This document shows positions 1 through 37,334 of a DNA stretch of 37,334 bases, in pieces (position 1 is the first letter of the stretch; each line of letters begins with the position of its first letter). The position numbers and the translations under genes were made by a program. The DNA comes from a virus. Under the pieces are notes generated by a model, which saw nothing but the letters and a program-made list of their open reading frames with translations, did not search any database and was not told the origin of the DNA. The stretch covers positions 1 through 37,334 of IMG/VR virus record IMGVR_UViG_3300046460_000427; one strand, given 5' to 3'.

Positions 1-225
1 ATGAGCGACGATCGCGCCTGCATGATCCATGCGCTGGAGAATGCTCTTGCAGATGCCCGTAGCGGCCGGCTGACGGCGTTCGCCATGGCCGGCCTTGGCC
101 AGGGCGAGCATGTCATCTCCTATAGCTTCGACGATCATGACGCCCAGGTCTGGGCTTCCATGGTCGGCGCCACCCAGCAGCTGCTTTCCGAGGTCATCAT
201 GCCCCGGCCGGAGGCGCGGAAATGA
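1..225 (+). CDS. Small early protein, unknown function (74 aa)
   Basis: I do not recognise this protein. It is a short, soluble-looking, acidic product with no membrane segment or clear motif. The window opens exactly on its ATG, so its upstream signals cannot be judged, and a longer form starting before the window is possible. Its stop overlaps the ATG of the next gene (ATGA), which places it in a tightly coupled early operon running toward the transposase genes. In Mu-like phages this region between the repressor and gene A usually carries variable small host-takeover or regulatory genes; assigning such a role here is inference. Confidence 0.6.
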   Translation: MSDDRACMIHALENALADARSGRLTAFAMAGLGQGEHVISYSFDDHDAQVWASMVGATQQLLSEVIMPRPEARK

Positions 226-422
226 GCGCCGATTTCGACGATTTCGACTGCGACGTCAGCTACGACGACGCGCTGGCTCAGAAGGTCAACGAAATGGCCG
301 AGCGTGTGGCGACGGCGCACAGGATCGTTCCCGGCGCTGTTGCAACGACAGGCATCGAAATTGACGATGTCCGGTACGAAATGACGCTGCGCGTTGCCCC
401 CTTGGGGAGCGACGCATCATGA
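222..422 (+). CDS. Small acidic early protein, unknown function (66 aa)
   Basis: Not recognised. The N-terminal quarter is rich in Asp, with DFDDFDCDVSYDD at residues 4-16, and the rest is predicted soluble. Such acidic small phage proteins are sometimes DNA mimics or inhibitors of host proteins, but nothing specific supports that here. It starts at an ATGA overlap with the preceding stop and itself ends in an ATGA overlap with the following gene, so translational coupling is likely. The chain of overlaps is the main evidence that the gene is real. Confidence 0.6.
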   Translation: MSADFDDFDCDVSYDDALAQKVNEMAERVATAHRIVPGAVATTGIEIDDVRYEMTLRVAPLGSDAS

Positions 423-670
423 GCGCCAAGGCAGACACGCTGGGCGCGCTGATCGTCCTCATCCGTGGCTGGAAGGCTGACGGCTTCACCGCCGGGCTGA
501 TCATCGACACGCTGATCTACACCCATAAGGCGAAGTCCGACTTCGTCTGCGGCGCCTATCGCCTGCGGCTGGCAGGCGTCACCGCGACCTGCACCGCCAG
601 CGCCGAGCGCGCGCTTGATGCGTGGGTATCCGCTGCGGAACGCCGCATTGCACGGGAGATTGGCGCATGA
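419..670 (+). CDS. Small early protein, unknown function (83 aa)
   Basis: Not recognised. The product is a compact, mostly helical-looking protein with a basic C-terminal helix and no membrane segment. It begins at an ATGA overlap with the gene before it and ends in an ATGA overlap with the methyltransferase. This arrangement fixes the methyltransferase start at 667 rather than at the earlier in-frame ATG at 622. It belongs to the variable early block upstream of the transposase; function is unknown. Confidence 0.6.
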   Translation: MSAKADTLGALIVLIRGWKADGFTAGLIIDTLIYTHKAKSDFVCGAYRLRLAGVTATCTASAERALDAWVSAAERRIAREIGA

Positions 671-1386
671 GCGCCGCCGCCCTCCCCGCGCGCCATCCGC
701 AGGACTGGTATGTCGAGCAGAGCTGGACCGTCCGCGCGCTGATGCAGATGGTGAAGTTCAACCCCGAATATACCGTGTGGGATCCATGCTGCGGCCTGGG
801 GACCATCCCCATGGCGTTTGCCGATGCCGGCTTCACCGTGGTCGGCAGCGATCTGGTCGACCGCTGGTCGGCGCAGACGCTGGGTATGCCCCACCTGTTC
901 ATGGGCGAGCATGATTTCCTGGGCAGCCAGCGCCACATGATGGAGAGCTGGCCGCTGCTCGATATCGTGTTCAACCCGCCCTACAGCGTCGAGGCGGACA
1001 TCGCCGAGCGCTGCATCCGCAAGGCGCTGGACGTGGTGCATGGCAAGGTCTGCGCGCTGCTGCCGATCCGGTGGCGGGCCAGCGAGAAGCGTTTCGCCTT
1101 CTTCCGGGAATATCCGCCGCTGGAGATCCTGGAATTCTGCGACCGGCCATCGATGCCGCCGGGCGACCAGCTGCACCAGCGCGACCCGAAGACGGGCGCG
1201 CTCACCGCGTGGCGCCGGGGAAAGACCGATTACGCCTGGTATCACTGGGACAAGCACTTTCCCCGCCCCGCCACCGTCTCTCGCATCATCCCGCCCCGGT
1301 CGGCCGAGCAGAAGCGCATCGACCGGGCCGATGACCTGCGCCGCGTGGGCGCGCTCCCTCCCCTCAGCATGGAGATGGCCGCATGA
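667..1386 (+). CDS. DNA methyltransferase, N6-adenine type (239 aa)
   Basis: This is a class I SAM-dependent DNA methyltransferase. Motif I is DPCCGLGTIP at residues 39-48, followed by an acidic SD at 61-62. The catalytic motif IV is NPPY at 103-106, preceded by a hydrophobic strand (LLDIVF). NPPY in this order is typical of adenine-N6 enzymes. No separate target-recognition domain is obvious; the roughly 95 residues after the core may serve. There is no restriction endonuclease next to it, so it is probably an orphan enzyme. Protection of phage DNA from host restriction, the role Mom plays in Mu, or control of transcription or transposition are plausible. The start at 667 is chosen from the ATGA overlap with the previous gene. 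Confidence 0.85.
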   Translation: MSAAALPARHPQDWYVEQSWTVRALMQMVKFNPEYTVWDPCCGLGTIPMAFADAGFTVVGSDLVDRWSAQTLGMPHLFMGEHDFLGSQRHMMESWPLLDIVFNPPYSVEADIAERCIRKALDVVHGKVCALLPIRWRASEKRFAFFREYPPLEILEFCDRPSMPPGDQLHQRDPKTGALTAWRRGKTDYAWYHWDKHFPRPATVSRIIPPRSAEQKRIDRADDLRRVGALPPLSMEMAA

Positions 1387-1640
1387 CGAATGCACAATAT
1401 TTGCGCCCCGGAATTCCTTTCGCTCTGGCGCACGCCATTGAGGAAGCCGGCGAGTTTCTTGCCGCCGCCGGGAAAACCCAGCGTTGGGGTCTGGACAGCT
1501 ACAATCCAGAGCTTCCGATCCTCGATCGCGAAAGCAATGAGGATTGGCTTCGCCGCGAAATGGCCGATCTTCGTGGTGCGCTCGACCGCCTGGAAGCCCA
1601 GCTGGATTTGCGGGCGCCTCTGGCGGGAGGCGTCGCATGA
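1383..1640 (+). CDS. Small protein, possible minimal MazG-like NTP pyrophosphohydrolase (85 aa)
   Basis: The fold and function are uncertain. Two helices carry the spacing seen in all-alpha NTP pyrophosphatases (MazG/dUTPase superfamily): an EExxE at residues 20-24 (EEAGE) and an ExxD at 59-62 within REMADLRGAL. In that superfamily these acidic residues bind Mg ions and the enzyme cleaves (d)NTPs or ppGpp-type alarmones. At 85 residues it is near the lower size limit of the family. A helical protein with chance acidic residues is the alternative. It overlaps both neighbours by ATGA and so belongs to the early operon. Confidence 0.55.
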   Translation: MTNAQYLRPGIPFALAHAIEEAGEFLAAAGKTQRWGLDSYNPELPILDRESNEDWLRREMADLRGALDRLEAQLDLRAPLAGGVA

Positions 1641-1906
1641 CGATCGTGAAGGATATCGCGGACGGCGTCCGCAACGCGGAACTGCGGCCGATCGGGCTGC
1701 TGCTGGGCTGCTCGGGCTGGCATGCCTATGCCGCCGACAGCGAGCACATCATGCGTGATTGCGCGAAGGACCATCCCGACTGGGATGATCTGCGCCTTGT
1801 CCGCGCGCTCTCCTTCGCCCGCACCGATGATTTCCAGGGCTGGGATCTGCTGATCGGCAAGAACCCCAATCCCCACCGCTCCGATCGGGGGAGGGCAGCG
1901 GCATGA
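1637..1906 (+). CDS. Small early protein, unknown function (89 aa)
   Basis: Not recognised. The translation is plausible as a soluble protein with a central Trp/Asp-rich segment (DWDD and DDFQGWDLL) and a basic tail. The chosen start, ATG at 1637, overlaps the previous stop as ATGA. The same frame is open further upstream to 1544, but that stretch is Arg/Pro/Gly-rich and looks like an out-of-frame shadow of the preceding gene. The stop overlaps the next ATG in the same way, so it sits in the coupled early operon. Confidence 0.6.
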   Translation: MTIVKDIADGVRNAELRPIGLLLGCSGWHAYAADSEHIMRDCAKDHPDWDDLRLVRALSFARTDDFQGWDLLIGKNPNPHRSDRGRAAA

Positions 1907-2127
1907 GCACGCCCCGTTCCCGCCAGGGCGAGCGCTTCGCCCGTGCCCGTTCCGAGTTTCTGGCGGCGCAGATCCTCGGCTGCACCATCCCGGAACTGCG
2001 CGCCCGCAAGCAGCACATGCGCACGGACGCGACGATCGCACGCATCGACACGCGCAGCGCCGCCCGTGCCAATCGCCTTGGCACCGCCCAGACCGACCCC
2101 TCCGACCGCTGGATGATGAGAGACTGA
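1903..2127 (+). CDS. Small basic early protein, unknown function (74 aa)
   Basis: Not recognised. It is strongly basic (many Arg) with a helical N-terminal half, so nucleic acid binding is possible but unproven. It starts with an ATGA overlap and its TGA stop shares its last base with the next ATG (TGATG). No membrane segment or metal-binding motif is seen. It lies in the variable early block upstream of the transposase genes. Confidence 0.55.
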   Translation: MSTPRSRQGERFARARSEFLAAQILGCTIPELRARKQHMRTDATIARIDTRSAARANRLGTAQTDPSDRWMMRD

Positions 2128-2321
2128 TGTCGCAGGGTTCGAACATCAAGGCGGCTCCGGCCGCGCTGACGCCCGATGTGGTCGGAAGTGTGATCGAATG
2201 GCTCAACACGCCGTCGGTCAAGCCGGAGATCATCGGCGTCAATCTGGCCACGAAGCCGGACGAGGCTGTCGAGATCGCGTTTCTCGACGGCAGGATCATC
2301 TCCTTTCGGAAGGTGTTCTGA
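2127..2321 (+). CDS. Small early protein, unknown function (64 aa)
   Basis: Not recognised. After a low-complexity N-terminus, residues from about 18 onward look like a small alpha/beta protein ending in alternating hydrophobic strands (EIAFLDGRIISFRKVF). It is joined to both neighbours by one-base TGATG overlaps, implying translational coupling. Function is unknown. Confidence 0.55.
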   Translation: MSQGSNIKAAPAALTPDVVGSVIEWLNTPSVKPEIIGVNLATKPDEAVEIAFLDGRIISFRKVF

Positions 2322-3010
2322 TGGTCGCCGTGGGTAAGATCCAGCGGGTAGACGGGCACGCCCTGAGCGAGCTTCAGCGCATTGCGCTGGTCGATCTGCA
2401 CATGGGCTTTCGCTTCAGCATCGACGGGCGGACCGAGCGCGGGCTGATCCTGAAAAAGCTCCTGTATGTCCGCCCGACGCAAATGAAGTCGGGCAGGATC
2501 TTCACGCTTCCCTACCTCACAGCCAAAGGCAAAAAGCTGGCGGCGAAGATCTTTGAGGCCGAAATGTGCAAGATCGCCGGAGATCGCGCCCATAGCAGCG
2601 GATTTTCGATCATCGGCATCGACCACAGCAGCGGTTCTGATTTAGGAGTTCTACATGTCCATCACGCCGGAAAACTTCTTGCAAGCATCCCGATTGACCG
2701 GGCTCGCGACGGTGACGCACATTCGCGCGGACGATCTGGCCGCCCTTCAGATACAGACAGTTCGTCTTGCGGAAATGCTGGACCGCTGGGATGTTCAGTT
2801 AACGGAAATGCCGGATCGGCCCCCGCCGCCGCCATCCCGGCCGGCATCACCGGGCGAATTCATCAAGAAGAACCCCAACATCCTCTAGCCGATCCCGACC
2901 TCGGTCGGATCGAGCGCGGACACGTCTGTAAACACGGCATTCGCTGGCCGCATCCGTGCGACCAGTGCGACGCCCTTGCATGGGCCTTGGAGAAGGCTCG
3001 CCGTGGCTAA
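2321..3010 (+). CDS. Early protein with winged-helix-like N-part and Cys/His C-terminus; overprinted in its middle (229 aa as one frame)
   Basis: The frame is open for 229 codons, but its parts differ in quality. Residues 1 to about 110 look like a real small domain, possibly winged-helix: paired helices, then LTAKGKKLA, as found at the end of many phage winged-helix proteins. Residues about 112-185 are Ser/Arg/Gly-rich and look like the shadow of the gene at 2655-2888 in another frame. The last 30 residues are again protein-like, with a metal-ligand pattern in CKHGIRWPHPCDQC (C-x-H-x5-H-x-C-x2-C). Either one long protein is overprinted, or the Cys/His piece is made by frameshift or from a rare start. 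The next gene's GTG overlaps this stop by 8 bases, which suggests the end of the frame is translated. Confidence 0.5.
   Translation: MVAVGKIQRVDGHALSELQRIALVDLHMGFRFSIDGRTERGLILKKLLYVRPTQMKSGRIFTLPYLTAKGKKLAAKIFEAEMCKIAGDRAHSSGFSIIGIDHSSGSDLGVLHVHHAGKLLASIPIDRARDGDAHSRGRSGRPSDTDSSSCGNAGPLGCSVNGNAGSAPAAAIPAGITGRIHQEEPQHPLADPDLGRIERGHVCKHGIRWPHPCDQCDALAWALEKARRG
2655..2888 (+). CDS. Small protein with proline-rich linker, nested in another frame (77 aa)
   Basis: Not recognised, but it looks genuinely coding. It has an AGGAG Shine-Dalgarno about 7 bases before the ATG, an amphipathic N-terminal helical region, then a run of five prolines near residues 56-60 and a basic tail. It lies wholly inside the 2321-3010 frame in a different reading frame, where the longer frame has implausible composition. 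It may instead be the true gene here, with the longer frame split around it. Its stop is followed at once, in the -1 frame, by the Cys/His segment of the longer frame, so a frameshift fusion is another possibility. Confidence 0.55.
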   Translation: MSITPENFLQASRLTGLATVTHIRADDLAALQIQTVRLAEMLDRWDVQLTEMPDRPPPPPSRPASPGEFIKKNPNIL

Positions 3011-3461
3011 GCTCCGCGCCAATCCCAATCAGATCGCGTTCGCTTTCGATCCGCCGCAGCCGGCGTCGCTTCCGGCCGCGCTGGCCGGCATGGATGCGCG
3101 GATCGCGCGCACCGTTGCCGAGGCGCTGAACCATGACGACCGGGACCGGTCCGTCATCGCGGCCGAGATGACCGTGCTGCTGTGCGACGAGGTCACGAAG
3201 CTGATGCTCGACGCCTATGCGAGTCCCGCGCGGGACGGCCACAATATCAGCTTCGCCCGCATGTGCGCGCTGATCGCCGTGACCAAGCGCTTCGACCTGC
3301 TCGACCGCGAGCTGCGCGAGATCGGCGCGGCCGTGCTGGTCGGCGACGAGCTGTACGCAGCGCAGGTCGGCCATCTCAGATCAGAAATCGCCAAGCTCAC
3401 CAGTCAACTGAAGACGGTGGAGCGCATGGCTCCGACCATAACGAGGAATCGCCGTAAATGA
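3003..3461 (+). CDS. Early protein of unknown function preceding the transposase (152 aa)
   Basis: Not recognised. It is a helical soluble protein: a short basic N-terminus with a Pro-rich patch, then long helices ending in a heptad-like, probably coiled-coil stretch near residues 118-140. I chose GTG at 3003 because GGAGAAGG lies 6 bases upstream and the start overlaps the previous stop. The earlier TTG at 2976 would add only an unlikely extension. The stop overlaps the transposase ATG as ATGA, so production of this protein and of transposase is probably coupled. Confidence 0.6.
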   Translation: MAKLRANPNQIAFAFDPPQPASLPAALAGMDARIARTVAEALNHDDRDRSVIAAEMTVLLCDEVTKLMLDAYASPARDGHNISFARMCALIAVTKRFDLLDRELREIGAAVLVGDELYAAQVGHLRSEIAKLTSQLKTVERMAPTITRNRRK

Positions 3462-5413
3462 TCGCTTCGGGGGGGAAGACCTGGTTTACCGCTGCTGAAA
3501 TCGCCGACCTTGGCTTGCCGGGGTTGCCGAAGACCAAACGCAAGGTGAACGAGCGCGCGGACGCGGAGAATTGGGCGGTCGCAATCGACGATGCCGGCCA
3601 TCCGCTGGCCCGGCGCCGCAATGCCCGTGGCGGGGGCACCGAATATCATGTGTCGCTGTTGCCTGCCGCCGCCCGCGCCGAGCTGGCGCATCGCGGCATG
3701 CTGTTTGTCATCACCGAAACAAACAGCGCTGACGAGCGCCGATCCGACCAGTGGCGCTGGTTTGACCGCCAGAACGAGAAGACGAAAGCGGAGGCGCATC
3801 GCCGCCTGGGCATGATCGAGAAGATCGACATGTTCGTCAGCGCCGGCCTGCTGATATCGACTGCCGTCGCCGCCGTGTCCGTCGCCGAGAAGATCGGTAA
3901 ATCGACGCTCTGGGACTATCTGGGGCTGATCGACGGCGTCACCCCGGCCGATCGCCTGCCCGCGCTGGCGCCGCGCCGGTCGGGCGGCGGCGCGGCGGCG
4001 CAGATCGACGCCGAACTGTGGCAGATGCTGCTCTCCGATTTCCTGCGCCTGTCCCAGCCCAGCTGGGAGAGCTGCTACCGCCGCGCCGCCGAGGCCGCCA
4101 AAGAGCGCGGCCTGGCGATCCCGCACAGCCGCACGCTGTTCCGCAAGCTGGAAGCCGAGGTGCCGCCGCAGGTCATCACCATCCGCCGCAAGGGCGAGGA
4201 AGCCCTGCGCCGCATGCTGCCCCCGCAAATCAGGAGCGTCGCCGAGATGCATGCCATGGAACTGGTGAATATCGACGGTCATCGATGCGACGTGTTCGTG
4301 CGCTGGCCGGACGGCACGATCGCGCGCCCCACGCTGGTCGCCATCCAGGACGTCTACAGCCGCAAGTTCCTGGCATGGCGCGTGGCCGAGAGCGAGGACA
4401 TGGTCACGGCCCGGCTGGTGTTCGCCGACCTGTTCGCCAAATGGGGAATCCCCAAGGGGCTGCTGTCCGACAATGGCCGCGCCTTCGCCTCCAAATGGCT
4501 GACCGGCGGCGCCAAGACGCGCTTCCGCTTCAAGGTCCGGGAGGAGGAACCGACCGGCGTGCTGACCGCCCTGGGCGTGAAGATCCATTGGGCAAAGCCT
4601 TATCGCGGCCAGTCCAAGCCGATCGAGCGCGGCTTTCGCGACTTCTGCGACGCGATCGCCAAGCATCCCGCTTTCGAGGGCGCCTATACCGGCAATTCGC
4701 CGCTGGCGAAGCCAGAGAACTACGCCAGCAGGGCGATCGACCTGGACGTGTTCCTGCAAGTCTGGGACGCGGGCATCGCCGAACATAATCGCCGCCTCGG
4801 CCGCCGGACCGAGATGGGCGCCGGCCAGCGCAGCTTCGACGAGGTGTTCGAGGAAAGCTATGTCCGCTCGCCAATCGGCAAGGCGACCGACGAGCAGCTG
4901 CGCCTCGCCCTCTATGCCGCCGATCAGGTCAGCACCGATCGCAAGACGGGCGCCGTCAGGCTGGCGGGGAACAGCTACTGGTGCGAGGAACTCGCCCAGA
5001 TCGTCGGCGAGAAGGTGACGATCCGCTTCGATCCCGAGGACCTGACCAAGCCCGTGCACGTCTATGACCGGGCCGGGCGCTTCCTCTGCACCGCGCCGCT
5101 CTGGCAGGCCACCGGCTTCCTCGACATGGCGGCGGCCAAGGACCGCCAGCGCCTCGAAAAGCGGCACCAGAAGGCCACGCGCGAAGCCGAAAAGGCACTT
5201 GGCCTGCTCTCCGCCGCCCAGCTGGTGGAGAAGCTGCCCACCTATGACGAGGAGCAGGCTCCGCCCAGCCCGCGCCCGACCATCACCCGCATGGTGCGCC
5301 ATCGCGGCCAGACTGCGGCGGCTCTCAAGGCCGTCTCAGAGCCCTCTCAGGAAGCCCTGCACACGGCGAACGTCGATCGCTTCACCAACGCTGCGCTGCG
5401 CCTGATCAAATAG
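3458..5413 (+). CDS. A: Mu-type transposase A (DDE recombinase, 651 aa)
   Basis: Catalyses end cleavage and strand transfer in replicative transposition. The N-terminal 65 residues match the Mu-type DNA-binding domain (GLPGLPKTKRKVNERA near residues 21-36). The RNase H-like core carries the catalytic triad as D273 (NIDGHRCD), D338 (SDNGRAF) and E390 (KPIERGF), almost the same positions as D269, D336 and E392 of MuA. The beta-barrel follows (about 490-560) and the last 80 residues are a basic helical tail, as expected for the MuB/ClpX-contacting region. Length is close to MuA (663). The start is an ATGA overlap with the preceding gene; 13 bases separate it from the B gene. It appears intact and active. 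Confidence 0.97.
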   Translation: MIASGGKTWFTAAEIADLGLPGLPKTKRKVNERADAENWAVAIDDAGHPLARRRNARGGGTEYHVSLLPAAARAELAHRGMLFVITETNSADERRSDQWRWFDRQNEKTKAEAHRRLGMIEKIDMFVSAGLLISTAVAAVSVAEKIGKSTLWDYLGLIDGVTPADRLPALAPRRSGGGAAAQIDAELWQMLLSDFLRLSQPSWESCYRRAAEAAKERGLAIPHSRTLFRKLEAEVPPQVITIRRKGEEALRRMLPPQIRSVAEMHAMELVNIDGHRCDVFVRWPDGTIARPTLVAIQDVYSRKFLAWRVAESEDMVTARLVFADLFAKWGIPKGLLSDNGRAFASKWLTGGAKTRFRFKVREEEPTGVLTALGVKIHWAKPYRGQSKPIERGFRDFCDAIAKHPAFEGAYTGNSPLAKPENYASRAIDLDVFLQVWDAGIAEHNRRLGRRTEMGAGQRSFDEVFEESYVRSPIGKATDEQLRLALYAADQVSTDRKTGAVRLAGNSYWCEELAQIVGEKVTIRFDPEDLTKPVHVYDRAGRFLCTAPLWQATGFLDMAAAKDRQRLEKRHQKATREAEKALGLLSAAQLVEKLPTYDEEQAPPSPRPTITRMVRHRGQTAAALKAVSEPSQEALHTANVDRFTNAALRLIK

Positions 5414-5426
5414 AAAGGACCGATCC

Positions 5427-6386
5427 ATGAACCACCCCGACACGCTGCCCATCGACATCGACGAAATGCGGGCATGGGCCAATGGCTACAAAACCGAAAA
5501 GGGGCTGAGCTGGAAGCAGTTCGGCGACGAAACCGGCCTGCCGGGCGGCACCCTCCAGCCCTTCTGCACGGGCAAATATGCCGGCGACAACGGCCGCATC
5601 GCCCGTGAAATCTTCAAGTTCATGCAGGCGGTCCAGAGCCGCATCGCGCGCCGCCAGGGCATTCCCGTCGATCCGGGCTTTTTCGAGACGCCGACCTCGC
5701 TGCGCGTGCGCGGCCTGCTGGCGATCGCGCAGACCGGCCGGATCACCTTCGGCGCGATGGGCGCCGGCCTGGGCAAGACGCGCACGGCGGAGGATTTCGC
5801 CGAGCGCACCCGCCCTGTCTGGCTCGCCACCATGCGCGAATCCTCGCGCAAGATGAACGCCATGATCCAGACCGTGGAGCGGGTGATAGGCCTTCAGGCG
5901 ACGCGCAGCTGGCCGCACCTCATCAGCCAGGAGATCGTCGTCAAGATGCGCGGGCAGCGCGGCACCCTGATCATCGACGAGGCGAACCACCTGGAATATG
6001 CCGCCTTCGAGGAAATCCGGGCATGGCATGATGCCACCGGCGTCGGCGTGTGCTTCCTTGGCAATGAGGAGCTGCTCGCCCGCATCGAGAGCGGGCGCCA
6101 GCGCGACGCCTTCGCCCGCCTCAACAGCCGCATCGCGCAGCGCCTGGTGCAGAACCTGCCCGACCAGGGCGACATCACGGCGTTCTGCGATGCCTGGGGC
6201 ATCATGGACCCCGGCATGCGCCGTATCCTGTCCGACGTCGCGCTGGTTCCGGGTTCGGGAGGCCTGCGCGAATGCCGGCAGATCGTCGAGGCGGCGTCGA
6301 TGCTCGCCGCCGACGACGGTGATGGGCTGGAACTCGCGCACATGACCTTCGCGGTGGAAAACCGCGCCCGCCGGATCCTGCGCTGA
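5427..6386 (+). CDS. B: Mu-type target-activating ATPase B (319 aa)
   Basis: MuB-like AAA ATPase that coats target DNA, delivers it to transposase and gives target immunity. Residues 10-65 form an HTH-like N-terminal domain, as in MuB. The ATPase core has Walker A GAGLGKT at 112-118 and Walker B LIIDEA at 181-186, then a sensor-like GNEELL. Length is close to MuB (312). A Shine-Dalgarno (AAAGGA) lies about 7 bases before the ATG. It follows A directly, as in Mu, and its stop overlaps the next small gene. Confidence 0.95.
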   Translation: MNHPDTLPIDIDEMRAWANGYKTEKGLSWKQFGDETGLPGGTLQPFCTGKYAGDNGRIAREIFKFMQAVQSRIARRQGIPVDPGFFETPTSLRVRGLLAIAQTGRITFGAMGAGLGKTRTAEDFAERTRPVWLATMRESSRKMNAMIQTVERVIGLQATRSWPHLISQEIVVKMRGQRGTLIIDEANHLEYAAFEEIRAWHDATGVGVCFLGNEELLARIESGRQRDAFARLNSRIAQRLVQNLPDQGDITAFCDAWGIMDPGMRRILSDVALVPGSGGLRECRQIVEAASMLAADDGDGLELAHMTFAVENRARRILR

Positions 6387-6550
6387 TGCGCGCGCTGCAT
6401 CGCATCTGGACCGTCGCGACGACGGCCCCGGCGACTGGCGCGCGCTATCCGCGTGCCGTCATCGTCAGGGCGGCGGCAGTGATGCTGATCGCCATGGTCG
6501 CCGTGCCCGCCGCGATCGCGGCCATGCTCGCGCTGGAGCCCGCCCGGTGA
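6386..6550 (+). CDS. Small single-pass membrane protein (54 aa)
   Basis: This short frame fits exactly between the B gene and the DnaA-like gene: its ATG overlaps the B stop (TGATG) and its TGA overlaps the next GTG start. A positively charged N-terminus (about residues 1-28) is followed by one hydrophobic segment of about 21 residues (VRAAAVMLIAMVAVPAAIAA, 27-46, continuing slightly) and a very short tail, so an inner-membrane anchor with the N-terminus inside is likely. Function is unknown. Placement by perfect overlaps on both sides is the main support. Confidence 0.6.
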   Translation: MRALHRIWTVATTAPATGARYPRAVIVRAAAVMLIAMVAVPAAIAAMLALEPAR

Positions 6551-6969
6551 GCGCGCCGCAGACCCTTGAGGAACTGAGGCGGAAAGTTGCCGCCGTGCTG
6601 GCGCAGCTGCCGCCGGTCACGCCCGACGCGGCGTTGGGATGCCGGCCATTTGCCGGGATCGAGCTTCCCTATGTCCGACTGAACGACATCCTGCGCGCCG
6701 TCGCCTTTGAGACCGGGCTGAGGGCAGACGACATTCGCGGCCCACGCCGCTTCCGGCTGTTGTTCCGCGCCCGTGCGGCCGTGTGCTGGCTCGCCCGGCG
6801 GCTGACCGGACAGAGCCTGCCGAGGATCGCTGCACTGCTGGGCGACCGGCACCACACGTCGGTCCTGAATGCCATCGCGCGGGCCGAAGCGCTGCGCGCG
6901 AGCGACCCCGCATTCCGCCGGATGACCGACCGCCTGGTCATCCAGTTTTCCCCGCCGAAGGAGCAATGA
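6547..6969 (+). CDS. DnaA domain IV-like DNA-binding protein (140 aa)
   Basis: Residues about 45-118 match the C-terminal DNA-binding domain of the replication initiator DnaA: a long helix with basic residues (RARAAVCWLARRLTGQS), then the HTH signature GDRHHTSVLNAI at 99-110, comparable with GGRDHTTVLHA in DnaA. There is no AAA ATPase domain, so it cannot act as a full initiator. It could bind DnaA-box-like sites, compete with host DnaA, or act as a transcription factor. It starts with GTG overlapping the preceding stop and ends in an ATGA overlap with gemA. In Mu this interval holds kil/gam-type genes, which I do not see here. Confidence 0.8.
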   Translation: MSAPQTLEELRRKVAAVLAQLPPVTPDAALGCRPFAGIELPYVRLNDILRAVAFETGLRADDIRGPRRFRLLFRARAAVCWLARRLTGQSLPRIAALLGDRHHTSVLNAIARAEALRASDPAFRRMTDRLVIQFSPPKEQ

Positions 6970-7670
6970 CCATGGGCATGCCCGCACCGAAATTCGCGAC
7001 CGATCCGCACCGCCGCGCGCTGATCGCGAAGGTCAAGATCGCGCAGAAGGAACTCGGCCTGGACGAAGACACCTATCGCGGTGTCCTGCTGGAGGTGACG
7101 GGCCGGCTGAGCGCTGCCGACTGCACCGACGCGCAGTTGGGCAAGCTGGTCGAGCATTTCCGCCAGCATGGGTTCAAGCCGAAGTCCGCCCGCAAGCCCG
7201 GCATGGCGCGGCTCGCCGACCATCCATCGGCCCGCAAGGCGCGTGCGATGTGGATCTCGCTCTATAACCTCGGCGCGATCGACAATGCTTCGGAGCAGGC
7301 GCTGGAGGCCTTCGCGCGCCGCCAACTGGACGTCGCGGCGCTGCAATGGGCGAACCAGACCCAGTGCTACAAGCTGATCGAGGCGCTCAAGGCCATCGCC
7401 GAGCGCCATGGATGGCCCCAGCGCGCGGACTATGTGCCCGCGATCCACGCCCATCACGCGCTGAAATATGCGCTCGTCGAGGCGATCGTCGCGAAGCTCA
7501 AGAGTACCGATCTGGCACATTCCGGCTGGTCGATAGCGGAAACCGCCTATCGTCTCTGTGGCATCGGCGATGGTGTTCACGGCATCTTCGAAAGCAGCGA
7601 TCTGGATCAGATTGCCCGGTCGCTCGGCGCGAAACTGCGCGCCTTTGCCCCGGCATCGAAGGGGGCATGA
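6966..7670 (+). CDS. gemA: GemA/gp16-family regulatory protein (234 aa)
   Basis: The N-terminal half matches the Mu GemA (gp16) family: HRRALIAKVKIAQKELGLDE, followed by the TYRGVLLEVTG and GFKPK blocks typical of the family. GemA of Mu is reported to alter host gene expression and DNA topology. The C-terminal half is helical with conserved-looking Trp residues. The start ATG at 6966 overlaps the previous stop; a second ATG two codons later is also usable. It lies just upstream of the Mor-family activator, as in many Mu-like phages, and overlaps the next small gene by ATGA. Confidence 0.85.
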   Translation: MTMGMPAPKFATDPHRRALIAKVKIAQKELGLDEDTYRGVLLEVTGRLSAADCTDAQLGKLVEHFRQHGFKPKSARKPGMARLADHPSARKARAMWISLYNLGAIDNASEQALEAFARRQLDVAALQWANQTQCYKLIEALKAIAERHGWPQRADYVPAIHAHHALKYALVEAIVAKLKSTDLAHSGWSIAETAYRLCGIGDGVHGIFESSDLDQIARSLGAKLRAFAPASKGA

Positions 7671-7861
7671 ACATGGGCAGCAATCATTCATACCGCATGC
7701 CTGTGTCCGCCCGGCATTTCAGCACCCGTCACCGCGCCGCCCATGTCGACTGGGAGCGGCAGCCCCTGGTCGGCGGCGGCACGCGCCATCGCCACAAGGT
7801 GCGCTGGCACGGCTACGCCATCGCGTTCGCCATCGGCGCGCTGATCGGCCTGCTCATCTGA
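7667..7861 (+). CDS. Small C-tail-anchored membrane protein (64 aa)
   Basis: Not recognised. The N-terminal 48 residues are polar and very rich in His and Arg; the C-terminus is one hydrophobic segment (YAIAFAIGALIGLLI) ending at the last residue. This predicts a tail-anchored inner-membrane protein with a cytoplasmic basic domain. The ATG overlaps the gemA stop as ATGA and three bases separate its stop from the mor ATG. Possible roles include superinfection exclusion or host membrane effects, but this is only a guess. Confidence 0.6.
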   Translation: MNMGSNHSYRMPVSARHFSTRHRAAHVDWERQPLVGGGTRHRHKVRWHGYAIAFAIGALIGLLI

Positions 7862-7864
7862 GCC

Positions 7865-8251
7865 ATGGCGAAGCCCAGGGCCACCCATCCCAGCCACTCC
7901 CCGGAGTTTGGCAATGTGGCCGGCATCATCGGTGATGCCGCGACGATGGCCCTGTGCGAGCGTTTCGGCGGGGTGCGCCTCTACATTCCCCGCCATATCA
8001 GCCCCACCAATCCGATCGCGCAGGCGGTCGGCATCGATGCGGCGAACCGCCTTGCCGAATATCTGCACGGCACGAATATCGACCTGCCCAAGGCCTATCT
8101 CGGCCGCCGCCGCGTGATCGAGATGAAGGGACAGGGTTTCAACGCCCGGCAAATAGCACTTGCCACGGGCTACACGGATCGTCACGTTCGCCACATTCTG
8201 GCAGATGCCCGCGAAGACGATGGGCAGATGACGTTCCCCGGTATGTTCTGA
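7865..8251 (+). CDS. mor: Mor/C-family transcriptional activator of late genes (128 aa)
   Basis: Length (128, against 129 for Mu Mor) and pattern fit the Mor family. An N-terminal dimerisation helix region is followed by ERFGGVRLYIPR at residues 32-43, the Gly-Gly/Tyr-Ile-Pro strand signature. The C-terminal HTH lies at about 90-113 (GQGFNARQIALATGYTDRHV). Mor proteins bind an inverted repeat just upstream of -35 and recruit RNA polymerase. The gene is last in the early/middle operon and faces a 61-bp gap holding a palindrome shared with the other late promoter region. No second C-like gene is visible, so it may serve as both Mor and C. Confidence 0.92.
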   Translation: MAKPRATHPSHSPEFGNVAGIIGDAATMALCERFGGVRLYIPRHISPTNPIAQAVGIDAANRLAEYLHGTNIDLPKAYLGRRRVIEMKGQGFNARQIALATGYTDRHVRHILADAREDDGQMTFPGMF

Positions 8252-8256
8252 GACGA

Positions 8257-8274
8257 CCGGGCGGAAATATCTCC
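8257..8274 (+). promoter_or_regulatory. Candidate Mor operator upstream of the lysis operon
   Basis: The element CCGGGCGGAAATATCTCC contains a near-perfect palindrome, GGAAATATCTCC at 8263-8274 (dyad centre 8268.5). An almost identical copy lies at 18425-18442, ahead of the protease gene. In Mu the Mor dyad is centred near -43.5, which would put the transcription start at about 8312, one base before the lysin ATG. A weak -10-like sequence (CATAGC) lies at 8300-8305 and there is no good -35, as expected for an activator-dependent promoter. It corresponds in position to Mu Plys. Confidence 0.7.
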
Positions 8275-8312
8275 GGCTAAGAGCGCCGCCCGAATAGCTC
8301 ATAGCTTGCCCC

Positions 8313-8957
8313 ATGAGCGGGGAAAACAATGACATCATCGTGCAAGGCTGGAGCGAACGCTATGCGGTCGCCGGGCGTGCCCTCCTGGGCATCGAAGGCG
8401 GCCACGTCAACGATCCCGTCGATCGCGGCGGCGAGACCAAATTCGGCGTTTCGCTGCGCTTCCTGGTCGCTGAGGGCCAGATCGACCTCGACGGCGACGG
8501 CATCGCCGACTTCGACCTAGACATGGACGGCGACATAGACGGCGCCGATATCCGCAAGCTGAAGCGCGGCGACGCGCTCTATCTCTTCCACCGCTGTTTC
8601 TGGCTGCGCCTCGACGCCGACAGCTTCGCCCCGCCGATCGGCGAGATGCTGTTCGACCAGGCCGTGAACGGCGGCCTCACCGCCGCGCGCAAGATGCTCC
8701 AGCGCGCCGTCAATGCCAGCCTCGTCACATATGGACTGAACGGTCAGGCCCTGGTGATCGACGGCGTGCTGGGCACGGCGACGCGCGCCATGATCGACCG
8801 CGTCCTTCAATGGAACGGCGCCGGCTTGCCGACGCTGATCAACGCGTATCGCGACGTCGTGGCGGATCGCTATCGCGCGATCGTCGCCGCCAATCCTTCG
8901 CAGAAGCGATTCCTCAATGGCTGGCTGAACCGCGCCGCCCAGCTGGGCCGCGCCTGA
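8313..8957 (+). CDS. GH108-type endolysin with EF-hand-like insertion (214 aa)
   Basis: Peptidoglycan-degrading lysin. The N-terminus has the glycoside hydrolase 108 signature, LLGIEGGHVNDPVDRGGETK at residues 24-43, with E28 the expected catalytic acid. The C-terminal half matches the PG_binding_3 domain (IDGVLGTATRAMI, then FLNGWLNRA). Between them residues 58-79 are a run of alternating Asp (DLDGDGIADF and DMDGDIDGAD), like paired EF-hand or dockerin calcium loops. No signal peptide is visible, so release depends on a holin. No Shine-Dalgarno precedes the ATG. It is the first gene after the candidate Mor-dependent promoter and overlaps the i-spanin gene by TGATG. Confidence 0.93.
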   Translation: MSGENNDIIVQGWSERYAVAGRALLGIEGGHVNDPVDRGGETKFGVSLRFLVAEGQIDLDGDGIADFDLDMDGDIDGADIRKLKRGDALYLFHRCFWLRLDADSFAPPIGEMLFDQAVNGGLTAARKMLQRAVNASLVTYGLNGQALVIDGVLGTATRAMIDRVLQWNGAGLPTLINAYRDVVADRYRAIVAANPSQKRFLNGWLNRAAQLGRA

Positions 8958-9481
8958 TGTTCGGGCTCTCCGCCTTTCGGCTCGTCGGCATCATCGCCGG
9001 CAGTCTCGCCATCTTCGGCATCGCCTGGGCCGTGCAGGATCGCTTTCGTCTTGCGGAGATCGTCCACCAGGCCGAGCGCTGCGAAAAGGCCAGCACAAGC
9101 GAAACCGCCAGCGTCGTCGACTGCACGCCGCCGATGCGCGTTCAGGTCGAGCAGGCGCGTCAGGCCCGCCAGTGCGACCGCGCGCTCGCGCAGAAGGACC
9201 GCGCCAAAGCGCTTTTCGAGATCCGCGCCGTCTGCACGGCAAACGTCCTGGTCGAGGTTGCCGCGCGCTCAGCCGCCGAGGGCAATCTGGCCGATGCCAG
9301 GGCGACGATCGCCACCGTGACCGCCGGGCAGACCGCCGCGGTCGAACGCGCCGAGGCGCGCGCCCTTTCCCTCTCCCAGCAAAGGACCAAGGCCGATGCC
9401 GCTGTTGCTTCAGCGCCGCGCCTGGCTAACGGCCTCGCTCGCTGCGATGCTGACTGCCTGCGCCGCCTCGCCGGCCGATAG
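8957..9481 (+). CDS. Inner-membrane spanin subunit, Rz-like (174 aa)
   Basis: Identified by architecture and context. One N-terminal transmembrane helix (about residues 7-26) is followed by a long, charged, Ala/Arg/Glu-rich periplasmic helical region suited to coiled-coil formation. It follows the endolysin directly with a one-base overlap, and a lipoprotein gene begins inside its 3' end in another frame, the classic Rz/Rz1 layout. Spanins fuse inner and outer membranes in the last step of lysis. Six periplasmic Cys residues are unusual and might form disulfides. The same frame is open from 8810, but ATG at 8957 begins the membrane helix. Confidence 0.8.
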   Translation: MFGLSAFRLVGIIAGSLAIFGIAWAVQDRFRLAEIVHQAERCEKASTSETASVVDCTPPMRVQVEQARQARQCDRALAQKDRAKALFEIRAVCTANVLVEVAARSAAEGNLADARATIATVTAGQTAAVERAEARALSLSQQRTKADAAVASAPRLANGLARCDADCLRRLAGR

Positions 9482-9704
9482 GCCCGCGATCAAGCCTGAT
9501 CCCGTCATCGAGCAGCGCACCGTCGTCATGACCCGCTGCCCGGCCGAGATCATGGCCGCGATTCCCGCCTTCGAACCGCCCGCCCCCGGCTTCTTCCTGG
9601 AAGCGCCCGCCGACGTGCTCGACTGGATCGGCCGGCATTTCGCGCGCGAGCAGCTGCTGGAGCGCCGCCTGACCGACGCGAAAGGACAGTGCCCCGATGG
9701 CTGA
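9396..9704 (+). CDS. Outer-membrane lipoprotein spanin, Rz1-like (102 aa)
   Basis: It begins inside the Rz-like gene in another frame (86-base overlap). The N-terminus is a lipoprotein signal: basic QRR, a hydrophobic stretch, then the lipobox LTAC at residues 19-22, so signal peptidase II should leave a lipidated Cys22. The mature part contains prolines (PAFEPPAPGF), as in Rz1 proteins, and a C-terminal helix. AAAGGA upstream of the ATG can serve as ribosome site. Its stop overlaps the ATG of the fibre-like gene. Confidence 0.82.
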   Translation: MPLLLQRRAWLTASLAAMLTACAASPADRPAIKPDPVIEQRTVVMTRCPAEIMAAIPAFEPPAPGFFLEAPADVLDWIGRHFAREQLLERRLTDAKGQCPDG

Positions 9705-11217
9705 CCTTGAAACCCGTTCGATCGTCCAGTTGGATCGCGCCGTCGTGGTCCCCGATGACGCCTATGTGCCTGTCCAGTCCGAAGACGCCCCTGCGCGGCG
9801 TGTGCCAGTCAGCGCATTGTTCAGCCGCTATCTGGGCGTTGCCGCTACCTATCCGACGCTGGCAGAGCTGGAAGCCGACCTCGACCATGCCGAGGATGCG
9901 CTTGCGCTCGTCTTCAGCGATCCCGACCCCACGAATTCGATCTACTATCGCAAATCCGGCGCGTCGGGCGCGGGCTCGTGGGAACGGACCAACATGGTCA
10001 CGGGATCGTCAGGCCCGGCCAACAGCACCTATACGAGCACAGCGGCGCTGGAAGCGGCGGCGGTCACGAATGTCAGCGCGATCCTGGCGGAGGCGGGGAA
10101 GGCAGGCACCTTCACCGTGCGGGACTATGCTGATTTCACGGCCGAGGTCGCGGCCGACATCGGCAAGGTCAATTACATCCGCTCCACGGTCACGCCGGCC
10201 AGGGTCTGGGTGCGCGCCAGCATATTGGCGCAGAGCGCTTCGCTGACAGGCAAGAGCGGCTCCGGCACGGTCCAGGACACGATTTCGCTGCTGGAGGGCA
10301 TGAGCGTTTCCCCCCAGGTCGATTCGCTGTTTATCGGTGACGGATCGACCGCGAGACATGGTGCGGTCCTGAACCTCGCGGGCACGTCCGCCTCGCAGAA
10401 TGAAATCGGCTTTTCCGTCGCGATCGACAACGCCGTCCTGGTCGGCGGCGGAAAAAGCTATTCTGTCGGCCTGTTCGCGGCACAGACATCGCGCGCAGGT
10501 TCGTGCACCGGATATGGGCTGAACACGATCTTCCGGTCCTACGGTCCGCCCGGCACCAGCATCGAGGCGAACACCGACAATTTCGGCCCCGACAGCGGCA
10601 ACCTTGTTACGCAGAACAGTGTCTTTGGCGCTTATGCCTGGATCACTGGCATCAACATCCTCATCGCCGGAACCGGCAACGTGCTGGCCGGATTGGTGAT
10701 CGGATCGCCGCCCGCCTATGTGAAGAAGATCAATCGTGGCATCCTGATCGACGGCGATTGCATCCGCCTCAATGGGATCGAAGACACCTCCGACGCGCCG
10801 ACCGCTTATATGATCCGCGGTGCTAAGGGCGTCGGCATCGATACGACCAATGCCACCTTTTCCTCGAACCGCGCCCTCTTCATGGCTGCAGGTCATTTTC
10901 TCAGCTGGATGGTGGGCGGCACACCTCAGGACGTGCTCGGCGTCAGCGGCACGGACTTCCAGATCGGCTACGGCGTGGCGCGGACGCTGTTCGGGTCGAG
11001 CATGATCCCCGGTGCAGACAATGCGTTCGCGCTCGGATCGGATGCCGAGCGGGTATCGCGCCTGACGGCTGTCGAGCTGAAGAACGTCCTCCAGATCCTC
11101 GTCGCTGCGGCGCCGCCGAGCGATCCCCCGGCAGGCCAGTGCTATTTTTACATGGATAGCGTGACGGGCAAGGCAACCATCAAGGACGCGGCCGGCGTCG
11201 CGCACGCCCTTTGGTAA
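9697..11217 (+). CDS. Tail fibre/spike-like protein (506 aa)
   Basis: Probable virion fibre or surface protein. The N-terminal 110 residues resemble the base of phage fibres: repeated VPVSALF/LAELEADL segments and IYYRKSGASGAGSWERTN near residues 87-104, a motif seen in many tail-fibre N-termini. The centre is Gly/Ser/Thr-rich with short beta-like repeats, and the end has a small strand-rich knob (CYFYMDSVTGKATIKD). There is no chaperone domain or transmembrane segment. Its place between lysis genes and DNA-packaging genes is unusual, since the standard fibre genes of this phage lie at the far right. It may be a decoration or an acquired receptor-binding protein. Confidence 0.65.
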   Translation: MADLETRSIVQLDRAVVVPDDAYVPVQSEDAPARRVPVSALFSRYLGVAATYPTLAELEADLDHAEDALALVFSDPDPTNSIYYRKSGASGAGSWERTNMVTGSSGPANSTYTSTAALEAAAVTNVSAILAEAGKAGTFTVRDYADFTAEVAADIGKVNYIRSTVTPARVWVRASILAQSASLTGKSGSGTVQDTISLLEGMSVSPQVDSLFIGDGSTARHGAVLNLAGTSASQNEIGFSVAIDNAVLVGGGKSYSVGLFAAQTSRAGSCTGYGLNTIFRSYGPPGTSIEANTDNFGPDSGNLVTQNSVFGAYAWITGINILIAGTGNVLAGLVIGSPPAYVKKINRGILIDGDCIRLNGIEDTSDAPTAYMIRGAKGVGIDTTNATFSSNRALFMAAGHFLSWMVGGTPQDVLGVSGTDFQIGYGVARTLFGSSMIPGADNAFALGSDAERVSRLTAVELKNVLQILVAAAPPSDPPAGQCYFYMDSVTGKATIKDAAGVAHALW

Positions 11218-11234
11218 AAACGGAGACTAGAGCA

Positions 11235-11558
11235 ATGCAGATCGTTGATTTCAGTGCGCACATTCTCGGCCTCGACGGCCAGCCAGTGATGCGGGATGGG
11301 AAGCCGGTGACGTTCCGGGCCGTCAGCCAGGCGGCCTTGATCGAAGTGCAGGTCGCGGCTGACGCCAATATGCCTGCCGGCCAGAAGGCCGACTATTTTC
11401 GCATCGCGATGCTCGCGAACGCCGATCGGGTCGAAATGCATGTTGATGACGTGTCGTTGCTGAAGGCGCGGATCGAACAGGTCATGACCCCTCTGGTGGT
11501 CGGTCGCGCCCGCGAGCTTCTCGACCCTCCGGTCTCAGGCGATGACAATGCCGCATAG
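11235..11558 (+). CDS. Small phage protein, unknown function (107 aa)
   Basis: Not recognised. The first 40 residues read like a short beta domain in which a default setting is specified (LGLDGQPVMRDGKPVTFRAV), followed by helices. I chose ATG at 11235 because GGAG lies 9 bases upstream; the in-frame TTG at 11211 overlaps the previous stop but has no support. It lies between the fibre-like gene and the membrane protein, and its 3' end overlaps a small gene in another frame. Confidence 0.6.
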   Translation: MQIVDFSAHILGLDGQPVMRDGKPVTFRAVSQAALIEVQVAADANMPAGQKADYFRIAMLANADRVEMHVDDVSLLKARIEQVMTPLVVGRARELLDPPVSGDDNAA

Positions 11559-11712
11559 CTCGACCATGCGCGACACGCTGCGCAAGACTCCGCGTGCCAA
11601 GGCACAGCCGCAGCTGGAGCGGGAAACCTTCTCCCTTCCGCCTGCGACGCTCCGCTTTCCAGATGGAGAGGAGCAGGAACGAGAGGTGCGTCATGATGCG
11701 CCTGCCGAATAG
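11542..11712 (+). CDS. Very small charged protein (56 aa)
   Basis: Short frame filling the gap between its neighbours. It starts inside the 3' end of the previous gene (ATG at 11542; a second ATG follows two codons later) and stops at 11712. The protein is highly charged, with a basic N-half (RKTPRAKAQPQ) and an acidic C-half (GEEQEREV), and is likely disordered. No function can be given. The close fit between flanking genes favours a real gene, but it could be a non-coding spacer. Confidence 0.4.
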   Translation: MTMPHSSTMRDTLRKTPRAKAQPQLERETFSLPPATLRFPDGEEQEREVRHDAPAE

Positions 11713-11729
11713 TGCTGAGGCCGCCGCGC

Positions 11730-12218
11730 ATGGCTAAGGACGCATTGCTGCTGGGCGCGGCCGACATCGTCCAGCGCCTTTCGGGCGCGTGCCTGGGCGC
11801 GGTGATCGCCTCGGCCGGCGCTGTCGCCGGGCCTGTGATGCCCGTGCATTTCGGCCCAAGCATTATCGTGCTGCTCGGCTACGACCTGCCGCTGCTGCCC
11901 GCGATCATCGGCGCGATCGGCGTGGTGGCGACGCGGCAGTTCGCTCCGCTCACGGCGGTCGAAGCGCGCATCAGCCGCACGGGCCGCTTCGCGCTGACCG
12001 GCATGATGGTGCTCGTCATCATCGCCCTGGTCATGTCCGGAGAGCGGCGTCCACTCGTCATCACCGGCCTTGCCGGCGGGCTTGGCTATTCCGGCGTCGC
12101 CATTTTCGAACTGCTCGCCAGCGGCGTCAAAGTGTTCGCCGGCTTCGCCATCGAGGCGTTCACGCGCGGCGCCGTCTCCATCATCAAATCCAGAGGCCCG
12201 AAGGAGGGCGACGAATAA
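11730..12218 (+). CDS. Multi-pass membrane protein, candidate holin (162 aa)
   Basis: Three or four hydrophobic segments are visible, at about residues 20-40, 50-72, 90-107 and 112-140, with a short charged C-terminal tail (KSRGPKEGDE). A phage membrane protein two genes past the lysis cassette, in a phage whose GH108 lysin has no signal peptide, is a reasonable holin candidate; no other strong one lies next to the lysin. It is larger than typical class I holins, so a membrane-associated morphogenesis role is also possible. ATG at 11730 is preceded by a TGAGG; GTG at 11712 is an alternative. Confidence 0.55.
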   Translation: MAKDALLLGAADIVQRLSGACLGAVIASAGAVAGPVMPVHFGPSIIVLLGYDLPLLPAIIGAIGVVATRQFAPLTAVEARISRTGRFALTGMMVLVIIALVMSGERRPLVITGLAGGLGYSGVAIFELLASGVKVFAGFAIEAFTRGAVSIIKSRGPKEGDE

Positions 12219-12595
12219 TGCAGCTCGACGTTGCTTCCATCCTTGCGCTCGGCCTGCTGGTCGCGCTCGTCTTTCTCGCCGTCCGATCAAACAAGGGATC
12301 GCCCCAGCTCGACCGCGCCCTGGTGCGCGAGCACGCCAAGCTGAAGAACCGCATCGCCAAGGTCGAGGCCGACCTGAGCGGCTGCGCCACCAAGGTCGAT
12401 ATCATGGCGCTCAGCGGCAAGATCGAGGCGCTGGAAGAGCATGCCGCCTCGGCCGGCGACATCAACGCCCTGGAGGGCAAGGTCAACGTCGCGTTGGCGA
12501 AGATCGATGCCGTCGAGAAGTCATCCGACCGCACCGCCAAGGGCGTGGAGCGCATCGAGACATTCCTCATTGAAAAAGGCCTGGGAGGCCGCTGA
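12218..12595 (+). CDS. DUF2730-like membrane-anchored coiled-coil protein (125 aa)
   Basis: The N-terminal hydrophobic helix (about residues 5-22, SILALGLLVALVFLAV) is followed by a basic stretch and a long heptad-rich helix to the end (KLKNRIAKVEADL, KIEALEEHA, KVNVALAKIDAVE). This matches the DUF2730 family found in Mu-like prophages at the gp25 position, just before gp26, gp27 and terminase genes. Role unknown. It overlaps the previous stop by TAATG and shares its last base with the next gene's start. Confidence 0.7.
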   Translation: MQLDVASILALGLLVALVFLAVRSNKGSPQLDRALVREHAKLKNRIAKVEADLSGCATKVDIMALSGKIEALEEHAASAGDINALEGKVNVALAKIDAVEKSSDRTAKGVERIETFLIEKGLGGR

Positions 12596-12897
12596 TGACC
12601 GAATTTGCCGACCGTATCTGGGAAGAACGCCGCCTGCTGATGCTCCAGCTGCTCAATGGCATGGACGATGGATCGGCGGGCGACCGATCGCTGACGCTGG
12701 GTCTGCGCGACCTTGGTCATGACCGGATCACCCGCGACCAGGTGCAGACGCATCTGAGCTGGATGAAGGACCAGCGCCTCATCTCCATCATCCCGCTCGC
12801 GGATGGCGCGATGGCCGTCACCATCACCCAGCGCGGCGCAGATATCGCCGCCGGGCGATCGGCGATTCCCGGCGTGCTGCGCGGCGGCCGCGTCTGA
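12595..12897 (+). CDS. gp26-like winged-helix phage protein, VpaChn25_0724 family (100 aa)
   Basis: It matches the small winged-helix family that in Mu-like phages precedes the gp27 and terminase genes: an N-terminal helix with EERRLLMLQLL, then RITRDQVQTHLSWMKDQRLI as recognition helix, a beta wing and the conserved end TQRGADIAAGRSAIPGV. It is likely DNA-binding; the exact job in packaging or regulation is not known. Its start overlaps the gp25-like gene by one base. Confidence 0.8.
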   Translation: MTEFADRIWEERRLLMLQLLNGMDDGSAGDRSLTLGLRDLGHDRITRDQVQTHLSWMKDQRLISIIPLADGAMAVTITQRGADIAAGRSAIPGVLRGGRV

Positions 12898-12900
12898 GCC

Positions 12901-13467
12901 ATGCCACGCAAGCGCAACACGCCATCCTCGATCGACCGGCTGCCGCACGAGGTTCAGGAACTGATCGGCCAGTTGCGCCGCAGCGGCCGGACGATCGAGG
13001 AAATCCGCGCCAAGCTGATGGAGCTGGACGTCGAGGTCGCACGATCGACGCTTGGCCGGCATGTGAAGAAGATGGCCGATGTCCAGCGCCGCATGCGCGA
13101 CTCCCGCGATATGGCGCAGGCCCTTGTCAGCCAGTTCGGCGCGGAGCCGGACAACAAGCTCGCCCAGGCCAATATCGACCTGATGCACAGCATCATCATG
13201 CAGACGCTGGCGCACGTCGAGGAGGACGAGAACGGCAACCCGAAGCCGATCATCTTCGATCCCAAGGATGCGATGTTCCTTTCCAGCTCGCTTTCGAACC
13301 TCGCCTCCGCCGCCAAGAACAATGATGCCCGCATCATCAAGGCCAAGGAAATCGGGCGAAAGGAGGAGCAGGCTGCGGCGCGAAAGAAGCTCGAAGCGGC
13401 TGGACGTGCCGGAGACATCGACCCGGAAGCCCTGGTGAAGGCCAAACGCATCATGGGTTATGAGTAA
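12901..13467 (+). CDS. Terminase small subunit-like protein, gp27/DUF3486 family (188 aa)
   Basis: The N-terminus MPRKRNTPSSIDRLPHEV and the HTH region (IEEIRAKLMELDVEVARSTL, residues about 38-57) are typical of the DUF3486/gp27 family, which lies directly before the large terminase gene in Mu-like phages and is taken to be the small terminase or DNA-recognition subunit. The C-terminal third is a charged coiled helix. The stop shares a base with the start of the terminase gene (TAATG). Confidence 0.85.
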   Translation: MPRKRNTPSSIDRLPHEVQELIGQLRRSGRTIEEIRAKLMELDVEVARSTLGRHVKKMADVQRRMRDSRDMAQALVSQFGAEPDNKLAQANIDLMHSIIMQTLAHVEEDENGNPKPIIFDPKDAMFLSSSLSNLASAAKNNDARIIKAKEIGRKEEQAAARKKLEAAGRAGDIDPEALVKAKRIMGYE

Positions 13468-14972
13468 TGGCAGACCGGGCCGTCGGAGACGATCTGCAAC
13501 GTCTTCTCCATTTCCATCCCTATCAGCGCGCATGGCTGGCGGACAAAAGCCGGTTCAAGGTTGGCATGTTTTCCCGCCAGTCCGGCAAGACCTTCGGCTG
13601 TTGCGCCGAACTGGTCGAGGACTGCATCGACGCTGAGATCTCCGGCAAGCGCACGCGCTGGGTCATCCTGTCCCGTGGCGAGCGTCAGGCCAAGGAAGCG
13701 ATGGACGAGAACGTCAAGCCCATGACGCGGGCGTTCTGGACGCTGTATCGCGGCATCCTCAAGGGGCCTGAACCGACCGTCGTGGAAGGTGAGTACCGCG
13801 TCACCAGGGAGGATGGCACCGACGCCACCTATCGCAGCTTCGAGGTGGAATATCCGGGCGGATCGCGCATCACGGCTCTGCCATCGAACCCGGATACCGC
13901 CCGTGGCTTTTCCGCGAACGTGCTGTTCGATGAATTTGCGTTCCATGCCAACAGCAAGGCCATTTGGGGCGCCGCCTATCCCATCATCTCGAAGGGCTGG
14001 AAGTGCCGCGTCGTTTCGACGCCCAATGGCAAGAGCAACAAGTTCTACGAATTGATGACCGAGGCGCAGTCGATCTGGTCGCGGCATCAGGTCGACATCT
14101 ATCAGGCCGTAGCTCAGGGGCTTGAGCGCAATATCGACGAGCTTCGCGCCGGGCTTGGTGATGACGATCTGTGGGCGCAGGAATATGAACTGCTGTGGCG
14201 GGACGAAGCCAGCGCCTGGCTCGACTATGACCTGATCAACGCCTGCGAGACGGAAGGCTATGGTCGCCTTCGCGAGATGGAGTTCGTCGGCAAGGAATTG
14301 ACGAAATGCGTCGAGACCGGCGAGCCGATCCGTCCGGCGCGCGGCCCCGTCTATGTCGGCATGGACATCGCCCGCAAGCGCGACCTTACCTGCATCTGGG
14401 CAGCGGAGAGGATCGGCGACGTGCTTTATCCGCGCGAGATCATCGTCATGCGCCGCGCCCCCTTTGCCGCCCAGCATGCCGAGTTGAAGCGCCTGCGCGA
14501 TCGCGATCATCCCGTGCGCTTCTCCATCGACCAGACCGGCATGGGCGAGCCATTCGTCGAGGCGGCGCAGGAATATCTGGGGGATTATGCCTGCGAGGGC
14601 GTGATCTTCACGCCGCCCGCCCGCTTCGCGCTGGCGACCATGCTCAAGCAGAACATGGAGGATCGCAAATTCCGGCTGCCTGTCGGCGATCGCTATCTGC
14701 GCGAAGATCTTCACTCCATCACGAAGGCCGTCAGCGAGACCGGTTCGGTCCGGCTGGTTCACGACGGCGAAAGCGATGGCCATGGCGACCGCTTCTGGGC
14801 GGCAGGCCTGTGCGTCAATGCCGCGTCGGGCCTTGGCCAGATGATCGCCTATCGCCCCGTGCCCAAGCCCGCCTTCGGAGATCCGCGCGCCGATCGCTTC
14901 GGCGACGAGATGGAGGCCGCGCGGTCCCGCACGCACGCCTCCCGCTTCATCAACGAACGCCGAGACTGGTAA
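13467..14972 (+). CDS. Terminase large subunit, gp28-like (501 aa)
   Basis: ATP-driven DNA packaging motor and nuclease. The ATPase half has an adenine-binding region (FHPYQRAWLAD, 16-26), a variant Walker A SRQSGKT at 36-42 and Walker B VLFDE at 152-156, followed by the coupling motif VSTPNGKSNKFYE (183-195). The nuclease half begins at YVGMDIARKRD with acidic D300, then SIDQTGMG with D355, and DGHGDRFWAA with D438/D441, the expected RNase H-like metal ligands. Mu-like terminases package headful from an end-proximal pac site. The gene starts at a one-base overlap with the small subunit. Confidence 0.95.
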   Translation: MADRAVGDDLQRLLHFHPYQRAWLADKSRFKVGMFSRQSGKTFGCCAELVEDCIDAEISGKRTRWVILSRGERQAKEAMDENVKPMTRAFWTLYRGILKGPEPTVVEGEYRVTREDGTDATYRSFEVEYPGGSRITALPSNPDTARGFSANVLFDEFAFHANSKAIWGAAYPIISKGWKCRVVSTPNGKSNKFYELMTEAQSIWSRHQVDIYQAVAQGLERNIDELRAGLGDDDLWAQEYELLWRDEASAWLDYDLINACETEGYGRLREMEFVGKELTKCVETGEPIRPARGPVYVGMDIARKRDLTCIWAAERIGDVLYPREIIVMRRAPFAAQHAELKRLRDRDHPVRFSIDQTGMGEPFVEAAQEYLGDYACEGVIFTPPARFALATMLKQNMEDRKFRLPVGDRYLREDLHSITKAVSETGSVRLVHDGESDGHGDRFWAAGLCVNAASGLGQMIAYRPVPKPAFGDPRADRFGDEMEAARSRTHASRFINERRDW

Positions 14973-14978
14973 TCGCCC

Positions 14979-16685
14979 ATGGCCAATGATCTTGTTCCCT
15001 TCGCCGCGCCCGCGCCTCCCGCCCTGGTCGATGTCAACGGCCGTCCGCTGCGGCAGGCCTATGATACGCTGACCCGCGAGGTCGGCCGGGCGACGATGAC
15101 CGGCATCCGCACGATCCATTCCGGGCACCCCGCCCATGGACTGACACCCGCTCGGCTCGCCCGTATCCTGCGCGAGGCGGAGACCGGAGACGCCACCGCC
15201 TATCTGGAGCTGGCCGAGGAGATGGAGGAGAAAGACCTCCACTATCAGTCGGTCATGGGCACGCGGAAGCGGGCGGTCTCCCAACTGCCGATCACCGTCA
15301 AGTCGGCCGGCGACGATGAACAGTCCGAAGGCGACGCCCAGCTGCTGCGCGACTGGCTTGACCGGCTGACGCTCCAGGCCGAGCTGTTCGATATCCTCGA
15401 CGCGGTGGGCAAAGGCTACAGCGCGACCGAGATCGTCTGGCAGACCACGACGGCGCTGTGGCTGCCGCTGTTCCTGAAGCGCCAGGATCCGCGCTTCTTC
15501 GAGTTCGACAAGGAAACCGGCGAGCGCCTGCTGCTGAAGGGCGGGATCGACGGCACCAGCGGCATGCCGCAACCGCTGCCCGAGCACAAGTTCATCGTCC
15601 ACCATGCCCCGGCCAAGTCCGGCCTGCCGATCCGTGGCGGCATCGCCCGCGCGGCGGCGTGGGGCTATGTCTTCAAGAACTACACTATCAAGGACTGGAT
15701 GGCCTTCCTTGAGGTCTACGGCCTGCCGCTGCGCGTGGGCAAATACCAGCCCGGCACGAACGAGGCCGACATCCGCGTGCTGGAGCGCGCCGTCGCCCAG
15801 ATCGGGTCGGATGCCGGCGCGGTCATCCCGCAGTCGATGATGCTGGAATTCATCACCGCCGGGGGCGCCGCGTCGAACCCGGAGATGTTCGAGCGCAAGT
15901 GCAAATATATCGACGATCAGCTGTCCAAGGCGGTGCTCGGCCAGACCAGCTCGGCCGATGCGAAGTCGGGCGGCATCGGCTCCGGCCAGGCGGATCTGCA
16001 CGGCGAGGTCCGCCACGATATCGAGAGCGCGGACGCGGCGCAGCTCTCTGCCACGCTCACCCGCGACCTCGCCATCCCCATGGTCATGTTCAATCGTGGC
16101 CGCCGCGATCGCTATCCGCTGATCCTCGTCGGTCGCCCGGATGCGGTGGACGTCGAGCAGGCCCTCAAGTCGATGGACGCGGCCGTCCGCCTGGGCGTTC
16201 CCGTGGGCATTTCTACCTTCCGCAAGATGACCGGCCTGCCGGAGCCGCGCGAGGGCGAGGAACTGCTGCGCGGGGCCGCCGAGGGACTGGCGCAAAATCC
16301 GGCCGGAGAGCCCTTGGGAAGCGGCGCAGGCCCTGTGCCCGCCAAAACGCGACCGGCAGACCTCTTAGGGGCTCTTAAATCGGCCCTGAGCGGCAAAGCA
16401 AAGGCGGGAGAAGTCTCCGCCAGCGCCGTCACGGCCGGCACGCCCGATGCGATCGACGCTGCCGCCGAAGAGGCGCTCTCCGACTGGGAGGAACTCATGG
16501 CGCCGATCGCCGCGCCGATCGAGGAGCTGGCGGCCAGCGCGGCGAGCCTTGAGGCGTTCCGCCACGGCCTGACCGCGATCATCGCCAGCATGGACACCGA
16601 CCGGCTGACCGAGATGCTGGCGCGGGCGACCTTCGCCAGCCGGCTCCAGGGCGATGCCCAGATCCAGCAGGAACAGCAGGGCTGA
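14979..16685 (+). CDS. Portal protein, gp29/DUF935 family (568 aa)
   Basis: Forms the dodecameric head vertex channel. The N-terminal part contains the family pattern of DUF935 portals (LYLELAEEMEEKDLHYQSVMGTRKRAV read across residues about 74-102), then WQTTTALWLPL, HKFIVHH and the GLPLRVGKY/AVLGQT blocks. The C-terminal 110 residues are Ala/Glu-rich and helical, likely the crown. It follows the large terminase after six bases, as in Mu, and shares a base with the next start. Confidence 0.93.
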   Translation: MANDLVPFAAPAPPALVDVNGRPLRQAYDTLTREVGRATMTGIRTIHSGHPAHGLTPARLARILREAETGDATAYLELAEEMEEKDLHYQSVMGTRKRAVSQLPITVKSAGDDEQSEGDAQLLRDWLDRLTLQAELFDILDAVGKGYSATEIVWQTTTALWLPLFLKRQDPRFFEFDKETGERLLLKGGIDGTSGMPQPLPEHKFIVHHAPAKSGLPIRGGIARAAAWGYVFKNYTIKDWMAFLEVYGLPLRVGKYQPGTNEADIRVLERAVAQIGSDAGAVIPQSMMLEFITAGGAASNPEMFERKCKYIDDQLSKAVLGQTSSADAKSGGIGSGQADLHGEVRHDIESADAAQLSATLTRDLAIPMVMFNRGRRDRYPLILVGRPDAVDVEQALKSMDAAVRLGVPVGISTFRKMTGLPEPREGEELLRGAAEGLAQNPAGEPLGSGAGPVPAKTRPADLLGALKSALSGKAKAGEVSASAVTAGTPDAIDAAAEEALSDWEELMAPIAAPIEELAASAASLEAFRHGLTAIIASMDTDRLTEMLARATFASRLQGDAQIQQEQQG

Positions 16686-17188
16686 TGGACGGCGACCTGC
16701 GCAGCGCGCATTTCCCCTTCTGGTTCGATTTTACGCGGCTGACCGCCCAGCCCTATCGCGATGCCAGCGGCGCGGTGCAGTCGGCACCGGCCGGCACGCC
16801 GCGCTTCGACCATCTGGCGGACGGCACGCCGCGCGGCCTGCTCGTCACCTTCGGCGCGGCGCTGGGCGCGGGCGACCGCGCGCAGCTCCAGGAGGATGTG
16901 CTGTCCGACGCTGCCGGCGACGCCGCGACGGTGCTGCATGCGATCACGCTGGCGGACGGCACGATCGATCGCCGCGCATGGTACTCCCGCGATGCCCGCC
17001 GCACCATCAACGGCCTGGTCGGGATCGAGGCCGCCCATGCGATCATCGCCGCCATGCCCGGCTTCCTGCCGAACAAGGGCGGCTTCGTCCGCTGCCGGGG
17101 TCTCAGCTGGTTTCTGGCGAACGCGATCGGCGACGGGGCGGGCCGCGCGATCTCCGACGATGCCGGCCGGCCGCTGATCGAGCAATAG
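16685..17188 (+). CDS. Phage structural-type protein with fibre-associated motif (167 aa)
   Basis: The N-terminal 60 residues contain a motif common at the start of phage fibre or head-spike modules: a YxDASGAVQ strand, then PRFDHL and GTPRGLLVTF near residues 39-58. The rest is a helical domain not recognised. Mu has no gene between portal and the F-type minor head protein, so this is an accessory gene at the portal vertex. It could be a small head decoration or an adaptor for another protein. It is coupled to the portal by TGATG and ends one base before the next gene's start. Confidence 0.55.
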   Translation: MDGDLRSAHFPFWFDFTRLTAQPYRDASGAVQSAPAGTPRFDHLADGTPRGLLVTFGAALGAGDRAQLQEDVLSDAAGDAATVLHAITLADGTIDRRAWYSRDARRTINGLVGIEAAHAIIAAMPGFLPNKGGFVRCRGLSWFLANAIGDGAGRAISDDAGRPLIEQ

Positions 17189-17189
17189 C

Positions 17190-18362
17190 ATGGCCGACGA
17201 TGCCGAGCCCGATATCCCGCTGGTAAAGCCGCTTGAGGCCCTGCGCTTTTTCCGCGCCAAGGGCTTCTCGTTCGGTTTCGCCTGGCAGGATGTGTGGCAG
17301 GAAGAACATGCCCGCGCCTTCACCGTCGCCAAGGCAATGACCCGAGACCTGCTGGAAGATCTCCGCGCGGCGGTGGATACCGCGATCGACCAGGGCGAGA
17401 CGCTGGCGCAGTTCGGCAAGAAGCTGCGCCCCATCCTGGCAGAAAAGGGCTGGTGGGGTCGCAAGCTGATGGCGGACCCGGAGACGGGCGAGGAACGGGT
17501 CGTGCAGCTGGGCAGCCCGCGCCGGCTGAAGACGATTTATCGCATCAACATGCGCACGGCTCAGACGGCGGGCCGATGGGAACGCATCCAGCGGTCGAAG
17601 AAGTTGTTCCCGTATCTTCGCAAGGTCTCGGTGATGGATGGCCGCGAGCGACCGGAGCATCATGTCTGGCACGGCACAATCCTGCTGGTGGATGATCCCT
17701 GGTGGGATACTCATGCAGGACAATGCGGCTGGGGCTGTCGCTGCCAGGATCAACCCGTCAATCAGCGGATGATGGATGCGAAAGGCTGGACGGTCACACG
17801 TCAGCCCGTGCGTTTTCCCATGGTGGATTACGTCAATCCGCGCACGGGCGAGATCACGCGGCTGGAGCGCGGGATCGATCCAGGCTGGGCGTACAATGTC
17901 GGCAAGGCCGCGCTCGACGGGCAGACGCCACCGCCGCTAGGGCCGGGCAGCGATGTCGCCGCAGCGCGCGGCGTTACCGTCGCCGATCTCGATCCCTTCT
18001 TCGCTGCCTTCGGCCTTGCCGAGAGCGCGATCGCGCGCGGCCGGATCTTCACCGACCAGGGCGGCTGGCCGCTGGCGATCTCGCTCGGGCTGTTCCGCGA
18101 TGCCGGTGGCCGGCTGGAGCTGCCCGATCGCGCCCGCATCCGCCATCTGCCTGCCGTCGCCACCGCGATCGTCGATCCGGTCGAGATCCGCTGGCGCTGG
18201 GTGCGCGGGGCCGATGGCACCATGCTGCTGATGCGGCGCTACATCGGCACGGACGCCGTTGTCGATTTCGGCCGGGTCGGCTGGCGTTTCCATGCGCGCG
18301 GGGAACGCGGGTTCAGCGCCGCGCGCCATGCCCAGGGAACCATGGCCTGGACAGAACCGTAA
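17190..18362 (+). CDS. Minor head protein (F/gp30-like, SPP1 gp7 type) with C-terminal nuclease-toxin-like domain (390 aa)
   Basis: Residues about 10-215 match the minor head morphogenesis family: a helical region (ALRFFRAKGFSFGFAWQDVW), INMRTAQTAGRW near 119-130, and the Cys/His-rich end HAGQCGWGCRC at 175-185. After a linker, residues about 265-370 resemble the PBECR (phage-Barnase-EndoU-Colicin-RelE-like) nuclease domains found fused to such proteins: IFTDQGGWPLAIS, LPDRARIRHLPAVATAI, DPVEIRWRW and LLMRRYIG. Minor head proteins can be ejected with DNA, so the domain could act in the new host cell. It is the last gene before a 118-base gap and a candidate promoter. Confidence 0.85.
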   Translation: MADDAEPDIPLVKPLEALRFFRAKGFSFGFAWQDVWQEEHARAFTVAKAMTRDLLEDLRAAVDTAIDQGETLAQFGKKLRPILAEKGWWGRKLMADPETGEERVVQLGSPRRLKTIYRINMRTAQTAGRWERIQRSKKLFPYLRKVSVMDGRERPEHHVWHGTILLVDDPWWDTHAGQCGWGCRCQDQPVNQRMMDAKGWTVTRQPVRFPMVDYVNPRTGEITRLERGIDPGWAYNVGKAALDGQTPPPLGPGSDVAAARGVTVADLDPFFAAFGLAESAIARGRIFTDQGGWPLAISLGLFRDAGGRLELPDRARIRHLPAVATAIVDPVEIRWRWVRGADGTMLLMRRYIGTDAVVDFGRVGWRFHARGERGFSAARHAQGTMAWTEP

Positions 18363-18424
18363 ATTGGGCTGGTCTTTCCGCCTTCAAGGTGAAATGAACG
18401 CACCATCCCCATAGAATGCCGACG

Positions 18425-18442
18425 CCGGGCGGAGATATCTCC
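18425..18442 (+). promoter_or_regulatory. Candidate Mor operator upstream of the protease/capsid operon
   Basis: CCGGGCGGAGATATCTCC contains the perfect 12-bp palindrome GGAGATATCTCC at 18431-18442 (dyad centre 18436.5). It differs at one of 18 positions from the element ahead of the lysin. With Mu-like geometry (dyad near -43.5) transcription would start at about 18480, next to ATG 18481. The 118 bases between the minor head gene and ATG 18481 hold nothing else I can recognise; no T-rich terminator is present. This is the position of the Mu P_I late promoter. Confidence 0.7.
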
Positions 18443-18480
18443 TGCCACCGGCGACGTTTGCCCATGCGATCAGCATGGTC

Positions 18481-19602
18481 ATGAACCGGGGCCATCAACT
18501 CACATCCGCCATGCTTGCCGCGTCCGTTGGCGCTGCCGTCCTCGTCGCCGCGTCCAATGACGCGCCGGTGCTGATCGCCGCCAGCAGCGAGGTCGCGCTT
18601 GTCGATGGCGCGCCCGCCCGCCGGGTGAAGTTGCTGCCTATCGGCCAGATCGCGATGCGCGACGGCCGTGGTCCATATTATCTGCGCGATCGCGTCCATG
18701 CCGAGGCCGTCGTCGCCGCTACCCGCGAATGGCTGGGCGGCGGCGATTTCATGTTCGACTATGATCACCAGGCCGTCGCCGCCTCCCGGATCGACGGCAG
18801 CACCTCCCGCGCATCCGCCTGGGTGAAGCCCGAGAAACTGATCGTCCTCGACGACGGCATCTATGCCGACGACGTCGAGTGGACTGCCGCCGCCGACGCG
18901 GCGCTGCGCGGGCGCGAATATCGTTATGTGAGCCCGACCTTCATGGCGGCCAGGGGGACCGGCGATGTCCTCCAGCTCAAGAATACGGCGCTGACCAACA
19001 GCCCCGCCATCGATTTGCCGGCCATCGCGGCCAGCCATACTGGAGACCAAAGCACTATGGATAAGGACGCCATCCTGGCGTTGCTTGGCCTTGCGGCCAA
19101 CGCAACCGGGGAACAGATCGCTGCGGCGGTCAACGGGCTGGGCAAGGCTCAGGCACCCGCCACCAGCGCGATCGCGATCGCGGCGGGCATCGCCGAAAGC
19201 GCGACCGTCGAGGAAATCACCGCCGCCGTCGCCGGCCTGAAGAAGGCGGGCGCACCCGATCCGGCAAAGTTCGTGCCGGTCGAGCAGGTCACGGCCATGT
19301 CCGAGCAGATCAAGGTGCTCCTGGGCGAACGTGCCGAGGAGATTGTCGCCTCCGCGATCGCGTCGGGTCAGGTGGTCCCGGCGCTCAAGGGCTGGGCGCT
19401 CGACTATTTCCGCAAGGATGAAGCGGGCTTCCGCACCTGGCTGGAAAACCAGCCCGCCGTCGTCACGGCCGGCCAGCAGCTTGGCGGCCGCAAGCCGACC
19501 GAGAAGGCGACCAGCCTTTCCGCCGACGAGATCGCGTCCTGTGCCGCGATCGGCATGAGCCATGAGGATTTCCTCAAGGCGAAGAATGAGGAGATCGCAT
19601 AA
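18481..19602 (+). CDS. I: Prohead protease, Mu I-like, with C-terminal scaffold (373 aa)
   Basis: It matches the Mu-like I family: an N-terminal protease domain with LLPIGQIAMRDGRGPYYL, FDYDHQA near residues 94-100 and the REYRYVSPTF block around 145, then a long Ala/Glu-rich scaffold region ending in LSADEIASCAAIGMSHEDFL, the usual Mu-I tail signature. The protease matures the prohead. I prefer ATG 18481 over ATG 18475 because its distance to the upstream palindrome equals that of the lysin gene; no Shine-Dalgarno supports either. An internal start probably yields the free scaffold protein. Confidence 0.88.
   Translation: MNRGHQLTSAMLAASVGAAVLVAASNDAPVLIAASSEVALVDGAPARRVKLLPIGQIAMRDGRGPYYLRDRVHAEAVVAATREWLGGGDFMFDYDHQAVAASRIDGSTSRASAWVKPEKLIVLDDGIYADDVEWTAAADAALRGREYRYVSPTFMAARGTGDVLQLKNTALTNSPAIDLPAIAASHTGDQSTMDKDAILALLGLAANATGEQIAAAVNGLGKAQAPATSAIAIAAGIAESATVEEITAAVAGLKKAGAPDPAKFVPVEQVTAMSEQIKVLLGERAEEIVASAIASGQVVPALKGWALDYFRKDEAGFRTWLENQPAVVTAGQQLGGRKPTEKATSLSADEIASCAAIGMSHEDFLKAKNEEIA
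19057..19602 (+). CDS. Z: Internal in-frame scaffold protein, Mu Z-like (181 aa)
   Basis: In Mu the scaffold Z is made from an internal start within gene I. Here an in-frame ATG at 19057 is preceded by GGAG 11 bases upstream and falls exactly at the change from protease domain to the Ala/Glu-rich helical scaffold (MDKDAILALLGLAANATGEQ). The product would share the C-terminus of the protease and fill the procapsid before being degraded. The internal start is inferred from position and ribosome site; it has not been shown. Confidence 0.6.
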   Translation: MDKDAILALLGLAANATGEQIAAAVNGLGKAQAPATSAIAIAAGIAESATVEEITAAVAGLKKAGAPDPAKFVPVEQVTAMSEQIKVLLGERAEEIVASAIASGQVVPALKGWALDYFRKDEAGFRTWLENQPAVVTAGQQLGGRKPTEKATSLSADEIASCAAIGMSHEDFLKAKNEEIA

Positions 19603-20408
19603 TGGCGCTGTCAGGCGGCAAGAAAACGGTCCAGGGCAGCGGGCGCGGCCTGCTCAACCTGGGCGTGGCGGCAGCGGCCGTCGTGTATCAGGGCGGCCTC
19701 GCGATGCTTTCGAGCGGCTATGCGCTCGCCGCCCGGATCGGCCAGGGCGCCTTCGATAGCGCCAGGGTTCAAGATGCCGGCCTTTCCCGCGTTGTCGGCG
19801 TCGCCCAGCGGTCCGTGACCGGCACGGCCGCAAACGGCGGGGCGGTGCTGGATGCGCAGGCAGGCGACTGGCTGTTCAAGAACAGCGCGAACTTCGACGC
19901 GCTCACCGTGGCCGATATCGGCCGCTATTGCTTCGTGGTGGATGATGAGACCGTCGCCCGCACCTCGGCCTCCCGCACCCGGCCACGCGCCGGGGTCGTG
20001 AAGGCGGTCGACAGCACGGGCGTCATGGTCAGCGTCTCGCCCGAGATCGCGGCGGCGGCCGACCGGACGATCTTCCTGCCCTTCTTCATCAATGTGACCG
20101 ATCTGGGCACGCCGGTAAACCAGGAGCTGGTTTCGCCCGTGTTCGGCACCGTCACCCGCATGTTGGCGATTGTCCAGACGGCGATCGTCACCGGTGGCGA
20201 CATCACTGCGATGATCAACGCGACGCCGGTCGCGGGCCTGAGCTGCGACATTGCCGATGGCGCCGCCAAAGGCTCAGTCGCGGTGGGCACGTCGACGGCT
20301 GGCGCCGCGAGCGCGGTCATCGCTGTCGGCCAGCGCATTCAGATCGTTCCCGCCGGCGCCTTCGCGGGCGGCGGATCGGTGAGCGGCATCCTCGAAATCG
20401 CCTACTAA
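19602..20408 (+). CDS. Capsid decoration/cement protein, DUF2190-like (268 aa)
   Basis: Between protease/scaffold and major capsid genes, a typical place for decoration proteins. The protein is rich in Gly, Ala, Val and Thr with short beta segments, and its middle (VLDAQAGDWLFKNSANFDAL, DIGRYCFVVDDETVART) resembles small capsid-cement folds of the DUF2190 type. Longer than the usual 110-residue cement proteins; the last 100 residues may be an additional beta domain. It starts by a one-base overlap with the I gene stop and ends 11 bases before the capsid gene. Confidence 0.6.
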   Translation: MALSGGKKTVQGSGRGLLNLGVAAAAVVYQGGLAMLSSGYALAARIGQGAFDSARVQDAGLSRVVGVAQRSVTGTAANGGAVLDAQAGDWLFKNSANFDALTVADIGRYCFVVDDETVARTSASRTRPRAGVVKAVDSTGVMVSVSPEIAAAADRTIFLPFFINVTDLGTPVNQELVSPVFGTVTRMLAIVQTAIVTGGDITAMINATPVAGLSCDIADGAAKGSVAVGTSTAGAASAVIAVGQRIQIVPAGAFAGGGSVSGILEIAY

Positions 20409-20419
20409 GGAGGCCTCCC

Positions 20420-21310
20420 TTGATCATCACCAACGCCGCGCTGGAAGCCCTGCGCACCGCCTTCAACAGCAAGTTCAAGGATGGCAGGTCCAAGGCCAAG
20501 CCCAAGGCCGGGGTCATGGCGACGCCGGTTTCGTCCACGACGAAAACCGAGACCTACGGGTTCCTTGGCGAGCTGCCGACCTTCCGCAAATGGGTCGGCG
20601 ACAAGCGGGTCAAGTCGATCGCTGAACGCGCCTATCAGCTGATCAACGATCCCTATGAGGCGACCGCCGGCATCAAGAAACATGATATCGAGGACGACTC
20701 CCTCGGCATCTATCCCAGCATGTTCGAAGGCTGGGGCGAGGAAGCCGAGCTGTGGCCCGACCGTCTGCTGTTCACGGCGCTTGCCGAGGGGCATCTGCGC
20801 CCATGCTTCGACAACCAGAATTTCTTCGACGCCTCGCACCCGAACTATGACGAGCTGGGTACGACCTACTCCAACATCAACGCTGCCGGCGCGGTCCAGC
20901 CCTGGTATCTGCTCGACCTCAGCAAGCCGCTCAAGCCGCTGATCTTCCAGAAGCGCCAGGACCCCAAATTCTGGATGATCACCGATCCCCAGGACAGCAA
21001 GGTCGCCGATACCGGCGTGTTCGGCGCCTATGCCGAAGCGCGCGGCGCGGCCGGCTACACCATGCCGTTCCTCGCCTACAAGTCGACGGCGACGCTCAAC
21101 GAGGCGAACTATGTCGCCGCCCGCGACGCGATGGCCGCCTATGTCGACGAGGTCGGCGATCCGCGCGGCGTCGTCGCCACCGATATCGTCTATGGCGTCT
21201 CCAACCGCGCCGCTGCCGAGAACCTGTTCAAGAAACAGAACCTGGCTGGTGGCGAGAGCAACATCCACTGGAATGCCGTGAACCTGCTCTTCGCCGAGCG
21301 CCTGCCGTGA
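20420..21310 (+). CDS. T: Major capsid protein, Mu T-like (296 aa)
   Basis: It matches the Mu gpT family along its length: MIITNAALEALRTAFNSKF at the N-terminus, YGFLGELPTFRKWVGDK near 43-59, then KHDIEDDSLGIYPSMFEGWG and the CFDNQNFFDASHPNY block. It builds the icosahedral head. The start is TTG at 20420, supported by a perfect AAGGAGG Shine-Dalgarno ending 6 bases upstream and by the conserved M-I-I-T beginning. The strong ribosome site fits a highly made protein. The stop overlaps the next GTG start. Confidence 0.93.
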   Translation: MIITNAALEALRTAFNSKFKDGRSKAKPKAGVMATPVSSTTKTETYGFLGELPTFRKWVGDKRVKSIAERAYQLINDPYEATAGIKKHDIEDDSLGIYPSMFEGWGEEAELWPDRLLFTALAEGHLRPCFDNQNFFDASHPNYDELGTTYSNINAAGAVQPWYLLDLSKPLKPLIFQKRQDPKFWMITDPQDSKVADTGVFGAYAEARGAAGYTMPFLAYKSTATLNEANYVAARDAMAAYVDEVGDPRGVVATDIVYGVSNRAAAENLFKKQNLAGGESNIHWNAVNLLFAERLP

Positions 21311-22020
21311 GCCGCGCCTGGATCAAGATCGTGAGTGCCCGCACGCCCTATCTGCGGGCGGGCCTCTCTTTCACCGATCGCGTCCCGCATGTCCTACTCG
21401 CGGCCGACGTCAGCAGCGAACAGCTGCTGGAACTGTTCAAGGACCACGTCCTCGATCTGTTCGCCGGCCCATCCGATGATGGTCCGTGGGGGTTCATTCC
21501 GGCCGCGCCCGACGATTTGAGCGATGTCGAAGTGATTGCCGGCCTCGAACAGGCGCTTGCTGCGGTTGCCGCCGTTCCGGTGCCGGCATCCGAGGGCGCT
21601 GGTACGCCTTCGTCAGAGGACATGGATCTCGTCTTCGCGAGCGCCGGTGTCTTCAGCCTGGAGGCGCTGCACACCCGCATCGACCAGCTGCTCGAAATCG
21701 AGCAGGCCTACAAGGTCGATCAGGGCAGGATCATGATCCTGAACGCGCATGTCGAGCAGCTGCGCGAGATGGAGAAGGCATGGCAGGCCAGCCAGATCGC
21801 GCTCCACGACCAGGGCTTCGCATCCCTGGACGGTCTGATCGCGGCATGGGCCGATCTCAAGAATGCGGACCTCAAAAATTCAGAGGGCAAGCGGGAGGCT
21901 GATGTTGCGCCCGCAGACCCGGCGTCCACGGCGGGCGCGCAGGGTGCCCAGGACGGAACGACTTCGGTCGAGCAAACCGTCCAGGCCGAGAAGCCTTCGG
22001 GTCGCAAAACCAAAGGCTGA
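21307..22020 (+). CDS. Phage protein, gp35/HI1506-like (237 aa)
   Basis: The position directly after the capsid gene and the N-terminus (IKIVSARTPYLRAGLSFTD, then a strand/helix pair ending EQLLELFKDH) fit the Mu gp35/HI1506 group of unknown role in head or neck assembly. The middle is helical with heptads, and the last 50 residues are low-complexity, charged and probably disordered (Ala/Asp/Ser/Thr-rich, ending GRKTKG). The GTG start overlaps the capsid stop. A GC-rich hairpin follows the stop within 6 bases. Confidence 0.6.
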   Translation: MSRAWIKIVSARTPYLRAGLSFTDRVPHVLLAADVSSEQLLELFKDHVLDLFAGPSDDGPWGFIPAAPDDLSDVEVIAGLEQALAAVAAVPVPASEGAGTPSSEDMDLVFASAGVFSLEALHTRIDQLLEIEQAYKVDQGRIMILNAHVEQLREMEKAWQASQIALHDQGFASLDGLIAAWADLKNADLKNSEGKREADVAPADPASTAGAQGAQDGTTSVEQTVQAEKPSGRKTKG

Positions 22021-22025
22021 AGTCC

Positions 22026-22062
22026 GGGCGGGCGGCCTGCGGCAACGGGGTGCCGCCCGCCC
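22026..22062 (+). terminator. GC-rich hairpin after the capsid block (partial terminator or mRNA end)
   Basis: An 11-bp perfect stem, GGGCGGGCGGC at 22026-22036 pairing with GCCGCCCGCCC at 22052-22062, flanks a 15-base loop. It lies in the 77-base gap between the head genes and the connector/tail genes. No T-tract follows immediately (only a TTTT 15 bases on), so it is not a textbook intrinsic terminator. It may slow transcription or protect the 3' end of head mRNA. No promoter element like those at 8257 and 18425 is seen here. Confidence 0.6.
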
Positions 22063-22097
22063 CGGCAATCTCATGATTTTATGTGGGGGCTCACAGC

Positions 22098-22523
22098 GTG
22101 CCGATCGTCTACGCGACATTCCAGGACATGAGGGACCGCTTCCGCGATTCCGCGCTCGTCCAGCTTGCCGATGCCGACGATATTGCCGGCGCGCAGGCCT
22201 ATGTCACGCAGAAGATCGCCAAGGCCGGCGTCATCATCGACGGCTTTGTCTCCGCGAAATATGGCGACCGCTCGGGGCTTCCGGTGCCGGCTCTGCTGAT
22301 CGAAATCGCCTGCGACATCGCATTCCACGAATGCTTCAACACCGAGCCGACCGAAAGGGCGATCAAGGCGAAGGCCGACGCGATCGCCATGCTGCGCGAT
22401 ATCGCCGCCGGCAAGATGAAGATCGACGAGGGCGTGATCGACGCCCAGCCCACCCGGCCCGGCGCCGTCCTGGTCGAGGGCGAGGCGAAGATCTTCGGCC
22501 GCTCCAACATGAAGGGCTTCTGA
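22098..22523 (+). CDS. Head-tail connector protein, gp36/DUF1320 family (141 aa)
   Basis: It matches DUF1320 (Mu gp36, gene J): YATFQDMRDRFRDSALVQLA near the start, then DGFVSAKYGDRSGLPVPALLIEIACDIAFHE and a helical end with LRDIAAGKMKID. Family members are taken as head-tail joining proteins. I chose GTG at 22098, preceded by GGGGG and matching the usual family start; an in-frame GTG at 22083 would add five residues. It is the first gene after the hairpin. Confidence 0.88.
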   Translation: MPIVYATFQDMRDRFRDSALVQLADADDIAGAQAYVTQKIAKAGVIIDGFVSAKYGDRSGLPVPALLIEIACDIAFHECFNTEPTERAIKAKADAIAMLRDIAAGKMKIDEGVIDAQPTRPGAVLVEGEAKIFGRSNMKGF

Positions 22524-22525
22524 GG

Positions 22526-23035
22526 ATGGCCATCGCCCTCGCCATGAAGCTGGACGGCCATCTGCGCGTCGAGAAACAGCTGCGCGCCATCGCCGATGGG
22601 CTGGAAGAGCGCGACGAGCTGATGGACGCGATCGGCCTCTATCTGGAAAGCTCCACGCTCGACCGCTTCGACGATGAAACCGCGCCCGATGGAACGCCCT
22701 GGAAGAAGAGTTTCCGGGCGAAGGAACAGGGTGGCAAGACGCTCACCGATCAGGGCCTGCTCAAGGGCTCGATCGCTTACATCGCCACAAACGACAACGT
22801 CGAATGGGGCAGCAACCTCATCTATGCGCGCCCGCACCAGGAGGGCGCGACCATCACCGCGAAGGGCGGCGGGCGGCTGACGTTCCGACTGCCCGGCAAT
22901 CTCGGCTTCCGTTCGGTCCTGTCGGTCACGCTCCCGGCGCGTCCCTTCCTCGGCATCAATGGCGAGGACGAATATCAGATCCTCGGCCTCGCCGAGGATT
23001 ATGCCGCCGGTCTCGCCGGGGAGCCGGGCCAGTGA
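22526..23035 (+). CDS. Virion morphogenesis/tail completion protein, Mu G-like (169 aa)
   Basis: It matches the phage virion morphogenesis family (Mu G): LYLESSTLDRFDDETAPDGTPW near residues 35-56, then GGKTLTDQGLLKGSI and a final LPARPFLGIN block. These proteins act at the head-tail junction. In Mu, G lies between F and I; here it sits between the gp36 and gp37 genes, a changed order also known from other Mu-like prophages. The frame is open upstream to 21863, but that is a shadow; ATG 22526 follows the gp36 stop by two bases. Confidence 0.9.
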   Translation: MAIALAMKLDGHLRVEKQLRAIADGLEERDELMDAIGLYLESSTLDRFDDETAPDGTPWKKSFRAKEQGGKTLTDQGLLKGSIAYIATNDNVEWGSNLIYARPHQEGATITAKGGGRLTFRLPGNLGFRSVLSVTLPARPFLGINGEDEYQILGLAEDYAAGLAGEPGQ

Positions 23036-23265
23036 CCGCCGCCGCCATCTTCATCGCCGTCTACGCCATCGGCTTCATGATCGTACTCGCCCTGGCACGC
23101 CAGTCCATGCGCTACGAACGCACCGCCAGGGGCAAGGCCGTGCTCATCCAGATGACGGCCGTGCTAGCGCCGCTCTGGCCGATCGCGCTGATCTATTTCC
23201 TGCTGATCGGGCTGATCATCATCGGCGCGGTGATCGTCGCCACGATCGGGAGACGCCGCGCATGA
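23032..23265 (+). CDS. Small two-helix membrane protein within tail module (77 aa)
   Basis: Two hydrophobic segments are clear: about residues 3-22 (AAIFIAVYAIGFMIVLALA) and 40-71 (containing LAPLWPIALIYFLLIGLIII), joined by a basic loop and ending in RRRA. No phage family recognised. It begins with GTG overlapping the G-like stop and ends in ATGA overlap with the gp37-like gene, so it is a full member of the late operon. The size and layout are holin- or antiholin-like; a membrane role during lysis or adsorption is inference only. Confidence 0.65.
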   Translation: MTAAAIFIAVYAIGFMIVLALARQSMRYERTARGKAVLIQMTAVLAPLWPIALIYFLLIGLIIIGAVIVATIGRRRA

Positions 23266-23921
23266 TCGCCGCGACCGAAAACGCCATCCTCGACCGCCTT
23301 CGCGTCGCCGGTACGTCCGGCGTGCTGGGCTATCGCTATGGCACGCTCGACAGCTATCCCGAGGACTGGGACGAATATCTGAAGGAAAAGGGCGAGTGGA
23401 CATCGCCCGCCGCCTTCGTGGTCTTCGCCGGCTGCGACCGTGCGACACGCGGCCCAGCCAACGAAACCCGCTGGCCCGCCAACTTCTTCCTGGTCGTGGC
23501 GGCCGAGAACATCCGCAACGAGACCGCGCGTCGCCATGGCGGCAAGCGCAGCGACGGCACGCCGCACCCGGCCGAGCCGGGCAGTTACCAGCTGATGCTC
23601 GATGCCGTCGCGCTGCTCGCATGGTCGGACCTTGGCCTGCCGCTCAACGCGCCCCTGTCGGTCGGCGCGGCGCGCCTGGTGCGCACGCCTGCCCAGATCG
23701 CGAAGCGCAATGTGTCGATGTACGCGATCGCGCTGGCGACGGAATTCGACGTGCCGTCCGTGGTCGATGTCGCCGACGCGCCCGTCCCCTTCACCGCCTT
23801 CCACGTCAACTGGGACATTCCGCCCTTCGGCAATGTCGATGCCGCCCCCGGCACGCCCGGCGTGCAAATCCCGGCGGATGCCACCGCCGATGCCACCGAT
23901 CATCTGGAGTTGCCTCAATGA
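23262..23921 (+). CDS. Tail terminator-like protein, gp37/DUF1834 family (219 aa)
   Basis: It occupies the Mu K/gp37 place right before the sheath and shares the family plan: N-terminal MIAATENAILDRLR helix, AAFVVFAG strand with the DNRWxANFFLVV-like segment, and YQLMLDAVALLAWSDLGLP followed by a strand-rich end. DUF1834 proteins cap the tail tube at the head side. Residues 180-219 are an Asp/Ala/Pro-rich tail. ATGA overlaps at both ends. Confidence 0.8.
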   Translation: MIAATENAILDRLRVAGTSGVLGYRYGTLDSYPEDWDEYLKEKGEWTSPAAFVVFAGCDRATRGPANETRWPANFFLVVAAENIRNETARRHGGKRSDGTPHPAEPGSYQLMLDAVALLAWSDLGLPLNAPLSVGAARLVRTPAQIAKRNVSMYAIALATEFDVPSVVDVADAPVPFTAFHVNWDIPPFGNVDAAPGTPGVQIPADATADATDHLELPQ

Positions 23922-25384
23922 CCATCAGTTTCAACCTGATCCCCGGTTCCATCCGCGTGCCCGGCGCCTATGTCGAGTTCGACGCATCGCGGGCGGTGCG
24001 CGGTCTCTACCAGACCAACAACCGCGTGCTGCTGATCGGCCAGCGCCTCAATGCCGGCGCCGTGCCCGCGCTCACCCTGACCCAGGTGGTGACGCCCGAC
24101 GCCGCGATCGCCGCCTTCGGCCGGGGATCGATGCTGGCGCGCATGGCGAAGTTCGCCCGCGCCGCCGATGGCTATTCCGACATCTGGGCGCTTGCCCTGG
24201 ATGACCTGGGCGGCGGCACGGCCGCGACGCACACCATCACGCTCACCGGCCCGGCCACCGGCGCCGGCACGCTGGCCCTGATGATCGCGGGCCAGAGCGT
24301 GCCCGTCGCCGTCGCCGCTGCCGATACCGCGACCCAGATCGCCACGGCCATCGTCGCCGCCGTCACCGCGCTGCCCGACCTCCCCGTTACCGCCGCCAGC
24401 GCGGCCGGCGTCGTGACGCTGACCGCGCGCCACAAGGGCACCTGCGGCAGCGACATCGATATCCGGCACAGCCATTATTATGGCGAGGCGCTGCCGGCCG
24501 GCATCACGGTCGTGATCGCCGCCGTCACGGCCGGCGCTGGCGATCCCGACTATGCGTCCGTGGCCGCCGCGATCGGCGACGGCGATTTCCGCACCATCAT
24601 CATCGGCACGGCCGCCACCGCAACGCTCAATGCGCTGGAGATCGAGCTGAACAGCCGCTGGGGCCCGCTCCGCATGCTGGAGAGCTTCGCCTGGGCGGCC
24701 AAGCGCGGCAACCATGCCAATACGATCGCGTTCGGCGAGGGGCGTAACAGCCAGCTCGTCTCTGTCATCGGCACCGGCTTTTCGCTGACGCCGCCCTGGG
24801 AATTCGCGGCCAGCTATGGCGCGGCCTGCGGCTATGCCAGCGCGATCGACCCGGCCCGGCCGCTCCACACCCTGTCCCTGCCCGGCGTCATCGCCGCGCG
24901 GGAAGGCGCGCGCTTCACGCGGGTGGAGCGGGAGCTGCTGCTGCGGGCCGGCATCTCGACCTATGCCGCCGCCAGCGACGGCACGGTCACGATCGAGCGA
25001 GCGATCACCACCTATCAGGTGAACGCGCAGGGCCTGGACGATATCGCCTATCTCGATGCCGAGACCCCGCTGACGCTGGCCTATATCCGGCAGGCGGTGC
25101 GCGCGCGAATCCTCGCCAAATATCCGCGCCACAAGCTGGCGGGCGACGACGCCAATTTCGGCGCCGGCCAGATGATCGTCACGCCCCGCATCCTGCGCGC
25201 CGAGCTGATCGCGCTGTTCCGCGAGCTGGAGGATGCCGGCATCGTCGAGGATTTCGACCAGTTCGTGGCCGACCTGATCGTCCAGCGCAACGCCGACGAT
25301 CCCGGCCGCGTCGACGCGCTGGTGCCGCCCAACATCGTCAACCAGTTCCGCGTGTTCGCCGCGCAGATCCAGTTCCGTCTCTGA
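23918..25384 (+). CDS. L: Contractile tail sheath protein, Mu L-like (488 aa)
   Basis: Length close to Mu L (495). The start, ISFNLIPGSIRVPGAYVEFD, and the RVLLIGQRL strand are typical of Mu-type sheaths; the C-terminal third carries FTRVERELLLRAGISTYA, then LDAETPLTLAYIRQAVRARI and VPPNIVNQFRVFAAQIQFRL, the conserved sheath end that joins neighbouring subunits. An inserted Ala/Thr-rich beta domain lies around residues 100-200. It contracts on infection. The start overlaps the previous stop as ATGA. Confidence 0.95.
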   Translation: MTISFNLIPGSIRVPGAYVEFDASRAVRGLYQTNNRVLLIGQRLNAGAVPALTLTQVVTPDAAIAAFGRGSMLARMAKFARAADGYSDIWALALDDLGGGTAATHTITLTGPATGAGTLALMIAGQSVPVAVAAADTATQIATAIVAAVTALPDLPVTAASAAGVVTLTARHKGTCGSDIDIRHSHYYGEALPAGITVVIAAVTAGAGDPDYASVAAAIGDGDFRTIIIGTAATATLNALEIELNSRWGPLRMLESFAWAAKRGNHANTIAFGEGRNSQLVSVIGTGFSLTPPWEFAASYGAACGYASAIDPARPLHTLSLPGVIAAREGARFTRVERELLLRAGISTYAAASDGTVTIERAITTYQVNAQGLDDIAYLDAETPLTLAYIRQAVRARILAKYPRHKLAGDDANFGAGQMIVTPRILRAELIALFRELEDAGIVEDFDQFVADLIVQRNADDPGRVDALVPPNIVNQFRVFAAQIQFRL

Positions 25385-25398
25385 CGGGTCGTTGAAAT

Positions 25399-25412
25399 GC
25401 CCCTGATGGGGC
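25399..25412 (+). other. Small hairpin between sheath and tube genes
   Basis: GCCCC at 25399-25403 can pair with GGGGC at 25408-25412 around a TGAT loop, followed by TTT. It lies just before the strong AAAGGAGG ribosome site (25417-25424) of the tail tube gene. It is too short for a strong terminator and more likely marks an RNA processing point or shields the ribosome site, helping to set the high tube-to-sheath expression. Function is inferred. Confidence 0.4.
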
Positions 25413-25429
25413 TTTGAAAGGAGGCTTTC

Positions 25430-25795
25430 ATGGCCAATCCCAATCGCGTCGTCGGCCAGTCCCGTGTCAAGGTGGACGGCGCCATCCTCGAAACCGATGG
25501 CGCCACCCAGCTGGAAATCGGCGGGCCGGTGCGCACCGCGCAGCGCGGCGACTATCAGGCCGGCGCGTTCAGCGAAACGACCGCCGAGAGCAAGGCGACG
25601 CTCAACATCCTCTACAAGGGGTCGCTCAAGCTCAGCGACGTCCGCCTGATCGACAACGCCACCCTGACGGTGGAGACCGATGTCGGCACCACATGGGTCG
25701 TGCGCAACGCCTATGTCGCCGAGGTCATCAGCTTCGACACCAGCAACGGCAAGGCACAGGTCGTAATGCAAGGCCCTCCGGCGGAGGAACTGTGA
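25430..25795 (+). CDS. M: Tail tube protein, Mu M-like (121 aa)
   Basis: Size and order (sheath, tube, chaperone, tape measure) match Mu M. The sequence is the expected beta-sandwich: VKVDGAILETDGATQLEIGG, then the TTAESKATLNILYKGSLKL and VETDVGTTWVVRNAYVAEV segments of the family. It polymerises into the inner tube. The ATG is 5 bases after AAAGGAGG, one of the strongest ribosome sites in the window. The stop shares a base with the chaperone start. Confidence 0.93.
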   Translation: MANPNRVVGQSRVKVDGAILETDGATQLEIGGPVRTAQRGDYQAGAFSETTAESKATLNILYKGSLKLSDVRLIDNATLTVETDVGTTWVVRNAYVAEVISFDTSNGKAQVVMQGPPAEEL

Positions 25796-26139
25796 TGGCG
25801 GACATGCTCACCCCCGCACAGATCGCGGCGCTGCCACCCGTGGCGCCCGGCCATGCCCGGCACATCCTGAAGAAGCCGGTCGCCGGCATCGGCGACGATG
25901 GTGAGCCGACGATCCTGACCCATGTCGACCTGCGGATGGACGTGACCGGCGCCGACATGGTCGCGACCGATCGTGCGCCCGGCCCGATCGGCAAGCAGCT
26001 CCATTTGCTCGCGGCGCTCAGCGGCCAGCCCTTTTCCGTGATCACCAGGATGAGCCAGCCCGACATCGACGCACTGATGGAGCTGGAAGCGGACCCTACG
26101 CCGCCTGGCCATCGGACTGGAAACGCGCCTTCCGGCTGA
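25795..26139 (+). CDS. Tail assembly chaperone, gp41-like, short form (114 aa)
   Basis: It lies between tube and tape measure, as do tail assembly chaperones. The family pattern is seen in HVDLRMDVTGADMVATDR, and LHLLAALSGQPFSVITRMSQ followed by DIDALMELE, the usual end of the first part of gp41 proteins. The last 12 residues (PTPPGHRTGNAPSG) are unlike a folded protein and are read after the point where the -1 frame takes over. The start ATG overlaps the tube stop (TGATG). Confidence 0.88.
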   Translation: MADMLTPAQIAALPPVAPGHARHILKKPVAGIGDDGEPTILTHVDLRMDVTGADMVATDRAPGPIGKQLHLLAALSGQPFSVITRMSQPDIDALMELEADPTPPGHRTGNAPSG

Positions 26140-26252
26140 TCGTCAGGCACCTGCGCATCCAGCCGGCCGAGCTGGAGCGAATGACCGCCGACCGCTTCCT
26201 GTTCTGGGCAAGCCAACTCAACGCCCTCGCTGAAGAAGAAACCGCGCAATGA
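25795..26252 (+). CDS. Tail assembly chaperone, frameshifted long form (-1)
   Basis: The -1 frame is open from at least 25923 to its TGA at 26250-26252 but contains no ATG, GTG or TTG before 26181. From about 26097 it reads YAAWPSDWKRAFRLIVRHLR and then ELERMTADRFLFWASQLNAL, a convincing protein. A -1 shift near the end of the short form would join both, as known for the Mu gp41/gp41' pair and lambda G/GT. The slip site lies before 26139; I could not identify a canonical X_XXY_YYZ heptamer. The long form overlaps the tape measure ATG by ATGA. Confidence 0.8.
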
Positions 26253-27796
26253 AGCTTTCCCTCGTCCTTGAAGTCATCGAGAAAGGCGGAAACCACATCC
26301 GCAAGATGACCGGCGACCTCCAGTCGCTGGGGCGCAAGGCCGGGCCTGTCGCCCAGGCCATGGACGGGGTGACGCGATCGGGCAGCCGCGTGGAAGCATC
26401 GACGTTCCGCTGGATGCGCGCCACCCTGCGCGGCGCCGACGCTTTCGATCGCGGCACGGCGGCGGCGGCGCGATTCGCCGGGCGTACCGGCATGAAGGCC
26501 ATCGAGATCGGGGCGCGCGGCGCGGTGAAGGGCATCGGCCTCGTCATCCGAAAAACCCTCGAACTCGCCAAGGCAACCGTGGCTTACGGCGCTCTAGCGA
26601 TTGGCGCGGGGGCAGGCTGGCTGATCGGCGGGACCATCAAGACGGCCTCCGAATTTGAGCAGCTCCAAGTTGCGCTCGAAGGGACCGAAGGATCGGCGAG
26701 CAAGGCGAAGGCGGCAATGGCGTGGGTCGCCAAATTCGCCAAGGATACGCCCTATCAGGTCGGCGAAGTGACCGACGCTTTCGTGCGTGCGCGCGGCGTC
26801 GGCATCGATCCCATGACGGGCGCGATGACTAAGCTGGGCGACGCGGCCGGCGGCGCGCGCAAGACGCTGATGGATGCCGTCGAGGCACTGGCGGACGCGC
26901 AGACCGGAGAATTCGAGCGTCTGAAGGAATTCAACATCACCACGTCCGTCAAGGGCGACAAGGCGACGTTTAGCTACATCGACAAGGCCGGAAAGAACGC
27001 CTCCAAATCCGTGACGAAGAGCATGGGCGCGATCCGTGATGCCGTGCTCGATATCTTCGACGAAAAATATGGCGGCGGCATGCTCCGCCAATCGCGCACG
27101 CTGGCCGGCATCTGGAACAACATCCAGGATGTCATCACCTCGATCCAACTGAAGGTCGCCAACGCCGGCTTCTTCGACGCCGTAAAGGGCAAGCTCCAGC
27201 AGGTGCTCGTTTGGCTCAACAAGCTGGAGGCTGACGGCACACTCGCGTCCTGGGCGCAAAGAGCGTCCGACTGGCTGACCCTCGCCGTCGAAAGAGCATC
27301 GGAGTTCGTGGAAGGCACCGATTGGGGGAAAGTTGGCAGCGAAGCTGTGACGATCGCCAAGGGCTTCTGGGGAATCGCCTTGGCCCTGGCGAAAATCGTG
27401 GAGCTTTGGTCAAAAATCCCGAGTGGATCTTCCATGTTCGCGATTCCTGGGATGGGCAGGATCAACATGGGGCCGAATGATGCCCAAGTTGAAGCTGTGG
27501 AGCGGAACCAACGGGCGCGTAGTCGTCTGGGCAAGGCCTTCAACAACATGCCGATGCCGACCGGCAAAGCGCTCAACGACGCATGGTCCAAGGGCCTTCG
27601 CTCCGGACCGCCTGTGCTCACCGCACCGGGTGGCGGCGGCAAGCCGCGCGCGGCGCAGGATGGCAAGCTGCGCGTCGAGGTCGATTTCCGCAACGCCCCT
27701 GCCGGCATGCGCGCCACCACGACCACGACCGCGCCCGGCGTCTCCGCCACCACACGCACTGGCTATCGCGGCCGCGCCAATGGTGGCCCGGCATGA
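26249..27796 (+). CDS. Tail tape measure protein (515 aa)
   Basis: Placed after the chaperone pair and rich in long helices. The first 110 residues are amphipathic and coiled, then comes a hydrophobic stretch at about 108-132 (VAYGALAIGAGAGWLIGG). Residues 133-260 show the tape-measure core (TASEFEQLQVALEGTEGSAS, KDTPYQVGEVTDAFVR, DAVEALADAQTGEFERL). The end is Gly/Pro/Thr-rich. It sets tail length. At 515 residues it is shorter than many Mu-like homologues, suggesting a short tail. The base composition in the middle is less GC-rich than in neighbours. Confidence 0.92.
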   Translation: MKLSLVLEVIEKGGNHIRKMTGDLQSLGRKAGPVAQAMDGVTRSGSRVEASTFRWMRATLRGADAFDRGTAAAARFAGRTGMKAIEIGARGAVKGIGLVIRKTLELAKATVAYGALAIGAGAGWLIGGTIKTASEFEQLQVALEGTEGSASKAKAAMAWVAKFAKDTPYQVGEVTDAFVRARGVGIDPMTGAMTKLGDAAGGARKTLMDAVEALADAQTGEFERLKEFNITTSVKGDKATFSYIDKAGKNASKSVTKSMGAIRDAVLDIFDEKYGGGMLRQSRTLAGIWNNIQDVITSIQLKVANAGFFDAVKGKLQQVLVWLNKLEADGTLASWAQRASDWLTLAVERASEFVEGTDWGKVGSEAVTIAKGFWGIALALAKIVELWSKIPSGSSMFAIPGMGRINMGPNDAQVEAVERNQRARSRLGKAFNNMPMPTGKALNDAWSKGLRSGPPVLTAPGGGGKPRAAQDGKLRVEVDFRNAPAGMRATTTTTAPGVSATTRTGYRGRANGGPA

Positions 27797-29004
27797 GCTG
27801 GCGCGATCAATATCAGGCGGGCAGCTTTCGCGGCGCGGCCTTCAGCACGGTTCGCCATGAATATTCCGGCGGGCGCCGCGCCGAGGTGCATGAGTTCCCC
27901 GGTCGCGATGATGCCCTGGTCGAGGATCTCGGGCGGCGCACCCGGCAATTCCAGATCGAATGTTTCGTGTGGGGCGCGGAGTACCGCGCGGCCCGCGACG
28001 CGCTGATCGCCGCGCTGGAGACCGCAGGCCCCGGCACGCTCATCCATCCCTGGCATGGCACGCGGACCGTCGCCGTGCTCGACTTTTCGCTAACCGAGAG
28101 CACCGACGAGGGCGGCTTCGCCAATTTTCAGATCGGCTTTACCGAAGCCGGGCAGCAGCCCTCGCAGGCCGTGTCGAGCGACACGGGAGTCGCGGCGCGC
28201 GCGCTCGCGAAAACCACGCTGGCGGATGCGCCCGTGCGCTTCGCCGATCGCTTCGCACTGGCCGAAGCCCCGGCCTTCGTCGAGGATGCCGCCGCGAAGA
28301 TCGTCAGCGGCCTTGCCGGCGCGGCCCAGATCTCCGCCGGGCTGTCGGGTGGTGCCGGCGCTGCGCTGCGCGCCTTCGACGCGACGCTCGATCGCCTTGG
28401 CGCGCCCGGCATCCTGCGCACGCCTCTGGCACTGGGGCAGGCGATCGTCGGCCTGGTCACGGCGGTTTCGCTGCTCGGCAGCTCCCATCGGGGGACGATC
28501 GCCGCGCTTTCCTCCCTGGCCGCCTCTGGTGACGGCCTTGACGACGTCCCCGGCGCCACGTCCGCGCGACGCCAGCAGCGGGAGAACCAGGCCGCGATCG
28601 TCGACCTGCTGCGCACGTCCTGCGCGGCCGAGCTGGTGCGCACCGTCTCACTGACCAGCCTGTCATCCTATCAGGAGGCGGTCGCCTTGCGCGATACACT
28701 GTCCGGCCAGATCGACGGCTGGGCGCTGTCCTCGGCCGACGCCGGCAACGATGCCGATGCCGATGTCCTCGATGCGCTGCGGCTCGCGCTGGTACGCGAC
28801 ATCACGGCGCGCGGCGGCACGCTGGCCCGCCTCTACGACTATCCGCTGTCCGCCACCCAGCCGGCGCTTGTCATCGCCCAGCGCCTTTATGGCCATGTCG
28901 CCGACCTTGCCGATCGCGCTGACGACATCGTCGCGCGCAACGCCGTGCGCCATCCCGGCTTCATGCCGGGCGGCGCCGCGATCAAGGTGCTGACCGATGG
29001 CTGA
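27793..29004 (+). CDS. N: Tail/DNA circularisation protein N, gp43-like (403 aa)
   Basis: The N-terminal 115 residues match the DNA_circ_N domain: SFRGAAFSTVRHEYSGGRRA, VHEFPGRDDALVEDLGRR, then RDALIAALETAGPGTLIHPW and FxxTEAG. Mu N is a tail/baseplate protein; the name comes from an N-terminal domain also linked to circularisation of infecting DNA. The remainder is Ala-rich and helical. ATG 27793 overlaps the tape measure stop (ATGA), and the earlier open frame from 27583 is a shadow. Confidence 0.9.
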   Translation: MSWRDQYQAGSFRGAAFSTVRHEYSGGRRAEVHEFPGRDDALVEDLGRRTRQFQIECFVWGAEYRAARDALIAALETAGPGTLIHPWHGTRTVAVLDFSLTESTDEGGFANFQIGFTEAGQQPSQAVSSDTGVAARALAKTTLADAPVRFADRFALAEAPAFVEDAAAKIVSGLAGAAQISAGLSGGAGAALRAFDATLDRLGAPGILRTPLALGQAIVGLVTAVSLLGSSHRGTIAALSSLAASGDGLDDVPGATSARRQQRENQAAIVDLLRTSCAAELVRTVSLTSLSSYQEAVALRDTLSGQIDGWALSSADAGNDADADVLDALRLALVRDITARGGTLARLYDYPLSATQPALVIAQRLYGHVADLADRADDIVARNAVRHPGFMPGGAAIKVLTDG

Positions 29005-30052
29005 TGTCGTGACCCTCGCCATCGACGGCCAGCGCTACGAGGGCTGGAAGGCCGTGCGGATCACGCGCGCGATCGACACGCTGTCGGGAGATTTCTCGCT
29101 CCAGCTGACCGACCGCGAGCGCCAGGGCGCCGACCGGCTGAAGCTGCGCGCGGGCTCGGCCTGCGAGGTGCAGGTCGACGGCGAGACGCTGATCACCGGC
29201 TTTATCGACCGGGTGATTGCGTCCATCGATGGCGGATCGCACAGCCTGTCGATCGACGGGCGGGATAAGTCGGCCGACCTCATTGATTGTTCCGCGGTTC
29301 CCAAGTTCAGCAGCTGGGTGAACGTCCCGCTGGAAACGATCGCCAGCCAGATCGCTGCGCCATTCGGCATCACGATCACCGCCAGGGCATCGACGAAGCC
29401 CGCGATTCGCCGCTTCGCACTTCAGCAGGGCGAGAGCGTGTTCGCCGCGATCGACCGGCTATGCCGGTATCGCGGGCTGCTCGCCGTCTCCACGGCGGAC
29501 GGCATGATCGAACTGGTGACGCCGATGCAGGGCACCGCCTCGATGCGGATCGAGGAAGGCGAGAACGCGCTGGCGCTGTCGATCACCCATGACGTGTCCG
29601 AGCGCTTCAGCGAATATCTGCTCAAGGGCCAGTCTTCGGGCGACGACATGCTGAGCGGCAAGGCTGCGGCCGGGCCGAGCGGCAAGGCGAGCGACCCCGG
29701 CGTGAAGCGCTATCGCCCGCTGCTGCTGATCGGCGAGGAGCAGTCGGACGCCGATGGCCTCGCCCGCCGCGCGAAGTGGGAGGCCACCACTCGCGCCGCC
29801 CGCGCGCAGGAAGCCAGCGTGACGGTGCAGGGCTGGCGCATGGCGAACGGCGCGCTGTGGAACCGGAACGTCATTGCGCAGCTGGTGGCGCCCAGCCTCT
29901 ATGTCGACGCGCCCATGCTCGTCACCAGCGCCACGCTGGAACGCAGCGATCGCGGCACCGTGACAAGCCTGCTCATGTCCCCGCCCGAGGCCTACAGCCA
30001 GCTTGCCATCCCCGAACAGGCCGACGCCTCCAGCGTGAAGGGACGCAGCTGA
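28997..30052 (+). CDS. P: Baseplate hub protein, Mu gp44/P-like (351 aa)
   Basis: It shows the gp44/gpD-type hub plan: strands VVTLAIDGQRYEGWKAVRI and DTLSGDFSLQLTDRE at the start, then LITGFIDRV and SIDGRDKSADLIDCSA near residues 85-100, and FALQQGESVFAAIDRLCRYRG in the middle. Hub proteins form the trimeric centre of the baseplate on which spike and tube sit. The start overlaps the N stop by 8 bases; the stop shares a base with the next ATG. Confidence 0.92.
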   Translation: MADVVTLAIDGQRYEGWKAVRITRAIDTLSGDFSLQLTDRERQGADRLKLRAGSACEVQVDGETLITGFIDRVIASIDGGSHSLSIDGRDKSADLIDCSAVPKFSSWVNVPLETIASQIAAPFGITITARASTKPAIRRFALQQGESVFAAIDRLCRYRGLLAVSTADGMIELVTPMQGTASMRIEEGENALALSITHDVSERFSEYLLKGQSSGDDMLSGKAAAGPSGKASDPGVKRYRPLLLIGEEQSDADGLARRAKWEATTRAARAQEASVTVQGWRMANGALWNRNVIAQLVAPSLYVDAPMLVTSATLERSDRGTVTSLLMSPPEAYSQLAIPEQADASSVKGRS

Positions 30053-30561
30053 TGGACTTCGCCCGCCTCGTCCGCCCGCTCCAGGGGCGCATCCAGATGA
30101 TGATCGGCCGCGCCGTGATCAGCGTCGTCAACGACCAGCTCAAGGCGCAGGCGCTCCAGGCCGAGTTGCTGGAGGGCGAGGTGCAGGACGGCATCGAGCA
30201 TTTCCAGCATTACGGCTTTACCAGCGTGCCTTTGTCAGGCGCGGAGGCGGTGATCGCCTTCGTCGGCGGCCTGCGCTCGCATGGCATCTGCATCGGCACC
30301 GTCGATCGCCGCTACCGGCTGCGCAATCTCCAGTCGGGCGAGGTCGCCCTTTACGATGATCAGGGCCAGATCGTGCATCTCACCCGCGACGGCATCGTCA
30401 TCGAAACCGACAAGCCCGTGACGATCCGCGCGCAGAGCGTGCTGGTCGAGGCCGACGCCGTCGACCTTGGCGCCGAAGGCGGCCAGCCCGTCGCGCGCGT
30501 CGGAGACACCGTCTCGGGCGGCATCATCACAAGCGGCAGCGAAAAGGTGAAAGCAGCATGA
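30052..30561 (+). CDS. Baseplate spike/assembly protein, Mu gp45-like (169 aa)
   Basis: It matches the gp45/gpV spike family: the OB-fold part contains FQHYGFTSVPLSGAEAVIAF and RNLQSGEVALYDDQGQIVHL, followed by a repetitive beta part (ITRDGIVIETDKPVTIRAQ-like, then VLVEADAVDLG). The tip forms the membrane-piercing needle. The usual metal-binding HxH at the apex is not obvious in the end sequence GGIITSGSEKVKAA. Between the hub and wedge genes as in Mu, coupled on both sides by overlaps. Confidence 0.92.
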   Translation: MDFARLVRPLQGRIQMMIGRAVISVVNDQLKAQALQAELLEGEVQDGIEHFQHYGFTSVPLSGAEAVIAFVGGLRSHGICIGTVDRRYRLRNLQSGEVALYDDQGQIVHLTRDGIVIETDKPVTIRAQSVLVEADAVDLGAEGGQPVARVGDTVSGGIITSGSEKVKAA

Positions 30562-30857
30562 GTAATCCCAAGGCACGCGGCAATGCGGGATGGCGCAAGA
30601 TCAACTTCGTGGGAAGCCAGCTCGCGGAGGTCGGGGAAATGCTCCGCGAGACGGGCGTCATTGCGGGCGATGGCGATCCGGTCGAGGCTTCCGGTCACCG
30701 CGATCGCGCGGGCAAGATCCGGCGTATGCATGCCCGCTATGCCAATGGCTGGCGCGCCACCCTGTCCTTCCGCAAGGACGGCACCTATTCGGTCAGCCAG
30801 GCGCTCAAGCTCGTATCCACCAAGGCCGAACTGACGGCCGGCGAGGTGCCGGCATGA
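30558..30857 (+). CDS. Small accessory protein in baseplate module (99 aa)
   Basis: Not recognised. It is basic, with a central Arg/His-rich stretch (SGHRDRAGKIRRMHARYANG) and a beta-like end (FRKDGTYSVSQAL). Mu has no gene between gp45 and gp46, so this and the next are accessory. Perfect ATGA overlaps at both ends argue that it is translated with the baseplate genes. Structural or regulatory roles are both open. Confidence 0.6.
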   Translation: MSNPKARGNAGWRKINFVGSQLAEVGEMLRETGVIAGDGDPVEASGHRDRAGKIRRMHARYANGWRATLSFRKDGTYSVSQALKLVSTKAELTAGEVPA

Positions 30858-31042
30858 TCCGGTTCACCAGCTACTATGGGCACACGATCTACATCGTGCC
30901 CCAGCGCGTCCTCTATGTGCAGGAAGGTGGCTGCGGATCTCGCGGATCATCGGTCAACGTTCGCCTCGATACCGGCGAGACCGTCACGCTGAGCGATACC
31001 GTTGACCGGGTGCAGGCTGCGATCGCGGAGGCGCTCGCATGA
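30854..31042 (+). CDS. Small accessory protein in baseplate module (62 aa)
   Basis: Not recognised. The sequence looks like a small all-beta protein: IRFTSYYGHTIYIVPQRVLY, then a GGCGSRGSS turn and VNVRLDTGETVTLSDT, ending in a helix. This strand pattern is reminiscent of small phage regulators or chaperones but matches no family I know. It is coupled to both neighbours by ATGA overlaps; the frame open upstream is a shadow of the preceding gene. Confidence 0.6.
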   Translation: MIRFTSYYGHTIYIVPQRVLYVQEGGCGSRGSSVNVRLDTGETVTLSDTVDRVQAAIAEALA

Positions 31043-31500
31043 CCGACGTCGCCCTCCTCTGGGATCCCAAGACCTTCTCAGCCGACATCGCGATCCAGTC
31101 CGGCGCGCTGCTGACCGACGATGGCCTGCGCACGGCGATCCTGATCTCGCTGTTCACCGATGCCCGTGCCCGCGACGACGACGTGCTGCCCGAGCCCGGC
31201 GCCGATCGGCGCGGGTGGTGGGGTAATGCGTTCGGCGATGCCGATGCGACGCCGGGCGACCAGATCGGGTCTCGCCTTTGGCTGCTGCGCCGGGAAAAGA
31301 TCACCGCATCGACCATCCAGCGCGCACATGAATATACCGTCGAGGCGCTGGACTGGCTCATCCAGGCGCAGGTCTGCTCCGCGATCGCCGTTGAGGTCGA
31401 GGCGCAGGGCGGCGACCGGCTCGCCATCCGCATCGTCGCCGATCGCCCGGACGGCCCGGCCCGGCTGCACTTCGATCATGTGTGGGAGGCATCGGCCTGA
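31039..31500 (+). CDS. Baseplate wedge protein, GP46 family (153 aa)
   Basis: It matches the Mu gp46 family: DVALLWDPKTFSADIAIQSG, LLTDDGLRTAILISLFTDAR and RRGWWGNAFGD near residues 57-67, followed by LLRREKITASTIQRAHEY. The family is the wedge counterpart of T4 gp25. Short hydrophobic strands at the end fit. The start overlaps the preceding stop as ATGA and the stop shares a base with the gp47-like gene. Confidence 0.92.
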   Translation: MTDVALLWDPKTFSADIAIQSGALLTDDGLRTAILISLFTDARARDDDVLPEPGADRRGWWGNAFGDADATPGDQIGSRLWLLRREKITASTIQRAHEYTVEALDWLIQAQVCSAIAVEVEAQGGDRLAIRIVADRPDGPARLHFDHVWEASA

Positions 31501-32558
31501 TGCCTTTCCTGCGCCCCACCCTTTCCGAGCTGATCGCCCGTGCCCGCGCCGACTATGACGCGCGGCTGGAGGGAGCCGATAGCCGCCTCTCCCGGTCCGT
31601 CCTGGACGTCATGGCCCGCGTGCATCCCGGCGCGACCAGCGGCCTCTATGGCTTTCTCGATTTCATTTCCCGCCAGATCCTGCCCGACACGGCCGAGGCG
31701 GAATATCTCGCCCGGCACGCCGCCAACTGGGGGCTGAACCGCAAGGGCGCCACCAGCGCGAGCGGCACCGTTACCGTCGCCGTCGCCGATGGCGTGATCG
31801 CGATTCCCGCAGGCGCGTGGCTTGTGCGAACCGATGGCGCGCGCTTCGCCTCGACGGCGGACGCGACGATCGTCGCCAACGTCGCCACGCTGGCGATCGC
31901 GGCGGAGGCCAGCGGGCCGGACAGCAATTGCGATGCCGGCACCACGCTGACGTTCGAGTCCCCGATCGCGGGGGTCGGCGCGGTGGCGACCGTCGAGGCG
32001 CCCGGCATCGGCGGCGGCAATGTGGAAGAGCGCGACGAAGACCTGCTGGCCCGCCTGCTCCAGCGTATCCGCAATCCCGCCCAGGGCGGCGCGCGATCGG
32101 ACTATGAGCGCTGGACGCTGGAAGTGGCCGGCGTCACCCGCGCATGGGTCTATCCGCTCTACCTGGGCGTCGGCACCGTGGGCGTCGCCTTCGTCATCGA
32201 CGGCCGCGAGGACATCCTGCCCGAGCCGGCCGACGTCGCCCTGGTGCAGGATCATCTCGACACGGTGCGCCCGGTGACGGCGGAGGTCACCGTGTTCGCG
32301 CCGAGCCCCGCACCCATCGACTTCCTGATCCGCCTTGCGCCCGACACGCTGGCGACCCGCGCCGCCGTCTCGGCCGAGCTGGCGGACCTGTTCACCCGCG
32401 ACGCCGAACCGGGCGGCACGATGTGGCGCAGTCGCATGGTCGAGGCGATCTCGCTCGCCGCCGGAGAGACACATCACGAACTGCTCCTGCCCAGCCAGGA
32501 TTTCATTGCCGGCGCAGGCTTCATGCCGGCGCTTGGCGACGTGGAGTTCGAAAGCTGA
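31500..32558 (+). CDS. Baseplate J/gp47-like protein (352 aa)
   Basis: It is the wedge protein of the baseplate J family: MPFLRPTLSELIARARADYD at the start, ILPDTAEAEYLARHAANWGL near 61-80, GWL-RTDG strand region, then PGIGGGNVEERDEDLLARLL and RIRNPAQGGARSDYERW, all family hallmarks, and a helical end with AGETHHELLLP. Length is near that of Mu gp47. The start ATG 31500 overlaps the gp46 stop by one base; in-frame 31482 has no support. Confidence 0.95.
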   Translation: MPFLRPTLSELIARARADYDARLEGADSRLSRSVLDVMARVHPGATSGLYGFLDFISRQILPDTAEAEYLARHAANWGLNRKGATSASGTVTVAVADGVIAIPAGAWLVRTDGARFASTADATIVANVATLAIAAEASGPDSNCDAGTTLTFESPIAGVGAVATVEAPGIGGGNVEERDEDLLARLLQRIRNPAQGGARSDYERWTLEVAGVTRAWVYPLYLGVGTVGVAFVIDGREDILPEPADVALVQDHLDTVRPVTAEVTVFAPSPAPIDFLIRLAPDTLATRAAVSAELADLFTRDAEPGGTMWRSRMVEAISLAAGETHHELLLPSQDFIAGAGFMPALGDVEFES

Positions 32559-33193
32559 TGTTCGACCAGGCCGCCTATGCCGATCAGCTGAAGGCTCTGA
32601 TGCCGACCGGCCCCGCGTGGGCGGGCGAAGACCTGTCGCGGCTGCTGGAGGGAATCGCGGCCGAGCTGGCGCGCATCGATGCGCGGGCCGTGCAACTGCT
32701 CGACGAGGCGGACCCGCGCTCTGCCCTGGAGCTGCTCGCCGACTGGGAACGGACGGCCGGCCTGCCAGACGCCTGTTTCGGCATGCCCGACAATGTCCCC
32801 GAGCGTCAGGTCGCCGTCTCCTCCCGGATCACCAGCGTCGGGGGTCAGAGCCGTGCCTACTTCACCGAACTGGCGGCGAGCCTAGGCTATGTCGTGTCGA
32901 TCGACGAGTTCCGGCAGGCCCGCTGCGGCGACCGCATCGGCACCCGCGTCTATGGCGAGGGCTGGGCACACGTCTGGCGGATGAACGTGCTGCCGCCAGA
33001 CTTCGACGTGCCGGAACAGCAATTCTACGTCACCCAGGCCCGCTGCGGCGACCGCTGCGGCAAGCGGCTGCGCGGCTGGGGCGCCATCAATCTCGAATGC
33101 CTGGTGAGCCGGCACAAGCCCGCGCACTCGGTTGTCCTGTTCAGCTACCAGATCGAGCCCGACCCGCTCTTCTGGTTCGATTTCACCCAGTAG
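32558..33193 (+). CDS. Baseplate/fibre-connecting protein, gp48/DUF2313-like (211 aa)
   Basis: It matches DUF2313 (YmfQ, Mu gp48): ALMPTGPAWAGEDLSRLLEG at the start, ARAVQLLDEADPRSALELLADWER and GLPDACFGMPDN near 67-78. The C-terminal half holds two copies of ARCGDRxGxR (residues about 121-130 and 161-170), with Cys-rich ends typical of the domain facing the fibres. It links the baseplate with tail fibres. ATG overlaps the previous stop by one base. Confidence 0.9.
   Translation: MFDQAAYADQLKALMPTGPAWAGEDLSRLLEGIAAELARIDARAVQLLDEADPRSALELLADWERTAGLPDACFGMPDNVPERQVAVSSRITSVGGQSRAYFTELAASLGYVVSIDEFRQARCGDRIGTRVYGEGWAHVWRMNVLPPDFDVPEQQFYVTQARCGDRCGKRLRGWGAINLECLVSRHKPAHSVVLFSYQIEPDPLFWFDFTQ
32915..32935 (+). 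repeat. Direct repeat inside gp48-like gene, copy 1
   Basis: A 21-base sequence recurs exactly at 33035-33055, 120 bases (40 codons) downstream in the same frame, coding QARCGDR both times. It reflects an internal duplication of a short structural motif in the gp48-like protein rather than a mobile or regulatory element. Confidence 0.75.
33035..33055 (+). repeat. Direct repeat inside gp48-like gene, copy 2
   Basis: Second exact copy of the 21-base segment at 32915-32935, in the same frame and followed by CGKRLRG instead of IGTRVYG. See the gp48-like gene entry for protein context. Confidence 0.75.
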
Positions 33194-33207
33194 GAGCACA
33201 TCGCGCC

Positions 33208-33879
33208 ATGCATCGCACAGACGCGCCCGGAAACGTCAACGGCCTCTTCAACGATGGCAACCCCGCCGCTGGCCAGCAGGCCACCGCCCTGGTCGCGGCC
33301 TGGTTCAACGACATCCAGGAGAACCTCGCCTACGTCATCGAGGAGCAGGGGATCGTTCTGGAGAAGGGCGACTACACCCAGCTTTCCGATGCGATCGTCG
33401 CGCTGGTTTCGGGCGCGGTCGGCGACGGTTCCGGCAATGTCCCCACCACGCGCAACATCTTCACTTCGGGCCTTGCCCTGGGCGGCGGCACGCTCGCGGT
33501 CGATCGCACCATCAACGTGCCGAAGGCAACGGCGGCCGAGGTGGCGGCCGGCGCCGACGACAGCAAGGCGATCACGCCGCTCGCGCTGATCGGCGGCGTG
33601 GGCGCGCGGCTGCTGGCGGGCACGGGCTATGCGACGCTGCTGGGCGGGATCATCCTCCAGTGGGGCACGGCTACGGCCAATGCCAACGGATCGACCACGG
33701 TCACGTTGCCGATCACCTTTCCCAACCAGTGCGTGCATGCCGAATTCGGAGGCGGTGCGCCCGCGACCAACGCGCAGGACAACAACCCCTACGTCTCTGG
33801 CCGCTCCGCCTCCGCCCTCACGCTCTTCAGTGCACTCGATGGTGCCGTGTTCGGCACCTTCTTTGCCATCGGTTTTTAA
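33208..33879 (+). CDS. Short tail fibre with gp53-like C-terminal domain (223 aa)
   Basis: The N-terminus MHRTDAPGNVNGLFNDGNPA and WFNDIQENLAYVIEEQGI form the usual baseplate-binding start of short fibres. A Gly/Thr-rich middle follows, with PKATAAEVAAGADDSKAITP, a tail-fibre repeat. The end (GGIILQWGTATANANGSTTV, LPITFPNQCVHAEF) matches the receptor-side gp53-like domain. An AGGAG lies 11 bases before ATG 33208; the frame open upstream is a shadow. It sits right before a fibre-assembly gene as Mu S precedes U. Confidence 0.88.
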   Translation: MHRTDAPGNVNGLFNDGNPAAGQQATALVAAWFNDIQENLAYVIEEQGIVLEKGDYTQLSDAIVALVSGAVGDGSGNVPTTRNIFTSGLALGGGTLAVDRTINVPKATAAEVAAGADDSKAITPLALIGGVGARLLAGTGYATLLGGIILQWGTATANANGSTTVTLPITFPNQCVHAEFGGGAPATNAQDNNPYVSGRSASALTLFSALDGAVFGTFFAIGF

Positions 33880-33889
33880 GGAGCTTTTA

Positions 33890-34336
33890 ATGCGCTTTTT
33901 CAGCCCCTCTAAGATCGCTTTCTACGACGACGCCATCCACGGCACGCGCAAGATCGCGCAGCCGCTGACCGACGCTCAGGTCAAGGCCGGGCGCAAGCCG
34001 AAGATGATCGCGAATCCCGACTGCAAGCTCCCGGCCGACGCGGTCGAGGTGGACGATGCGCTCTGGGAAGAGCTGATGGCCGCGCAGGCGACGGGCAAGC
34101 AGATCGCCGTGCGTGCCGGCAGGCCCGTGGCGATCGACGCCGTGCGCTCGGCCGAGGATATCCTCGCCGCCAATACGACCCGGCGCGACCGCCTGCTGGC
34201 GGCAAGTGACTGGACCCAGCTCGCAGACACGCTGCTCGACGCCCCCGAATACAAGGCCGCGATGGCCGCGTGGCGCCAGGCGTTGCGCGACACGGATCTC
34301 GCGGCCGGCATCTTCCCCGACGAACCCCAGCGCTGA
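33890..34336 (+). CDS. Tail fibre assembly protein (148 aa)
   Basis: The C-terminal part carries the family pattern of tail fibre assembly chaperones: RRDRLLAASDWTQLADTLLD near residues 103-122, then KAAMAAWRQALRD. The N-terminal half is likely the fibre-binding part (IAFYDDAIHGTRKI). These proteins fold fibre trimers and are not always in the virion. AAGGAG precedes the ATG by 6 bases. The position right after a fibre gene supports the call. Confidence 0.88.
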   Translation: MRFFSPSKIAFYDDAIHGTRKIAQPLTDAQVKAGRKPKMIANPDCKLPADAVEVDDALWEELMAAQATGKQIAVRAGRPVAIDAVRSAEDILAANTTRRDRLLAASDWTQLADTLLDAPEYKAAMAAWRQALRDTDLAAGIFPDEPQR

Positions 34337-34347
34337 AGGAACACAGG

Positions 34348-34656
34348 ATGCGAACGACCAACCCAAATTCTGGCGTCGATACCGTGACCGGCAGCTTCTC
34401 AAGCACCGGCTTCAGCGACGTTTTCGAGCCGACCGCAGACTTCAATATCAGCGTGTGGGGCACCTTCGTTGCCACCGTTGCGCTCAAGCGCAGTTTCGAT
34501 GGTGGAGGCACCTGGCTCCAGAAATGGCCGGAAGAGATCTATCAGTTGGACAGCCCGCGCAGCTTTACCGACGCGGAGCCTGAAAAGGCCGTCATGTACC
34601 GCCTCGAATGCATCTCCTTCACCTCCGGCACAATCAACTACAGGATGTCACAATGA
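34348..34656 (+). CDS. Small beta-rich structural-type protein (102 aa)
   Basis: Not firmly recognised. The sequence alternates strands, with SVWGTFVATVALKRSFDGG and TWLQKWPEEIY near residues 36-65, a pattern found in small phage particle proteins and fibre-tip domains. An AGGAACACAGG stretch gives a possible ribosome site before ATG 34348. It lies between the assembly protein and the large fibre and overlaps the latter's start by ATGA; a partner or collar of the fibre is a reasonable guess. Confidence 0.65.
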   Translation: MRTTNPNSGVDTVTGSFSSTGFSDVFEPTADFNISVWGTFVATVALKRSFDGGGTWLQKWPEEIYQLDSPRSFTDAEPEKAVMYRLECISFTSGTINYRMSQ

Positions 34657-37334
34657 GCGGGATCGACAATGCAGCCAGGGCTCTGGCGCTTTCCGATACG
34701 GTAAAGGACTTGTGGGCTGAGCGCCGTGGCCTGACAGGCTTTCAGAGCGGGAATATTTCCACGCTCGCACTAGCGGCATCACTGCGCGACACGCTCTACC
34801 CGGAGAAGGGACCGCTCCCCAATTTCCTGCAATCCAAGGTGAGCAGCCCGGCATGTCCGGTCGTGGTCGATGCCTATGGATGGCTGAAGGACTGCCTTCC
34901 GGGAGAATGCATTTTCGACGGAGTTCGCCGGGTCGAGAATTTCATCAAGTTTCCCGAGCATCTGTCGTTCACGGGAGGCGATGGTTGGGCGACGGCCAAC
35001 AATGGAGCTGTGGTCGCGCTGGCGGATGCGGCGCGACCGGGGACAACTGGCGAACAGACGGTTTGGAAGATCTCGCGCGCGGCGCAGGCTTCGTCCATCA
35101 TACGCCTTGGTCGCGGACTGCGTCGCCTTGGTCGCCCGGCCGGCAAGGATCTGCTCGATCCAGTGCCGCATGTCTATTCCGAGAAAATCCGCAAGGCGTT
35201 GACCAATGTGACGCTGACAGCTGAGCTTCGGGCCTACAATAGCGGCGGCGCGACACTGGCTACGCAGATCGTGAATATCGGCGACGATTTTGCCCGGTAT
35301 GGCATCGTCTTCACGCCGCCGGCTCCCAAGCGGATCACCGGCATTTCATGGTCGAGCGCGAACGGCGGGCGGCTTACGCTGACATGTCCCGGCCATGGCT
35401 ATACGACGGGCATGACAATGAACGGCTCCGGCTCCCTGCCGGCGACGAACGATTTCAATACCCTTGCCATCGCCAGCGTGCCGGATGCCAACAGCTTCAC
35501 GATCCCGATGGCTGTCGATCCTGGTGCTGCCACCAGTTTCGGATGGGTGCAGCCAGCGATCGTCGTTACGGCCGTTCCGACGTCCTTCGCAGCGACGACG
35601 TTGGGAGATATCGAGGTCGAGCATCCCTATGTCAGCGACATCGCCGGTTATCCGGCCGGCGCGATCTGCGAATATGTGTCGCGTAGCGCAAAGCCGCGCG
35701 GTCGTTATTTCGATGGCGCGGCAGTCGATGGCGTCAAATATTTCAAGACGACACCGGCGCTGACACTCGATCCCGCGACCGGCCTGGTGAGCGAGGCGGC
35801 GACCACATCGCTGCTCCCGACGGCGAAGGGTGCCTGGTATTATCCGCAGGCGGCATCCTTCATCGCCGGCAAGGATGCGGAGGCCTTGTCCGCCTGGACG
35901 AAGAGCGATGCCAGCGTCACGGTGACGGACAATGCTGATGCCTGCCCCACCGGGGCGCTCCTCGCAACGCGACTGTTCGAGGGCGCACATACGGGCGAAC
36001 ATAATGTGCAGCTGCCCGCCGGCTATCTCACCAATGCCAACACTGCGAACGCGATCGAGAGTGTGATCGCCTTCTTCGCGGCGACGCCCGGCGGGGCTAA
36101 CGGACGCGACTGGGCGGTCATCACCTTCGTTGATCGGGCCAATGCGACGCAGAGGGCCTATGTAAACCTTGCAACGGGGGATGTGGGCGCCGTCACCAGC
36201 GGCGTTCATAATGTCGATGTCGAGCAGCTGGGCACGATCGGCGGGCTATCCTATCGCCGTGTCGTGGTTCAGGTCGCGACCGGGACCGGCGCCACCAATC
36301 CCGTGCTTCGGGTCGGCCTCGCCAGTGCGGACAACACGCCCGCCTATGCAGGCGGCGGCGTGCGCTATATCGATATCTGGGGCGTTTCCTTCATCGGCGG
36401 AACGATCCAGAGGCCGACCGGCACGCCCTACGGCCGGGCGCATCATGAAAGTGCGGCCGTGCTTGCCGGGGCGGACATCAGCTCTTCGGTGAAGGGTATT
36501 CTGGGGCGGACGAACATCACCATCATGGCCAGCACGACGCCCTATTTCCGCGCGGGCCGCGACAATAATGTCAGCTATTGGGCGACCTTCTACGTGCATA
36601 CTGCAAGCCCCCAGATCATCAGCAATTCAACGTCGGGCGGGCCGGGGCGGACAAGCATGAGCCGGTTTGGTATTACATGGCGGCCGGGCGGAAATGCGCA
36701 CCGTCGCAAGGCGGCCGCCGACGCCTACACCGGTGAGGCATCGCAATTTTTCAAGTTCAAGGCGAACTACGCATACGCCGTTGGCGATGTCGTTATCCCC
36801 ACGATTACCCAACCCGACAATTTCAACGATCAAAACATGTTCGACGTGATTTCGGTATCTGGCATCTCAGCGGGTGAACCCGTCTGGCCGGTCGTCGTCA
36901 CCCTGCCCAGCGCGACCGTCGTCAGCGGCGGCGTCACGTTCCAATGCAGGCATGATAACGGCATCAACGGGCGATATGAGAGCTACAATGGTGCGCACCT
37001 GCTGCCGACCGGGCTGGGTTTCAATGTTCCGATGAAGTCGGCCATGTATATCAGCACCGACGGCTACGGCGCGGCTATCAACGGCCAGTTGCTGGAAAGG
37101 CAGACGTCACCAAACCCCGCACATCCGGACAACCGCTGGACGCTGCCCTACGACCCTGAAACGATCTACTTCGGCCAGATGGGATCGGATATCGGCATCG
37201 ACCCAATCTCGGGAACGCCCTATGGCGCGACGGACGGTTCGTCAGAGCTTGGCCGGCATGCGGGCAGGGTGATGGATGTCATGGTGTGGAGTGCTGGCGC
37301 GAACGACAAGAGCATCATGGACATGACGCGATAG
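34653..37334 (+). CDS. Large modular tail fibre/receptor-binding protein (893 aa)
   Basis: Several phage-surface modules are visible. About 225-305 is an FCCH-like domain (LTCPGHGYTTGMTMNGSG, ending NSFTIPM). A linker with YFKTTPALTLDPATGLV lies near 365-390. Residues 405-590 form a head-spike/CBM-like beta domain (AWTKSDASVTV, YRRVVVQVATG). About 700-765 carries a YAVGDVVIPT...GEPVWP module common in fibres. The end is strand-rich. No enzymatic site is evident. The stop is the last codon of the window. The gene looks less GC-rich than the tail genes, suggesting recent acquisition. ATG 34653 is an ATGA overlap; the frame is open from 34608. Confidence 0.75.
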   Translation: MSGIDNAARALALSDTVKDLWAERRGLTGFQSGNISTLALAASLRDTLYPEKGPLPNFLQSKVSSPACPVVVDAYGWLKDCLPGECIFDGVRRVENFIKFPEHLSFTGGDGWATANNGAVVALADAARPGTTGEQTVWKISRAAQASSIIRLGRGLRRLGRPAGKDLLDPVPHVYSEKIRKALTNVTLTAELRAYNSGGATLATQIVNIGDDFARYGIVFTPPAPKRITGISWSSANGGRLTLTCPGHGYTTGMTMNGSGSLPATNDFNTLAIASVPDANSFTIPMAVDPGAATSFGWVQPAIVVTAVPTSFAATTLGDIEVEHPYVSDIAGYPAGAICEYVSRSAKPRGRYFDGAAVDGVKYFKTTPALTLDPATGLVSEAATTSLLPTAKGAWYYPQAASFIAGKDAEALSAWTKSDASVTVTDNADACPTGALLATRLFEGAHTGEHNVQLPAGYLTNANTANAIESVIAFFAATPGGANGRDWAVITFVDRANATQRAYVNLATGDVGAVTSGVHNVDVEQLGTIGGLSYRRVVVQVATGTGATNPVLRVGLASADNTPAYAGGGVRYIDIWGVSFIGGTIQRPTGTPYGRAHHESAAVLAGADISSSVKGILGRTNITIMASTTPYFRAGRDNNVSYWATFYVHTASPQIISNSTSGGPGRTSMSRFGITWRPGGNAHRRKAAADAYTGEASQFFKFKANYAYAVGDVVIPTITQPDNFNDQNMFDVISVSGISAGEPVWPVVVTLPSATVVSGGVTFQCRHDNGINGRYESYNGAHLLPTGLGFNVPMKSAMYISTDGYGAAINGQLLERQTSPNPAHPDNRWTLPYDPETIYFGQMGSDIGIDPISGTPYGATDGSSELGRHAGRVMDVMVWSAGANDKSIMDMTR

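Follow-up and report, generated by a model that had tools for sequence, protein, structure and literature searches.

A lone DnaA domain IV encoded between the MuB and gemA genes of Mu-like phages, a possible competitor for host DnaA sites

The DNA analysed here, called the window throughout, is the whole of an IMG/VR virus record of 37,334 bases, on which the Mu-type genes for MuA, MuB, GemA, Mor, the Mu portal, Gp27, F and GpP lie together. With PF02914, PF09077, PF06252 and PF08765 and the Mu-type head genes on one contig, it belongs to a Mu-like transposable phage. Between MuB and GemA, where a sequence-only reading had already placed it, lies a 140-aa open reading frame with a GTG start and a TGA stop, which we call the DnaA-IV gene and whose features and neighbours are collected in Table 1. 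The genes of this interval overlap one after the other, with TGATG shared by the end of MuB and the start of a 54-aa hydrophobic ORF, GTGA by the end of this ORF and the start of the DnaA-IV gene, and ATGA by the end of the DnaA-IV gene and the start of gemA. The GC content of the gene by codon position (0.73/0.53/0.83) is similar to that of the adjoining genes. Small hydrophobic ORFs recur at the place of the 54-aa ORF in many of the related loci, whether a DnaA-IV gene is present or not.

Table 1. Genes and protein features of the MuA to Mor region, in window positions
Feature	Position	Strand	Evidence
MuA transposase	3458..5413	+	PF02914 E=1.1e-60
MuB transposition protein (AAA+)	5427..6386	+	PF09077 and PF13401
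Small hydrophobic ORF, 54 aa	6386..6550	+	ORF list, junction sequences
DnaA-IV protein, 140 aa	6547..6969	+	PF08299, 1j1v, fold match
N-terminal helix (predicted), residues 7-20, outside domain IV	6565..6606	+	DSSP of model
Complete domain IV fold (predicted), residues 43-136	6673..6954	+	VIA-align of AlphaFold model
Basic loop region, residues 65-76, GPRRFRLLFRAR; equivalents of R399, R401, R407	6739..6774	+	Alignment, E. coli numbering
Helix-turn-helix, residues 91-119; recognition helix begins at GDRHHTSVLNAI	6817..6903	+	DSSP of model, alignment
GemA	6966..7670	+	PF06252 E=8.3e-33
Mor-type activator	7865..8251	+	PF08765 E=4.8e-9

The evidence strongly supports the identification of this protein as a stand-alone DnaA domain IV without the ATPase. 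Its sole Pfam match is PF08299, Bac_DnaA_C (E=6.2e-16; 58.6 bits against a gathering cut-off of 31.5), which aligns protein residues 46-111 with profile positions 2-67 of 69, and its top PDB sequence match is 1j1v, the domain IV of E. coli DnaA (E=2.9e-8). The NCBIfam DnaA model TIGR00362 was matched over its last 89 columns only, the 56 bits falling short of its cut-off of 344, and the Pfam and NCBIfam searches found in the 140-aa protein neither the AAA+ domain III nor the helicase-binding domain I of a full-length DnaA. A full DnaA or an AAA+ fragment within the ORF is thus ruled out, and the AAA+ protein next door is MuB, separate from the DnaA-IV protein; the earlier suggestion of a lone domain IV lacking the ATPase therefore holds on both counts. 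NCBIfam NF004688 (PRK06030), which collects small proteins that match the C-terminal domain of DnaA, is hit by the window protein (P0001) at E=0.014, a membership that was rejected because the score of 15.5 bits is below the cut-off of 136. Among the PHROGs, P0001 matched phrog_27829 at E=0.011 only, and no single PHROG covering the family was found, its members being scattered over weak, mostly unnamed PHROGs.

The predicted structure, whose comparison with domain IV the same reading had proposed as a check, agrees with this identification. An AlphaFold model built with 36 family members (pLDDT 89.7) was aligned by VIA-align to 1j1v with Z 18.4 and an rmsd of 1.0 Å over 94 of 94 residues, so that model residues 43-136 would be equivalent to E. 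coli DnaA 374-467, that is, to the complete domain IV fold. The M. tuberculosis DnaA chain 3PVP scored Z 17.6, and the best chain of a non-DnaA protein reached Z 6.0; with DnaA chains ahead by about 12 Z units, membership of another HTH family, which had been named as part of the outcome that would count against the proposal, is ruled out. Outside domain IV, the model predicts an N-terminal helix (residues 7-20), possibly for dimerisation, and a low-confidence linker.

The residues that would touch DNA are largely kept. We counted conservation in 46 phage members, numbered on E. coli DnaA, at contact positions that we take to be those of the 1J1V structure paper: R399 is kept in 42, R407 in 45, S421 in 42, R432 in 41, D433 in 34 (74%) and H434 in 40 members, while T or S stands at 435 in 34/46 and at 436 in 41/46. 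Thus, R399, R407, S421 and H434 are each present in >85% of the phage members, and the window protein keeps all four together with T435. It also carries the changes D433H, T436S (conservative), H439N and Q408A, and at the six contact positions R399, R407, D433, H434, T435 and T436 it reads R, R, H, H, T and S. The helix-turn-helix signature had been said to match that of DnaA, and this is loose in one detail of the motif, in which His replaces the Asp (E. coli D433) of the DnaA R-D-H-T, giving GDRHHTSVLNAI; most relatives keep the Asp, and H433 is also found in 1 of 30 chromosomal DnaAs. Because of these four substitutions, the site of the window protein may differ from TTATCCACA. In a subgroup of loci (L081, L090, L091, L104 and L110), the ORF 5' of gemA has RRHGV in place of RDHTT in the recognition helix, a replacement by which its DNA site has probably changed, and this subgroup together with the window substitutions implies that site specificity probably varies across the DnaA-IV family. 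Agreement with the chromosomal consensus is higher at contact positions than elsewhere (0.53 vs 0.28, p=0.005), and 0.57 vs 0.42 (p=0.10) when only those positions are compared that do not vary among chromosomal DnaAs. In close pairs of relatives, dN/dS is 0.02-0.38, and the DnaA-IV family is under purifying selection.

For the distribution of the gene, an IMG/VR scan was anchored on GemA, not on the DnaA-IV protein, and the best 80 of 250 relatives were kept, a sample that leans toward GemAs resembling that of the window. Of these best 80 loci, 49 have a member by the DnaA-IV profile, as do 28 of 48 clusters after GemA clustering at 80% identity, and in 47 of the 49 the gene lies immediately 5' of gemA, commonly with the identical 4-base overlap. 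The MuB-GemA interval of the remaining 31 holds small hydrophobic ORFs, unrelated ORFs or nothing; hence, the gene is dispensable for this phage type. Two loci, L046 and L162, show the reversed order, gemA followed by DnaA-IV, and in L063:3-1196 the domain lies inside an ORF of up to 397 aa 5' of gemA, possibly a fusion with further domains. An evenly drawn set of 385 alphaproteobacterial genomes yielded 25 GemA loci, and DnaA-IV lies within about 1.5 kb of GemA in only 3 of them, two being identical copies in one genome, from which we take DnaA-IV to be an accessory gene that some of the Mu-like phages carry. The genome G679 carries two matching prophage loci with GemA and DnaA-IV, at C1:395807 and C1:3950648 (L046 and L067), which suggests recent transposition or duplication. 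Among 398 Sphingomonadales genomes, a related prophage was found in 9, seven of which have the DnaA-IV gene; five of the seven regions fetched have it between MuB and GemA, as has G289, and in G002 it is truncated by the contig end. From these nearest kin, the host of the window phage may be a sphingomonad. With P0001 and three other members as tblastn queries, no Mu-like phage of Pseudomonas or Escherichia was among the matches listed, and when the profile was run on eight named phage regions, none of the six GemA phages had a DnaA-IV gene, the only two positives being non-Mu phages picked for their DnaA-IV match.

In a tree of domain IV sequences, which is short and weakly resolved, 43 of the 46 phage members group together with deep divergence inside the family, and L074, L093 and L162 fall on the chromosomal side. 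The L046 and L162 domains resemble chromosomal DnaA more than they do the main phage group. The protein of L074, which occupies the MuB-GemA slot, shares about 63% identity over 77 residues with the domains of chromosomal DnaA and looks like a second, separate capture of a host domain into the same slot (branch support 82% SH-aLRT), and such an apparent second capture argues that the slot selects for DnaA-type DNA recognition.

The domain IV of DnaA is by itself enough for specific double-stranded binding (PMC5835720). The DnaA box consensus TTWTNCACA is absent from the 37,334-base window (0.35 expected), boxes with 1 or 2 mismatches occur there at chance level, and the 49 related loci hold 4 boxes against 5.9 expected, with no enrichment specific to the gene-bearing loci. 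Binding at the phage ends, as had been proposed, is thus unsupported, and, given a phage whose DnaA boxes do not exceed chance, the host chromosome is the likelier place for the targets, or else the specificity is no longer that of DnaA.

We rank first, tentatively and with somewhat less than even confidence, an early decoy that would compete with the host DnaA for DnaA boxes; a phage regulator comes second, followed by a partner of MuB and then by an interactor of Hda or DnaA. In the proposed mechanism, a DnaA domain IV paralogue, presumably retained as an early, gemA-coupled gene by Mu-like phages that infect Alphaproteobacteria, would be expressed early in the lytic cycle alongside MuA, MuB and GemA, would bind double-stranded DnaA-box-like sites, and would be unable to bind ATP, melt origins or load the helicase. 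As a passive competitor, it would occupy host DnaA boxes at oriC and at DnaA-controlled promoters, leading to fewer new chromosomal initiations or to shifted DnaA-dependent transcription, and meanwhile the phage would exploit host forks for replicative transposition. In DnaA, domains I and III load the helicase; since both are missing here, melting and helicase loading would not occur, a competitor or regulator is likelier than an initiator, and the hijacking of initiation by helicase recruitment that the sequence-only reading envisaged becomes unlikely. Blocking of the host DnaA at host sites is our best guess, and judging from the sequence it fits the contact residues that are conserved. We count for the decoy the full fold match, the kept contacts, the fixed slot (also in the Sphingomonadales prophages), the low dN/dS, the L074 capture, the ability of domain IV to bind by itself and the chance level of DnaA boxes on the phage, and against it the recognition-helix changes in the window and in subgroups, the p=0.10 of the restricted test and the 31/80 loci that do without the gene.

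If the decoy is real, the transposable phages concerned, which form a large group, control host chromosome initiation with a minimal part of the host initiator itself, a natural dominant-negative DnaA that would also be a small tool to arrest initiation in Alphaproteobacteria. In these bacteria, DnaA is also part of the cell-cycle programme.

The recognition-helix changes of the window (D433H, H439N) and of several subgroups, the position of the DnaA-IV gene two genes 5' of the Mor-type activator, and a phage devoid of DnaA boxes would also fit a phage transcription regulator built on the domain IV scaffold, reading its own altered site and acting on the middle/late switch or on its own operon rather than on DnaA boxes of the host. 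We consider this unlikely, although less so than the readings that follow, given that most members keep R399 and H434, that the almost unchanged host domain of L074 fills the same slot, and that no candidate for such an own site was found.

Quite unlikely, in our judgement, is a partnership with MuB, in which the two would form a split DnaA-like pair, with the DnaA-IV protein as its DNA-binding half, that steers target choice or replisome recruitment in replicative transposition. The constant MuB-GemA position with overlapping reading frames speaks for it, as does the Bac_DnaA_C tail found also on REP-type tyrosine transposases, where domain IV is likewise tied to transposition and a connection with the replication fork has been suggested (PMC6006769); in that case the domain is fused to an HUH transposase, whereas the window encodes it on its own, next to a DDE transposase and MuB. 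The partnership is hard to reconcile with the 31/80 loci that have MuA and MuB and no DnaA-IV gene, and with L046 and L162, where DnaA-IV is 3' of gemA. Its fullest form, a split pair whose DnaA-box recognition steers replicative transposition or replisome recruitment to origin-proximal DNA, has only a slim chance of being right, and if true it would tie transposition to host replication control.

DnaA domain IV is also a partner of Hda in the regulatory inactivation of DnaA, and Keyamura and Katayama reportedly described in 2011 the binding of Hda by the DNA-binding domain of DnaA. This would favour an action through protein contact, with the phage protein titrating HdaA or altering DnaA inactivation, an improbable reading given that the best conserved residues in the family are those that contact DNA. 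That the gene is what remains, without function, of a host dnaA once captured is hardly credible: its absence from 31/80 loci means that this type of phage can do without it, but the remnant is largely refuted already by a dN/dS well below 1 in the close pairs compared, and the fixed slot with overlapping frames and the deep divergence inside the family stand against it as well.

Compared with known systems, the window protein has the fold and most DNA-contact residues in common with the bacterial DnaA domain IV (PF08299; 1J1V, 3PVP) and differs from bacterial DnaA in lacking domains I-III, in its extra N-terminal helix (a prediction of the model), and in D433H and H439N. DnaA domain IV proteins annotated without function are known from other phages of Alphaproteobacteria, namely the Rhizobium phage RHph_N28_2, the Pelagibacter phage Greip and the Aurantimonas phage AmM-1, and two further phage DnaA C-terminal proteins, annotated as hypothetical, were recognised in this analysis. 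In the regions viewed, the RHph_N28_2 and AmM-1 genes, unlike that of the window, are not in Mu-like transposition operons, and AmM-1 encodes a longer protein (about 396 aa), with primase genes around it. The phage or prophage proteins YfdR and lambda P act on host DnaA by binding it (PMC4776307); they have no homology to DnaA and share with the window protein only its proposed role. Phage DnaA C-terminal proteins are thus already known, and what appears to be new is a positionally conserved family in Mu-like phages, a description of the DnaA-IV gene in transposable phages having been found nowhere in the open-access literature searched. GemA is near-universal yet poorly understood in transposable phages (PMC8705779; PMC12407980), and the proposed decoy would offer a testable function for the poorly understood MuB-GemA interval.

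Two further genes of the window deserve mention. The Mu F-like head protein (17190-18362) has a C-terminal PBECR2 domain (E=3e-7), which is a predicted phage-borne nuclease of the Barnase/EndoU/ColicinE5/RelE-like kind, and an early ORF of 254 aa (622-1386), without a Pfam match, contains FNPPYS, which resembles the NPPY of adenine methyltransferases.

Follow-up and report, generated by a model that had tools for sequence, protein, structure and literature searches.

A palindrome repeated before two late operons of a Mu-like phage, a probable operator of its Mor/C-family activator

The genome of a Mu-like phage carries the same palindromic element in two gaps 10 kb apart, before the lysis genes and before the protease and capsid genes. 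Which protein recognizes this element, and with what effect? The window, i.e. the whole stretch of DNA analysed here, is a Mu-like virus record of 37,334 bases that encodes MuA, MuB, GemA, Mor, a GH108 lysin, terminase, Mu portal, Mu F and the Mu I protease; by its MuA, MuB, GemA, Mor, Mu portal, Mu F and Mu I genes it belongs to the Mu-like transposable phages. We propose that the palindromes are very probably the sites of the phage's own late-gene activator. More precisely, sequence comparison leads us to assign a probability of about 0.86 to the reading that both are operators of a single Mor/C-family activator which would switch on the lysis and capsid operons together. A dimer of the activator would bind the dyad at its arms GCGGA and TCCGC, with GATATC as the 6-bp spacer between them. 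With its centre near -44, the dyad would take the place of a -35 element, and the bound activator would bring the sigma-70 polymerase of the host to a -10 element that is weak (CATAGC or GATCAG).

The repeated palindrome and its neighbouring genes

The sequence GGCGGARATATCTCC is present twice in the window, with its centre 44.5 bp before the ATG of the lysin and of the Mu-I protease, respectively (Table 1). The first-pass annotation had described an 18-bp word at 8257-8274 and 18425-18442; these coordinates are right, the copies differ at 1 of 18 positions (A/G), and the core of the second copy is indeed a perfect palindrome, 12 bp in length. It had also placed a Mor-family gene directly upstream of the first copy, where we find the gene end at 8251, and had located the copies before the lysin and the protease/capsid operons, in agreement with the matches of the downstream genes to GH108 lysin and Mu-like I protease. 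As a dyad of approximately 16 bp at a predicted phage promoter, the element has the form of a Mor/C-type operator.

Table 1 Positions of the activator gene, the predicted operators and the adjoining promoter and gene features in the window
Feature	Position	Strand	Remarks
Mor/C-family activator gene, 128 aa	7865..8251	+	PF08765, phrog_836; helix-turn-helix at model residues 77-119
Operator 1 (predicted), GGCGGAAATATCTCCGGC	8260..8277	+	centre between 8268 and 8269
-10-like hexamer CATAGC	8300..8305	+	first base 31.5 bp from operator 1 centre
GH108 lysin, first gene of lysis operon	8313..8957	+	family match; predicted leaderless start at 8313
Operator 2 (predicted), GGCGGAGATATCTCCTGC	18428..18445	+	centre between 18436 and 18437
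-10-like hexamer GATCAG	18468..18473	+	first base 31.5 bp from operator 2 centre
Mu-like I protease, first gene of capsid operon	18481..19602	+	family match; predicted leaderless start at 18481

A search of the window at up to 3 mismatches gave one extra match, at 12838-12855 on the minus strand, while shuffled windows gave 0.09 matches on average at this threshold. Two copies in a single genome prove little, and the repeat could be due to chance or to a local duplication without function. However, with 0.09 matches expected and pairs recurring with many different sequences in other phages, this is the least probable of the explanations considered here.

The palindromes lie at operon borders and are able to pair in RNA, so that they could instead terminate transcription or form RNA hairpins between operons. 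Folding of the protease gap is somewhat stronger than that of its shuffles (z -2.2), but the lysin gaps show no such gain over theirs (z -1.0 and -1.2), and a scan of 7800-19000 gave no terminator-like site at either copy. A terminator would also leave unexplained the fixed start-codon distance and the tracking of Mor, both described below, and we regard this possibility as very improbable. Upstream of operator 2, a sigma-70-like match at 18389-18417 makes a second promoter possible. The protease start is best placed as in Table 1 because two close relatives, G001 and G002, carry an ATG at this position and none at the in-frame ATG 6 bases upstream.

The putative activator matches PF08765 with an E-value of 4.8e-9 (36.6 bits, above the family cut-off of 24.9) and phrog_836 with 4.4e-22 (79.6 bits). 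Its structure model (mean pLDDT 76.4) contains a C-terminal helix-turn-helix consisting of helices 77-89, 94-101 and 105-119. A fold search with the model matched helix-turn-helix parts only (best Z 5.0). Foldseek returned 0 matches at E <= 0.001, the solved Mor structure was not among the matches listed in either fold search, and none of the three chains among the matches of a sequence search of solved structures was named Mor. A single Mor-family gene (PF08765) was found in the window and likewise in G001; thus, its product would take the role that C has in Mu.

Palindrome and activator in related phages

An exact scan of viral_contigs with the 18-mer retrieved one other contig, G001, and a Mor protein search led to G002. 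The window Mor alone as query gave no match in genome_contigs or viral_contigs, a second scan of genome_contigs with three Mor proteins gave none either, and the window protease had no match in viral_contigs. In G001 the element precedes lysin and protease and is found nowhere else at up to 2 mismatches; both sites are also present in G002, and the lysin-site palindrome of the two phages spans 18 bp, GGCGGAGATATCTCCGCC. The check suggested by the first-pass annotation, a search of relatives for the motif in the same two gaps, thus turned out positive in both phages, whose Mor proteins are 69% (G001) and 72% (G002) identical to that of the window. The distances from palindrome centre to ATG (lysin/protease) are 44.5/44.5 bp in the window, 43.5/44.5 in G001 and 43.5/43.5 in G002. 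At all six sites a CAT or GAT begins 31.5 bp from the centre, and in the lysin gaps of G001 and G002 CATAGC itself stands at the identical distance. Of 97 stretches returned by a scan for this architecture, only those in G001, G002 and the fragments L037 and L063 look real by eye. The two fragments have the matching arrangement at the protease gap; they do not test the spacing, because it was built into their query.

Three further relatives provide a natural swap. The Mor proteins of G003, G004 and G005 are only 38, 34 and 39% identical to that of the window. For the other proteins, identities to the window in G003, G004 and G005, followed by G001 and G002, are 68, 71 and 69% versus 70 and 70% (lysin), 58, 60 and 59% versus 60 and 57% (portal), 51, 70 and 49% versus 50 and 52% (MuA), and 55, 45 and 57% versus 51 and 55% (protease). 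Both gaps of G003-G005 carry CTCAACnnGTTGAG, with sites of this type at two places in each phage; the site of G005 is CTCAACCAGTTGAG. A GGAGATATCTCC-type site was absent from G003, G004 and G005 at up to 2 mismatches, and no CTCAACnnGTTGAG site with 1 mismatch or fewer occurs in the window, G001 or G002. CATAGC is kept in G003-G005, the DNA running from the -10 into the gene is largely conserved in both gaps, and its lysin-type and protease-type forms stay distinct. Between relatives, the activator gene and both sites differ together, while the distance to the first codon and the DNA from -10 to ATG stay.

For a broader survey in which the motif was not used, protease and lysin alignments served as queries against viral_contigs and yielded 18 and 51 loci. 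Upstream DNA was available for 50 of the 51 lysin loci (the exception being L198). Besides G001 and G002 there were 49 loci, of which the Mor scan covered 42 (L162, L167, L185, L186, L191, L198 and L199 were left out). A Mor-family ORF lies upstream of the lysin in 45 of 45 records, namely the window, G001, G002 and the 42 others, and the distance from Mor stop to lysin start is 42-141 nt in 43 records and 314-324 nt in two. The protease search was positive in 18 of 25 records and then in 16 of 28 (three repeats); G050 (lysin without upstream DNA) and G052 (no lysin locus) were set aside. The final set of paired gaps comprises 32 phages, i.e. 29 records together with the window, G001 and G002.

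In 29 of the 32 phages both gaps contain a common dyad-like element (S >= 20), and 26 phages score above every shuffle; these raw counts overstate independence because G012-G021 are near-duplicates. Shuffle scores (n = 320) had a mean of 17.35, a 99th percentile of 19.9 and a maximum of 20.5. Cognate gap pairs reached a mean S of 22.9, non-cognate pairs 18.5 with a 95th percentile of 22.5; the high non-cognate scores arise because many phages have an operator type in common. For the lysin gap of the window, the protease gap of G001 alone equalled the score of its own partner gap. Below the threshold were G006, G008 and G033. G008 has no shared element (13/18, like its controls), whereas the gaps of G006, and likewise of G049, match in a simpler comparison (15/18 and 17/18) and not as a centred dyad. 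The S of 18.5 of G033 lies inside the shuffle range and its gaps share 12/18; it was kept by eye on account of the similarity of its site to that of G027 and of the fit of both starts.

The pairing of the gaps also bears on the idea that one copy is a Mor site and the other something else, e.g. a central gyrase site as in Mu. The second gap is near the middle of the record, and the annotated gyrase cut site of Mu lies in the matching gap. However, an element common to both gaps in 29 of 32 phages, at similar start-codon distances, makes this even less probable than a terminator, and it was the sharing between the gaps that led us to drop the gyrase-site idea.

The operator sequence differs by lineage. 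Its types include GGAGATATCTCC, CTCAACnnGTTGAG, CCTGAAnnnnTTCAGG, CCTGACnnnnGTCAGG and GGTGACnnnnGTCACC, and further ones are GCCCGCnnnnGCGGGC, TATCCGCnnGCGGATA, GGTGCACnnGTGCACC and CGGAAATAGTTCCG. Compared with Mor, lysin and protease proteins, the palindrome tracks the Mor-family protein more than it tracks either of the other two. With lysin distance removed, operator distance correlated with that of the Mor helix-turn-helix at r = 0.77 (29 phages, 0/2000 permutations). The tests were repeated on 13 less related phages (Mor <50% identical), in which the correlation with whole-Mor distance, lysin again removed, was 0.76 (0/3000), and that with lysin distance, Mor removed, was -0.47. The protease-side operator, which in the window is 10 kb away from mor, also correlated with Mor after removal of protease and lysin (r = 0.58 in 27 phages and 0.46 in the 13, each 0/3000). 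Its correlation with the protease, Mor and lysin removed, was 0.31 in the 27 phages (0/3000) and 0.23 in the 13 (150/3000). G006, G008 and G049 were left out of all correlations, and G013 and G026, with incomplete protease, also of the protease-side test. Both the recognition helix and the remainder of Mor correlate with the operator (0.36 and 0.40, 29 phages); across 9 crude clusters neither the helix (202/3000) nor the remainder (412/3000) was significant.

This tracking of the Mor-family protein across the 32 phages supports the first-pass proposal that the palindrome is probably the Mor operator. Palindromes near promoters are often repressor sites, and the two copies might be operators of another regulator, such as a phage repressor, a Ner-like protein or a host factor, which silences the late genes. 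Yet the palindrome tracks Mor after lysin and protease distances are removed, several phages with a different Mor keep the lysin but differ in the palindrome, and the palindrome sits exactly where the Mor dyad does in Mu Pm. We consider a repressor site unlikely.

Spacing and a predicted leaderless start

The distance between palindrome and gene was determined in 58 gaps of 29 phages (G006, G008 and G049 left out, G033 kept). An in-frame ATG (45 gaps) or GTG (7 gaps) lies 43.5-46.5 bp from the palindrome centre in 52 of them, at 43.5 bp in 11, 44.5 bp in 19, 45.5 bp in 19 and 46.5 bp in 3. The six gaps without a start at the expected distance are the lysin gaps of G011, G040 and G045 and the protease gaps of G044, G047 and G048. 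The start codon is preceded by C in 47 of the 52. None of the 52 has a Shine-Dalgarno run of at least 5 nt upstream, and 24 lack even 3 nt; among 27 window ORFs, hand-picked and taken with their longest start, 11 have a run of at least 5 nt and 2 have none. Across the wider phage set, the -10 region is only weakly conserved and varies in register.

In phage Mu, the element bound by Mor is 16 bp long, has 5-bp arms and a 6-bp spacer, and is centred at -43.5 (excerpt of PMC4390567), and the Mor dyad is placed at -51 to -36 (excerpt of PMC4287176). If the palindrome is set at -43.5, +1 falls on or next to the start codon. The late mRNAs of these phages would thus be leaderless, with their 5' end at or next to the start codon, a prediction that rests on the spacing, the missing Shine-Dalgarno sequence and the C at -1. 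Leaderless mRNAs, 375 in number, are reported in Caulobacter crescentus in the excerpted text of PMC4117421, which suggests that hosts of the alphaproteobacterial class can translate such mRNAs; here they are predicted for late phage operons. According to an excerpt of PMC8407463, T at -7 is absent in >80% of Novosphingobium sigma-70 promoters. Given such promoters, CATAGC would fit as a -10 element if the host were a Novosphingobium-like bacterium; that the host of the window is a sphingomonad is a guess.

Relation to known systems and implications

The arrangement resembles Mu Pm with Mor in the Mor-family protein encoded just upstream, the 5-bp arms, the 6-bp spacer and the lack of a -35 hexamer (excerpts of PMC4390567 and PMC4287176), as well as in the centre at -43.5, provided that +1 in the window is the start codon (excerpt of PMC4390567). 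In contrast, Pm drives the middle operon with C, whereas the sites in the window precede the lysis and protease genes; the operator sequence is another one, with a G/C-rich spacer in Mu versus GATATC in the window, and the leaderless start is predicted for the window phage. The excerpt of PMC4287176 states that C, a relative of Mor, binds to a dyad at four promoters (Plys, PI, PP and Pmom) and activates those of lys and I, that the middle promoter Pm is driven by Mor, that the operators of both are known, and that Mor and C do not substitute for each other. The comparison with Plys and P_I made in the first-pass annotation holds for the places, before the lysis gene and gene I, with the refinement that in Mu these promoters are driven by C and Pm by Mor. 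Mu also has four late sites versus two found in the window, and the Shine-Dalgarno-like run AGGGAAG precedes its lys start. The two gaps of Mu have 14/18 in common, which is not clearly above chance (9/100 shuffles).

Among other annotated phages and plasmid prophages, gap elements of other sequence are shared in Rhodovulum (17/18), Pelagibaca (17/18) and Chromohalobacter (18/18; 0/100 shuffles each), Pannonibacter (15/18, 1/100) and Azospirillum (15/18, 6/100), and in all five the ORFs just upstream match phrog_836, late transcriptional activator. In Chromohalobacter, approximately 70 bp separate the protease start from the element, so that the leaderless spacing does not hold throughout. The gaps chosen in Burkholderia phage KS10 (13/18, 50/100 shuffles) and Alteromonadaceae phage B23 (12/18, 100/100) have no shared element; those of KS10 are not a true gap pair because its lysis genes lie elsewhere.

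A Mor/C-type operator pair at two late promoters would be of a known kind, and the leaderless layout and the concerted turnover of the operators appear unusual. In the available portions of the open-licence PMC literature we met no account of such operators, leaderless late starts or operator turnover in these phages. We tentatively suggest that these phages may form a large Mu-like group with interchangeable activator-operator sets, in which replacement of Mor goes along with matching changes in both operators at a distance of 10 kb, and promoter cores and leaderless start are kept. Each phage would then have a private late-gene channel without cross-activation of co-resident prophages, and the palindromes could be a readable recognition code. 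A hint that bears on such a code comes from G048: its Mor is 26% identical to that of the window, yet they have the half-site TCCGC in common and their last helices are similar (SDRYVRYL against TDRHVRHI).

If the proposed operators are correct, dozens of Mu-like phages that are uncharacterised would have late promoters and activator sites predictable from sequence, and start codons in such phages would become correctable. Their activator-operator pairs would also form a natural series, with the same two sites changed in step with the regulator, so that the joint change of a regulator and all its sites could be tested with few reporter constructs.

Probable Mor-family genes upstream of the lysin

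The Pelagibaca phage is said in PMC5488378 to be without Mor; its ORF upstream of the lysin gave a match to phrog_836, the late transcriptional activator family (E 1e-19), as did the corresponding ORF of Rhodovulum phage RhkS_P1 (E 2.4e-23).

Locations of genes in the Mu-like phage (window) and two other phages
Feature	Coordinates	Remark
ORF upstream of lysin, Pelagibaca phage	L128 6576-6989	phrog_836 match
ORF upstream of lysin, RhkS_P1	L129 6516-6959	phrog_836 match
Mu F-like protein, window	17190-18362	C-terminal PBECR2 nuclease-like domain

Sequences around the putative operators

Directly after the proposed operator before the lysin, the −35 position (8278-8285 in the window, with the corresponding place in several relatives) is occupied by TAAGAGCG or TTAGAGCG/CTAGAGCG, and these sequences recur among phages whose palindromes differ. 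An inverted repeat, CCCC-ATGANC-GGGG (8309-8322), spans the lysin start codon and is present in all six phages, G000 (the window) to G005. About 40 bp upstream of the proposed operator before the protease, TG(C/A)AATGA (window 18390-18397) was found in 8/8 protease gaps read (window, relatives G001-G005, fragments L037 and L063), within otherwise diverged DNA.

Protease start and terminase boundary

On Azospirillum argentinense plasmid p3 (L130), the reading frame of the protease contains an ATG at 11870, 40 bp beyond the point where the element CACCCTTATTCG begins; this suggests that the annotation, with its start at 11930, places the beginning of the gene too far downstream. In the window, the large terminase (13467-14972) shares 32-36% identity with the terminases of G001-G005, versus 57-60% for the adjoining portal, which marks a mosaic boundary.
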